Shown in pieces: positions 1-64,000 of a stretch of 64,000 bases of DNA; the stretch's first letter is position 1, and each line of letters opens with the position of its first letter. The stretch spans positions 2,833,001 through 2,897,000 of the forward strand of contig NZ_CP039268.1 in NCBI RefSeq assembly GCF_009664085.1. The letters run 5' to 3'. Origin of the DNA: Thermochromatium tepidum ATCC 43061 (GTDB lineage: Bacteria > Pseudomonadota > Gammaproteobacteria > Chromatiales > Chromatiaceae). Below the pieces are notes generated by a model. It saw nothing but the letters and a program-made list of their open reading frames with translations, made no database searches and was not told the origin of the DNA. The position numbers were made by a program, and so were the translations under genes.

Positions 1-155
1 GCCCAGGGGCAGAGACAGCGCGCCAAGCGAGCCGATCGCTCGCGGTGATGCAAATCCAGGATGGGTGTTGATTGCGAGCGACAATGTTGCACCCCTGATC
101 CAGATTCACCCATCCAAAACACTTTAATCAACTCGACGACGAAGGAACGAAAGCC
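1..155. other. Intergenic edge upstream of the first gene
   Basis: No gene is supported here. A short inverted repeat (GCGAG...CTCGC, about 28-44) could be the end of a terminator for a gene outside the window. AAGGA about 9 bases before the ATG at 156 is a reasonable ribosome binding site for the next gene. No confident promoter seen. Confidence 0.4.
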
Positions 156-1775
156 ATGAAACCCCTGATGTATCCTGTAGCCGGGCTTGCGCTCCTGCTG
201 CCCATCGCGCTGAATGCGGCCTCGCTCGGTGGTTATCCCCCTGAGGAGACATGTAAGGCGGATCGTGAAGCGAGCTATGCCCAAGGGTATGCCGCAGGTC
301 AGGCCAATGGCTGGAATCTGGGCCATCAGGCCGGTCACGACTATGGGATTCGCTCATGCGTCGCCAATCCGTTGCAGTTTGGGGTCACGCTCGCCTCGGT
401 CATCCCGCCCGCCACCTATGGCGAGACCGAGCCGAACGACAATTTCATCTCGGCCGATCCGCTGGTCCAGGGGGCGAATTTCTGGGGACAGCTCTACGGT
501 CTGTCCGACCAGGATTGGTTCTATACCCAGACCACCGCAGCCAATCAGAACATCCTGGTCACCTTCTCGGTCCCGTCTTGGATCAACGATGTCAATCTGC
601 TGGAGGGTAAACCGGCCATCTGGAACATCTCGGTCCGCGATGCAGCCGGCAATATCTTTGCCAACTACAATACCAACGTCATGGGCGCGATCGATTCTTA
701 TGATAAGGATCGCGAAACCTATTACTCCATGACCTATAGCGTCACGGCCGGGCTGGCCGGTAGCTACTATATCGTCGTCAAACCGGCGGATGGAACCTTG
801 ACCAGCATACCGGCCACGAATGCGACGATCTATCCCTATTCGGTCGCGGTCGTAGTCCAGGATTCACCGCTTCCCGGAAAGCAGCCCATCGTCGGTTTCT
901 ATGACTCTGAGGTCGAGCCGAACGATGTGCCGAGTCGCGCCAATCCCTTGGCGACCGGGGTCACGATGTATGGCTTGATCAATCTGACCTTCAATGTGCC
1001 CCTCCCGGGTGGCGGTGACAATAGTGACTATGTCTGGGGGCAGGGCGAGGACGATTGGTTCGTCTATAAGAGCAATGGCAATGAGATCGCCACCCTCAAT
1101 TTCTGTGCAAAGGAGTCCTGTGGACCTGGTAATTGGTTTGTCGAGGTCTATGATCAGGCGATGGCCAGTCGTTTCGAGGCCGGCGAGCGGCGTGAGAACC
1201 TGAGGCCTCTGCTGTCGATTAACACAGATACGACCAATGATCCGCGCGCGACCTTCCGGGTCGGTCTAAGGGATCCCGGCTACTACTTCATGCGGGTCAA
1301 CCACAAACGACTCTTTACGGCGCCCTGTTTGGTTCATCAATTCGTCTCGACGACCTCGGAGACCGGATTTGTGGGCGCCTGTGAATGCGAGGGTGGAGGC
1401 GGGGGCTCTTGCGACGTGCCAACCAATGACTGCAGCGATCCTGCGCTGGGATTGGTCTGCAAGAACAAGACCATTACTTGCAGTGCCGGTATCGATCCAG
1501 GGTGTCAGATCGCAGACGGTCAGGGTGGACGGCCGAGATTTCCTGCGGATTGTCCAATTAAAGACGAGACTGGGGCGATCACAACGCCCTGCGCCACCTA
1601 CCAGACTTTGGCGCGGTGTAGTTGCAGCCAATACGGCGGTACCGTCGAGGTCCCCAAGAACGAGTACACCAGCCCCTACAACTTCACCTGGCACGGCACC
1701 CAACTGCCGCCCAGCACCCTGGACACCGACGCCTATGAGGACTTTCTGAAGCGCCCGAATCCCTATACGCCGTAA
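156..1775 (+). CDS. Secreted protein with two PPC-like modules and a Cys-rich C-terminus
   Basis: The 539-residue product starts with a signal peptide (Lys, then a hydrophobic stretch ending in LNAAS near residue 22), so it is exported. Two modules begin with the EPND-type motif (ETEPNDN near residue 90, EVEPNDV near 253) and contain DQDWFY or EDDWFV. That pattern is typical of the bacterial pre-peptidase C-terminal (PPC) beta-sandwich domain, usually an accessory domain of secreted enzymes. No catalytic domain is recognisable. Residues about 395-500 contain more than ten cysteines, suggesting disulfides. The gene stands alone, convergent with trpE and followed by a shared terminator. Function unknown; it may be a surface or binding protein. 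Confidence 0.8.
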   Translation: MKPLMYPVAGLALLLPIALNAASLGGYPPEETCKADREASYAQGYAAGQANGWNLGHQAGHDYGIRSCVANPLQFGVTLASVIPPATYGETEPNDNFISADPLVQGANFWGQLYGLSDQDWFYTQTTAANQNILVTFSVPSWINDVNLLEGKPAIWNISVRDAAGNIFANYNTNVMGAIDSYDKDRETYYSMTYSVTAGLAGSYYIVVKPADGTLTSIPATNATIYPYSVAVVVQDSPLPGKQPIVGFYDSEVEPNDVPSRANPLATGVTMYGLINLTFNVPLPGGGDNSDYVWGQGEDDWFVYKSNGNEIATLNFCAKESCGPGNWFVEVYDQAMASRFEAGERRENLRPLLSINTDTTNDPRATFRVGLRDPGYYFMRVNHKRLFTAPCLVHQFVSTTSETGFVGACECEGGGGGSCDVPTNDCSDPALGLVCKNKTITCSAGIDPGCQIADGQGGRPRFPADCPIKDETGAITTPCATYQTLARCSCSQYGGTVEVPKNEYTSPYNFTWHGTQLPPSTLDTDAYEDFLKRPNPYTP

Positions 1776-1830
1776 GCCACGCCTGTCGGGGCAGGGCTGG
1801 GTCGGCTTTTTGAGATCAAGCCCTAAAATA

Positions 1831-1865
1831 AAACCGCTCTCGGCCGTGCCGCGGGCGGTTTTTTC
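1831..1865. terminator. Rho-independent terminator, probably bidirectional
   Basis: A 9-bp stem (AAACCGCTC at 1831-1839 with GGGCGGTTT at 1853-1861, one G-T pair) is followed by a T run on the + strand and preceded by an A-rich stretch. It lies between the convergent gene ending at 1775 and trpE ending at 1903 and can serve both. Confidence 0.8.
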
Positions 1866-1902
1866 GTGCTTGACCAATAAGTTGCGATCGACGCGCGTCG
1901 CT

Positions 1903-3402
1903 TCAGACGCGCCTTAGACCGCAGCCATAGCGCTCGATCCCGATCTCGGCGGCGGTGACGGCGCGAAAGATCGCGCGGCCTTTGTTCATGGTCTCCTGCC
2001 ATTCCATCTCCGGCACCGAGTCGGCGACGATGCCGGCGCCGGCCTGGATGTGCAGGGTGCCGTTCTGGATGACGGCGGTGCGGATGGCAATCGCTGTGTC
2101 CATGTTGCCGTTCCAGGAGAGATAACCGACCGCGCCCGAGTAGATTCCACGTTTGACCGGCTCCAGCTCGTCGATGATCTCCATGGCGCGGATCTTGGGT
2201 GCCCCGGAGACGGTGCCGGCTGGGAAGGTGGCGCGCAGCACGTCGATGGCGCTCAGCCCCTCCTTGAGCCGCCCGGTCACATTGGAGACGATGTGCATCA
2301 CGTGCGAGTAGCGCTCGACGATCATCTTTTCGGTCAGACGCACGCTGCCGACCTCTGCAACCCGTCCGACGTCGTTGCGACCGAGGTCGATCAGCATCAG
2401 GTGTTCAGCCAGTTCCTTGGGGTCGGCCAGGAGCTCGGCCTCGAGCGCCCGATCCTCGGCCTCGGTATGACCGCGGCGTCGGGTGCCGGCGATCGGACGC
2501 ACCGTGACGATCCCGTCTTCCAGCCGGGTCAGGATCTCGGGCGAGGAGCCGACGATCTGGAAGTCGGAGAGATCGAAAAAATACATGTAGGGCGAAGGAT
2601 TGAGCCCGCGCAGCGCCCGATAGAGATCGAGCGGGGGCGCCGCAAAGGGGATCGAGAGCCGCTGCGACAGCACCACCTGCATGCAGTCGCCAGCGAGGAT
2701 ATAGTCCTTGATGCGCTCGACGGCCTGTTTGAAGGCGGTCTCGGTGAAGCCCGAGACGAAATGCGACTCATCGACCGCGCGCGGCAGGCTGATCTGACCA
2801 TTGGGGATCGGCTGGCGCATCCGGGCGTTGAGCGCATCGATGCGCGCCTCGCCGGCTTCTAGGGTGTCCCCCGCGGTCGGATCCAGATGCAGGATGATGT
2901 AGAGCCGCCCGCTCAGGTTGTCGAACACCACCACCTCGTCTGAGACCATGAGCAGGATGTCCGGTGTGCCGAGCTGGTCGGGATTGGGACAGACCCCAAG
3001 CCGCGGTTCGATATAACGGATGGTGTCATAGCCGAAATAGCCGACCAGACCACCGGTGAAGCGTGGCAGGCCCTCGATCTCGGCGACCTGGAACCGGCGC
3101 TGGTACTGCTCGATCCAGGTCAGTGGATCGGCACTCTCGGTCGATTCGATCAGGGTACCGTCGCGCTCGACCTGGATCTGATGACCCTGGACCTTGATGA
3201 GGGTGCGCGCCGGGAGGCCGATGATGGAGTAGCGGCCCCATTTCTCGCCGCCCTGGACCGATTCGAGGAGATAGGAATAGGGCCCCTTGGCCAGCTTGAG
3301 ATAGACGCTGAGCGGGGTTTCGAGGTCGGCGAGCACCTCGCAAGAAACAGGAATGCGGTTGTAGCCCTGCGCGGCGAGGGCGTTGAAGGTCTTTGGGGTC
3401 AT
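1903..3402 (-). CDS. trpE: Anthranilate synthase component I
   Basis: 499 residues, normal for TrpE. The enzyme converts chorismate to anthranilate, the first step of tryptophan synthesis, using ammonia from the TrpG glutaminase subunit. The N-terminal LLES motif (about residues 45-48) is the usual tryptophan feedback site. The C-terminal chorismate-binding domain contains [10 protein letters not shown] and [12 protein letters not shown] six bases before the ATG supports this start. It follows rpe and gph on the same strand, a common gammaproteobacterial order. No trpG lies in the window. Confidence 0.96.
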
Positions 3403-3539
3403 CAGGATCTCCGGACGCTGGTAAAGGACTGGGGGGTGAACGCGACCTCAGCGTCGCCATCGCCAGGATCTCATGCCCCCTCCCAGACTTGAATCGAACT
3501 GAAATCCCATCGTCCGCTTGCCCCGATCCCGATCGATCC

Positions 3540-4214
3540 TCAACTCACCAGCAAGCCACGCAGCTCGATGAACGAGTCGATCACGATGTCTGGGTCGGAT
3601 TCGCGGATATCGATGCCGTGGTTATAACCATAGCTGGTACAGATGATCCTGAATCCGGCCGCACGCGCTGCCGTCACGTCGCTCACCGAATCGCCGATCA
3701 TCAGCGACTCTTCCGGCTTGACGCCGAAGTGACCAGCGGCGTGGATCAGCGGCAATGGATCGGGCTTTTGGCGCGGCAAGCTGTCGCCACTGATGACGAT
3801 GCTGAAAAAGTCACGGATCCCGAGCTGCTGAAGCAGCGGCTCGGTGAAGCGCGCCGCCTTGTTGGTGACACAGCCGAGCGGGTAGCCCGCCTCCCGTAGA
3901 AATTCCAGCCCCTCGCGCACGCCCGGATAGAGTGCGGAGCGGTTGCAGGTGTTTTCGGCATAGAGTTCGAGAAAGATCGGATAGGCGCGTTGGTAATCGG
4001 CCTCATCTGGCTCGCCGTCGAGCCGTCCGCTCAGGGCGCGGCGCACCAGACGCTCGACCCCGTTGCCCACCCAGGTGCGCACCGCCGCCTCGCCACGCGC
4101 CGGACGTCCGAGCCGCGCCAGCATGGCATCGACGCAATAGGCCAGATCCGGGACACTGTCGACCAGGGTGCCATCCAGGTCGATCAGGATCATCTTCGGC
4201 TGCAACAGCGACAT
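3540..4214 (-). CDS. gph: Phosphoglycolate phosphatase (HAD family)
   Basis: About 224 residues. It dephosphorylates 2-phosphoglycolate, made by Rubisco oxygenation or DNA repair. The HAD motif I DLDGTLVDS is near the N-terminus; motif II/III residues (TNKAA, KPDPLPL) and GDSVSDV follow. I chose the ATG at 4214 because GGAG sits 9 bases upstream; a GTG two codons earlier is too close to that site. It lies 30 bases after rpe and upstream of trpE in one transcription unit. In a Calvin-cycle phototroph, pairing with rpe is sensible. Confidence 0.93.
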   Translation of the reverse strand: MSLLQPKMILIDLDGTLVDSVPDLAYCVDAMLARLGRPARGEAAVRTWVGNGVERLVRRALSGRLDGEPDEADYQRAYPIFLELYAENTCNRSALYPGVREGLEFLREAGYPLGCVTNKAARFTEPLLQQLGIRDFFSIVISGDSLPRQKPDPLPLIHAAGHFGVKPEESLMIGDSVSDVTAARAAGFRIICTSYGYNHGIDIRESDPDIVIDSFIELRGLLVS

Positions 4215-4244
4215 GGACACGGACTCCGGAGGCGGGTTGGCAGG

Positions 4245-4937
4245 TCAGCGATCGACACTGGCAAGTGCGCGCCGCATCTCGGCGATGATGGTGTCGTAGC
4301 GATGGGGGTCAGAGTCGCGGCCATGGCCAAAGATGCCCGAGCCGGACACAAAGGTGTCGGCCCCGGCCGCCTTGATCTCGGCGATGTTGTCGGCCTTGAC
4401 GCCCCCGTCGATCTCAAGCCGGATGTCGAGCCCCGAGTCGTCGATGATCTCGCGCACCTCGCGCAGCTTGTCGAGTGCGGACGGGATAAAGCTCTGACCG
4501 CCGAAGCCTGGGTTGACCGACATCAGGAGGATCATGTCGACCTTCTCCAGCACATAGTCGAGATAGGTCAAGGGCGTGGCCGGGTTGAACACCAGACCGG
4601 ACTTGCAGCCTAAGTCGCGGATCAGCTGCAGGGTGCGGTCGATGTGCTCGCTCGCTTCCGGATGGAAGGTGATATAGGTTGCGCCCGCCTTGGCGAAATC
4701 CGGGATGATGCGATCGACCGGCTTGACCATCAGATGGACATCGATGGGGGCGGTGACGCCATGCCGGCGTAGTGCCTCACACACCAGCGGGCCGATGGTC
4801 AGGTTCGGGACATAGTGATTGTCCATGACATCGAAGTGCACGATGTCGGCCCCGGAGGCGAGGACGTTGTCGACCTCCTCGCCGAGCTTGGCGAAGTTCG
4901 CCGAGAGGATAGAGGGTGCGATCAGATCAGCCGGCAT
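4245..4937 (-). CDS. rpe: Ribulose-phosphate 3-epimerase
   Basis: 230 residues, full length. It interconverts ribulose-5-phosphate and xylulose-5-phosphate in the pentose phosphate and Calvin cycles. Family signatures are present: APSILSANF at the N-terminus, [12 protein letters not shown] with the metal-binding His and Asp, [10 protein letters not shown] in the phosphate-binding region, and EIDGGV with the catalytic Asp. It is the first gene of the leftward rpe-gph-trpE unit. Confidence 0.97.
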
Positions 4938-5206
4938 GGTGGGTTCCCCAGATCAACCCGGCGCGGCCCGAATGTCCGCGTCCGGATTAGGATGTTGGTA
5001 TGGTAAATGGCATGGTCGTAAAGCCATCAACTCTAACCCATGCCGCGTCGTTTTTCACTCGCATCGACACACCTCCGACCCCATCTCCGAGCAGCCGGCT
5101 GGGCATCCGTCGTCCGCCTGCTGCCGTCGCACTCGACAGCAATGGCCTTATAGCTTTCTAATTTTCCTCGGTTTTCGGAGTTTTCCACCACTGGAGCGCA
5201 ACGACC
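4938..5206. other. Divergent intergenic region, rpe / aldo-keto reductase
   Basis: About 270 bases between divergent start codons with no convincing ORF. It should hold promoters for both units. A GGAG motif lies about 12 bases before the ATG at 5207. I could not assign reliable -35/-10 boxes. Confidence 0.4.
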
Positions 5207-6247
5207 ATGCAATACAGACGTCTCGGCCGTTCGGACATCGACGTGAGCGTGCTCTGTCTCGGGACCATGACCTTCGGGCAGCAGAACACCGAGTCCGAGG
5301 CCCATGCACAACTGGATCGGGCGCTGGCCGTCGGGATCAATTTCATCGACACGGCCGAGATGTATCCGGTGCCACCCCAGGCCGAGACCCAGGGCCTCAC
5401 CGAGACCTACATCGGCACCTGGCTGAAATCACGTGGGTGTCGAGATCGGGTGGTGCTGGCAACCAAGGTCGCAGGTCCGGGGGACTGGTTGCCGCACATT
5501 CGCGGCGGCAAGAACCGGCTCGACCGACCCAACATCGAGGCAGCGCTCGATGCCAGTCTCAAGCGGCTCCAGACCGATTGGATCGATCTCTATCAGTTGC
5601 ACTGGCCAGATCGCCAAACCAACTTCTTCGGTCAACTCGGCTATGAACCATCCGAAGACAGCGACAGCGTGCCCTTGCTTGAGACGCTCGAGGTGTTGGC
5701 CGATCTGGTCAAGGCCGGCAAGGTGCGCTGGATTGGGGTCTCTAACGAGACCCCTTGGGGGCTGATGCGCTACCTCGAGCTTGCCGAGCGGTACGGATTG
5801 CCACGCATGGTCAGCATCCAGAACCCCTACAACCTGCTCAACCGCACCTTCGAGATCGGACTGGCCGAGATTGCCATCCGCGAGCAGTGCGGGCTCCTGG
5901 CCTATTCGCCGCTGGCCTTCGGGGTGCTCTCGGGCAAGTATCTCAACGGACGGCGCCCACCGAACGCCCGGTTGACGCTGTTTGCCCGGTTCAATCGCTA
6001 CTCGAACCCCGAGGCCGAGCGCGCCACCGCCGAGTATGTCGCCCTGGCCGAGCTCCATGGCCTAGATCCGGCGCAGATGGCACTGGCCTGGGTCACGAGC
6101 CGGCCCTTTGTGACCTCTAACATCATTGGGGCCACGACGCTCGAACAGCTCGAAAGCAATATCGGCAGTCTCGATCTGACGCTCGACGAGGCAGTGATCG
6201 CCGGGATTGAGTCGATCCACACCAAGCAGCCGAATCCGGCACCCTGA
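5207..6247 (+). CDS. NADP(H)-dependent aldo/keto reductase, Tas-like
   Basis: 346 residues, the length of the Tas/YghZ-type aldo-keto reductases. The product starts MQYRRLGRSD, then LGTMTFG and FIDTAEMY, which carries the catalytic Asp and Tyr of the AKR barrel. The long insert with VPPQAETQG is typical of Tas. DWIDLYQLHWPDR and the C-terminal NIIGATTLEQL coenzyme-binding segment complete the fold. It should reduce aldehydes or ketones with NADPH in the cytoplasm; the natural substrate is unknown. Monocistronic and convergent with the rlpA-like gene, 14 bases apart. Confidence 0.9.
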   Translation: MQYRRLGRSDIDVSVLCLGTMTFGQQNTESEAHAQLDRALAVGINFIDTAEMYPVPPQAETQGLTETYIGTWLKSRGCRDRVVLATKVAGPGDWLPHIRGGKNRLDRPNIEAALDASLKRLQTDWIDLYQLHWPDRQTNFFGQLGYEPSEDSDSVPLLETLEVLADLVKAGKVRWIGVSNETPWGLMRYLELAERYGLPRMVSIQNPYNLLNRTFEIGLAEIAIREQCGLLAYSPLAFGVLSGKYLNGRRPPNARLTLFARFNRYSNPEAERATAEYVALAELHGLDPAQMALAWVTSRPFVTSNIIGATTLEQLESNIGSLDLTLDEAVIAGIESIHTKQPNPAP

Positions 6248-6261
6248 GGGTCGAGCTCGGC

Positions 6262-6654
6262 TCAACCGTCCTGTTGTGGCTTGCTCAAGACCCTGAGGTC
6301 GACCTGCGCGATGCCGCGATCAATGATGCCGAGCTCCTTGGCCGCTTCCTTGGAGAGATCGAGGATGCGACCCTTCACGAAGGGTCCGCGATCATTGACC
6401 CGGACGACGATGCTGCGCCCGGTCTTGGTGTCCGTGACCTGGATCTTGGTGCCGATCGGCAAAGTTTTGTGTGCGGCACTCAGGCGATATTTGTTGTAGA
6501 CCTGCCCGCTGGCGGTCCTGCGACCGTGCAAATTGTCGTGATAGTAGGAGGCGATGCCTTTCTGGACATGGCCGATTCCGCTGTTGGCCGTGGCGCTGTC
6601 GGCGTAAGGCATGAGACCCGTCAGCAGACCCGCGGTGATGAGCGTCTTCTTCAT
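6262..6654 (-). CDS. RlpA-like double-psi beta-barrel protein, secreted
   Basis: 130 residues: a signal peptide (MKK then a hydrophobic stretch to about residue 20) and one double-psi beta-barrel domain. The RlpA signature is present: GIASYYHDNLHGRRTASG, NDRGPFV and GRILDLS. RlpA proteins bind or cleave peptidoglycan denuded of peptides. There is no lipobox Cys and no SPOR domain, so this is a minimal periplasmic form. AGAGG lies about 10 bases before the ATG. Cell-wall role likely; activity not certain. Confidence 0.85.
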   Translation of the reverse strand: MKKTLITAGLLTGLMPYADSATANSGIGHVQKGIASYYHDNLHGRRTASGQVYNKYRLSAAHKTLPIGTKIQVTDTKTGRSIVVRVNDRGPFVKGRILDLSKEAAKELGIIDRGIAQVDLRVLSKPQQDG

Positions 6655-6774
6655 AGAGCCAACCTCTTGTTTTCAAAGGGCGCGCCTAAACGATCAGGCG
6701 CAGTGAGACCCTTCTCTGACTTAAGGAGAGGCCCCAGTCTAGTGAAAACCCTATATGGGGTAAACCCTAAATCA

Positions 6775-6806
6775 AGCAAAAATATTGAATCGTGTATTAA
6801 CGATTC
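6775..6806 (-). terminator. Rho-independent terminator after the GH17-GT2 gene
   Basis: Immediately after the stop codon of the leftward gene, GAATCG and CGATTC form a 6-bp stem with an 8-base loop. On the minus strand this is followed by AATATTTTT. Confidence 0.65.
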
Positions 6807-6807
6807 G

Positions 6808-9447
6808 TCATGCCTCCCAGATTACCGGTTGATCCACCCCGTTGGCATCCCGGCAATCCATGTCAGACATGGGACCGATCAGATCCGCCGATAGCTGTGT
6901 CCAGGTGCTCAGCAGTGACACCAGTACCGTGGCCAGATACGGAATCGTCTGCACCACCAGCACCGCGACCCAGATGCGCACATCGAGCATGAAGGCATCC
7001 GGGCGCTGCATCACCGCCACTGCGGCCAATAGGAAGGCGAAGGCCAGCAGGGCCTCCTCGCGCGCATCGGCCAGGGCCCGGACCATCGCCGGTGCCTGGG
7101 CCAGCTTGGGCGTACGGAAGAAGCCGAGCTTGCCCGTCACTAGGCCAGCGAACATGGCGCGCGCGATGGTGTGCGAGAGCGCAAGCCCGGCAAATCCAGC
7201 GGCCAGACTCTGACGCAGCGTGGCCGTGACTCGACGCCGATACAAAAACAGGCTCTTGGAGAGCTTGAACAAAAACAGGACCAGCGGGACCAGGGCGATG
7301 CTCATATAGGGCGGGGTGACGGTGTCTGGGGCCATGACCATGGCCACCGACCAGGCGAGCGCGACGAGGTTGAACAGCAGGTTGAAGCCGTCGGCGAGCC
7401 AGGGCAGCCAGCCGGCGATGAAGTGATATCTTTGGCCGAGGGTAAGCGAGGTACTGCGCAATCCCAACAGCTCATGTCTGTGGTGCAACAGGATGCGTAC
7501 TGCGCCATAGGCCCAACGATAGCGTTGCTTGCGGAAGTCGGCGAAGGTGTCTGGCATCAAACCCTGACCATAGGTGCAGGGGATGTAGAGCGCCTTGTGA
7601 CCGGCCTCGAACAGCCGCAGACCGAGCTCTGCGTCCTCGGTGATACACCACTCGGCCCAGCCGCCGACGGCATCCAGCGCCTGGCGGCGGATCATGGTCA
7701 TGGTGCCGTGCTGGATGATGGCGTTGCGCTCGTTGCGCGTGACCATGCCGAGATGGAAGAAACCGCGATACTCGGCCATGCACATGGCCTTGAAGGCGTT
7801 CTGGTCGGCATCGCGGTAGTCCTGGGGTGCCTGGACGATGGCCACCTCGGGGTCGAGGAAGGCGGGCACCAGATGGCGCAACCACTGTGGGCGCACGATG
7901 TAGTCGGCATCGATCACGGCGACCACCTCGGCGCGCGGGTCGGTGTGGCGCAGGGCGAAGTTGAGTGCCCCGGCCTTGTAGCCGGAAAGCGGATCGACAT
8001 GGAAGAACCGAAAGCGCTCCCCGAGCCGGGCGCAATGGTCGCGCACTGGCTCCCAGACTGCCGGATCCTTGGTATTGTTGTCGATCACCAACACCTCGAA
8101 ATGCGGGTAATCGAGTGCTGCCAGTCCGTCGAGCGTCTCCCGGAGGAGTTCGGGCGGTTCGTTATAGGCCGGCACATGCACCGAGACGAAGGGGAGCCGG
8201 TCGTCTGGCACCGAGCGCAAGGGGAAGGGGCGACGCCAACGGCGCAGCCAGACCGACTCGGCCCATTCATGGGCCTCGGCCATCAGGAGCACGATCACAC
8301 CCAGCCCGCCGATCAGGAGCAGCACGCCCACGATCATCGTGGCCAGGGTCATGTATTGGCTGGTGTAGTCATAAACGATCCATACGGCAGCGGTCGAGAT
8401 GGCATAGGTGATGAGCGCCAAGAAGCCCTTGCCGCGCTTAGACAGGGTCGCGCTGTCGCGGTAGAGGAAGGTCAGCAGTAACACGCCCATGACCACCGAC
8501 AGCCCGGCCAGCTCGCGCCACTGCGGGATGCGTACCACGGGCTCGGTGAAGGTGAACTTGGGTTCGCGAGCGACGTTATAGACACCCCAGTAGGTGCCGG
8601 TCGCGCCCTCGGTCTTGAGCTTCCAGAGCTGGTCGAAGGCCTCCATGACGTAATAGACATAGTGCTCAGACTCAGCAACGGCCAGAAAGCGGCGCAGGAA
8701 ACGGGTCTGATTGGCCAGGGATGCCTCGGCGCCGCGGTTGCGCCGCCCGTTGCTCGGCCAGCCGACCTCGCCGATGATGATCGGTTTGTCTGGATAGGCC
8801 GTCTTGACCTGGTTGTAGCGTCTGACGGCATAGTCGACGGCCTGGTCCAGGGGCACACCTTCCCAGTAGGGCAGGAGATGGATGGTGATGAAGTCCACGT
8901 GTTCGACCAATTGGGGGTTCTTGAGCCAGACATGCCAGGGCTCGGCCGTACTGACCGGCAGATAGGTGATCCGCCGGATCCGTTCCAGATAGTCGATCAT
9001 CTGGTCCACACTGACGTCCTTGCGCAGGATGGCCTCGTTGCCGACGATGACCCGGACCAGGTTGCGATAGCCCTTGGCGAGGACCTCGCGCAGAAGCGTC
9101 AATTCGGACTCATTGGCCTTGAGATCGGGCCCGATCCAGGCGCCGAGCGTGACGTTCAGTCTATGCTTGGCGGCCAGACGCGGGATCTCACCCAGGCTGT
9201 TCTCGACCGAGTAGGTCCGCACCGCGTGGGTGCGGCCTGCGAGCAGGGCCAGGTCGGCGTCGATGTCCTCGAGCGTGGGGAAGCGTTTTTGGTTCGGATC
9301 CTGTGCGGCGCGCATGGGCGAGAAGCAGAACCCCTGGATGCGCGTCGGCCAGGCCGGCTCCTCGTTGGGTCGATTGAGGATCCACCAGGCCGAGATCGTA
9401 AGCACGGCGATCAGGATCGGGATGACGAAGTCGACGGACCGGTTCAT
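6808..9447 (-). CDS. GH17-GT2 fusion, NdvB-type beta-glucan synthase
   Basis: 879 residues. After an N-terminal membrane segment (about 8-24), residues about 30-310 resemble a GH17-type beta-1,3-glucanase/transglycosylase (GNEAILR, IIGEVGWPSNG). Membrane helices follow, then a GT2 processive glycosyltransferase with VIDADYIVRPQWL, ITEDAELG and the QRYRW motif, and C-terminal helices. This architecture matches the Pseudomonas NdvB type and rhizobial glucan synthases that make periplasmic or cyclic beta-glucans. The start lies 11 bases after the stop of the upstream membrane glycosyltransferase, so the two are probably co-transcribed. The glucan linkage cannot be read from sequence. Confidence 0.85.
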   Translation of the reverse strand: MNRSVDFVIPILIAVLTISAWWILNRPNEEPAWPTRIQGFCFSPMRAAQDPNQKRFPTLEDIDADLALLAGRTHAVRTYSVENSLGEIPRLAAKHRLNVTLGAWIGPDLKANESELTLLREVLAKGYRNLVRVIVGNEAILRKDVSVDQMIDYLERIRRITYLPVSTAEPWHVWLKNPQLVEHVDFITIHLLPYWEGVPLDQAVDYAVRRYNQVKTAYPDKPIIIGEVGWPSNGRRNRGAEASLANQTRFLRRFLAVAESEHYVYYVMEAFDQLWKLKTEGATGTYWGVYNVAREPKFTFTEPVVRIPQWRELAGLSVVMGVLLLTFLYRDSATLSKRGKGFLALITYAISTAAVWIVYDYTSQYMTLATMIVGVLLLIGGLGVIVLLMAEAHEWAESVWLRRWRRPFPLRSVPDDRLPFVSVHVPAYNEPPELLRETLDGLAALDYPHFEVLVIDNNTKDPAVWEPVRDHCARLGERFRFFHVDPLSGYKAGALNFALRHTDPRAEVVAVIDADYIVRPQWLRHLVPAFLDPEVAIVQAPQDYRDADQNAFKAMCMAEYRGFFHLGMVTRNERNAIIQHGTMTMIRRQALDAVGGWAEWCITEDAELGLRLFEAGHKALYIPCTYGQGLMPDTFADFRKQRYRWAYGAVRILLHHRHELLGLRSTSLTLGQRYHFIAGWLPWLADGFNLLFNLVALAWSVAMVMAPDTVTPPYMSIALVPLVLFLFKLSKSLFLYRRRVTATLRQSLAAGFAGLALSHTIARAMFAGLVTGKLGFFRTPKLAQAPAMVRALADAREEALLAFAFLLAAVAVMQRPDAFMLDVRIWVAVLVVQTIPYLATVLVSLLSTWTQLSADLIGPMSDMDCRDANGVDQPVIWEA

Positions 9448-9457
9448 TGGGTGTATG

Positions 9458-11101
9458 TCAATCGGGGGGCGAGGGGCGGGTCTGTGACTTGGCTTGCCGG
9501 GTGACGATGAACCACTGCCAGGTGCCGGCCAGCGGTCTTATCAGTGCCTCTTGGCTAAGCGCGCGGCGCAGTGGCTCTGTGGGCGTGAGCAGGAAGATCG
9601 GCTCATATCCGGATGGCCATGTCGATTCACCTTGCCTGGGCTGACCCCAGAGTCGCACATGCGGTTCGAGATGATAGGCAAGGGCGATGAGCTCCCCGAG
9701 GCCCACACTGCTGGCGCTGGCCAGGACCAGGGGGCGCTCGCCGGCGTTGACGAGACGGGCGACCTCGCGCGTGTGGGCGCTGAGGTGTTTGGTCGACCAG
9801 GTCTCCGCGCGGGCGATGAGGATCTGGGAGAACAGACCGAGCGCGAGCAGGAGCGTCAAGGTGCTCAAGCCGAGACGGTGCCGCATCGAGCCGGACGCGC
9901 AACCGAGGGCCGAGCCGATCCACCAGGCCATCATCAGCTGCACCGCCAGCAGCGTGGGCAGGACATAGCGTGCATGCTGGGAGCGGCTGCCGCCCAGCAG
10001 CAGATCCGGTCCAAGTACCAAACCGACATAGGCCAGCGCCATCGACAGGATCAGCCAGGCACCTGGGCGCGGCGCGGCGCGAATGAAGAACCAGAGCGCC
10101 CAGCCGAGCGGGAGCAGCAGCCACAGCCAGCCGCGATCGAATCCTGGACTCGGGTCGACGAAGGTCTCGACCAAATGACGTCCCCAGGCAGCAAGGATCT
10201 CCGGCCATCCGATCGGACGCCGCATCCAGGCCGTCAGATCGCCGACCCGTTCATGCTGGCTGAATACAAGCCAAAGCCAGGGCGAGAAGGCCAGGACGGC
10301 GAGCCCGAGGCTGATGGCCCAGCGGCGCGCCTGCTCCAGCCCATATCGGCGGTCTTCACCATCCAGGAACAGCACCAGCAGAACCCAGAACGCCTGGACC
10401 GCGATCATCGGCAGAAAGAGTAGATGGGCATAGAGGCCGAGCGCCGTGGTCAGGGCATGCACCAGCCAGGCGCCCCAGCTCCCTCGACGCAGGGCGATCG
10501 CGAGCGTGAGACAAGAGAGCACCAGGAGCAGTAACCAGAGCGCATACTGTCGAGCCTCCTGGGCGTAGAGCAGTTGCAGCGGCGAGCAGGCGACCAGCGC
10601 TGCCGCCACCCAGGGCGTGGGTCCAGGACCGAAGAGTTCGCGCGTCAGCCATGAGACCGCTGGGATCAGCAGCAGGCCGAACAGGGCCGAGAGACCGCGC
10701 AGAGCCGTGACCGGATCAAGCGGAAGTCCGACCACCAGAACGCCCAGCCCATAGTAGAGTGGGGCGTGCTCCGGGTGCCCGACAAAGGCGGCAAACGCCG
10801 CGCGCCACCCATGCTCGGGTGTAGGGGTCTGGAAACGCAACACCTCGGATGGCGTCAGGATCTGGCCGCTGAAGAGTACGGACTGCAACTCATCGTGCGA
10901 ATAACCCAGGACGCGGATCAGGGTGAAGACCTCGTCGTGCCAGACGAGCAGATGGTCGAGTCCCCAGAACCTGGAGAGGATGGACCAGAGTGCGAGTGCG
11001 GCTATCGACCATAGACGCGCGCGCGACGCCGCGGGCGGCGAATACTCGATTGAATGGACTGACAAGGCGTAGCGATCCATGGCGGTCTCATCGAGGGGCA
11101 T
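9458..11101 (-). CDS. Polytopic membrane glycosyltransferase, GT39/PMT-like
   Basis: About 547 residues from the ATG at 11101 (GGAG about 12 bases upstream). The reading frame is open further, to 11242, but the extra N-terminus is Arg-rich and unlike a membrane protein start; the ATG at 11080 is another option. The protein has many hydrophobic helices. WHDEVFTL just after the first helix resembles the acidic motif of PMT/ArnT-type transferases that use polyprenyl-phosphate sugars, and PEHAPLYYGL is also typical. It probably works with the downstream GH17-GT2 protein on an envelope glycan. Substrate unknown. Confidence 0.8.
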   Translation of the reverse strand: MPLDETAMDRYALSVHSIEYSPPAASRARLWSIAALALWSILSRFWGLDHLLVWHDEVFTLIRVLGYSHDELQSVLFSGQILTPSEVLRFQTPTPEHGWRAAFAAFVGHPEHAPLYYGLGVLVVGLPLDPVTALRGLSALFGLLLIPAVSWLTRELFGPGPTPWVAAALVACSPLQLLYAQEARQYALWLLLLVLSCLTLAIALRRGSWGAWLVHALTTALGLYAHLLFLPMIAVQAFWVLLVLFLDGEDRRYGLEQARRWAISLGLAVLAFSPWLWLVFSQHERVGDLTAWMRRPIGWPEILAAWGRHLVETFVDPSPGFDRGWLWLLLPLGWALWFFIRAAPRPGAWLILSMALAYVGLVLGPDLLLGGSRSQHARYVLPTLLAVQLMMAWWIGSALGCASGSMRHRLGLSTLTLLLALGLFSQILIARAETWSTKHLSAHTREVARLVNAGERPLVLASASSVGLGELIALAYHLEPHVRLWGQPRQGESTWPSGYEPIFLLTPTEPLRRALSQEALIRPLAGTWQWFIVTRQAKSQTRPSPPD

Positions 11102-11476
11102 CGCCCGGAGACTCCGGTCAGGGCGGGGGGATGAGACAAAGACCCCGTCCGAGTAAGGGCCATGATAGCCTGATCCGGCCCTGGCATGGCGATCGCGAAG
11201 GTGTGCGCTGAGCCAAGCGGCTGGACGTCGAGAGATGAACAAATCTTAAACCTTCGTCAATATTTATGGTAAGGCGGTATTTGCGATACTCACTGCCGAA
11301 AGTCCTCGCCTAAGGAAACACTGAATCAATCGCGTCTCCCCCGAATCGCAGCTCAAGCTGCTCCCACACAATCAAGGGGTTATAAGAGCGACTTTAGCCG
11401 CGAACAGAATAAATCAGAGTTTCCCTAGAGGCAGGCGGATCTTAGGTCTTAAACGGGGCGAGAGGACGCAAAGACG
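11102..11476. other. Divergent regulatory region upstream of the two-component system
   Basis: Up to 375 bases between divergent genes. It contains an AT-rich patch (about 11240-11275). CTTAAAC occurs near 11247 and 11450, and CTTAGG is just before the second copy; these could be response-regulator half sites, but that is a guess. GAGAGGAC lies upstream of the ATG at 11477. Confidence 0.35.
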
Positions 11477-12151
11477 ATGCATATCCTGCTGATCGAGGAT
11501 GATCCACAGATGGCCGAGTATCTGCGCAAGGCGCTCGTTGAGGTGGGCGCCGTGGTCGATCGCGCGGCCGATGGACGCGAGGGCTTGCGGATGGCCACCG
11601 CCAGCGACTATGACGTCCTCATCCTGGATCGTATGCTGCCCGGACTCGACGGGCTGGCGATCGTGCGTACCCTGCGCGCCGCGGGCAACCGTACCCCGGT
11701 CTTGTTCCTGAGCGCGCTCGGCGAGGTCGATGATCGGGTCGAGGGGCTGCGTGCCGGCGGCGACGACTATCTCATCAAGCCGTTCGCCTTCTCTGAGCTC
11801 CATGCGCGCGTCGAGGCGTTGGTGCGGCGCGGCGTGGCCGAGGCCCCCGAGACCCGTCTGCGGGTCGCCGACCTGGAGATGGATCTGCTCAAGCGCGAGG
11901 TCACACGCGCAGGTCAGCCCATCCAGCTCCAGCCGCGCGAGTTCCGGCTGCTGGAGTGTCTGATGCGCCACGCCGGACGGGTCGTCACCCGCACCATGCT
12001 GCTCGAACAGGTCTGGGACTATCACTTCGATCCCCAGACCAATGTCATCGACGTCCATATCAGTCGACTGCGCTCCAAGATCGACAAGGACTTTGATCCG
12101 CCGCTGTTACAGACGGTGCGTGGCGCCGGCTACCGGTTGCAGGCCGGGTGA
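11477..12151 (+). CDS. OmpR/PhoB-family response regulator
   Basis: 224 residues: an N-terminal receiver domain (EDD acidic pocket near 7-9, phosphoacceptor Asp51 in LILDRMLPG, Lys in LIKPF) and a C-terminal winged-helix DNA-binding domain (RLLECLMRH, TNVIDVHISRLRSKID). It is a cytoplasmic transcription factor controlled by the histidine kinase encoded next, whose GTG start overlaps this stop. Resembles the QseB/PmrA/CusR subgroup. Signal and regulon are unknown. Confidence 0.94.
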   Translation: MHILLIEDDPQMAEYLRKALVEVGAVVDRAADGREGLRMATASDYDVLILDRMLPGLDGLAIVRTLRAAGNRTPVLFLSALGEVDDRVEGLRAGGDDYLIKPFAFSELHARVEALVRRGVAEAPETRLRVADLEMDLLKREVTRAGQPIQLQPREFRLLECLMRHAGRVVTRTMLLEQVWDYHFDPQTNVIDVHISRLRSKIDKDFDPPLLQTVRGAGYRLQAG

Positions 12152-13563
12152 GGGTCTCGCCCCTGATCAGGCGTCTGTGTGCCCGCGTGGCACGTGTCGC
12201 GCGTGGCTCCATCTTCCGGCTGGCATTGCTCTATGTGTTGCTCCTCGCCGGCTCGGTCGTCATCCTGCTCGGCTTCATCTACTGGTCGACCGCCGGCTAC
12301 ATGGATCGCCAGACCACAGAGACCATCGAGGCCGAGATCCGCGGTCTGGCCGAACAGTATCGTCGCCGTGGGTTGGCCGGACTGACGGCGCTCATCCGCG
12401 AGCGGGTAGCGCGCGATCCGGTCGGGGCGAGCGTCTATCTGTTGGTCGATGAGCGCTTCGAGCGCGTGGTCGGCAATCTGGATCGCTGGCCGCGCGAGTC
12501 ACCGGACGCCGAGGGCTGGATTCGCTTCCGACTGCGCGAGTGGGGCACGGATCACACCGACGAGCACGAGGCGCGCGCCCAGGTCTTTTTGCTGCCCGGT
12601 GGTCTGATGCTGCTGGTCGGACGCGATGTCCGCGATCTGGAGGCCACCCGTCGGTTGATCCTGGATGCCCTGACCTGGGGGCTGGCGATCACCCTGGCAC
12701 TGGCCCTCTTGGGCGCCTGGCTGATGAGCGCGAGCCTGACGCGGCGTCTGGACGCCATCAACCAAACCAGCCGTGAGATCATGGAGGGCGATCTGACGCG
12801 CCGCATCCCCTTGAGCGGTAGCGGCGACGACTTCGACCGGCTCGCCGACGGACTCAACCGGATGCTGGAGCGCATCGAGGCGCTCATGGCCAGCGTGCGC
12901 CAGGTCTCGGACAACATCGCCCATGATCTGCGCACGCCCCTGACCCGGCTGCGCAACAAGCTCGAACTGCTCGCCGCGGCCCTGCCCGAGTCGGGCGAGT
13001 CGCGTCTGCTGGCCGAGGAGGCCATTGCCGATGCCGAGGAGCTGCTTGCGACCTTCAACGCCCTGCTGCGCATCGCGCGCCTGGAATCCGGAAGCCGACG
13101 CGCCGATTTTGGGCCAGTCGATCTGGTGCCCCTGATCGAGGATCTGGTCGAGCTCTACGAACCCCTGGCCGCCGAGCGCGCACAGCGGCTGGACTGGACG
13201 ACCGGCGCGCCTTCAATCCTGGTCGAGGGCGATCGTGATCTGCTGTTCCAGGTCATGGCCAATCTGGTCGACAATGCCATCAAGTACACCCAGCCTGGCG
13301 GACAGATACAGCTTAGGGTCGAGGTGGCGGGCGGTGCGACGCGGGTACTGGTCGCCGACAACGGCCCCGGCATCCCCCCAGAGTTCCGTGAGCGCGTGTT
13401 CCGGCGCTTCTTTCGGATCGACGACAGCCGCGCCACACCGGGCAGCGGACTCGGTCTGAGTCTGGTTCAGGCGGTGGTCGCATTGCACCGCGCGCACATC
13501 GAGCTCTCGGACAATGCGCCTGGGTTGCGGGTAACGCTGACTTTCGGCGGACGCCCTCAGTAA
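12148..13563 (+). CDS. Sensor histidine kinase of the OmpR-type pair
   Basis: 471 residues. Membrane segments at about 23-48 and 172-192 bracket a periplasmic sensor of about 120 residues. A HAMP domain follows (about 193-250), then HisKA with His259 in NIAHDLRTPL, and a HATPase domain (VDNAIKYT, ADNGPGIP, GSGLGLSLV). The GTG start overlaps the regulator stop, so translation is coupled. The sensor domain shows no recognisable ligand motif. The last 7 bases overlap the convergent patatin gene end. Confidence 0.94.
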   Translation: MRVSPLIRRLCARVARVARGSIFRLALLYVLLLAGSVVILLGFIYWSTAGYMDRQTTETIEAEIRGLAEQYRRRGLAGLTALIRERVARDPVGASVYLLVDERFERVVGNLDRWPRESPDAEGWIRFRLREWGTDHTDEHEARAQVFLLPGGLMLLVGRDVRDLEATRRLILDALTWGLAITLALALLGAWLMSASLTRRLDAINQTSREIMEGDLTRRIPLSGSGDDFDRLADGLNRMLERIEALMASVRQVSDNIAHDLRTPLTRLRNKLELLAAALPESGESRLLAEEAIADAEELLATFNALLRIARLESGSRRADFGPVDLVPLIEDLVELYEPLAAERAQRLDWTTGAPSILVEGDRDLLFQVMANLVDNAIKYTQPGGQIQLRVEVAGGATRVLVADNGPGIPPEFRERVFRRFFRIDDSRATPGSGLGLSLVQAVVALHRAHIELSDNAPGLRVTLTFGGRPQ

Positions 13564-15836
13564 GCCCCGCTCAGACCCTCCTGCCGGCTGCCCCAGGGAC
13601 GCCCGAGGAACAGATAGAGCGCGCCCTGGCCGCTGTCGGCCTGACCATAGCCGAGATAGAGCGGGCCGATGAGGGTATCGGCGCCGAGGAAGAGGCTACC
13701 AGCAAGGCGCAGGCTGTCCCAGCCGATATCGCTTCGCCGATTCCAGACGTTGCCGATCTCCAGCGAGCCGCCGGCATAGGTCTTGATGAGACCCGTCCCC
13801 AGGTCGCGCAGATAGATGGCGCGCGCGATCCCGAGATTGGAACCCGAGAGCTCATTCTGATTGAAACCAGAGAGGTTGAGGAAGCCGCCCAGCCGAAAAT
13901 AGGACTGGAGCGGCACCTCGCCGCCGAGGTCCCCGGCCAGTGTCAGCCCGGTCAGCAGGCTATTACGGCCCCAGCTTCGGGCGCTTAGCCAGCTTAGGCT
14001 GGCCTGATCGTAGCTGTGGGAGGCCCCCAGTTCGCTGCGCGAGGTCAGCAGTTGCGCATCGAGCAACCAGCCGTGGCGCGGGAAGGTCAGGCTGTCGAGG
14101 ACATCGACACTCAATCTCAGGCTCAGGTCACCGACCTTGAAGTCATACTCTGGATAGGGCGTGTCACCGATGCGCTGGTCGGCGCGTCCGTCGAAGCGGG
14201 CATATCTCAGCCCTAGGCGCCCCCAGGTGTCGAGGTTGCGCCCGAACTCCAACGCCCCCCCTGAGCGACTGAGCTGATATTCAGCGATGGGTTTGCTCTG
14301 GGCCTCGGGATCGAAGAACACGAGGTTGTCGTTCAGATGGCCCAGCCCGGCCATGACATACCCTTTCTCCAAGGGATCGATGGGCTGATAGAGGGCGGTG
14401 TAGATCCCAGGCTCCTCGCCCAACTGGATCTGGGTGCGCCATTCGCCGTTGAAGGCATTGAGCGGGGCCATGGTGTAGGCCAGACCGATGTTGAAGCGCG
14501 AATCGCCCCCTGTGGTCGAAGAAAACTCCAGTCCGCCCTGGAGCGAGCTGGTGCCCCAGGATTTTTCGCGCGCCGTGACCACCAGCGTGGCCTCGGAGTC
14601 GGTCTGATCCTCCAGGTGATAACGCACCGACTCAAAGTTGTCTTGCTCATGGATGCTGGCCAACTGGCGCTCCAGGGCCGCTGGGTCGAGCCGGTCGCCG
14701 GGCTGGATGTCGAGCCGTTCGCGGATGACGCGATCCGAGAGCCGCGAGCGGTTCTCGATGCGCACGGCGCGGATGGTCGGGCGCGTGTAGGGCGCCGGCT
14801 GATGGCGTGCGCGATAGGCCGCGTACTGGGCGCTCGGTAAGGCGAGTTTGACCAGGGCAGGGCGCGCCTCCACCGCGGCGCGCTCACCGATGGCGATCGC
14901 CTCGAGCATCTTGTTGAAATCACTGGCCAGCACCGCGTGCCCGAGCGCCGGCCTGATCAGGAGATCACGCGGGCCGAGCGTGGCGATCTGTTCCTGGGTA
15001 TTGCGCCAGGTCACCAGACTGGCGATCTGATCGAGCATGGTCAGGATGTTCGAGATCTCCTCGCGCTCACGCCGCGGACCGCCGACATCCACGGCAATGA
15101 CGATCTCGGCGCCCATGTCACGGACCACGCTTACCGGCAGGTTCATCGCCAGTCCGCCATCGACCAGCAGCCGGTCGCCGATCTCGACCGGGGCGAAGAC
15201 CGCCGGCACGGCCATGCTGGCGCGCATGGCCGTGGCCAGGTCGCCCTCTCTGAGGATCACCGCCTCGCCGGTGACCACATCCGTGGCCACGGCCCGGAAG
15301 GGGATGCGCAGCGCGTCGAAGTCCCGGATGCGGCTCGCGGGCAGGCTGTACTTGCGCAGGGCCAGGTCCAGCTTCTGGCCCTGGATCAGTGCGGGTGCCA
15401 GGTTGATCCGGCGCTCGCCTTCCTGCACCCCGGGACGGGCCTTGATCAGATAATCGCGATCCTCCAGTTTGCGGCGCATCCGTCGGTCGGCGCGCTCGGC
15501 CTCGTCCTGGAAGAGGCCGTCCCAGTCGATCTCCTCGATGATCCGCTCGATCTCGTTGGGCGAGAGTCCCATCGCATAGAGCCCGCCGACGATCGCCCCC
15601 ATCGAGGTACCGGCGATATAGTCGATCGGGATCCGCAGTTCTTCGATCTGCTTGAGTACCCCGACATGGGCCGCGCCGCGCGCGCCGCCGCCGGAGAGGG
15701 CCAGGCCGATCTTGGGCCGCTCCGCTGCCCTGACCAGGGGTGTGGTGAGGGCAAGGAGGACGATGAGTAACACGGCCAAGCAGGGCCTGAAAACAGATTG
15801 AGCCTTGGTCAAGGGAGACCTCCATACCTTGGACAC
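13557..15836 (-). CDS. PlpD-type patatin phospholipase with POTRA and outer-membrane barrel
   Basis: 759 residues. Signal peptide (hydrophobic about 18-35), then a patatin domain with the oxyanion loop SGGGARG, nucleophile Ser78 in GTSMG and Asp226 in VDGG. A POTRA-like segment (about 340-415, from RPTIRAVRIENRS) and a BamA/FhaC-like barrel reaching the C-terminus follow. This order defines type Vd autotransporters such as Pseudomonas PlpD, which deliver a class A1-type phospholipase to the surface. The catalytic dyad is intact. Alone on its strand, and overlapping the convergent kinase gene by 7 bases. Confidence 0.92.
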   Translation of the reverse strand: MSKVWRSPLTKAQSVFRPCLAVLLIVLLALTTPLVRAAERPKIGLALSGGGARGAAHVGVLKQIEELRIPIDYIAGTSMGAIVGGLYAMGLSPNEIERIIEEIDWDGLFQDEAERADRRMRRKLEDRDYLIKARPGVQEGERRINLAPALIQGQKLDLALRKYSLPASRIRDFDALRIPFRAVATDVVTGEAVILREGDLATAMRASMAVPAVFAPVEIGDRLLVDGGLAMNLPVSVVRDMGAEIVIAVDVGGPRREREEISNILTMLDQIASLVTWRNTQEQIATLGPRDLLIRPALGHAVLASDFNKMLEAIAIGERAAVEARPALVKLALPSAQYAAYRARHQPAPYTRPTIRAVRIENRSRLSDRVIRERLDIQPGDRLDPAALERQLASIHEQDNFESVRYHLEDQTDSEATLVVTAREKSWGTSSLQGGLEFSSTTGGDSRFNIGLAYTMAPLNAFNGEWRTQIQLGEEPGIYTALYQPIDPLEKGYVMAGLGHLNDNLVFFDPEAQSKPIAEYQLSRSGGALEFGRNLDTWGRLGLRYARFDGRADQRIGDTPYPEYDFKVGDLSLRLSVDVLDSLTFPRHGWLLDAQLLTSRSELGASHSYDQASLSWLSARSWGRNSLLTGLTLAGDLGGEVPLQSYFRLGGFLNLSGFNQNELSGSNLGIARAIYLRDLGTGLIKTYAGGSLEIGNVWNRRSDIGWDSLRLAGSLFLGADTLIGPLYLGYGQADSGQGALYLFLGRPWGSRQEGLSGAY

Positions 15837-15896
15837 GGGGCGCTGAGCGGTAAGGAGACCATGCTTTCGGTGACCAGGTCGAGACTCGGGCGGGTA

Positions 15897-17105
15897 TCAA
15901 CCATAGAGCAACAGCGGCCGGATCGCCTCGGCCCACTGGGCCTCATCCGGTCGCAGACGCTGTTCCAGGTCCTCGGGCCCGGCCTCGGGGTCATCGACCC
16001 ATTGGCGCAGGAAGGGCCCGCCCGCAAGCAGGTCGATGGCCAGGCGTTCGGTCTCGTATTCGTAATGGAAGTGACGCCAGAGCGGATAGTCGGGATATTC
16101 TAGCCGGATGCACTTAAACAGGAGCGCGATCAGGCGATAGGGCCTGAATTGATCAGGCCGATAATCGGCATTGTCGGTATGGATCTGGAAACCGGCGCAG
16201 CGCTGGCCGACGTGCTTATGGAAGGTGGGCTCGAACCAGCACGGACGGATGAGCGCCCCCTGGAGCCAGTCGCCGCGTTCGCGTCTCATACGGGCAAGCA
16301 GGCGCCCGAAGTCTAGGTCCGGTGCGCCGACGACCTCGAGCGGCGTGGTGGTGCCGCGCCCCTCCGAGAGTCTAGTGCCTTCTAAGAGCACGGTTCCCGG
16401 AAAGCAACGCGCCATGTTGAGGCTGGAGGCATTCGGGCTGGGGTTGACCCAGGACAGTTCCAGCACTGGCCAACCGTAGCCGGGTGCCTCATGCGGGCGA
16501 TAGCCCTCCATGGTCACCACCTGGAGATCGAGATCCAGGTTCAGATGGGTGACGAACCATTTGGCCAGTTCGCCCAGCGTCAGTCCATGGCGCATCGGGA
16601 TGGGACCTGCACCGACGAAGCTCTCCCAGCCCGGCTCCAGCAGACTGCCCTCGATCGGTCGCCCGGCCGGATTGGGCCGATCCAGGATCCAGAGGGTCTT
16701 GCCGTGTGCGGCACAGGCGCGCAGCAGATAGACCAGGGTGGTGACATAGGTATAGATGCGGGTACCGAGGTCCTGGAGATCGACCAGCAGCACCTCGAAG
16801 GCCGCGAGCATGGCGGCGGTCGGTTCGCGCACCTTGCCATAGAGGCTATAGACAGGGATGCCATAGTGGGGATCGATCTCGTCCGGGGTCTCGATCATGT
16901 TGTCCTGCTTATCACCGCGCATGCCGTGCTGTGGCCCGAAGGCAGCGACGATCTCGAGTTCCTGCAACTCCATCAGCGCATCCAGGGCATGACGCCCGTC
17001 TCTGGTCACGGAGGCCGGATGACCGAGCAGGGCCAGGCGCCGCCCCCGCAGTGGTTTATGCAGTTGTGGATTTTCAAGGAGACGGTCCAGACCGAGTTTG
17101 ATCAT
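15897..17105 (-). CDS. NamZ-like exo-beta-N-acetylmuramidase (DUF1343)
   Basis: 402 residues over the whole DUF1343 (GH171) family: GLDRLLE and LLGHPASVT at the start, [37 protein letters not shown] and WVNPSPN. Characterised members (NamZ) release MurNAc from peptidoglycan fragments and act in cell-wall recycling. No signal peptide is evident here, unlike many homologues, so it may be cytoplasmic. Divergent from queA. Confidence 0.88.
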
Positions 17106-17233
17106 CGTGTATTTTGGGATCCTGTCATGTCAGTTCAGGAAGACCGCGTCCGCGTATCCAGTCGCGCACTGACTTGCGACCTAGACGTTGGAAATGTCCG
17201 ACATCTCCTCTGCGGCCTTTGTTTTATCATAGA

Positions 17234-18274
17234 ATGATGACGATGCGCCGTTCCGATTTCCATTATGAGCTCCCACCTGAACTCATTGCCCAATATCCGC
17301 TGCCTGAGCGTTCCGGCTCGCGCCTCCTGGTGCTCGATGGATCAGATCCAAGACCGCGCGATCGGATGTTCATCGATCTGCCCGAGCTACTCAATCCCCA
17401 TGACCTGCTGGTCTTCAATAATACGCGCGTCATGCGCGCGCGTCTGTTTGGCCATAAAGAGACGGGCGGGCGGGTCGAGATCCTGATCGAGCGTCTACTC
17501 GACGCGCGCGAGGCGCTGGCCCAGGTACGCGCCGCCAAGTCACCTAAGCCGGGCAGTCGTATTCGTGTGACCGATGGCGCCTGGCTATTGGTCGTCGGTC
17601 GCGAGGGCGATCTATTTCGATTGCGTGCACTTGAAAGCGATTTTAGCGAACAGATGGCGCGGCATGGCCATATCCCTCTGCCACCCTATATCCAGCGCCC
17701 GGATGCAGTGTGCGATGAATCTCGCTATCAGACCGTCTTCGCGCGTTGTGCGGGTGCGATTGCGGCACCCACGGCGGGGCTTCATTTCGATGAACCTCTA
17801 CTCGCACGACTCGATGCGCTCGGGATCGCGCGCGCCGAGATCACGCTCCATGTCGGTGCAGGGACCTTTCAGCCAGTGCGCGAGGAGGATCTTGCGCGCC
17901 ACCACATGCATTCCGAATGGTTGGAGGTCACTGAGGGCGTGTGCGAACAGGTCGAAAAGACGCGCCGATTGGGTGGGCGTGTCATCGCGGTCGGAACCAC
18001 CAGCGTCAGAAGCCTCGAGACAGCGGCTGACGAGTGGATTCTCAGGCCCTTTCGGGGTGAGACTCGGCTGTTTATTCGCCCAGGTTATCGCTTTAAGGTC
18101 GTGGATGCGATGATTACGAATTTCCATTTACCCGAATCAACGCTCTTCATGTTGGTTGCGGCTTTTTCCGGCTACACTGAAATCATGAACGCCTACCGTC
18201 ATGCCGTCGAGCAGCGTTATCGTTTCTTCAGCTATGGCGACGCCATGTTTCTGACTCGTCGTGCGACGGGCTAA
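17234..18274 (+). CDS. queA: tRNA preQ1(34) S-adenosylmethionine ribosyltransferase-isomerase
   Basis: About 346 residues. QueA transfers and isomerises the ribosyl group of SAM onto 7-aminomethyl-7-deazaguanine in tRNA, making epoxyqueuosine. The N-terminus [15 protein letters not shown] matches the family start; starts at 17234, 17237 and 17243 are all possible and none has a strong ribosome binding site. A longer open frame back to 17114 is unlikely to be coding. Family motifs seen include [23 protein letters not shown] and NFHLPESTL. No other queuosine gene is in the window. Confidence 0.95.
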
Positions 18275-18314
18275 ATTTTTTGATAAGATCTAGAAACCAG
18301 TCCATGAACTGGAA

Positions 18315-18361
18315 TAAAATCATGCCAAGTTGACATGATTTTACAACCGCCGCATGCGGCG
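18315..18361. promoter_or_regulatory. Two palindromes between queA and the H-NS-like gene
   Basis: An AT-rich 10-bp inverted repeat with a 9-base loop (18315-18324 with 18334-18343) is followed by a 14-bp perfect palindrome centred on GCATGC (18348-18361). The first could be a weak terminator for queA or a binding site; the second has no T run and looks more like an operator. Confidence 0.4.
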
Positions 18362-18447
18362 CCGTTCTTGGAATCTGATGCGGCTCCAAATCCTTGGTGT
18401 TATATGTCAACCTTCGATCCCGTTAAGGCATCCAACATTTAGGAGAC

Positions 18448-18843
18448 ATGCGAGTGGAACTCTCCAATCTCAGCATTGAAGAAATTCAGCGTCAGTTACA
18501 AGAGACTGATTCAAAAAAGGCCGAGCTCGAAAGCTTGCTCAAGAGCAAGCGTGAGGAGAACAAGGCGTCCATCGTTGAGCAGATCAGGTCGCTCATCTAC
18601 GACAATGACTATGATCCCGAAGAAATCATGGATCTCGTGTTGCGTCGTCGTCGCAAGCTCTCGGGTAATCGCCAATATCGGCACTACGTCGATCCGGACA
18701 ATCCGAACAACGTCTATTCACGCGGCGTCCTGCCCGGCTGGATGAAGGACAAAATGATCGAGCAAGGCTATGATCCGAGCTCTAAGGAAGACCGCGAAAA
18801 ATTCAAGTCCACCTCGCTCAAACTGGTTGAGGCCAAGGACTGA
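18448..18843 (+). CDS. H-NS-like nucleoid protein
   Basis: About 131 residues. The N-terminal half (to about 65) is a charged coiled coil (IQRQLQETDSKKAELESLLK), as in H-NS dimerisation domains. The C-terminal half keeps the H-NS pattern YRHYVDPDNPNNVYSRGVLPGWM, corresponding to the usual YRNPDNPxxTWxGRGRxPxWL region. The Arg-rich AT-hook core is only partly kept (SRGVLPGW), so DNA binding may differ. AGGAG lies only 2 bases before the ATG at 18448 but 8 before the GTG at 18454, which may be the true start. Probable chromatin or silencing protein. Confidence 0.85.
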   Translation: MRVELSNLSIEEIQRQLQETDSKKAELESLLKSKREENKASIVEQIRSLIYDNDYDPEEIMDLVLRRRRKLSGNRQYRHYVDPDNPNNVYSRGVLPGWMKDKMIEQGYDPSSKEDREKFKSTSLKLVEAKD

Positions 18844-19155
18844 CGACGGTCCGACGCTCAAGGGCCGAGCTTCATCGGCGGATGTCTCGATCCGGACGCG
18901 GTTCGGGCTCAACGCGCGTCATCCCAACGAACCGCGCCCAGTCCGGGCATCTCTCTGGAAAATCCGTTGCGTGCCTACCGTATCCTTACGGATATCCCCC
19001 GCCCCAGTCTTGCTTTATCGTCTATCCCCACCCGAGGGATGGACGGCCTCAAAAAGCTTTGCTCCGGTTGCCGGAGCCAAGACTGTCGAATCAGTTGTGC
19101 ATTGATTTTTCGACCGTTTTCTCACTCTCTTCAATGCGCTTTCCACGGAATCTGA
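18844..19155. other. Non-coding stretch, long leader of the RRM gene
   Basis: 312 bases with no supported ORF. It contains nested inverted repeats around 18977-18995 (CCGTA...TACGG overlapping TATCC...GGATA) and a pyrimidine-rich stretch before the RRM start. A long structured 5' leader would suit a cold-inducible RNA-binding protein, but this is inference. Confidence 0.35.
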
Positions 19156-19434
19156 ATGATGAATATCTATGTCGGCAACCTGGCCTACGGCGTCACCCAG
19201 GACGAGCTTCGCGAGGTCTTTGGTGCCTATGGCGAAATCTCCAGCGTGAACCTGATCACGGACAAGTTCACCGGTAACTCCAAGGGCTTCGGCTTCGTCG
19301 AGATGCCAAACAACTCCGAGGCCGACGCGGCGATCAAGGGTCTCAACGAGACTCCGCTCAAGGGCCGCAACCTGAAGGTCAACCAGGCCAAGCCGCGTAG
19401 CGAGCGCCCGGTCAGTCGCGGACCGCGTTGGTAG
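19156..19434 (+). CDS. Small RRM RNA-binding protein
   Basis: 92 residues, a single RNA recognition motif: RNP2 IYVGNL at residues 3-8 and RNP1 KGFGFVEM at about 44-51, plus a short basic Arg/Pro-rich tail. Single-RRM proteins of this size occur in cyanobacteria and proteobacteria, are often cold- or stress-inducible, and bind RNA. It is monocistronic with a strong terminator just downstream. Confidence 0.93.
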   Translation: MMNIYVGNLAYGVTQDELREVFGAYGEISSVNLITDKFTGNSKGFGFVEMPNNSEADAAIKGLNETPLKGRNLKVNQAKPRSERPVSRGPRW

Positions 19435-19442
19435 CCACTCCC

Positions 19443-19474
19443 AACCGCGTCCGGCTTCGTCCCGGACGCGGTTT
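19443..19474 (+). terminator. Strong hairpin terminator after the RRM gene
   Basis: A perfect 12-bp stem (19443-19454 with 19462-19473) with a 7-base CTTCGTC loop, ending in TTT, starts 9 bases after the RRM stop codon. The T tract is short, but stem strength supports termination. Confidence 0.75.
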
Positions 19475-19536
19475 AAAAAAGCGATTTCGATCTGTTACCG
19501 TTACGGCATTCGTTGCCTGTCTCCGGATGCCGCCGT

Positions 19537-21372
19537 ATGATCCATCCCGCCTTGCTGCTCTATCGGGTCCATCCCGTCTCACCTCAGGCCCATCTGTTCG
19601 AGGTCGAGATCCTGGTCGATCCCCCATTCGAAGGTGAGCTCTGGCTCTCCATGCCGGCCTGGATTCCAGGTAGCTACATGATTCGCGACTTTGCGCGCAA
19701 CATCGTCGCCATCTCTGCGCTCGATGTGCATGACCAACTCCGTGCGCTCGAAAAGACCGACAAGCAGACCTGGCGTCTGACCGACATCCAGGGGCCGTGC
19801 CGGATTCGCTATCGCGTCTTCGCCTGGGATCTCTCGGTCCGGGCCGCCCATCTCGATACCTCACATGCCTATTTCAATGGACCGGCCTTGCTGTTGCGCG
19901 TGCATGGGCTCGACGATCGTCCTTGCCGGCTGGAGCTCCGTCCGCCCGATGGCGAATCCTTCAGCGACTGGCGTCTGGCCACCAGCCTCAAGCCGGTCGA
20001 GGTCACGGACCAGGGGTTCGGGATCTATGAGGCCGAGGACTACGAAGATCTGATCGACCACCCGGTCGAGATGGGGCGGTTTCGGGTACTCGAGTTCAGA
20101 CTGGAGGGTGTCTTGCATCGCGTCGTGATCAGCGGGCGCTATTGGGCCGACGAGCGACGTCTGCTGACCGATTTGCAGCGGATCTGCACCGAACAGGCCG
20201 CACTCTTCGGTGAACTACCCATCGATCGTTATTTGTTCCTGGTCACTGTGCTAGGCGAAGGCCATGGCGGGCTGGAGCATCGCTATTCGACCAGTCTCAT
20301 CAGTGCGCGCGACGACCTGCCCCAGCCCGGGGATGAGGCGACCACCGAGGGTTACCAGCGGTTTTTAGGGCTGTGCAGTCACGAATACTTCCATCTCTGG
20401 CATGTCAAGCGTATCCGACCGCGTGCCCTGATCGGGGCCAGTCTTGCCCATGAGGTACCGACTCGCACCCTCTGGGCCTTCGAGGGCATCACTGCCTATT
20501 ACGATGACCTGACCCTGGTACGTGCCGGCTGTATCTCCGAGAAGGACTATCTCGGGTTGCTCGCTCGAACCCTCACCCAGGTGTTGCGTACCCCCGGACG
20601 GCACATCCAGACCCTGGCCGAGGCGAGTTTCGATGCCTGGATCAAGTTCTACAAACCTGACGAAAACGCGCCCAACGCCCAGGTGAGCTATTACGCCAAG
20701 GGTGCACTGGTGGCGCTGATGCTAGATCTGACCATTCGGCGTGACACTCGGGGCGCCCATTCACTCGATGATGTGATGCGCGAACTGTGGCGGGTTCATG
20801 GCCGGACAGGTGTCGGGGTCGAGGAACGCGGCGTGGAGGCCATCGCCTCGGCGGTTAGCGGACTGGATCTAAGCGATTTCTTTGCCCGCGCGTTGGATTC
20901 GACCGCTGAACTCGACCCGACCGAACTCCTGGCCAGCGTCGGGGTGGCGTTGCGCCGACGCGCGAATCGCGGCGCCAATGACCTCGGCGGCTATGTCGAG
21001 CGCTTTGAGCCGGTCACGGCTCAGCCGACGCTTGGCGTCCGCTTGCGTCCGGGCGAGACCCTGATCCAGAACGTGCTCAATGAGAGTGCAGGCGAACGTG
21101 CGGGCTTGGCACCGGGTGATCAATTGCTGGCAGTTGCGGGTCTGCGCGTCACACCCACCAATCTGGAGACACTGGTTGCGCGCGCCGCCGGGGAGGGGGC
21201 CGTAGTGCTCCATGTGTTCCGACGCGACGAGCTTCTGACCCTGACCGCGCATCCCGAGCCGGCACCCGAGGATACCTGTGACCTGATGTGGCTCGATGAT
21301 GCCCCGGATAGTGCGAAACGCGCGCGTACCGCCTGGCTATCCAGCGTCGCTGATCGCACCCAAGATGGATGA
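19537..21372 (+). CDS. M61 family metallopeptidase with C-terminal PDZ domain
   Basis: About 611 residues from the ATG at 19537; the open frame starts 24 bases earlier. N-terminal beta-rich domain (WIPGSYMIRDFAR is an M61 signature), then the catalytic domain with zinc motif HEYFHLWHVKR at about residue 282 and the downstream Glu in TLWAFEGITAYYDD. A PDZ domain (LNESAGERAGLAPGDQLLAV) is near the C-terminus. M61 peptidases are glycyl aminopeptidase-like. No signal peptide is evident. The stop overlaps birA by 8 bases. Confidence 0.92.
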   Translation: MIHPALLLYRVHPVSPQAHLFEVEILVDPPFEGELWLSMPAWIPGSYMIRDFARNIVAISALDVHDQLRALEKTDKQTWRLTDIQGPCRIRYRVFAWDLSVRAAHLDTSHAYFNGPALLLRVHGLDDRPCRLELRPPDGESFSDWRLATSLKPVEVTDQGFGIYEAEDYEDLIDHPVEMGRFRVLEFRLEGVLHRVVISGRYWADERRLLTDLQRICTEQAALFGELPIDRYLFLVTVLGEGHGGLEHRYSTSLISARDDLPQPGDEATTEGYQRFLGLCSHEYFHLWHVKRIRPRALIGASLAHEVPTRTLWAFEGITAYYDDLTLVRAGCISEKDYLGLLARTLTQVLRTPGRHIQTLAEASFDAWIKFYKPDENAPNAQVSYYAKGALVALMLDLTIRRDTRGAHSLDDVMRELWRVHGRTGVGVEERGVEAIASAVSGLDLSDFFARALDSTAELDPTELLASVGVALRRRANRGANDLGGYVERFEPVTAQPTLGVRLRPGETLIQNVLNESAGERAGLAPGDQLLAVAGLRVTPTNLETLVARAAGEGAVVLHVFRRDELLTLTAHPEPAPEDTCDLMWLDDAPDSAKRARTAWLSSVADRTQDG

Positions 21373-22363
21373 GCGCCAACTGGTCCTGATCCGGCGTCTC
21401 GCCGATGGTCGATTGCATTCGGGCGAGTCCATCGCCTGTGAGCTTGGTCTGACCCGGGCAGCGGTCTGGAAGATCCTGCGCAAGACGTCCGAGACGCTCG
21501 GACTCGCCGTGATCGCCGAGCCTGGGCGTGGCTATCGGCTTGCCATGCCACTGGAGCTGCTTGAGGCCGAGCGCATCCAGTCCGCGCTCTCTGAGACCGC
21601 CTGCACCCATCTCAGTCGGCTCGACATCCATCCCGTGATCGATTCGACCAACGAGGAACTCAAGCGTCTGGCGAGCACCGGTGCACCTTCGGGAAGCGTC
21701 TGTCTGGCCGAGTGTCAGACCGCCGGGCGCGGGCGGCGTGGGCGTGCCTGGGTGTCACCGTTCGGGGTCAATGTCTATCTGTCGCTGCTGTGGCGCTATC
21801 CGTTCGCGCCGTCCCATCTCGGTGGGGTGAGTTTGGCCATCGGCGCGACGCTGGCCGAGGCCCTGACCCGGCTTGGGGCCCAAGAGCTTGCGCTCAAATG
21901 GCCGAACGATCTGCTGTGGCGGCGGCGCAAGCTCGCCGGTCTGCTGTTGGAGGTGGCGGGCGAGTCTCAGGGTCCGTGTCATCTGGTGGTCGGGTTGGGA
22001 CTCAATCTCGGTATGACGGCAGGTCAGGGGAGTACCATCGATCAACCCTGGACCAGTCTTGAAGAGGCGCTCGGCGGTTTTACCGTCGGGCGCAACGCCT
22101 TGGTGGCCTGTCTACTCGATGCCTTTGTGGAGGCGCTCGACCGCTATGGACGCGAGGGCCTGGCGCCCTTTCTCGAGCGCTGGCGCGCGCACGACGCCTA
22201 TCTGGGCGAGCCGGTGCGGCTACTGCTCGGCGAGCAGGTCATCGAGGGGATTCACGCCGGCGTGGCCGAGGACGGCGCACTGTTCTTGGATACGCCGGAG
22301 GGACGCCGTGCCTTCCAGGCCGGGGAGATCAGCCTGCGCCGACTGGAGTCTTCATCTCAATGA
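21365..22363 (+). CDS. birA: Biotin-protein ligase / biotin operon repressor
   Basis: About 332 residues. An N-terminal winged helix (IACELGLTRAAVWKILR) makes this the bifunctional type that also represses bio genes. The ligase domain has the biotinyl-AMP loop GRGRRGRAWVSP and LKWPNDLLW, with a C-terminal SH3-like domain. It attaches biotin to acetyl-CoA carboxylase. I chose the ATG at 21365, inside the end of the M61 gene; coaX overlaps its stop by 4 bases. Confidence 0.95.
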   Translation: MDERQLVLIRRLADGRLHSGESIACELGLTRAAVWKILRKTSETLGLAVIAEPGRGYRLAMPLELLEAERIQSALSETACTHLSRLDIHPVIDSTNEELKRLASTGAPSGSVCLAECQTAGRGRRGRAWVSPFGVNVYLSLLWRYPFAPSHLGGVSLAIGATLAEALTRLGAQELALKWPNDLLWRRRKLAGLLLEVAGESQGPCHLVVGLGLNLGMTAGQGSTIDQPWTSLEEALGGFTVGRNALVACLLDAFVEALDRYGREGLAPFLERWRAHDAYLGEPVRLLLGEQVIEGIHAGVAEDGALFLDTPEGRRAFQAGEISLRRLESSSQ

Positions 22364-23111
22364 ATCTGCTCGTTGATATCGGCAACACCAATCTGCGCTG
22401 GACCCTCGAGGGTGCTGGGGCCGAGTGGTTGGTTCGGATCGTGCGTCACTCGGACGCAATCCCGATCGATCTGCTGGCCACCTGGGAGCGGATTCAGCCG
22501 CCCGAGCGTGTGCTTGTCAGCCATGTCGGCGGGGCTTCGGTCGCCGAGGCCCTGGGGCGGGTGACGCGCGCCCTCTGGCGGGTCGAGCCGGAATATGTCC
22601 ACGTGGTGCCAGTCGCGGCCGGTGTGCGCATCGCCTATGAGAACCCCGATCGGTTCGGCGTCGACCGCTGGCTTGCGCTCATCGCCGCCTATAACGACTG
22701 CCGCCGCGCGACCCTCATCCTGGATGCCGGCACTGCCGCGACCTTCGACCTGTTGCTGGCCAACGGGCGCCATCTCGGCGGGGTCATCCTCCCTGGGGTC
22801 GAGATGATGCGCACGAGTCTGCTCATGGGCACGCACATCCCGCGCGTCGTGTCTGAACCCACCGAGCGCGAATGGGCCACGGATACGGCCGCGGCGATCG
22901 CCGCGGGCAGCCTCGGGGCCATCGCGGCGCTCGCGACCCGGCTGTATGACCGCTTGGCCGAGACGGCGGGCGAATCTCCCAGATTCGTCCTCACGGGCGG
23001 TGATGCCGAGCGTCTGCGTCCCTATCTCGATCGTCCCAGCGAGACCGACCCTGATCTGGTGCTGCGGGGCCTGGCGATGCTGGTGGATGAGGCCAGAAAA
23101 AAGGAGGGAGA

Positions 23112-23133
<22 letters not shown>
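22360..23133 (+). CDS. coaX: Type III pantothenate kinase
   Basis: 257 residues. It phosphorylates pantothenate at the start of CoA synthesis. Type III signatures: DIGNTNLRWTL (phosphate loop), GVDRWLAL and DAGTAATFDLL. The start overlaps the birA stop (ATGA), the classic birA-coaX pair. Its last 22 bases lie inside the opposite-strand tRNA-Arg gene, so the C-terminal residues (about GAHGRT) are tRNA-derived and probably not important. Confidence 0.95.
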
Positions 23134-23188
<55 letters not shown>

Positions 23189-23244
23189 TTGGGAGTAGGG
23201 GCATTCTAGCGCAGGGCAGGGGTGCGGACCAGGGCCCATCGACA

Positions 23245-23529
23245 TCAGTCGGAGCGCCGACCTGCCCGACGCCAGCGCCAGGCCAGGTCGGCGAGATGGG
23301 TGACGAGCGACCCGGCCAGGGCCAGGCCCATCCAGCCCCACCAGGCTCCGACCAGGGCCGCCCGCAATGCCAACAGCAACAGGGCCCCCGAGAGCAGGAA
23401 CCCGATCAGTTCCTGAGGCGCAAGCCCGCGACCGGTGCGGTAGTGGATCAAGGCCAGCACCAGACCCTCGACCAGGATCATGACCAGGATCAGGTCGATG
23501 ATCCGCCCGCTCGCAAACAGCTCGTTCAA
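23245..23529 (-). CDS. Small membrane protein coupled to bchP
   Basis: About 94 residues with three hydrophobic segments (about 9-28, 41-63, 64-82) and a basic C-terminus (WRWRRAGRRSD). The frame is open further upstream, but the best start is a TTG at 23529 that shares bases with the bchP stop (TTGA), implying translational coupling. The longer ATG start at 23664 would lie in another frame of bchP and is unlikely. I do not recognise the family. Its position suggests a role with geranylgeranyl reductase or pigment delivery in the membrane, which is inference only. Confidence 0.7.
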   Translation of the reverse strand: MNELFASGRIIDLILVMILVEGLVLALIHYRTGRGLAPQELIGFLLSGALLLLALRAALVGAWWGWMGLALAGSLVTHLADLAWRWRRAGRRSD

Positions 23530-24719
23530 CGCGGTGACACCAGACCCAGCAGATGGGCCATGTCCTTGAAGAAGATGCGGATATGGGCCCCCGGACGCGC
23601 CCTGACCAGGCGCTTGTTCATGTAGGCCTCCCAGGTCAGATACTGGATATCGGGGTCGGCGCACAGGCTCACGAAACGCTCGCGGCGCTTGTCGCTCGAA
23701 TACCAGAAGCGCTGCATGATGCCCAGGACCCAGAACACCTTGCCGTGGTCCCTCATGAAGCGTTTGCGCGCCTGCTTGAGCGCCTTGGGATCGCCGGTGC
23801 GGCAGAGCTCATCGACCGCCTGTGCCGCCAGCCGTCCGCCCATCATGGCGTAATAGATGCCCTCGCCCGAGGCGGGGGCGACCACGCCCGCCGCATCGCC
23901 TGCCAGCAGGATGTCGCGCCCGTTGTCCCAGCGCTTGAGCGGCTCCAGCGGGATCGGCGCCCCTTCGCGGCGCAGGACCTCGGCCTTGGCCAGCCCGGCG
24001 CGGCGGATCAACTCGGTACAGGCCGTGCGCAACGAGAAACCGGGAACGGCCGTGCCTAGGCCAACGCTGATGGTGTCGCCGTGCGGGAAGACCCAGCCGT
24101 AGAAGTCGGGCGAGATGTCGCCCTGATAGTAGACGTCGCAGCGGCTGTTGCCGTCGAAATCGGACGGGGTACGCAGGATCTCGTGATAGGCCGAGACATA
24201 TTTGACCGTCTCATAGCCCGGGATATAGCGCTTGCCGACGGTTGAATTGGCCCCGTCGGCGCCGATGATGGCGCGCGCCCGAACCCGCTCGCTCGGCGCG
24301 TCGCTACGCCCACGACCGGGGCGATAGACCACGATCGCGGTGCCGTCGGTGTCGCGCTCGATCTTCTCGAAGGTACCGGTACAGCGGGTGGCTCCGGACG
24401 CGGCGGCGCGTGCACGCAGCCACTCGTCGAAGTATTCGCGATCGACCAGGCCGACATAGCCGTTGGCGATCGGCATGTCCACCTTACGATCCGAGGGCGA
24501 GATCATGCGCGCCCCGGTGACGCGGTTGGCCAGGACCGATTCCGGCAGATCGAAGTCGCGCATGGCCTGGGGCGGAATGGCACCGCCACAGGGCTTGATG
24601 CGTCCGGCCCGGTCGAGCAGGCATACCGAGCGGCCCAGTTTGGCCAGATCGTTGGCGGCGGTCGCGCCGGCTGGTCCGCCGCCGATCACGACAACGTCGA
24701 AGGTTTCAAGATTGGACAT
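23526..24719 (-). CDS. bchP: Geranylgeranyl diphosphate / bacteriochlorophyll reductase
   Basis: 397 residues, full length. BchP reduces the geranylgeranyl tail of bacteriochlorophyll (or its diphosphate precursor) to phytyl in three steps. Rossmann FAD motif GGGPAGATAANDLAK at the N-terminus, CGGAIPPQAM, GADGANSTVGKRY, and the second FAD motif LLAGDAAGVVAPASGEGI. It follows bchG in the leftward ppsR-bchG-bchP unit and overlaps a small membrane gene. Confidence 0.96.
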   Translation of the reverse strand: MSNLETFDVVVIGGGPAGATAANDLAKLGRSVCLLDRAGRIKPCGGAIPPQAMRDFDLPESVLANRVTGARMISPSDRKVDMPIANGYVGLVDREYFDEWLRARAAASGATRCTGTFEKIERDTDGTAIVVYRPGRGRSDAPSERVRARAIIGADGANSTVGKRYIPGYETVKYVSAYHEILRTPSDFDGNSRCDVYYQGDISPDFYGWVFPHGDTISVGLGTAVPGFSLRTACTELIRRAGLAKAEVLRREGAPIPLEPLKRWDNGRDILLAGDAAGVVAPASGEGIYYAMMGGRLAAQAVDELCRTGDPKALKQARKRFMRDHGKVFWVLGIMQRFWYSSDKRRERFVSLCADPDIQYLTWEAYMNKRLVRARPGAHIRIFFKDMAHLLGLVSPR

Positions 24720-24844
24720 GGGGGATCTCGTTGCTGGAGCGTTTGTTCAGGATGGATAGATCGACCTGCGCCCGCTTGCGCGCAGTCAGGGGGATGGAGG
24801 GCGCGTGCCTCGCCATACAATGCGCCACCCCCCATCCGCGTGGT

Positions 24845-25759
24845 TCAGCCAGCCGCCGTCATCAGCCCGCGCACGGCGAAGGCGCTGATCATCATGCCGG
24901 TGACATAGAGGGTCACGCCCAGTCCGCTGAACCAGACGGCGCGTTCGACCGGGCGGGCGAGGAAGCGGATCATCAGGGCGACCTGGAGCGCGAGCACCAG
25001 ACCGATGGCAGCGGCATGGCCCGGCTTGCCCCAGGCCAACAGCAGGACGATCACGATCAGCTGGGGCAGACCCATGGCAAGACAGGTCCACCAGGCGGCG
25101 CGCTCGACCCCGAGCTGTACCGTCAGCGAGCGTACACCGAGCTGGCTGTCGCCCGCGATTGACTTGAAGTCATTGATGGTCATGATACCGTGGGCACCGA
25201 GACTATAGAGCAAGGCCAGCGTCAGGATCTCCCAGCCGGGTAGGGCACCGCCGAGCATGACCGCCGCCCCAGTGACCCAGGCCAGCCCCTCGTAGGAGAG
25301 TCCGGCGGCCAGGTTCCCCCACCAGCCGTTGCCCTTGAAGCGGAAAGGCGGGGCACTGTAACCCCAGGCAATGGCCATGCCGATCAGTGCCAGTCCGAAC
25401 ACCCAGGGGCCGAGCGCATAGGCGAGCAGGAGTGAGACCGCCGTCCAGATCAGGGACAGATACAGGCCCCAGCGCCCAGGGATACGTCCGGACGGGATCG
25501 GGCGATCCGGTTCGTTGATGGCGTCAACATCACGGTCGTACCAGTCGTTGACGACCTGACTGGTGGCGCACATCAGCGGACCGGCCAGGAGGATTCCGGC
25601 GATGAGTAGCCACCATTTTTCCAGGATCGGCACACCCGAGGAGACGACGCCACAGGTGAAGGCCCACATCGGTGGGAACCAAGTGATGGGATGCAGGACT
25701 TCGAGAATGGCCTTGGGCTCGGGATAGGTCCGGGTCGCAATGACCGTGGTCTGATTCAT
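24845..25759 (-). CDS. bchG: Bacteriochlorophyll a synthase (tail prenyltransferase)
   Basis: 304 residues, UbiA superfamily. It esterifies bacteriochlorophyllide a with geranylgeranyl or phytyl diphosphate in the membrane. The first Asp-rich motif is NDWYDRDVDAINEPDRP and the second is NDFKSIAGDSQLG. About eight or nine helices. bchP lies 125 bases downstream on the same strand; ppsR is about 100 bases upstream. Confidence 0.96.
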   Translation of the reverse strand: MNQTTVIATRTYPEPKAILEVLHPITWFPPMWAFTCGVVSSGVPILEKWWLLIAGILLAGPLMCATSQVVNDWYDRDVDAINEPDRPIPSGRIPGRWGLYLSLIWTAVSLLLAYALGPWVFGLALIGMAIAWGYSAPPFRFKGNGWWGNLAAGLSYEGLAWVTGAAVMLGGALPGWEILTLALLYSLGAHGIMTINDFKSIAGDSQLGVRSLTVQLGVERAAWWTCLAMGLPQLIVIVLLLAWGKPGHAAAIGLVLALQVALMIRFLARPVERAVWFSGLGVTLYVTGMMISAFAVRGLMTAAG

Positions 25760-25808
25760 GCGGGAAAACCTGTCTCAGGGAGGGTATTTGGTCGTAAAAC
25801 CGGCTATT

Positions 25809-25850
25809 TGTCGAACCACAAGGGCGCCGAGTGCGTTGAGCGGTTCGACA
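25809..25850. promoter_or_regulatory. Inverted repeat between ppsR and bchG
   Basis: TGTCGAACC (25809-25817) and GGTTCGACA (25842-25850) form a perfect 9-bp inverted repeat with a 24-base gap just after the ppsR stop. As RNA it would be an intercistronic stem-loop that could set relative ppsR and bchG levels; as DNA it could be an operator. No T run follows, so full termination is unlikely. Confidence 0.45.
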
Positions 25851-25859
25851 CAGCCTTGT

Positions 25860-27314
25860 TTAGGTTTTTGATGGTTCTTCGGCGGATGCCGTCTGCGCGG
25901 CGGGATGATCCGCGACGATGCCGTAGCGGTCGATTTTGACGTACAGACTCTGCCGACTCAAGCCCAGCAGTTCGGCGGCCGAGGCGCGGTTGTCACCGGT
26001 GAGTTTGAGCGCCGCCTCGATGCATAATCGCTCGATGGTGTCGGTCGATTCGCGCACCAGTTCCTTGAGCGGCACGCGCCCGACACGCTCGGTGAGCTGA
26101 TCCAGCCAGCGTGTCTGTTCGGGGCTGACCTGTGGCTCGTTGTGCAGCCGCCGCCCGACATCGCGGATGAAAAAGCCGAAATAGGGCCGTTCGCCATTGC
26201 GCACCGCCGTCGCCGAGATCTCGACCTCGGTGGTCGTCCCATACTCGCCGCGCAGCAGGGTCGCAAACAGCCGCACCGTGGTGTACTGACGCAGATTGGC
26301 CATGAACACATTGAGATCGACCCCCGGGCGTCCGAGCCAGCGGTCGAGCGATTCACCGCGTGCCTGCTGTTCGGTGGGGAGCTCGGCCAGGTTCAGGAAG
26401 GTGGTGTTGGCGCTCAGGATGTGCCCCTCGGCATCCGTGATGACCACGCCGTCCGGTGCCTCCTCGAGCACGCGCAGATAGCGCGCCTTGGCGTCCGGCG
26501 GCGCGTTGGTCGCTGACTCGGACAGGATCGGCGACAGCCGCACCAGCAGGAAGGAGGCGTTTTCCTGACGCAGCAGGGAGGCCGCGACCAGGAACTCCTG
26601 GGTGCTATGGGCCAGACGCGCCCGCACGTCGTCGGCACGCCCGGCGGCGCGCACGCTCGCCAGCAGGCCGTTGATGGCCTGGGTACTCTCGGTGTCGAAG
26701 CCCTCAGGAAAGGGGCGACCGATGATGCGCGCCGGTGCCTCGCCGAGGAGCTGGCCGGCGGCCGGATTGGCCTCGACCACACGCTGAGTCGGCGCGTCGA
26801 TGATGAGGATGGCCTCCGAGACCATGCGGAACAGCAACCGGTAGCGGGTCTCGACCTGTCGGAAGCGCCAGTAGTCGCGCTCCAGCGCTTGCTGAGCGTC
26901 GATGAGCTGTTGCTGGAGGGCTGCCATCCCCTGGAGGCTGCGCCCGAGCGCGATGATGGGCCCAGACTCACCCCTGAGGCGCAGTGCCCGATATTGAACG
27001 GGGATCTCGTTCCCGCGCGTGCCGCGATGCGTGACCTGACGCCAGCGGGTGATCGGGACGCGCCGGACCTCGTCGAGCAGGGCCTCGAGATTGGGCCGGG
27101 TGTCGAGCGAGACGCTCGTCAGCCAGGGCTCACCGATCCAGTCGGCATCGACATCGGAGCGCAGGTCGGGGTTGCCGAAGGAGATGTCTTGGACTGTCCC
27201 CGTTGCGTCGAGCACGACGGCGACGTCGGCCATCCCCTCGATCAGGAGGGCCGCCGTCTCGGCATCGAGGGTTCCGAGATGCTCACTTGGGGCGTTGAAG
27301 GTAGTCACGGCCAC
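25860..27314 (-). CDS. ppsR: Photosynthesis repressor PpsR/CrtJ
   Basis: About 484 residues from the GTG at 27314, which has GGAGGA upstream; the open frame runs on to 27431 but the extra residues look non-coding. PAS-type domains occupy most of the length, a Q-linker (about 155-170, QQQLIDAQQALERD) lies between the first and later PAS domains, and a Fis-type helix-turn-helix is at the C-terminus (NRASAAELLGLSRQSLYVKIDRYG written here as two parts: NRASAAELLGL and SRQSLYVKIDRYG). PpsR represses bch, crt and puc genes at TGT-N12-ACA. Only one Cys is present (ERLCIEAAL, near the HTH). Divergent from bchF. Confidence 0.93.
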   Translation of the reverse strand: MAVTTFNAPSEHLGTLDAETAALLIEGMADVAVVLDATGTVQDISFGNPDLRSDVDADWIGEPWLTSVSLDTRPNLEALLDEVRRVPITRWRQVTHRGTRGNEIPVQYRALRLRGESGPIIALGRSLQGMAALQQQLIDAQQALERDYWRFRQVETRYRLLFRMVSEAILIIDAPTQRVVEANPAAGQLLGEAPARIIGRPFPEGFDTESTQAINGLLASVRAAGRADDVRARLAHSTQEFLVAASLLRQENASFLLVRLSPILSESATNAPPDAKARYLRVLEEAPDGVVITDAEGHILSANTTFLNLAELPTEQQARGESLDRWLGRPGVDLNVFMANLRQYTTVRLFATLLRGEYGTTTEVEISATAVRNGERPYFGFFIRDVGRRLHNEPQVSPEQTRWLDQLTERVGRVPLKELVRESTDTIERLCIEAALKLTGDNRASAAELLGLSRQSLYVKIDRYGIVADHPAAQTASAEEPSKT

Positions 27315-27500
27315 CGGATCCTCCACGGCCACATGGGTACATCCTCGATCCAGGCACACCGTATCCTCACGGCCAGGGACTCGGTGGATACCAGGGCAGC
27401 CATTGAACACAGCGCTGGCTGCGATGGGCATTCACCTCCAGTTTTGGTCGTCATTGAGCTTGGCTCGATACCCAGGCGGGTTTAAGGCACTCATCCGCCG

Positions 27501-27538
27501 CACGGGCCGACTCACTGGACACGGGCCGACTCACTGGA
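27501..27538. repeat. 19-bp perfect tandem duplication
   Basis: CACGGGCCGACTCACTGGA occurs twice in direct tandem (27501-27519 and 27520-27538), in the ppsR-bchF intergenic region. It could be a recent slippage event or a paired protein-binding site. Confidence 0.85.
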
Positions 27539-27645
27539 GCGGATCGTCATTCCCTGAGTACGACGCAAGGGGTATCGGGTAAACGCCAGAATGGAGCGGC
27601 TCACAACCCGGGGCTTGGCCCCTATTGTGGTGGCTTGCCTGGGGT

Positions 27646-27663
27646 TGTCAAGTCAGGTTTACG
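27646..27663. promoter_or_regulatory. PpsR-like operator upstream of bchF
   Basis: TGT, 12 bases, ACG: one base from the TGT-N12-ACA consensus of PpsR/CrtJ. It ends 10 bases before the -35 box of the bchF promoter. A single half-degenerate motif can occur by chance, so position is the main support. Confidence 0.5.
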
Positions 27664-27673
27664 TAAAATTTGG

Positions 27674-27702
27674 TTGACGCATCCAGGAAAGCGGACTAGA
27701 TT
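27674..27702 (+). promoter_or_regulatory. Sigma70-type promoter of the bchFNBHLM operon
   Basis: TTGACG (27674-27679), a 17-base spacer, and TAGATT (27697-27702): good matches to -35 and -10 boxes with ideal spacing. It lies about 60 bases upstream of the bchF start. Confidence 0.6.
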
Positions 27703-27764
27703 GTCATTGACGATTCAGTGAATCGGGGATCGTTCGATACGCGTTTCGGCCTCAAGCACAGCAG

Positions 27765-29527
<1,763 letters not shown>

Positions 29528-29531
29528 CGAC

Positions 29532-31062
29532 ATGCAGCTGACACTCTGGTCCTACGAAGGGCCACCCCATGTGGGTGCGATGCGCATCGCCGCCTCGATG
29601 AAGGGTGTGCACCTGATCCTGCATGCCCCTCAGGGCGACACCTATGCCGATCTGCTGTTCACCATGATCGAGCGCCGCCCCACGCGCCCACCCGTGAGCT
29701 ATACCAGCTTCCAGGCGCGCGATCTGGGTCGTGACACGGCTGCACTGTTCAAGACCACGGTCGAGGCCGCCTATGGGCGCTTCAAGCCTGAGTTGATCCT
29801 GATCGGCGAGTCCTGCACCGCCGAACTGATCCAGGATCAGCCGGGCGCCCTGGCCCAGGGGATGGGGCTGCCGGTCCCGGTGCTGCCGCTCGAACTGCCG
29901 GCCTATACGCGCAAAGAGAACTGGGGGGCGAGCGAGACCTTCTATCAGCTGGTCCGGGGACTGCTCAAAAGCCGCGTCCCGGCACCTGGCGCCGCCCCTG
30001 AGCGACGCGCCCCGGGTGTACGGCCAAAGGCCAATCTGCTCGGCCCAACCGCACTCGGTTTCCGCTGTCGCGACGATATCCTGGAAGTGACGCGCCTGCT
30101 CGAGTCGATCGGCATCGAGGTCAATCTGGTCGCCCCGCTCGGCGCCACGGTCGCCGATTTGAAGCGTATCCCAGAGGCCGACTTCAACGTTTGTCTCTAT
30201 CCCGAGATCGCCGATCAAGCCTGCGACTGGCTGCGTCGCAGCTTCGGTCAGCCAGTGGTCAAGACGGTCCCGATCGGCATCGGCGCCACCCGCGAGTTCC
30301 TCCAGGAGGCCGCGCGCGCCGCCGGGATCGAAGTCGACACGACACCCGAGCCAATCTCGTCTAGAATGCCTTGGTACGCGCGGTCCATCGACTCGACCTA
30401 TCTGACGGGCAAGCGGGTCTTCATCTTTGGTGATGCGACGCACGCGGTGGCCGCGGCGCGGATCGCGGCCGAAGAGCTCGGCTTTACGGTCGTGGGTCTT
30501 GGCACCTACAGCCGCGAGTTTGCCCGTGAGGTCCGCGCGGTGGCCAAGCGCTACGGCGTCGAACCCCTGATCACGGACGACTACCTCGAGGTGGAGTCCA
30601 GGGTCGCCGAACTGCACCCAGAGCTGGTGCTCGGTACCCAGATGGAGCGCCACATCGCCAAGCGTCTGGGGATCCCCTGCGCGGTGATCTCGGCGCCGGT
30701 GCACATCCAGGACTTCCCGTGCCGGTATGCGCCGCAGATGGGCTTCGAGGGCGCCAACGTCATCTTCGACACCTGGGTCCACCCGTTGATGATGGGACTT
30801 GAGGAGCATCTCCTCACCATGTTTCGGGAGGACTTTGAGTTTCACGATGGCGCGACACCCTCGCACCTGGGGCCGACGACCACGCGCCCGATCCAGACGC
30901 CGGAGTCGACGCGGGCCGACGCGAATACCATGATTTGGGCACCGGAAGCCGAGCAGGAACTGAAAAAGATCCCGTTCTTCGTGCGTGGCAAGGCCAGGCG
31001 CAACACCGAGCGTTTCGCCGAAGAACGCGGGATCCAGACCATCACTGTGGAGACGCTCTACG

Positions 31063-31088
<26 letters not shown>
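29532..31088 (+). CDS. bchB: Dark-operative protochlorophyllide reductase, subunit B
   Basis: 518 residues. It pairs with BchN and provides the unusual aspartate ligand of the interfacial [4Fe-4S] cluster: Asp36 in [10 protein letters not shown] is at exactly the conserved position. The substrate pocket is formed largely by this subunit, and the C-terminal segment ([16 protein letters not shown]) is the family PCP_red-type tail. The end overlaps bchH by 26 bases. Confidence 0.97.
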
Positions 31089-35698
<4,610 letters not shown>

Positions 35699-35699
<1 letters not shown>

Positions 35700-36400
35700 T
35701 GCTGGACGCCTCCTATCACGAACGGCGCGGCAAGATCAAAACCTATTTCGATCGCACCGCCGCCGACGCCTGGTCCAAGCTGACCTCGGACGCCAAGGTC
35801 AGCCGGGTGCGCGAGACGGTGCGCGCTGGGCGTGACGAGATGCGCCGCACCTTGTTGAGCTGGCTGCCCGAGGACCTGAGCGGCAAACGGTTGCTCGATG
35901 CCGGCTGCGGTACCGGGATGCTGGCGGTCGAGGCGGCGCGGCGCGGGGCCGAGGTCGTCGCCATCGACGTGGCCCCGACGCTCATTGAGATCGCCCGCGA
36001 GCGTCTGCCGGCGGATCTGGGGCCGGGTTCGGTCGCGTTTTTGGCCGGTGATATGCTCGATCCGGCGCATGGCCAGTTCGATCATGTGGTCGCCATGGAC
36101 TCACTCATCCACTATCGCCCCGAGGACGTGGTGAAGGTCTTGGCAGGGCTGGCTGCGCGCACCCTGGGCTCGATCGTCTTCACCTTTGCACCGAGGACGA
36201 TCCCGCTGACCATCCTGCATGCGATCGGTCAGCTCTTTCCGCGTTCCGATCGCTCGCCGGCCATCGAGCCCGTGAGCGAGGCGAGGCTGCGGGGCCTGAT
36301 TGGCGCAGACTCCGGGCTGAGCGCGTGGCAGCCCGGAAGGACGAGACGCATCGCCGTCGGGTTCTATATGTCTCAGGGGCTGGAGCTACTCCCGCGCTGA
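35699..36400 (+). CDS. bchM: Mg-protoporphyrin IX O-methyltransferase
   Basis: About 233 residues. It methylates the C13 propionate of Mg-protoporphyrin IX with SAM. The SAM motif I is LLDAGCGTGML, followed by VVAIDVAPTLIEIA and VVAMDSLIHYRPED. The ATG shares bases with the bchL stop. It ends the tightly overlapped bchFNBHLM run; lhaA, which often follows here in purple bacteria, is absent. Confidence 0.96.
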
Positions 36401-36631
36401 GACGTTGTGGTGAGACGCTCGCGATGGGGTCACCCCGTGCGAGCGGTTGGGTGGGCCTGGGGGATTACTCGGCAGACCCCAGGCGATTGGAATCGAGGAC
36501 TGTGTTTCGCTACGCGGGTTGTTCTAAGGCTGTCTAGGCGCCTGACGAATGGATTCGGCCCATGGCAGCCACCGCGCATCGGTCTAGCCGGTCACCCCGG
36601 TTGGCTTAATTACTCTAACGGAGGTTAACTC
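36401..36631. other. bchM-puhA intergenic region
   Basis: About 230 bases without a gene. GGAGG lies 7 bases before the puhA ATG, a strong ribosome binding site. No good match to TGT-N12-ACA is seen. Short GC-rich inverted repeats (GGGG...CCCC near 36426-36436) are present. It probably contains a separate puh promoter or an mRNA processing site. Confidence 0.4.
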
Positions 36632-37411
36632 ATGTCTGCTGGCATCACTCATTATATCGACGCCGCCCAGATCACCATCTGGGCCTTCTGGCTCTTCTTC
36701 TTCGGCCTCATCATCTATCTGCGTCGCGAGGATAAGCGCGAAGGCTATCCGCTCGACTCGGACCGCACCGAGCGCTCGGGCGGTCGCGTCAAGGTCGTGG
36801 GCTTCCCCGATCTGCCCGACCCCAAGACCTTCGTCCTGCCGCACAATGGCGGTACCGTCGTGGCCCCGCGCGTCGAGGCGCCGGTGGCGGTCAATGCCAC
36901 GCCCTTCTCTCCGGCCCCCGGCTCGCCGCTCGTGCCCAATGGCGATCCGATGCTCTCGGGTTTCGGCCCGGCGGCCTCGCCCGATCGTCCTAAGCACTGC
37001 GATCTGACCTTCGAGGGTCTTCCCAAGATCGTGCCGATGCGTGTGGCCAAGGAGTTCTCGATCGCGGAGGGCGATCCGGACCCGCGCGGCATGACCGTCG
37101 TTGGTCTCGACGGCGAGGTCGCGGGCACCGTTTCCGACGTCTGGGTCGATCGTTCCGAACCGCAGATCCGTTATCTGGAAGTTGAGGTCGCCGCCAACAA
37201 GAAGAAGGTCCTGTTGCCGATCGGCTTCAGCCGTTTCGACAAGAAGGCGCGCAAGGTCAAGGTCGATGCGATCAAGGCAGCGCACTTTGCCAATGTGCCG
37301 ACGCTCTCTAATCCAGACCAGGTCACACTCTACGAGGAAGACAAGGTCTGCGCCTACTACGCAGGCGGCAAGCTCTACGCCACAGCCGAGCGTGCCGGTC
37401 CCCTGCTGTGA
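36632..37411 (+). CDS. puhA: Photosynthetic reaction centre H subunit
   Basis: 259 residues. The H subunit caps the L-M core on the cytoplasmic side and helps proton delivery to QB. One transmembrane helix lies at about residues 12-30 ([17 protein letters not shown]), followed by [13 protein letters not shown] and a large cytoplasmic beta-barrel domain with the family motif [15 protein letters not shown]. From memory it is nearly identical to the crystallised Thermochromatium tepidum subunit. puhB overlaps the stop. Confidence 0.98.
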
Positions 37412-38067
37412 GGGAATATGACTTCGAGCCCATCCCGGGCTTGCCCGAGCGCCTGCCTCCCGGCGAGGAGGTGCTCTGGCAGGGGGCGCCGAGCTGGAAA
37501 TCTCTGACTCGGCGCGCCTTTCATGTCCGTAAGGTGGCGATCTATTTCGGTGTGTTGGCGGTTTTGGCCGTGCTGGTGGATGCCTCGGACGGTCTGACCC
37601 TGATCAGCCTGGTCCAGGGACTGACCTGGATCCTGTTTCTGGCGGCCCTCTCCGTCGGCGCCCTGACCTGGTTGGGGTGGTCAATGGCGCGCTCCAGCCT
37701 CTACACCATTACCAACAAGCGCGTGGTCATGCGTATCGGCGCCGCCTTGCCGATGATGATGAATCTACCGTTCAAGCAGGTGCGCGCGGCCGATCTGCGC
37801 GTCTATGAAGACGGTACCGGGGATATTCCACTGCTCCTGGATCCCTCCGCCAAGCTGTCCTATCTGATCTTTTGGCCGCATGTGCGGCCTTGGCACTTCA
37901 CCCCGGTCCAGCCGATGTTGCGTAGCATCCCGGACGCCGCCAAGGTCGCTGGCATCCTGGCCGATGCGCTCCAGGACTATCTGGAGTCGGAAACGACGGC
38001 TCGGCTCTCCGGCAACGCGGCGACGAACGATACGGTTCCAGCCTCCGCGACCGAAACCCTAGCCTGA
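37408..38067 (+). CDS. puhB: Reaction-centre assembly factor PuhB
   Basis: 219 residues, starting at a GTG that overlaps the puhA stop. PuhB is a membrane protein needed for efficient reaction-centre assembly and is thought to be a dimer that associates with the RC. Two or three helices at about 45-95, then a PH-like segment ([15 protein letters not shown]). The position after puhA is conserved in purple bacteria. Confidence 0.94.
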
Positions 38068-38080
38068 ATGAGGTCAGTGA

Positions 38081-38539
38081 GTGAGTGATGCATCCGAGGG
38101 ACGTGCCTTTCCCAAGGGCGTCCTGATCGCTGTTGGGATTTTGTTGGGCCTTACCATCGTCATGGTCGCCGTCGCGCGTCTAACCGGCTACAGGCTGCCC
38201 CAGGCCCCCTTCCTGCCCGAGGTCGAGTCGCGCGATATCCGCTTCATCGCGCAGCCGGATGGTTCCATGTCCGTGCGTGATGCGGCCACGGACGAGCTCA
38301 TCCAGACCTTGCCGCCTGGCAGTGAGGGTTTCGTGCGCGGCATGTTGCGGGGCCTGGAACGTCAGCGCAAAGGATACAAGGCCGATATCAGCGAACCCTT
38401 CCATCTGGCGCGGCGCGAGGATGGCATGTTGACGCTCGAGGATCCGATCACTGGAATCCGGCTCGATTTGCGGGCCTATGGAGTAGACAATGCCGCTGCC
38501 TTCGCGGTGTTCCTGCGCTCGGTTCCGGTGCGGCATTGA
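38081..38539 (+). CDS. puhC: PuhC photosynthetic complex assembly protein
   Basis: 152 residues from a GTG with GAGGT upstream. One N-terminal membrane helix (about 13-33) and a periplasmic domain (FIAQPDGSMSVRDAATDE, ITGIRLDLRAYG). PuhC is needed for normal RC-LH1 core levels and organisation in Rhodobacter. 13 bases downstream of puhB. Confidence 0.93.
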   Translation: MSDASEGRAFPKGVLIAVGILLGLTIVMVAVARLTGYRLPQAPFLPEVESRDIRFIAQPDGSMSVRDAATDELIQTLPPGSEGFVRGMLRGLERQRKGYKADISEPFHLARREDGMLTLEDPITGIRLDLRAYGVDNAAAFAVFLRSVPVRH

Positions 38540-38622
38540 GGCGGATCACCCGAGGGGGCAAGACAGAAGTTCCGTCTCCCACGATCTTCCGGACCGCCGA
38601 GCGCCGAGACGCACGCTGACCC

Positions 38623-39513
38623 ATGGCTGATTACGGTTTCCCCTTCCTGTTTGCGCTCGGGCTCTGGTGGTCGAGTACGGGGATCGTACTCTATCTCAAC
38701 AATCTTCCTGGACGCACCTTCCGCTGGACGCTCATGGGCGGGTCGGTCGTCCTGGCCATCGCCATCTTTGTCTTGATTGTGAGCAGTACCTCGACCGGGG
38801 TGGTCAGCGCCTATGTCGCCTTCACCGCAGGTGTGGTGATCTGGGGCGTGATCGAGATGAGCTACTTTACCGGCTTGATCACGGGGCCGCGCAAGACGGC
38901 CTGTCCGCCCGGGTGCTCGAAGTGGAAGCGCTTTGGGCTGGCGATCCTCACCAGCCTCTATCACGAGCTCCTGATCCTCTCGACCCTGCTGTTCATGGTG
39001 CTGGCCACCTGGGATGAGCCGAACCAGGTCGGTACCTGGACCTTCGTCGTGCTCTGGATCATGCGCTGGAGCGCCAAGCTGAACCTCTTCCTCGGTGTAC
39101 CCAATCTCAACGAGGAGTGGATGCCCGAACCGCTGCGCTATCTCAAGACCTACATGGTCAAGCGAGCGATGAATCTATTGTTCCCCGTTTCAGTCACACT
39201 GGCCACCATCGTCGATGTGCTGATCGTCTTGGAGGCGCTTTCGCCAGAGGTCACTGGGGCGGCTGCCGTGGGTCTGATCTTGGTTGCCACCCTGCTGGGT
39301 CTCGCAATCCTGGAGCACTGGCTTCTGGTGTTGCCCCTGCCCGACGAGGCGCTCTGGGCCTGGGCGCTGCCGGCCCATGCGCCACACGACAACCAGGATC
39401 GCGAGGCTCGCTCGCCGGACGACTCTGTGGCAAGCCTGCACATCCTCCAACCCAGGACGCCTCCTCAAGCGGACGCCTCGAGGCATCTCCCGGCCAGGGT
39501 GGGTCGTCTCTGA
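38623..39513 (+). CDS. puhE: PuhE (DUF3623) membrane protein
   Basis: 296 residues with about eight helices. The N-terminus (FPFLFALGLWWSSTGIVLYL) and YHELLILSTLL, MRWSAKLNLFLGVPNLN are PuhE family features. PuhE modulates bacteriochlorophyll production and RC-LH1 levels. The last 50 residues are polar and poorly conserved. In many purple bacteria acsF follows; here it does not. Confidence 0.93.
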   Translation: MADYGFPFLFALGLWWSSTGIVLYLNNLPGRTFRWTLMGGSVVLAIAIFVLIVSSTSTGVVSAYVAFTAGVVIWGVIEMSYFTGLITGPRKTACPPGCSKWKRFGLAILTSLYHELLILSTLLFMVLATWDEPNQVGTWTFVVLWIMRWSAKLNLFLGVPNLNEEWMPEPLRYLKTYMVKRAMNLLFPVSVTLATIVDVLIVLEALSPEVTGAAAVGLILVATLLGLAILEHWLLVLPLPDEALWAWALPAHAPHDNQDREARSPDDSVASLHILQPRTPPQADASRHLPARVGRL

Positions 39514-39857
39514 CCCGGCGCACTCGTGTTCGGCCCGTTTCGTCCGTGGCATGACGGGGCGAGTGCGGGGAACTTTCAGCGCACACAGCGCTACAGACTG
39601 GAGCTTGAAGATAATTCTCGATATACTGCGCGCCCAACCTAATGGGAGCCGCGTGCTTGCGGATCATCCAGAGTGCTTCCGGTCTAGACATCAAGTCGGA
39701 TGATAGGGGGTCGGTTTGCATCGATTGCTCGGGCAATCGATGGGGACCAGTGTGAGGAGCATCGCTGGGGGCGCTTCAGGGTTGTCGGTCAGGTTGGAGC
39801 ACAGGCGGTTTCCCGCAGTGAGAACTACAATGACAGCGACTCAAACCGACTAGGTAG
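39514..39857. other. Non-coding stretch with a perfect hairpin, puhE to hemN-like gene
   Basis: 344 bases without a supported ORF. The one clear element is a 10-bp perfect hairpin at 39719-39742. No FNR-type TTGAT-N4-ATCAA or PpsR TGT-N12-ACA site was seen. Confidence 0.5.
39719..39742. promoter_or_regulatory. 10-bp perfect inverted repeat with TCGG loop
   Basis: CATCGATTGC and GCAATCGATG flank a TCGG tetraloop, 116 bases before the hemN-like start. No T run follows, so it is more likely an operator or a leader-RNA hairpin than a terminator. Confidence 0.6.
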
Positions 39858-41228
39858 GTGACAGACATGGCGCCTCCTCTCCCCACGAGCCTTCCATTGG
39901 AATTCCTCGAACGGTACGACCTCATGGCGCCCGGTTGTCCGATGTCCTCGCTGGGTTCGGCTGGGGACAAACCCTTTACCCAGGCGCAATATCTAGATGT
40001 CCTGGACACACTCCGTCAGACGCCTGATGGCAATCTCGCTGTTTACATCCATGTCCCCTTCTGTCACGTGCGCTGTCTCTACTGCGCTTGTGACACCACT
40101 GTGACCCATAGCCTGGAGAAGGTCGACCAGTATCTCGACGCACTCGAACGTGAAATGGGGATGGTGACGGAGCGCATCGGTCGGCGTCGTCCGATTCAGC
40201 AGCTCCATGTCGGTGGCGGTACCCCAAACCATCTCAACGAGCCGCAGTTGGCGCGGCTGATGGAGATCATCGAGAGTCATTTCACGCTCACCCCAGAGTC
40301 CTGTGCCTCCATCGAGTGTAACCCACGCCGCGCCTCGGTCGGTCAGCTCGAACTGATCCATGGGCTGGGGTTCAAGCGCATCAGCTTTGGCGTTCAGGAC
40401 CTCAATGCCGACGTGCAGCGCGCCATCGGGCGTGTGCAGTCGCTCAACATGGTGCGCGACGTCTTCCTGACCGCGCGCCAGATCGGATTCCAGAGCATCA
40501 ATCTGGATCTGGTCTATGGGTTGCCGTTCCAGACGCCGCGCGGTTTCCAGACTACCCTGGATCAGGTGCTGGATCTGGGTCCGGATCGGGTCGCCTGTTT
40601 CAGCTATGCCCATGACCCCGCCCGCCGCCCCCACCAGCACGCCATCGACACCGCCCATCTCCCATCCCCCGCCGAAAAGCTCGCACTGTTCCACCGCGCC
40701 GTGCATACCTTCACCGAGGCCGGTTATCGCTGGGTCGGACTGGATCTGTTCGTGTTGGAGGACGACGAGCTCTATACAGCCCAGGTCGCCGGGCGGCTCT
40801 ATCGCAACGCGCTCGGTTACACCACCAGTGCGGATCGGCAGGTGCTGGCGTTTGGTCCGAGCGGTACGGCCGAGTTGGGCGATGCGCTCATCCGCAACGA
40901 AAGCGATCTGCGCGTCTGGCAGATGCGCGTGAACAATGGTCAGTTCCCTGTGGCCTGGGGCCGGCGTCTCGACGAGACCGACCGGCGCCGACGTCAGGCC
41001 ATGCTGCATCTCATGTGCAATCTAAAGCTTCCGGCCAGTTCGGCTGCCGATCTCGATCACGAATACGAACAGCTCTGTCGCAAGGCCGAGCAGGGCTTGG
41101 TCGAGATCTCGGATGAAGGCATTCGACTGACCCCCCAGGGGCGTTACATCCTGCACGGTCTCTGTTCTGACCAGGACGACCGGGGCGACTGCGGCGCGAA
41201 TCAGTGGCGTTTTAGGATGCCCTCGTGA
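39858..41228 (+). CDS. HemN-like radical SAM protein
   Basis: 456 residues from a GTG; an ATG three codons later is also possible. The radical SAM cluster motif is CHVRCLYCAC, in the CX3CX2CXC form of HemN, with HVGGGTPN binding SAM and YIHVPFCH before it. The whole sequence aligns with oxygen-independent coproporphyrinogen III oxidase, including NYAH-like FSYAHDP, GLDLF and GYTTSAD. However, the N-terminal substrate loop (PRYTSYPTA in E. coli HemN) is replaced by PGCPMSSLG. It may be a true anaerobic CPO or a paralogue with another tetrapyrrole role. Co-directional with bchJ, overlapping it (GTGA). Confidence 0.88.
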   Translation: MTDMAPPLPTSLPLEFLERYDLMAPGCPMSSLGSAGDKPFTQAQYLDVLDTLRQTPDGNLAVYIHVPFCHVRCLYCACDTTVTHSLEKVDQYLDALEREMGMVTERIGRRRPIQQLHVGGGTPNHLNEPQLARLMEIIESHFTLTPESCASIECNPRRASVGQLELIHGLGFKRISFGVQDLNADVQRAIGRVQSLNMVRDVFLTARQIGFQSINLDLVYGLPFQTPRGFQTTLDQVLDLGPDRVACFSYAHDPARRPHQHAIDTAHLPSPAEKLALFHRAVHTFTEAGYRWVGLDLFVLEDDELYTAQVAGRLYRNALGYTTSADRQVLAFGPSGTAELGDALIRNESDLRVWQMRVNNGQFPVAWGRRLDETDRRRRQAMLHLMCNLKLPASSAADLDHEYEQLCRKAEQGLVEISDEGIRLTPQGRYILHGLCSDQDDRGDCGANQWRFRMPS

Positions 41229-41824
41229 GTCGAACCGACAATCAGGGCCGTATCGGCCCCAATGCCGTTATCCGCGTTCTTGAGTCGCTGAATGAGCGAA
41301 CTGGCCGCACGGTCGCCGAGTCGGTGTTTCAGCGGGCCGGTCTGGGCGGCTACCTCGTGGTGCCTCCCGACTCCATGGTGCCGGAGGCCGAGGTCATCGC
41401 GCTGCAACAGGCGTTGCGCGCTGAACTCGGTATCGCCGAGGCGCGCGCGATCGCGCGCGATGCCGGGCGGCGCACCGGCGACTATCTGCTCGCGCGACGC
41501 ATCCCGCGTCCGGCCCAGGTCCTGCTCAAGATCCTGCCAGCGAAGTTGGCTGCCCATACCCTGCTCAAGGCGATCGCGGGCAATGCCTGGACCTTCGTCG
41601 GGACCGGGCGGTTTATGGTCGTGTCTGACGATCCGCCGCGGATCGAGATCACTGATTCGCCGCTCTGTCGCGGCACCCAGTCCGACGAGCCGTTGTGCGA
41701 CTTCTATGTCGGCACCTTCGAGCGGCTGTTCCGGGTGCTGGTGCATCCGGATACGGTCTTCACTGAGACGGCCTGTCAGGCGATGGGCGATTCGAGTTGT
41801 CTGTTCGAGGCGCACTGGTCATAG
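41225..41824 (+). CDS. bchJ: BchJ, V4R-domain bacteriochlorophyll protein
   Basis: 199 residues. The C-terminal half carries the V4R (4-vinyl reductase) domain with LCDFYVGTFERLF and the conserved Cys residues (SPLCRG, TACQAMGDSSCLF). BchJ was first assigned as the 8-vinyl reductase; later work gave that activity to BciA/BciB, and BchJ is now seen as a substrate carrier or chaperone. The GTG start overlaps the hemN-like stop; the next gene overlaps its end. Confidence 0.92.
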   Translation: MSRTDNQGRIGPNAVIRVLESLNERTGRTVAESVFQRAGLGGYLVVPPDSMVPEAEVIALQQALRAELGIAEARAIARDAGRRTGDYLLARRIPRPAQVLLKILPAKLAAHTLLKAIAGNAWTFVGTGRFMVVSDDPPRIEITDSPLCRGTQSDEPLCDFYVGTFERLFRVLVHPDTVFTETACQAMGDSSCLFEAHWS

Positions 41825-43215
41825 CGAGTCGCTCGGTTCTGCACCCTTCCCGGTGGTTGAATGATCCGGGCCCGGTGCTCCTCACCGATGAGGGTCGATT
41901 CAGTGGGAGTGCCCTGGCGCACCGGGTTACCGAGCGTGCCGCCGTCTTTGCGGACTGTGGTCTAAAGCCCGGACAGGTCGTGATGGCGCCTGATGCACCT
42001 GCCCTCGATCTGATCCTGACGATCCTCGCACTGGGGCAGATCGGGGCCGGGATCTTCCCCTATCGTTCTAGCCTCGATGCGGTTGCACGTCTGGCGTTGG
42101 CAAGATCAGCCGGGGTCGAATGGCTGTGGCAACCGGATAGCCTGGATTTGATCCCGCTTGCGGACCAGACCCAGCGTCCGCCCATCGCACCCGAAACACG
42201 GGTCGCGCTCTTGATCAAGACCAGCGGTAGCAGTGGTCAGCCCCGGATCGTGATGCACGGTTATCCTGGGCTTCTGGCCTCGGCCCAGCGCGTCAATGCG
42301 CGGCTTGGGGTCACCACCGACTCGACCTGGCTCTGTTGTCTTCGGCCCAGCCACATCGGTGGCGCGGCCATCCTCTATCGCGCTGCGCTTGCGGGTTCGA
42401 ATCTGCGGTTACAGACCGGCTTCGATGCCCCGACCGTACGGCGCGAGCTGGAGATACATGGTGTGACCCATGTCTCACTCGTCCCGCCTATGCTCGCCCG
42501 CTTGCTGGATCTCGGGGGCCGTGCGCCGCCGAGTCTGCGCGTGGTGTTGATTGGCGGGCAGGCCTTGAGTCGTCCACTCGCCGAGCGCGCGCTGGCCGCT
42601 GGTTGGCCGCTTTGGATCACCTATGGCATGACTGAGACCGGCTCCCAGGTCGCGACCAGCGGACCGCTCACCCCAGCAGACGGCGCATTGGATCCTAGCC
42701 TCGTCACGCCCCTACCCGGGGTCGAGATCGCGGCGCCGAGCTGCGATGTACCGCCCCAACGTCTGCGCATCCGCGGACCCATGCTGATGCTCGGCTATGC
42801 CAATCCCGAGCGCAGGGCCGGAGAGGGTCTGGCCGAAGGCGGCTGGTTCGAGCCGGCCGACCTCGGCTGTCTGAGCCATGACGGACGCTTGCGGATACTG
42901 GGACGCGCCGACGAGATCCGGGTGATCGGCGGGACCAATGTGTCCTTGACCCGGGTCGCGCAGGTTGTGCAGGAGGCGCCGGGTGTCAGCGAGGTGCAGA
43001 TCGTCACCACCCCGGATACCGTTTGGGGGCATCGCCTGACCGCGGTCTATGCCGGAACGAGCGACGAGGCCGAGCTCGCCGCCTGGTGCCAGACCCATCT
43101 GAGCGGTCCCGAATGCCCGCGCGCCTTTCTCAGACTGGAGCGGCTGCCGTTGCTCGACTCGGGCAAATACGATCGTGCCCGGATCGCGGCCTTGGTTCGG
43201 GCTTCTGCGGGCTGA
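41797..43215 (+). CDS. menE: MenE-like o-succinylbenzoate-CoA ligase
   Basis: Up to 472 residues. The AMP-binding enzyme fold has the P-loop KTSGSSGQPRIV, TYGMTETGSQV and GWFEPADLG. MenE-type features are WLCCLRPSHIGGAAIL, VSLVPPMLARLL and the short length. MenE activates o-succinylbenzoate in menaquinone synthesis; Chromatiaceae reaction centres use menaquinone as QA. The start is uncertain: the TTG at 41797 overlaps bchJ by 28 bases, and internal CTG codons are alternatives. No other men gene is in the window. Confidence 0.82.
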   Translation: MSVRGALVIASRSVLHPSRWLNDPGPVLLTDEGRFSGSALAHRVTERAAVFADCGLKPGQVVMAPDAPALDLILTILALGQIGAGIFPYRSSLDAVARLALARSAGVEWLWQPDSLDLIPLADQTQRPPIAPETRVALLIKTSGSSGQPRIVMHGYPGLLASAQRVNARLGVTTDSTWLCCLRPSHIGGAAILYRAALAGSNLRLQTGFDAPTVRRELEIHGVTHVSLVPPMLARLLDLGGRAPPSLRVVLIGGQALSRPLAERALAAGWPLWITYGMTETGSQVATSGPLTPADGALDPSLVTPLPGVEIAAPSCDVPPQRLRIRGPMLMLGYANPERRAGEGLAEGGWFEPADLGCLSHDGRLRILGRADEIRVIGGTNVSLTRVAQVVQEAPGVSEVQIVTTPDTVWGHRLTAVYAGTSDEAELAAWCQTHLSGPECPRAFLRLERLPLLDSGKYDRARIAALVRASAG

Positions 43216-43304
43216 AGCCGCAGGTGGCACACCTGAGAAATGAATCCGAACCAGCCTGATGCTTGCGCGGACCGCCGGACCCGAGCAGGCCGCCATCCAG
43301 AGAC

Positions 43305-44102
43305 TCAGGGATGCCCAGAGGGTGCATCACCGGCAGTCGGCGCGCCCGGCATGCCCATCTCGCGCTCCTGGTAATCGGCCGGCACCTCGAACAGGGTCGC
43401 CGCCATGGGTTCACGGCGGATGGCCCGCACCTCGGTCTCGGTCTCCAACGTGGTCCCCATGAGCTGCATCCTGGACCTGGTCAGGATCGGATAGCCCTTG
43501 ATCTTCTCCAGCTCGGCGCGTTGCGCACGCCCGGCCTCGGAATCGGCCAAGAGACCCTCGGGGCCAGAGAGGCGCATCAGGTCGGTGTAACGGTCCAGGT
43601 CCAGGTTCAGGTCCTCGGCGGCCCAGATCTCCTGCTCGATCTCCATCAGGCCGGTCTTGGCCACCCGATACTTGCGGCAGTTCCAGCCGTTGATCTCGCG
43701 TGTCTCATCGGTCGGCTCGACCGTGATCTTGGTCTGTCCCATCAGGGCGCGCATCTGCTCCATGCCTGGTTTGGACAGGCCTTCCATCATGCCCTTGGCG
43801 TTGATCGTGTAGAACTCCTTGGCGCCGTGGTTCATGAAGGTCATGTCACCCGTGGCGGGGTCGAGGATCATGTCGGTCCCGTTCGGATCGGTGCTTGCGA
43901 CCTTCATCTTGCCGTAGGCGACGAGGGTGTGGCTGACATCTTCGGTCGGGTCCTCGCCGCTCAGTCCCGAGCGGCGATTGACCGTTTCGATGAACAGGCC
44001 CTCGTCATCGGCCAGTGCGAGGGAAGGGGCGAGCACGAGTGCCAGTAGAGCCGCGAGTGCGAGCGAGACGAGCCGTGCAGAGCAAACACTGAGATGCTTC
44101 AT
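43305..44102 (-). CDS. Periplasmic protein of unknown function (DUF4412-like)
   Basis: 265 residues with a clear signal peptide (hydrophobic about 12-30, cleavage after ALA near residue 31). The mature part is acidic and contains INGWNCRKYRV, the kind of segment found in DUF4412-like periplasmic proteins, and EIWAAEDLNLDLDRY. No catalytic motif. It is the last gene of the leftward ior-paa unit, 52 bases after paaK. The role in that pathway, if any, is unclear. Confidence 0.75.
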   Translation of the reverse strand: MKHLSVCSARLVSLALAALLALVLAPSLALADDEGLFIETVNRRSGLSGEDPTEDVSHTLVAYGKMKVASTDPNGTDMILDPATGDMTFMNHGAKEFYTINAKGMMEGLSKPGMEQMRALMGQTKITVEPTDETREINGWNCRKYRVAKTGLMEIEQEIWAAEDLNLDLDRYTDLMRLSGPEGLLADSEAGRAQRAELEKIKGYPILTRSRMQLMGTTLETETEVRAIRREPMAATLFEVPADYQEREMGMPGAPTAGDAPSGHP

Positions 44103-44154
44103 CGGTTTTCCTGTGGGTTGATGGGAGACGGGTCATCTGGGGATGACGGGCGGT

Positions 44155-45495
44155 TCAATCCGTGAGGCCGCGCTTGTCGAGCACCCGCTTGGCCTTGCCG
44201 ACGAAGCGCTCGAGGCTGCGTGGCTCGACCAGATCGACATGGGCACGGATGCCGGCGATGGTCTGGATCTCGCGGCTGATGCGCTCGCACAGGGCCTGCA
44301 TCCGGTCCATGCGATCGGAGAAGATCTCGGGATGCATCTCGACCTTGACGTGGATCTCGTCGAGCGTGCCTGGACGGCTGACCTCGATCAGATAGTGTGG
44401 CGTGGTGCCCTCGACGCGCAGCAGGGCCTCCTCGATCTGCGACGGGAAGACGTTGACGCCGCGGATGATGAGCATGTCGTCGGTGCGCCCCTTGACCCGG
44501 CCCATGCGCATCGTCGTGCGCCCACAGGGGCAGGGGTCGCGATAGAGCTGGGCGATGTCGCGGGTACGATAGCGCAGCATCGGCATGGCCTCGCGGGTGA
44601 GTGCGGTGATGACCAGCTCGCCCGGTTCGCCCTCGGGGACCGGTTCCAGGGTCTCGGGGTCGAGACACTCGACCAGGAAGTGGTCCTCCTGGATGTGCAT
44701 CCCGGTGCGCGCCAGACACTCGCCGCTCACGCCCGGTCCGATGATCTCGGACAGGCCATAGTTGTTGAACGCCTGGATGTCGAGCTGCTCCTCGATCTCA
44801 CGGCGCATGTCCTCAGTCCAGGGCTCGCCGCCGAAGTGACCGATGCGGATCGACAGGGTGCGCGGATCCATGCCCAATTCGCGCGCGGCCTCGGCGATGG
44901 TCAGGGCATAGCTCGGTGTGCAGACGAGCACCTCGGGTTCGAGGTCGCGCATGATCTCGATCTGGCGGCGGGTGTTGCCGGCAGCGACCGGGATGACAGC
45001 GGCGCCGACCCGCTCGATCCCAGAGTGCAGACCAAAACCGCCGGTGAAGAGCCCATAGCCGAAGGCGACCTGAACCGTATGCTCGGGTCGCAGCCCGCCG
45101 GCGACCAGAAACCGTGCGCAGAGCTCCGACCAGAGTTGGAGATCGCCAGCGGTATAGCCAACGAAGGTCGGCGTGCCTGTGGTGCCAGAGGAGCCGTGGA
45201 TGCGGACCAGGTCCTTGCGCGGCACCGCGAGCAAGCCGAGCGGATGCTCGCGGCGCATGTCGTCCTTGGTGGTAAAGGGCAGACGCTTCAGGTCGTCGAG
45301 TGAGCGCAGACTCTGGGGACCGATATCGCACTGGTCGAGGCGCTCGCGATAAAAGGGCACACGCCGGGCGCGTTCGACCTGGGCGCGCAGACGCTCGAGT
45401 TGCAGCGCCTCGAGCTCGGCGCGTGGCAGGGTCTCGGCGGCCCGATCCCACATCGGATAGGGCTGATTTGGCGTCGTTGAGCGCACTGATCTCAT
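44155..45495 (-). CDS. paaK: Phenylacetate-CoA ligase, copy 1
   Basis: About 446 residues from the ATG at 45495, which overlaps the ACT-gene stop (ATGA). It activates phenylacetate or another aryl acid to the CoA thioester. AMP-binding motif [36 protein letters not shown], and the C-terminal [14 protein letters not shown] are PaaK signatures. A close paralogue lies two genes upstream. The open frame extends upstream inside the ACT gene but is not coding there. Confidence 0.93.
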   Translation of the reverse strand: MRSVRSTTPNQPYPMWDRAAETLPRAELEALQLERLRAQVERARRVPFYRERLDQCDIGPQSLRSLDDLKRLPFTTKDDMRREHPLGLLAVPRKDLVRIHGSSGTTGTPTFVGYTAGDLQLWSELCARFLVAGGLRPEHTVQVAFGYGLFTGGFGLHSGIERVGAAVIPVAAGNTRRQIEIMRDLEPEVLVCTPSYALTIAEAARELGMDPRTLSIRIGHFGGEPWTEDMRREIEEQLDIQAFNNYGLSEIIGPGVSGECLARTGMHIQEDHFLVECLDPETLEPVPEGEPGELVITALTREAMPMLRYRTRDIAQLYRDPCPCGRTTMRMGRVKGRTDDMLIIRGVNVFPSQIEEALLRVEGTTPHYLIEVSRPGTLDEIHVKVEMHPEIFSDRMDRMQALCERISREIQTIAGIRAHVDLVEPRSLERFVGKAKRVLDKRGLTD

Positions 45496-45929
45496 GGCAC
45501 GGAGGACATCAGCTCCTCGGCATCGACCACATGCTGACCCCTGTCGGTCAGCACCTGGATGGCGCGGTCTGGATCCTCGAAGCGGAAGATCAGGATCGCC
45601 TTGTCGCCGCGTCGCCGTGAAAAGGCATACATGTATTCGATATTGAGATCGGCATCTTCCAGGATCCGCAGCACCTCGGCCAGACCACCCGGACGATCGG
45701 GCACATCGACCGCGACCACCTCGGTCAGGTTCACCACCCAACCGGCCTGTTCCAGGATGCGCTTGGCCTTCTCCCAGTCGCGCACGATCAGACGCAGGAT
45801 GCCGAACTGAGCGGTGTCGGCCAGCGACAGGGTGAGGATGTTGATGCCCGCGGCGGCGATGGCCGACAGCGGGGCCTCCAGCCGCCCGGGGCGGTTTTCC
45901 AGAAAGAGCGAGAGTTGTTGCAGTTTCAT
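45492..45929 (-). CDS. Tandem ACT-domain protein
   Basis: About 145 residues made of two ACT domains: KLQQLSLFLENRPGRL at the start and VAVDVPDRPGGLAEVLRIL from about residue 73. ACT domains bind amino acids; this small double-ACT protein commonly sits next to paaK and indolepyruvate oxidoreductase genes and probably senses an aromatic amino acid. Start chosen at the ATG at 45929; the longer frame is shadow sequence. Confidence 0.9.
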   Translation of the reverse strand: MKLQQLSLFLENRPGRLEAPLSAIAAAGINILTLSLADTAQFGILRLIVRDWEKAKRILEQAGWVVNLTEVVAVDVPDRPGGLAEVLRILEDADLNIEYMYAFSRRRGDKAILIFRFEDPDRAIQVLTDRGQHVVDAEELMSSVP

Positions 45930-45951
45930 GGGCGTGTGCTCGCTTGAGGGA

Positions 45952-47289
45952 TCAACCTTCGTTGCGCCGATCGATGACCCGCTTGGCCTTGCCCTCGCTG
46001 CGCGCCAGGGTGTGTGGTTCGACCAGGCGCAGCTCGACCCGGATGCCGAGGATCTGCTCGATCGACTGGGCCAGGCGGGCGCGGATGTCTTCCAGGCCGC
46101 GGATGCGGTCACTGAAGACCTCGGGTGTGACCTCGACCTCGACTGTCATGCGATCCAGACCCTGTTCCCGGGTGAGGACGATCTGATAGTGCGGCAATGT
46201 CCCCTCGACCGCCATGAGCGCCGCCTCGACCTGGGACGGGAAGACATTGACCCCGCGGATGATGAACATGTCGTCGGAGCGCCGAGCGACGCGCCGCATG
46301 CGGCGGAGGGTGCGTCCGCAGGGACAGGGCTCAGCGATGAGCGCGGTGATATCGCGGGTGCGATAGCGGATCATCGGCATCGCCTTCTTGCTCAGTGTCG
46401 TGATGACCAGCTCGCCCTCCTCGCCCTCGGGCAGCGGTTCGCCGCTGTCTGGGTCGATGATCTCAGGATAGAAGTGGTCCTCGAAGAGGTGCAGTCCGTC
46501 CTGGGCCGCACATTCGGACGCCACGCCGGGGCCGATGATCTCGGATAGGCCATAGATGTCGTAGGCCTTGATGCCGGCGGCGGACTCGATGTGCTGGCGC
46601 ATCCCCTCGGTCCAGGGTTCGGCGCCGAAGATGCCGACCCGCAGCGGCAGTTCGCGCAGCTCGATGCCGAGTTCGTGCGCGCGTTCGATCACATGGGTGA
46701 AATAGCTCGGTGTGCAGCAGAGCGCGGTGACGTTGAAGTCGCGCATGAGCATGATCTGACGATCGGTGTTGCCGCCCGAGATCGGGATCACGGTTGCGCC
46801 CAGCGCCTCGCCGCCATAGTGGGCGCCCAGTCCACCGGTGAAGAGCCCATAGCCGAAGGCGTTCTGGAGGATGTCGCCGCGATGCAGCCCGCAGGCAGCG
46901 AAGGTGCGCATCATGACCTCGGACCAGACCTCGACGTCTTCGCGCGTGTAGGCGACCACGATCGGCTTGCCGGTGGTGCCGGAGGAGGCATGGAGTCGCA
47001 CCACGTCGCTCATGGGGCTGGCGAACAGCCCGAAGGGATAGGTGTCGCGCAGATCGGTCTTGACCGTGAAGGGCAGGCGCTGGATATCCTGGAGCGACCG
47101 GATCGACTCTGGCGTCAGTCCGCGTGCCTCCATCCGCTCACGAAAGAGCTGGACCTTGGCATAGGCACGGGCGACCACGGCGCGCAACCGACGGAGCTGG
47201 ATCTCTCGGAGCGCGGTCTGAGGCAAGAAGTCAGGGGCGCTTGCGGGATGGAAGCCGCCCTCGGCGTCGTTCCAAAGCTCTTTCAGCAT
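45952..47289 (-). CDS. paaK: Phenylacetate-CoA ligase, copy 2
   Basis: About 445 residues from the ATG at 47289. Same architecture as copy 1 ([52 protein letters not shown]) but clearly diverged, so an old duplication. The two ligases may prefer different arylacetates, for example phenylacetate versus indole- or hydroxyphenylacetate. Between iorB and the ACT gene. Confidence 0.93.
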
Positions 47290-47376
47290 CAGGGCCTCGT
47301 TAAAGCGTTGTTTGTTCGGTTGGAGAAGGGGCAGGCGCAGGATGGGCCGCGCGAACGCGATACCCATCCTGACTCT

Positions 47377-47865
47377 TTAAGCTCGAGCCGTGCGCGCTGC
47401 CGCGCGTCCGATCTCGAACGCCTGCTCGTTGAGCAGGTGCAGCTTCTCGGCCAGATTGGCGTGGATGGCGGCGATCCAGTGCGCCTCGGCGATGTCATCG
47501 AGCACGGTCGAGGCCGCGCCGAGCAGGGCGACGTTGAGGCTTTTCTTGTTCTTGAGCGCCTCGGGGGCGAGCAGGTTGGGTGTGATCAGCACACCCTCGG
47601 CCCGCAGCGTCGGACGGTTGATCTCGACCTGGGTCTCTTCCAGCACCACCAGCACATCGGCCTCGCCTGGCGGGACCATGGGACTCAGGATCCCCTTGCC
47701 ATAACGCACATCACTGCTCACCGAGCCGCCGCGCTGGCTCATGCCGTGCAGCTCGCTCTTTTTGACCTCGAAGCCGGCGCGAAAGGCCGCCTCGGCCAGG
47801 ATATCGGAGGCCTTGACCACGCCCTGACCACCGAGTCCGGCGATGACGATGTTCTTGACGTTCAT
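47377..47865 (-). CDS. iorB: Indolepyruvate oxidoreductase, beta subunit
   Basis: About 162 residues from the ATG at 47865. This is the gamma-type domain of 2-oxoacid:ferredoxin oxidoreductases: IVIAGLGGQGVVKASDIL at the start and SELHGMSQRGGSVSSDVRYG. With IorA it decarboxylates arylpyruvates (from Trp, Phe, Tyr) to aryl-acetyl-CoA, reducing ferredoxin, or runs in reverse for assimilation. It is separated from iorA by the structured element at 47882-48120. Confidence 0.93.
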   Translation of the reverse strand: MNVKNIVIAGLGGQGVVKASDILAEAAFRAGFEVKKSELHGMSQRGGSVSSDVRYGKGILSPMVPPGEADVLVVLEETQVEINRPTLRAEGVLITPNLLAPEALKNKKSLNVALLGAASTVLDDIAEAHWIAAIHANLAEKLHLLNEQAFEIGRAAARTARA

Positions 47866-47881
47866 AGACCCTCCGCAAGGA

Positions 47882-48120
47882 AACCCGCGACTTGAGTCGC
47901 GGGAGGAATGGCGGGTGCGCGAAGCGCACCATGTGGTGTATAATACAGTGTGGTCTCCGGGCGCACGCCGACTGTAACGCCAGTCGAAACCTGGCCCGGA
48001 TTGGCAGCGGAGCCCCGCTGCCAAGGGCGGCTGTAAACACGCCCAATGTTGGGGATGTGGTCAACCATGTTTGCTGCGTCTCACAATAAAGCCTTCGACT
48101 TCAGTCGAGGGTTGTTTACG
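47882..48120. mobile_element. ORF-less IS200/IS605-type relic with guide-RNA-like structure
   Basis: A 240-bp gene-free insert between iorA and iorB. Outer hairpins: CCCGCGACT/AGTCGCGGG (47884-47903) and CCTTCGACT/AGTCGAGGG (48092-48111, one wobble), the subterminal palindrome style of IS200/IS605 elements. Inside: 7-bp hairpin (47914-47930); 7-bp helix (47956-47962 with 47994-48000) enclosing a 6-bp hairpin (47969-47986); perfect 10-bp hairpin (48001-48024); 5-bp helix (48025-48044). TATAAT occurs at 47939. The organisation recalls the omega RNA of TnpB or IscB (HEARO) with the protein gene deleted. Family and strand of the RNA cannot be decided by eye. Confidence 0.6.
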
Positions 48121-48133
48121 TGTTCTCGATTCC

Positions 48134-49759
48134 TCAGTCGACCAGATCCGCCGCGCAGGTGGCGCGCCGTTCGGCGTTGGCCTTCTCGTAGAGCCGGATC
48201 CTGGGTGCCGCGAGCACACAGGGCTGACGGGTGATGATCAGCGAGGTCTCGTTTCGCGCCAGCAGGTCCCGGATGAGATCGCGCAGCGCGTCGTCCTTGA
48301 GCGAGTTGGTGTCCATGACATGGACGTTCTGCACCCCCATGGCGCGTGCTGTCTCCTCGAAGCTGAGCCGATGGGTCGCCGAGTGGTCGAGCAGACGCCC
48401 GGTGCCCGGATGCTCCTGCTGGCCAGTCATGGCCGTGGTGCCGTTGTCGAGGATGAGGACCAGATGCCCGGTCGGCGGCGGGTTATAGACCATCTCGGTG
48501 AGGCCGGTGAGACCCGAATGCACGAAGGTCGAGTCGCCGATGACGCTGACCACCCGCCGCGCCTGGTCCTCGGGCAGCACATGACGCAGACCCAACCCAA
48601 CCCCAATGCTCGCCCCCATGCAGACACAGGTATCCATGGCCGAGAAGGGCGGCAGCACGCCGAGGGTGTAGCAACCGATGTCGCCGGCGACGATGCAGTC
48701 GAGGTCGCGCAGGGCCTCGAAGACGCCGCGATGCGAGCAGCCGGGGCAGAGTTCGGGTGGCCTGCCCTGGGGCGGCATGGCCTCGGGACGGGTGTCTTGG
48801 GCGAGGATGCGCCGCACGCGTTCGACATTGAGCTCGCCGAAGCGATACATCTCGGGCTTGCCCTCGGCCGGGATCCCGGCGGCACGCAAGGACTCGACCA
48901 ATACCGGGTCGCCCTCCTCGATCACGACCAGCCGCTCGACCCGTTCGGCAAAGGCGCGGAGGCGCTCGATCGGTAGCGGGTAGGTCAGGCCGAAGCTCAG
49001 ATGCATGGCCGCAGGCGCGGCCTCACGCGCATGCATGGCGCTGATCCCAGTGGCGATGATGCCGAGCCGGGGATCGCCCTCGTGGATCTCGATGGGTCCT
49101 TCGGACTCGTTCCAGGCCGCGATCTCGGCGAGCTTTTGGCGCAGACGCCGATGCGCCGGTCTGGCATAGGCCGGGATCATGACCCGTGCCGGTAGGTCGC
49201 GCGCGAAGTGCGGCTCGGGCCGGGTCTGGAGTGCCGGACGCGGATTCACCTGGGTCTTGGAATGACAGACGCGCGTGGTCAGGCGCAGGATGACCGGGAT
49301 CTGCCAGCGTTCCGAGAGCTCGAACGCCAGCCAGGTGAAGTCATAGGCCTGTTGCGAGTCATAGGGTTCGAGCATTGGGACGCCGGCGGCACGCGCATAG
49401 TGACGGTTATCCTGTTCGTTCTGGCTCGAGGCCATGCCGGGGTCGTCGGCCGAGACGACCACCAAGCCCCCCTCGACATCGGTATAGGCGGCGGTGAACA
49501 AGGGGTCAGCCGCCACGTTCAGCCCGACGTGCTTCATGGTCACCAGGGTCCGCGCCCCGGCAAAGGCGCTGCCGAGTCCGACCTCGAGCGCGACCTTCTC
49601 GTTCGGCGACCATTGGGCGCGCCCGCCGATCCGGTCGAAGGTCTCGAGGATCTCGGTGGACGGTGTGCCTGGGTATCCCGTGCCTAGCCGGACCCCGGCG
49701 TGCAGCGCCGCCAGCGCAACGGCCTCGTCGCCACTCAATAGAAGTCGCTTGACAGTCAT
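48134..49759 (-). CDS. iorA: Indolepyruvate oxidoreductase, alpha subunit (no C-terminal ferredoxin domain)
   Basis: About 541 residues from the ATG at 49759. N-terminal pyrimidine domain (LLLSGDEAVALAALHAGV, GYPGTPSTEI) and C-terminal TPP-binding domain (LCPGCSHRGVF, GDIGCYTLG, GDSTFVHSGLTGL). The family usually ends in a ferredoxin-like domain with two CxxCxxC motifs; here the protein stops at ATCAADLVD, 14 bases before the mobile-element relic. Either the domain was lost or this is a short subtype. First gene of the leftward unit. Confidence 0.92.
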   Translation of the reverse strand: MTVKRLLLSGDEAVALAALHAGVRLGTGYPGTPSTEILETFDRIGGRAQWSPNEKVALEVGLGSAFAGARTLVTMKHVGLNVAADPLFTAAYTDVEGGLVVVSADDPGMASSQNEQDNRHYARAAGVPMLEPYDSQQAYDFTWLAFELSERWQIPVILRLTTRVCHSKTQVNPRPALQTRPEPHFARDLPARVMIPAYARPAHRRLRQKLAEIAAWNESEGPIEIHEGDPRLGIIATGISAMHAREAAPAAMHLSFGLTYPLPIERLRAFAERVERLVVIEEGDPVLVESLRAAGIPAEGKPEMYRFGELNVERVRRILAQDTRPEAMPPQGRPPELCPGCSHRGVFEALRDLDCIVAGDIGCYTLGVLPPFSAMDTCVCMGASIGVGLGLRHVLPEDQARRVVSVIGDSTFVHSGLTGLTEMVYNPPPTGHLVLILDNGTTAMTGQQEHPGTGRLLDHSATHRLSFEETARAMGVQNVHVMDTNSLKDDALRDLIRDLLARNETSLIITRQPCVLAAPRIRLYEKANAERRATCAADLVD

Positions 49760-49937
49760 TGTGTAAGGTCGCTCTCGTTCTTGGGGTAGGACGTCCGCAT
49801 TATCCGCTGCGTCGCTTGACGACAGCAACCCGGAGCGATCTTGACACCTGTAAGTCGCTGAACGGTAGGGGTGACAATAGGCCTGACGATGGCCAGACCG
49901 CCTGTCACACCTGCCTTAAATCTTGGAACAGCCTCTC
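49760..49937. other. Divergent promoter region, iorA / GGDEF-EAL gene
   Basis: 178 bases between divergent starts. A consensus -35 box TTGACA is present at about 49839 on the + strand, but no good -10 lies at the right distance. Nothing else certain. Confidence 0.35.
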
Positions 49938-52439
49938 ATGAGCCAAACACCCCTTGCCACCGAGATGCTCGAGCAGCTCGTGGTCCCGACCTTTGTACTG
50001 GATGCCTCGGGTCGCGTCATCGTCTGGAACCGCGCTTGTGAAGAGCTGACGGGCATGCCTGCCGATCGGGTCATGGGCAGCCGGGACCACTGGCAGGCCT
50101 TCTATCCCGAATGCCGACCCTGTCTGGCCGATCTGGTGTTGCAGGAGCGTCTGGACGAGATCCCCCAGTTTTATCCCGATTTTGACCAGATGGTGTGTAC
50201 TGGCCAGGTGGCCCACGCCGAGAACTGGTGCCAGATGCCCTTGCTGAACACCGAACGCTATCTCGCCATCGATGCCGGCCCGGTGCGCGACGCCGCGGGT
50301 CGGATCATCGCCGTGGTCGAGACCCTGCGCGATCGCACCTCGCATAAACTGGCCGAGATCCGGCTGCGCCAGATGGCCAGCGTCTTCGAGCACTCCCAGG
50401 AAGGGATCCTGATCACCGACCCCAAGACCCGGATCCTGGATGTCAATGCGTCCTTCGTCAGGGTCACAGGCTACAGCCGCGAGGAGGTGCTGGGCCGGAC
50501 ACCAGCCCTGCTCAAGTCCGGTGTGCAGGACGCCGACTTCTATCGCAGACTGTGGCGCGATCTAAACGAAACCGGGCGCTGGCACGGTGAGATCTGGAAT
50601 CGCAAGAAATCGGGCGAGCTCTATCCCGAGATCCTGCATATCAATGCGGTGTGCGATCCATCCGGTCAGGTGACCCATTACATCGGTATGTTCATCGACA
50701 TCACCGACCTCAAGAACACGCAGCAGCGGCTCGAACACCTGGCCCACTACGACCTGCTCACCGGCCTGCCCAATCGCCTGCTGTTGGTCAATCGCCTGCG
50801 TCAGGCGTGGGACCATGCCCAGCAGTATGAACGCCTGATCGCCGTCTGTTTCCTGGATCTCGACAATTTCAAGCTGGTCAACGATCACCACGGACACGAG
50901 ATCGGCGATCGTCTATTGATCGAGATCGGTCGGCGTTTGCTCGACACCTTGCGTTCCAAGGATACGGTGTCGCGACTGGGCGGGGACGAGTTCGTGATCC
51001 TGCTCAACGACCTGCGCAACCAGGAAGAATTGGACACTGTCCTGGTGCGGTTGCTCGACCGTGTGGCGCATCCGGTGTGCATCGACGACCTTCAGATCGC
51101 GATCACCGTCAGCATCGGCGTCACCCTCTATCCGCTCGATGACCATGATCCCGACACCCTGCTGCGTCATGCCGATCAGGCGATGTATCAGGCCAAGCAG
51201 ATGGGGCGCAACCGCTATCAGCTCTTCGATCCCAAAGCGGCCAAGGCGATGCAGTCGCGCCATCGCGAGCTGGAACGCCTCCGCCAGGCCCTCCAGCACG
51301 GTGAGTTCCGACTCTATTACCAACCCAAGGTCAATATGCGCCTTGGCCAGGTGATCGGCATGGAGGCCTTGATCCGCTGGCAACACCCCGAGCGTGGACT
51401 GATACCGCCCCTCCAGTTCTTGCCGCTGATCGAAGATTCGCCGCTGACCATCGACCTCGGCGAATGGGTGTTGCACGAGGCGCTGGAGCAGATCCAGCAA
51501 TGGTGCGCCTCAGGGCGACCCCTGGTCATCAGCGTCAATATCGCGGCCCATCATTTCCAGCAGCCCGACTTCGTGCCGCGCCTACAGTCGATCCTGGCCG
51601 AACACCCCAAGGCACCGCCGCGCCTGCTGGAGCTCGAGATCCTCGAAAGCGCGGCCCTGGAGGATATCCGGAGTATGCGCGGCATCATGACCGCCTGTCA
51701 GGCCATGGGTGTGCGCTTTGCGCTCGACGACTTCGGCACCGGTTACTCATCCCTCAGTTATCTCAAGCAGCTTCCAGCCGAGACCCTCAAGATCGATCAG
51801 TCATTCGTGCGCGATATGCTGGAAGACCCCGAGGACCTGGCCATCATCGAGGGGGTGATCGGCCTGGCTCGGGTGTTCAGAAAGGAGGTGATCGCCGAGG
51901 GGGTGGAGACCCCGGAACAGGGGTTGCTACTGATGCGTTTCGGCTGTGATCGGGCCCAGGGCTATGGGATCGGACGGCCCATGCCTGCCGAGCAGGTCTC
52001 GGACTGGATGGACGGGTTTGCAGAAAACTGGCAATGGAATCTCTGGATGGACCCCCAGTTGAGGTCCCTGGACATCCCGCTGCTGCTGATCCAATACGAT
52101 CACATCAAATGGATCAGACACATCGTCCAGGCCGTGGAGTCCGGCGAACGTCTGCCGCCGGCAGAGGCTCCAACCGCCAGCGTCGTCCTTCGCTTCGATA
52201 CCTGGTACAGCGGCGAGGGGCGCACCCAGTACGGACAGCTTCCGGCCTATACTGAGCTTGGCGGCCTCCATCACGAGATCCTCCGGCTTGGACGTCTGAT
52301 CATCGAACGGCACGGCAGGGGCGAAACAGCGGGGCTGAGCGCTGAATGCGACGCGCTCATCGCGCTCAAAAAGCGGCTGCTGCATCAGCTCAAGCTGCTC
52401 CATCAGAGGCGAGCCGACCCGGCGGCGAGAGCGACCTGA
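49938..52439 (+). CDS. PAS-PAS-GGDEF-EAL protein with C-terminal CZB-like domain
   Basis: About 833 residues from the ATG at 49938 (a TTG 15 bases earlier opens the frame). Two PAS domains; the first has CRPC and other Cys residues (about 50-100). GGDEF at about 348-352 is intact, with an RSKD inhibitory I-site 5 residues before it. The EAL domain is intact (EALIRW near 476, DDFGTGYSSL, EGVETPEQ). The last 80 residues resemble a chemoreceptor zinc-binding (CZB) domain (HIKWIRHI, RFDTWYSGEGRTQYG), but the zinc Cys position is Leu. It should make and/or degrade c-di-GMP under redox or ligand control. Confidence 0.93.
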   Translation: MSQTPLATEMLEQLVVPTFVLDASGRVIVWNRACEELTGMPADRVMGSRDHWQAFYPECRPCLADLVLQERLDEIPQFYPDFDQMVCTGQVAHAENWCQMPLLNTERYLAIDAGPVRDAAGRIIAVVETLRDRTSHKLAEIRLRQMASVFEHSQEGILITDPKTRILDVNASFVRVTGYSREEVLGRTPALLKSGVQDADFYRRLWRDLNETGRWHGEIWNRKKSGELYPEILHINAVCDPSGQVTHYIGMFIDITDLKNTQQRLEHLAHYDLLTGLPNRLLLVNRLRQAWDHAQQYERLIAVCFLDLDNFKLVNDHHGHEIGDRLLIEIGRRLLDTLRSKDTVSRLGGDEFVILLNDLRNQEELDTVLVRLLDRVAHPVCIDDLQIAITVSIGVTLYPLDDHDPDTLLRHADQAMYQAKQMGRNRYQLFDPKAAKAMQSRHRELERLRQALQHGEFRLYYQPKVNMRLGQVIGMEALIRWQHPERGLIPPLQFLPLIEDSPLTIDLGEWVLHEALEQIQQWCASGRPLVISVNIAAHHFQQPDFVPRLQSILAEHPKAPPRLLELEILESAALEDIRSMRGIMTACQAMGVRFALDDFGTGYSSLSYLKQLPAETLKIDQSFVRDMLEDPEDLAIIEGVIGLARVFRKEVIAEGVETPEQGLLLMRFGCDRAQGYGIGRPMPAEQVSDWMDGFAENWQWNLWMDPQLRSLDIPLLLIQYDHIKWIRHIVQAVESGERLPPAEAPTASVVLRFDTWYSGEGRTQYGQLPAYTELGGLHHEILRLGRLIIERHGRGETAGLSAECDALIALKKRLLHQLKLLHQRRADPAARAT

Positions 52440-52642
52440 GGCCAACGTGACACAGTCCCGTCATATCCGTGCCGATCCAGGGCGCTGCGGCGGGCATCGT
52501 AATTTGCCGGTTATCTCGACTCGAGCCTGAGGCTGGACATCAGTGTGCGGTAGACTATCTCGGCGCCTTATTGCGCTCAGGGGCGTTGCCGTTCTAGATG
52601 CGGTTCGATGCCGGTGACAGACACAATCGATAGGGGCTCGCC

Positions 52643-56599
<3,957 letters not shown>

Positions 56600-56657
56600 T
56601 GTCACCGTTCATCCTGATCCACGGTCGAATCCACATACATTCTTAGGAATTGGCGAT

Positions 56658-58896
56658 ATGGGCAATCTAAAGGTATCGACCCGCTTGGGGTTAGGGTTCG
56701 GGGCGGTCTTGTTGTTGTTGGCCTTGGTCGCCCTCATCGGCTGGTTCAATATGTACCGGCTCAATCAGGATATCGATCCTGATCGTCGACGACCTCTTTC
56801 CCAAGACCGTCGAGGCCAATGGCATCATCGATAAGGTCAATACCGTCGCGCGCGTGTTTCGCGACGCCCTGCTGCTGGACGATCCCGCGCAGCTCGCCCA
56901 GGAGCTCGACCGGCTCCCCGCGCTCAGTCAGGCCATCACCGCCCATCTCGATCGGCTGACGGCGACCATCCATTCCGCCGAGGGACTCAAACGGCTCGAG
57001 GCGGTGAAGGCGACGCGCGCGGCCTATGTCGAGCAGGCGCGTCAGCTAGAGGCGCTCATCCGCGCGGGGCGCGATGTGGAGGCCCGAGTGCTGCTGCGAG
57101 GAGATTTTCGAACCGCCGGGAAAAACTACCTCGAGGCCATCACCACGCTCATCGAATACCAGACGGCGCTCATGGCCGAGACCGGTCAAGCGGCCAATGC
57201 GCGCGTTGAGGTCGCGGCGATTGCGATCCTCCTGATCTCGGCCGTGGCGCTCGTGGTGGGGATTGGGATCGCGCTCTGGATCACCCGCGCGCTTATGAAG
57301 CAGCTCGGCGGTGAACCCGACTATGCCGCGGCCATGGCACTTGCCGTGGCCAACGGCGATCTCTCGCACAGCATCCGGACCCGGGACGGCGATACCACCA
57401 GTCTGCTCGCCTCGTTCAAGGTGATGCAGGAGGGCCTCAAGCAGCTGGTCGGTGAGATCAACGCTATCGTCCAGGCCGCGGCCCGGGGTGATTTCAGCCG
57501 CCGTCTGGATCTGTCCAGCAAACAGGGGTTCGGCCGGGAGATCGGCGCAGGGGTCAATCGATTGGTCGAGACCACCGAGGTTGGACTCAAGGACGTCACC
57601 CGCGTAGCCCAGGCCCTGGGCGCAGGCGATCTCTCCCAGACCATCACCCGCGACTATCCGGGACTCTTCGGCGAGACCAAGGACGGCGTCAACGGTACCG
57701 TGAAGGCCCTGACTGCCATGGTCGAGGAGATCCGCCACATCGTCGAGGCCGCCAACCGGGGCGACTTCAGCAGCAGGTTGGATCTGGCTGGCAAGCAGGG
57801 CTTCGCGCGCGACATCGCGCACCTGCTCAATCAGCTCGCCGACACCATCGAGGTGGGCCTCAAAGACATCATGCGCGTGGCTCAAGCGCTCTCCGAGGGC
57901 GATCTCTCCCAGACCATCACCCGCGACTATCCGGGACTCTTCGGTGAGACCAAGGCCGGCGTCAACACCACGGTCGCCAACCTCAGGGATCTGGTGTTCC
58001 GAATCCGTGAGGCGGTCGACACCATCAATACCGCCGCCAGCGAGATCGCCACCGGCAACCAGGATCTGAGCCGGCGCACCGAGGAGCAGGCGAGCTCCTT
58101 GGAGGAGACGGCGAGTTCCATGGAGGAGCTGACCAGCACCGTCAAGCAGAACGCCGACAACGCCCGTCAGGCCAATCAGCTCGCCATCGCGGCATCCGAG
58201 GTCGCAGTCAAGGGTGGGGCTGCAGTCGAGTCTTCGGTCCAGACCATGGCCGCCATCTCCGAGTCGAGCAAGAAGATCGCCGACATCATCGGCGTCATCG
58301 ACGGCATCGCCTTCCAGACCAACATCCTGGCGCTCAACGCGGCCGTGGAAGCAGCGCGTGCGGGTGAACAGGGGCGCGGTTTCGCCGTGGTGGCCGGCGA
58401 AGTGCGCAATCTCGCCCAGCGCTCGGCCAGTGCCGCCAAGGAGATCAAGGCGCTCATCACCGACAGCGTCTCCAGGGTCGAGTCGGGGACCGAGCAGGTC
58501 AACGAGGCCGGGAGACGCATGACCGAGATCGTCGCGTCGATCAACCGTGTCGCCCGCCTCATCGCCGAGATCTCGGCCGCCTCGGATGAGCAGTCCAGCG
58601 GCATCGAGCAGGTCAATCAGGCCATCACCCAGATGGACGAGGTCACCCAGCAGAACGCTGCACTGGTCGAGGAGGCCGCCGCCGCTGCCGAGTCGCTGGA
58701 GGACCAGGCCCGCACCCTGGCCGAGGTGGTCGCGGTGTTCAGGCTCGGAACCGAGGGCCAGAGGCGGACGCCCAGCCGTCCGTCTGCGTCCAGCCGGGCG
58801 ACCGCCGTGGTCAAGCCCGGCAAGGCGGTGTCCAGGGTCAGTCGCGCGCGTCCGCCATCGCCGCCCGATGACGGCGAAGAATGGGCGGAATTCTGA
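56658..58896 (+). pseudogene. Methyl-accepting chemotaxis protein with a one-base frameshift
   Basis: The N-terminus reads from the ATG at 56658 (AGGA upstream): membrane helix at about 8-29, then [11 protein letters not shown]. At 56778-56779 one extra C shifts the frame; removing it gives [16 protein letters not shown] and a continuous protein of about 745 residues. The rest has a four-helix sensor, a second helix (about 57217-57290), a poly-HAMP array with two copies 91 residues apart, and an intact signalling hairpin ([28 protein letters not shown]). If the shift is real, a GTG at 56854 could give a 680-residue product without the first helix. A sequencing error is possible. Confidence 0.8.
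57475..58020 (+). repeat. 273-bp internal duplication (HAMP modules) in the chemoreceptor
   Basis: Two in-frame copies offset by 273 bp (91 codons). They are nearly identical at 57628-57694 and 57901-57967 (encoding [18 protein letters not shown], with 1-2 base differences) and more diverged upstream, consistent with duplication of HAMP-like modules. Confidence 0.8.
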
Positions 58897-58908
58897 GTCT
58901 CAGGTGTC

Positions 58909-60162
58909 ATGGATCCAGGTGGGTTCGGTATGAATCTGGCGCCTCCGGCATCGATGATTGCCCCGGTGTCGTGCGATCCGATCGCCCCGATGGCCGGGCG
59001 TGGTCTTGCGCTGATCGTCGACGACGAGGCGTCCAATCGCCGTCTGCTCGGCGCGATGCTCGCCAAGGAGGGATTCCGCACCATTGAGGCCTGCAATGGG
59101 CGTGAGGCCGTGGAGCGCTTCGAGCGTGAGCGCCCCGATATCATCTTCATGGATCTGCTGATGCCGGAGATGGATGGTCTGGAGGCCACGCGCCAGATTA
59201 AGCAGCGCGCCGGGGAAGACTTCGTCCCGGTGATCTTCATTACCGCGCTGACGGACGAGCAGTGTCTGTTGCGTTGCATCGAGGCCGGAGGCGACGACTT
59301 TCTCGCCAAGCCCTTCAGCCTCACGCGGCTCAAGGCGCGGGTCCTGGCCATGGAGCGGGTGCGCGATCTTCAACGCGCGCTCGCCGCCAAGCAGCGTCTG
59401 CTCGAAACATTCTTCGACCACGACCAAGAAGAGAAACGACTGGCCGAGCGCATTTGGGGTCAGGCGATCAAGCGGTACAATCCGCACATCCCCGCCATCG
59501 CCCTGGTCGAGCGCCCAGCCGCCCTCTTCAATGGCGATCTGATCTTGATGGGGTGGCTTCCGGACAGGGGGTTGAGGGTCTTATTCGGCGACTTCACCGG
59601 TCATGGGCTGGCGGCGACCGTCTGCGCCCTGCCGGTGGCGGATGCCTTTCATGCCATGACGGCGAAGGGCTTTGACGATTTGGCCTTGCTCACTGAGATC
59701 AATCACAAGCTCTACCATCTTCTACCCACGGAGCGCTTCATGGCGGCCTATCTGGTCTCGATCTCCGGACGCGGCGACACCCTGTGCTGGTGGAACAGCG
59801 GCATGCCGGCGGCCCAGTTGCGAACCGCCACGGATCTGATCGAACTGCACTCGCACCAACTGCCGCTTGGTATCCTGCCAAAGCTACAGGATCCAGTCAT
59901 GCAGTGCATGGGTATCTCGGCAGATGATCGTCTGCTGCTCATGAGCGACGGCTTGCTCGAGGCGCTCGATCGGCAGGGTCGGATGTTCGGCGAGGCGGGT
60001 CTGCACGACCTGTTGCAGAGATGGCCGCCTGGAACACCGATCCTCCCGGAGCTGATGCGCCGTTTCGATGCCCATTGCGCCGGGACCGCTCAAACCGACG
60101 ACGTAGCCGTGGTCGAGATTCCACTTAATATCGGCCTCCTGCATCGCCAGTCAGGAACCTGA
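58909..60162 (+). CDS. Response regulator with PP2C/SpoIIE-type phosphatase output
   Basis: 417 residues. Receiver domain (LIVDDEASNRR, FMDLLMPEMDG, FLAKPF), a linker helix, then a PPM/SpoIIE-RsbU-type phosphatase domain (LFGDFTGHGLAATVCALPV, SDGLLEALD, TDDVAVVEI). Such proteins dephosphorylate anti-sigma antagonists, linking phosphorelays to output. The start is uncertain: ATG 58909 or ATG 58930, each with an AGGTG-type site. 12 bases after the chemoreceptor gene and 11 before the HD-GYP gene. Confidence 0.92.
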   Translation: MDPGGFGMNLAPPASMIAPVSCDPIAPMAGRGLALIVDDEASNRRLLGAMLAKEGFRTIEACNGREAVERFERERPDIIFMDLLMPEMDGLEATRQIKQRAGEDFVPVIFITALTDEQCLLRCIEAGGDDFLAKPFSLTRLKARVLAMERVRDLQRALAAKQRLLETFFDHDQEEKRLAERIWGQAIKRYNPHIPAIALVERPAALFNGDLILMGWLPDRGLRVLFGDFTGHGLAATVCALPVADAFHAMTAKGFDDLALLTEINHKLYHLLPTERFMAAYLVSISGRGDTLCWWNSGMPAAQLRTATDLIELHSHQLPLGILPKLQDPVMQCMGISADDRLLLMSDGLLEALDRQGRMFGEAGLHDLLQRWPPGTPILPELMRRFDAHCAGTAQTDDVAVVEIPLNIGLLHRQSGT

Positions 60163-60173
60163 GCCTCTGGGTC

Positions 60174-61289
<1,116 letters not shown>

Positions 61290-61299
61290 AACGGCGTGC

Positions 61300-62454
61300 T
61301 CAGCGTTTGCTTCTGGGGTCTTCGTCCCGAACCAGCTGCATGCCCTCGATGGCCTCGTCCACCTCGCCGCCCGCCCCCAGCCCGCCCTGGAGCTTGATCA
61401 TCAGTCGGACCTCGTTGGCCGAATCGGCATACTTCAGGGCATCCTCGTAACTGATCTCGCCTTCCTGATAGAGATTGAACAGCGCCTGATCGAAGGTGAT
61501 CATCCCCTGCTCACCTGAACGCTTCATCAGATCCTTGAGTTTGTGGACCTCGCCGGCGCGGATGAGGTCGGCGGCCAGCGGGGTATTGAGCAGGATCTCG
61601 ACCACCGCGCGTCGACCCTGACCGTTTTTGCGCGGCACCAGCTGCTGGGCGATGATGCCCTTGAGGTTGAGCGAGAGATCCAGCAGCATCTGCGCGCGCG
61701 ATTCCTCGGGGAAGAAGTTGATGATGCGGTCCATCGCCTGGTTGGCGTTGTTGGCGTGCAGGGTGGCGAGCACAAGATGTCCGGTCTCGGCAAAGGTGAT
61801 GGCATATTCCATGGTCTGGCGGGTGCGGATCTCGCCGATCAGGATGACGTCCGGGGCCTGTCTTAGGGTATTGCGCAGCGCCACCTCGAAGGACTCGGTA
61901 TCGACCCCGACCTCGCGCTGGGTGATGATGCAGCCGTCGTGCTCATGGAGATACTCGATCGGGTCCTCGACCGTGATGATGTGGCCCGAGCTGTGATGGT
62001 TGCGATAGCTGATCAGGGCGGCGAGCGAGGTCGACTTACCTGTACCTGTGGCGCCGACGAAGATCACCAAACCGCGCTTGATCATCGCCAGGTCGCGCAG
62101 GATCGAGGGGAGTTTAAGCTCCTCGAGGGTGGGGATGCGGGTCTCGATGCGTCGCAGCACCATGCCGGGCGAATCGCGTTGGACGAAGGCGCTCACGCGG
62201 AAGCGCCCAAGCGAAGGACGACTGATCGCAAACTGACACTCCTTGGTGTCCTCAAACTCGGCGCGCTGGCGCTCGTTCATGAGCTCATAGACCATGGCCC
62301 GGGATTGCTCGGCCGTGAGCGGCTGCTTGGTGGCGGGATAGAGTGTGCCGTCGATCTTGATGCTCGGTGGCCAGCCGGCGGTGATGAAGAGGTCCGAGCC
62401 CTTCTTCTCGACCATGGCCTGCAACAGTTGTTCTAGTGCACGCTTCAGATCCAT
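61300..62454 (-). CDS. pilU: PilU, accessory type IV pilus retraction ATPase
   Basis: 384 residues. Hexameric ATPase that works with PilT in pilus retraction. Walker A GATGTGKSTSLA, Walker B region VILIGEIRTRQT, TLHANNANQAMDRI and FFPEESRAQ. The longer C-terminus (LIKLQGGLGAGGEVDEA) fits PilU rather than PilT. 60 bases after pilT on the same strand. Confidence 0.95.
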   Translation of the reverse strand: MDLKRALEQLLQAMVEKKGSDLFITAGWPPSIKIDGTLYPATKQPLTAEQSRAMVYELMNERQRAEFEDTKECQFAISRPSLGRFRVSAFVQRDSPGMVLRRIETRIPTLEELKLPSILRDLAMIKRGLVIFVGATGTGKSTSLAALISYRNHHSSGHIITVEDPIEYLHEHDGCIITQREVGVDTESFEVALRNTLRQAPDVILIGEIRTRQTMEYAITFAETGHLVLATLHANNANQAMDRIINFFPEESRAQMLLDLSLNLKGIIAQQLVPRKNGQGRRAVVEILLNTPLAADLIRAGEVHKLKDLMKRSGEQGMITFDQALFNLYQEGEISYEDALKYADSANEVRLMIKLQGGLGAGGEVDEAIEGMQLVRDEDPRSKR

Positions 62455-62514
62455 AAGTCAGCCTCGCTCGATTTTTTGATGGGGGACGATCCATGGTCGG
62501 GGACGCTGGCGCTC

Positions 62515-63552
62515 TCAGATGAAGTCCTCCTTGTTCTGCGCCTTGGCGCGGGCGTCTGCACGAGTGATCAGTCCCTTGAGCAGGAGCTCCTTGAGATTCT
62601 GATCCAGGGTCTGCATCCCGTGGGCCTGACCGGTCTGGATCGCCGAATACATCTGGGCAACCTTGGCCTCGCGGATGAGGTTGCGGATGGCAGGGGTGCC
62701 GATCATGATCTCGTGCGCGGCGATGCGTCCGCCGCCGGTCCTCTTCAACAGCGTTTGCGAGATGACCGCACGTAGGGACTCCGACAGCATGGCGCGCACC
62801 ATGTCCTTCTCGGCCGCTGGAAAGACGTCGATGATGCGGACGACGGTCTTGGCCGCTGAGGTGGTGTGCAGGGTGCCAAATACCAGGTGTCCGGTCTCGG
62901 CGGCGGTCAGCGCCAGCCGGATGGTCTCTAGGTCACGCATCTCGCCCACGAGGATGATATCCGGATCCTCGCGCAGTGCCGAGCGCAGTGCCTCGCTGAA
63001 CCCGAGCGTGTCCTTGTGCACCTCGCGCTGGTTGATCAGACATTTCTTACTGATGTGCACGAATTCGATCGGATCCTCGATGGTGAGGATGTGTTCGTAC
63101 TTGTTGTCGTTGAGATAGTCGATCATGGCCGCGAGCGTGGTCGACTTGCCGGAGCCGGTTGGGCCCGTGACCAGGATCAGGCCGCGCGGGACATCGATGA
63201 TCTCCTTGAAGATCTTGGGTGCCTTGAGTTCCTCGAGCGTCAGCACCTTGGAGGGGATGGTGCGGAAGACCGCCGCCGCACCGCGCTTCTGGTTGAAGGC
63301 GTTGACGCGGAAACGGGCCACACCCGGGATCTCAAACGAGAAGTCGGTCTCTAGGAACTCCTCGTAGTCCTTGCGCTGTTTGTCGTTCATGATGTCGTAG
63401 ACAAGCGAATGGACCGCGCGATGTTCCAAGGGCGGGACATTGATGCGGCGCATGTCGCCGTCAACCCGGATCATGGGCGGGAGCCCCGCCGACAGATGCA
63501 GGTCCGAGGCGTTGTTCTTGACGCTAAAGGCGAGCAGTTCGGCGATGTCCAT
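62515..63552 (-). CDS. pilT: PilT, type IV pilus retraction ATPase
   Basis: 345 residues. N-terminal PAS-like domain (MDIAELLAFSVKNNASDLHLSAG), Walker A GPTGSGKSTTLAAMID, ASP box, VGEMRDLETIRLALTAAETGH and the AIRNLIRE motif of PilT. Powers pilus retraction for twitching. AGGAGG lies 6 bases before the ATG. Confidence 0.97.
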   Translation of the reverse strand: MDIAELLAFSVKNNASDLHLSAGLPPMIRVDGDMRRINVPPLEHRAVHSLVYDIMNDKQRKDYEEFLETDFSFEIPGVARFRVNAFNQKRGAAAVFRTIPSKVLTLEELKAPKIFKEIIDVPRGLILVTGPTGSGKSTTLAAMIDYLNDNKYEHILTIEDPIEFVHISKKCLINQREVHKDTLGFSEALRSALREDPDIILVGEMRDLETIRLALTAAETGHLVFGTLHTTSAAKTVVRIIDVFPAAEKDMVRAMLSESLRAVISQTLLKRTGGGRIAAHEIMIGTPAIRNLIREAKVAQMYSAIQTGQAHGMQTLDQNLKELLLKGLITRADARAKAQNKEDFI

Positions 63553-63619
63553 GAATCCTCCTCTGTTACGCCATCTTGGACAGACCGCGCTCGCGACGCG
63601 GACGCGGCTTCAGACGCTG

Positions 63620-64000
63620 TTACGAATTCGCTGCAGGACGCGCCCCTTCTAGGAGCAAGGCCTTGTCCATCACCATCGACTCCAGATCGCGCTTGTAGCG
63701 GACGATCCGTTCCAGCAAGGCGGCATCGGCGCTGCCCAGGATCTGCGCGGCCAGGATGCCGGCGTTCTTGGCGCCATTGATGGCGACCGTAGCCACGGGC
63801 ACGCCGGACGGCATCTGAACGATCGACAGCAACGAATCCTGGCCCGCGAGCGCCGAGGTCTTGATCGGCACGCCGATGACCGGCAGCGGCGTGATGGCTG
63901 CCACCATGCCAGGCAGGTGTGCCGCGCCTCCGGCTCCGGCGACGATGACCCGCAGACCGCGCTCGACGGCCGTTTGAGCATAGTCGTAGAGGCGCCGCGG
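63620..64000 (-). CDS. purE: N5-carboxyaminoimidazole ribonucleotide mutase, 5' end outside window
   Basis: Only the C-terminal 126 or so residues are in the window; the start lies beyond position 64000. Signature [23 protein letters not shown] and [12 protein letters not shown] identify class I PurE, which converts N5-CAIR to CAIR in purine synthesis. Same strand as pilT and pilU. Confidence 0.93.

Follow-up and report, generated by a model that had tools for sequence, protein, structure and literature searches.

A short element of 254 bp between iorA and iorB in Thermochromatium tepidum ATCC 43061 belongs to a family of 36 solo copies derived from a tnpA-tnpB transposon that is resident in the same genome (2,958,290 bp, a single contig) as five full copies. 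It is close to certain that this is a non-autonomous IS200/IS605 element, and the presence of a kept omega RNA scaffold within it is strongly supported. We consider it likely that the element is a PATE derivative of the resident transposon which keeps the TnpA-recognised ends together with the whole omega RNA scaffold, and which would be mobilised, and its guide used, in trans; degrees of confidence here and below are matters of judgement. The window, the 64,000-nucleotide stretch of DNA that was analysed, holds the copy whose parts are listed in Table 1.

Table 1. Parts and neighbors of the solo element at the iorA-iorB locus (window coordinates).
Feature	Position	Strand	Remarks
Whole solo element (PATE type A, 254 bp)	47866..48119	+	Borders from 42 two-ended copies; empty site in four congeners
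Left tip, GCGGAGGGTCT on the - strand right before the iorB ATG, Shine-Dalgarno-like	47866..47876	-	First 10 bases the same in 41 of 42 copies
Left-end hairpin, presumed TnpA site, CCCGCGACTTGAGTCGCGGG	47884..47903	+	
Second left-end hairpin, GGTGCGCgaaGCGCACC	47914..47930	+	
TATAAT, presumed tnpA -10 box, now just 5' of the RNA part	47939..47944	+	
Deletion junction, left end to tnpB 3' end	47946..47948	+	Comparison with five full copies
tnpB 3' end and right end, holding the omega RNA scaffold	47947..48119	+	173 bp
Perfect 10-bp hairpin, strongly covarying	48001..48024	+	Two-sided changes in 8 of 10 pairs, 15 sequences
Stem GGGCG/CGCCC (ISDra2 stem 1 equivalent)	48025..48044	+	Loop GTAAAC at 48033-48038, pseudoknot half
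Right-end hairpin, presumed TnpA site and omega RNA stem 4, CCTTCGACTTCAGTCGAGGG	48092..48111	+	
GTTTAC, element terminus, pseudoknot 3' half	48114..48119	+	
Presumed 16-nt guide from host flank, between iorA and element	48120..48135	+	Position by analogy with ISDra2 (PMC8612924, in part)
TTCAT target, presumed TAM	47861..47865	+	Reads ATGAA, the iorB start, on the - strand; start codon at 47865-47863
First 162 codons of iorB, counted from the docked ATG; POR domain	47380..47865	-	
iorA-type ORF upstream of iorB, longest ORF as listed	48134..49828	-	

Borders, copies, and parental transposons

The two terminal palindromes, CCCGCGACTTGAGTCGCGGG and CCTTCGACTTCAGTCGAGGG, about 190 bp apart, and the perfect 10-bp hairpin between them had been recognized in a first-pass annotation, and all are present. 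So is the strong structure it described: folding of 47860-48140 gives z = -5.97 on the + strand and z = -4.96 on the - strand, and none of 200 dinucleotide shuffles equaled either value. The interval then assigned, 47882-48120, captured the feature and misplaced its borders, missing 16 bp on the left and including 1 bp of flank on the right. The description of the region as gene-free holds in that no complete element gene lies within it; the coding-like part that it does contain is the 3' end of a tnpB frame.

A genome-wide pattern search with the ends of the element, allowing up to 3 mismatches, matched 43 right ends and 42 left ends, and reversed control patterns matched none. The copies comprise five full elements of 1,679 bp each, with open tnpA (Y1) and tnpB, and 36 solo copies at 93-100% identity to the window copy, of which 20 are of type A (254 bp, window copy included) and 16 of type B (260 bp). 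A single 117-bp copy (L075) has both ends and a third junction and is without the RNA core, and L043 is a right-end relic with a damaged tnpB frame. The other genomic copies that the first-pass annotation had suggested looking for are therefore found, and a covariance model of the RNA, trained on relatives of tnpB from other genomes as well as on the window copy and one full copy, added a divergent relic at C1:2159185, for a total of 44 places in the genome. Compared with the five full copies, the solo form joins a left end of 81 bp (47866-47946, including the TATAAT box) to the 173 bp of 47947-48119, the last part of tnpB plus the right end. The junctions of types A and B are 6 bp apart, which implies either two deletions or one followed by a second. 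In one copy, L052 (G000:C1:452960-453206), a perfect palindrome of much greater length has replaced the left-end hairpin, as a template switch at the hairpin would produce.

The tnpA frame is intact in all five full copies; the Y1 transposase frame of one of them (L018) matches PF01797 with an E-value of 1.9e-39. Their TnpB, 381 aa long, matches PF07282 and PF01385 (RuvC/TNB domains), the strings taken to be its RuvC I, II, and III motifs are intact in all five, and the best of 24 matched PDB sequences is the TnpB-like transposase 8hr5 (E 1.3e-19). Other TnpB families, with open frames of 420-494 aa, occur in the genome at G000:C1:428003, 820217, 300157, and 2165766. The five tnpA-tnpB parents, whose ends are nearly identical to those of the solo copies, bear out the IS200/IS605 origin and MITE-like status proposed earlier, as well as the surmise that a tnpB is encoded elsewhere in the genome. 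The word relic, also applied to the locus, fits badly with 36 copies at such identity, with intact ends and pseudoknot, and with five full-length partners; the solo copies look like a recently amplified family. From the 36 copies and the five intact tnpA frames we infer that solo copies are probably mobilised by TnpA in trans.

The pentamer immediately to the left of the element is TTCAT in 39 of 42 copies, GTCAT in two, and ATCAT in one, and the right terminus is TTTAC in all 42. In other genomes with a TnpB relative, 11 left ends were read by eye, nine of them following TTCAT and two CTCAT. Seven congeners were searched at the iorA-iorB junction; iorB found no match in two of them, and in one (G003) the junction could not be read. 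In the four that could be read (L165-L168), the end of iorA, a GAGGAA motif, and the iorB ATG are contiguous, with neither element nor duplication. Since the site is empty in four congeners, an ordinary conserved intergenic region is ruled out. The element has the features of a PATE, namely palindromes near its termini, no terminal inverted repeats, no target duplication, and ends in common with a resident IS605-type element, represented by the five full copies. A classical DDE-type MITE was also considered and rejected, as the termini are not inverted (AGACCCTCC... versus ...TTGTTTAC), the target is not duplicated, and the empty site is clean.

An omega RNA fold with a terminal pseudoknot

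A scan for TnpB relatives found 17 loci in 28 candidate stretches. Thirteen of these sequences, two of which come from one MAG, were aligned with the window copy and one full copy to make a set of 15, leaving out L103, whose right end is the same as that of L102, and L109-L111, whose contigs end before the right end. The RNAalifold consensus has 38 pairs, 27 of them with two-sided changes. On this structure 93.7% of paired cells pair, compared with 71.5% (sd 1.3) in shuffles and with 38-40% when slid by one to three columns, a control on which the structure is favored through its derivation from the same alignment. All five fold measures exceed every one of 500 shuffles.

The pseudoknot, six bases long (GTAAAC/GTTTAC), pairs in 93.3% of 90 cells, in an alignment whose row L100 looks off by one column; the shuffled value is 89.6%, and 8 of 500 shuffles reach the observed one. 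Slid versions pair in 2-58% of cells. Covariation here is modest, with two-sided change in two of the six pairs, as reached by 69 of 500 shuffles. In relics of the congener G003 and in L153, read by eye, the pseudoknot is kept as GTCAAT/ATTGAC in L154, L157, and L153 and is broken in L155, L156, and L159. The guide-RNA content that the first-pass annotation had supposed is thus substantiated for the 173-bp region, which consists, like the omega RNA of TnpB, of a tnpB 3' end and right end with a conserved fold, and in which an internal loop can form a pseudoknot with the guide-proximal terminus.

Within the solo copies, both halves of the pseudoknot are unchanged in 36 of 36. One broken pair occurs in each of 12 solo copies, 11 times in the two 5' hairpins and once in the right-end hairpin, and in none of the five full copies; in 35 of the 36 solo copies every pair of the core (-97 to the end) is intact. 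In ISDra2, part of PMC10097598 describes the 5' portion of the RNA before -116 as dispensable. An unlikely alternative to which these counts pertain is a plain PATE, moved by TnpA in trans, in which the omega RNA is unused, passive baggage of the right end. Gene-free, ends-only IS605 derivatives are abundant in Haloquadratum (PMC3119063, in part), and L075, which has both ends and lacks the core, indicates that ends alone suffice and hence that the RNA is not needed for mobility; yet the core-bearing form has reached 36 copies against one of the ends-only form, a disparity that can by itself be due to chance. The integrity of the core in 35 copies and of the pseudoknot in all 36 likewise speaks against idle baggage, although the copies are too young, and their changes too sparse, for selection on the RNA to be visible, C-to-T prevailing at unpaired sites too. 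Moreover, since the omega RNA sits in the right end, any deletion that spares this end would keep it too, without selection for its retention being required. A further argument against the plain PATE comes from the congener G003, whose element L154 has a junction of its own, running into the start of tnpA, and has kept the scaffold too. Apart from L154, a degraded scaffold-bearing solo element (L163) occurs in G005, and G003 holds, in addition, a short copy that lacks the core (L161). G005, a congener of 3.0 Mb, has 35 PF07282 matches, many of them in open frames that, at about 230 aa, fall short of the usual TnpB length. With up to nine candidates scored per genome, DNA comparison places the element in at least three of 93 relatives; with up to eight, the RNA model places it in at least five of 369 genomes of the class, these being T. 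tepidum itself and four weak matches of 26-34 bits.

The 16-mers 3' of the right ends are all different, 43 among 43. We presume that this flank is the guide and that the joint which TnpB would cleave once the element has left consists of TTCAT and the flank, by analogy with ISDra2, the precedent for a flank-derived guide position (PMC8612924, in part). The internal deletion has brought the left-end box, TATAAT in 32 of 36 solo copies and TATAAG in four, just 5' of the RNA part; a consensus scan found no complete sigma-70 promoter. Transcription of the solo RNA is presumed, and its use by TnpB in trans is likely.

Docking at putative start codons

On the opposite strand TTCAT reads ATGAA, an antisense start codon. 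In 21 of the 42 copies this ATG (ATGAC in L056) begins a frame that runs 60 codons or more without a stop, and 17 of those frames have a Pfam domain, the exceptions being those at L053, L064, L065, and L074; the docked ATGs are putative start codons, as an upstream frame is also open in several cases, above all L060 and L078. Among these 17 frames are those of iorB and of a cyclophilin; in others the domain begins at residue 2 (a type IV pilin), residue 4 (an Obg GTPase), residue 5 (an Rnf/Nqr subunit), or residue 8 (a deaminase). Fourteen of the 17 docked copies are solo, two are full, and one is the 117-bp copy.

The left tip on the - strand is GGAGGGTCT-ATG, which contains GGAGG. It is through this tip, combined with a target that is an antisense ATGAA, that a Pfam-supported frame begins right beside 17 of the 42 copies. 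Against a generic anti-SD sequence the tip forms a duplex of -10.0 kcal/mol, which 1.25% of tip shuffles match, and the displaced native leaders at the 17 docked copies have a median of -5.9 kcal/mol, compared with -3.0 for the other 25 flanks. The tip pairs better than the displaced leader in 15 of 17 cases, the native leaders at L056 and L075 being stronger. In the same test, tips of relatives reach -5 or lower in 10 of 14 cases and fall short in four, a readable tip at L105 standing outside the set. The conserved CCTC of the left end could also serve TnpA.

Such docking invites the interpretation of the element as a host 5' leader or regulator, in which a terminator-like hairpin and GGAGG on the - strand would control the docked genes and the guide RNA would be irrelevant. 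We judge this improbable. Terminator-like sites are found on the - strand, and the 17 abutting copies and the strength of tip pairing agree with such a role, but the remaining 25 of 42 copies are not docked to a Pfam-supported frame, and congeners do without the element at iorB. By a crude rule, moreover, 8 of 42 insertion sites count as docked, compared with 7 of 93 among the window's other TTCAT sites, which serve as control; the excess is not significant (p = 0.07), and a start-codon preference is therefore not claimed.

Known systems and a possible mechanism

The first-pass annotation had left the omega RNA as either of the TnpB or of the HEARO/IscB kind, and the former stands. The HEARO/IscB kind has next to no probability in spite of two sub-threshold HEARO matches elsewhere in the genome, because the HEARO covariance model (Rfam RF02033) has no match at the locus and the parents are tnpA-tnpB; the wider Rfam search gave two chance-level matches at the locus, both under their thresholds. 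The kept omega RNA at a tnpB 3' end, the pseudoknot, and the differing flanks therefore make this a solo guide-RNA element of TnpB type. The HEARO matches just mentioned, G000:C1:84762-84994 (L079, 66.1 bits) and C1:1181927-1182118 (L080, 36.1 bits), fall under the cut-off of 83 and are perhaps solo HEARO RNAs. L079 lies between ORFs that we take to be transporter-like and mtnA-like, in a short gap with no evident IscB-size ORF. The IscB marker PF14239 had no match in the genome, and equally none in 14 of 14 controls, so that its silence is uninformative. Standalone IscB omega RNA loci, which are guide-RNA loci without an adjoining nuclease gene, were reportedly described by Altae-Tran in 2021; those are of IscB/HEARO type, whereas the solo elements here are of TnpB type. 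A 2023 paper by Meers is said to be the key one on TnpB-driven spread.

The closest known RNA is that of ISDra2 TnpB (PMC8612924, PMC10097598, both in part), which likewise derives from the tnpB 3' end and right end, takes its guide from the flank, and forms a pseudoknot with the element terminus, at the same place beside the guide (PMC10097598); its 5-base TAM is TTGAT, compared with TTCAT here. The ISDra2 RNA, however, lies in an element that encodes tnpB, whereas the solo elements lack tnpB and have an extra covarying 5' hairpin. The PATEs of Haloquadratum walsbyi, according to excerpts of PMC3119063, are similarly gene-free, multi-copy, with palindromes near the termini and without target duplication, and arose by core deletion from IS605-type elements; those excerpts, which predate the omega RNA, describe no kept guide-RNA scaffold, and some of these PATEs are 52-bp forms consisting of ends only. 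A PATE-like element of Halanaerobium hydrogeniformans (PMC7290912), made of a 28 nt left end, the last 58 nt of tnpB, and a 160-nt right end, is probably scaffold-bearing as well, but it is present in one copy, and the excerpted text mentions no promoter fusion, guide, or start-codon docking. Among the literature matches listed, none describes TnpB-type solo omega RNA elements with start-codon docking; priority is not claimed.

A mechanism consistent with these observations would begin with an internal deletion that removed tnpA and most of tnpB and left both TnpA-recognised ends and the omega RNA scaffold in place. TnpA from the five full copies would move the solo element in trans, the left-end TATAAT would drive a transcript of about 170 nt plus flank, and TnpB from the full copies would trim and load it. 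Guided by the flank, the complex would cut the TTCAT-plus-flank joint left after excision, and repair from the sister copy would restore the element, in keeping with the introduction of PMC11870625, according to which TnpB favors transposon retention. Insertion would cost little, since the target, read antisense, is an ATGAA start codon, for which the left tip would supply a new ribosome-binding site.

More tentatively, and with slightly less than even confidence, we propose that 36 solo guide-RNA genes of T. tepidum, carried by transposons and each programmed by the site where it landed, share the TnpB of five full copies. The solo element would then be a parasite that hijacks both the transposase of its parent and its RNA-guided retention, and that lands on antisense start codons (TTCAT), where insertion between the native Shine-Dalgarno sequence and the start codon would be tolerated because the tip supplies a ribosome-binding site. 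If this is true, TnpB is a shared good of the element family and guide RNAs can spread without a nuclease, which would bear on the origin of separate guide arrays and nucleases, as in CRISPR-Cas12. The genome would constitute a natural experiment, with 36 guides of known target and one presumed TAM, and start-codon docking would offer a testable reason for the pairing of the target motif with the left tip.
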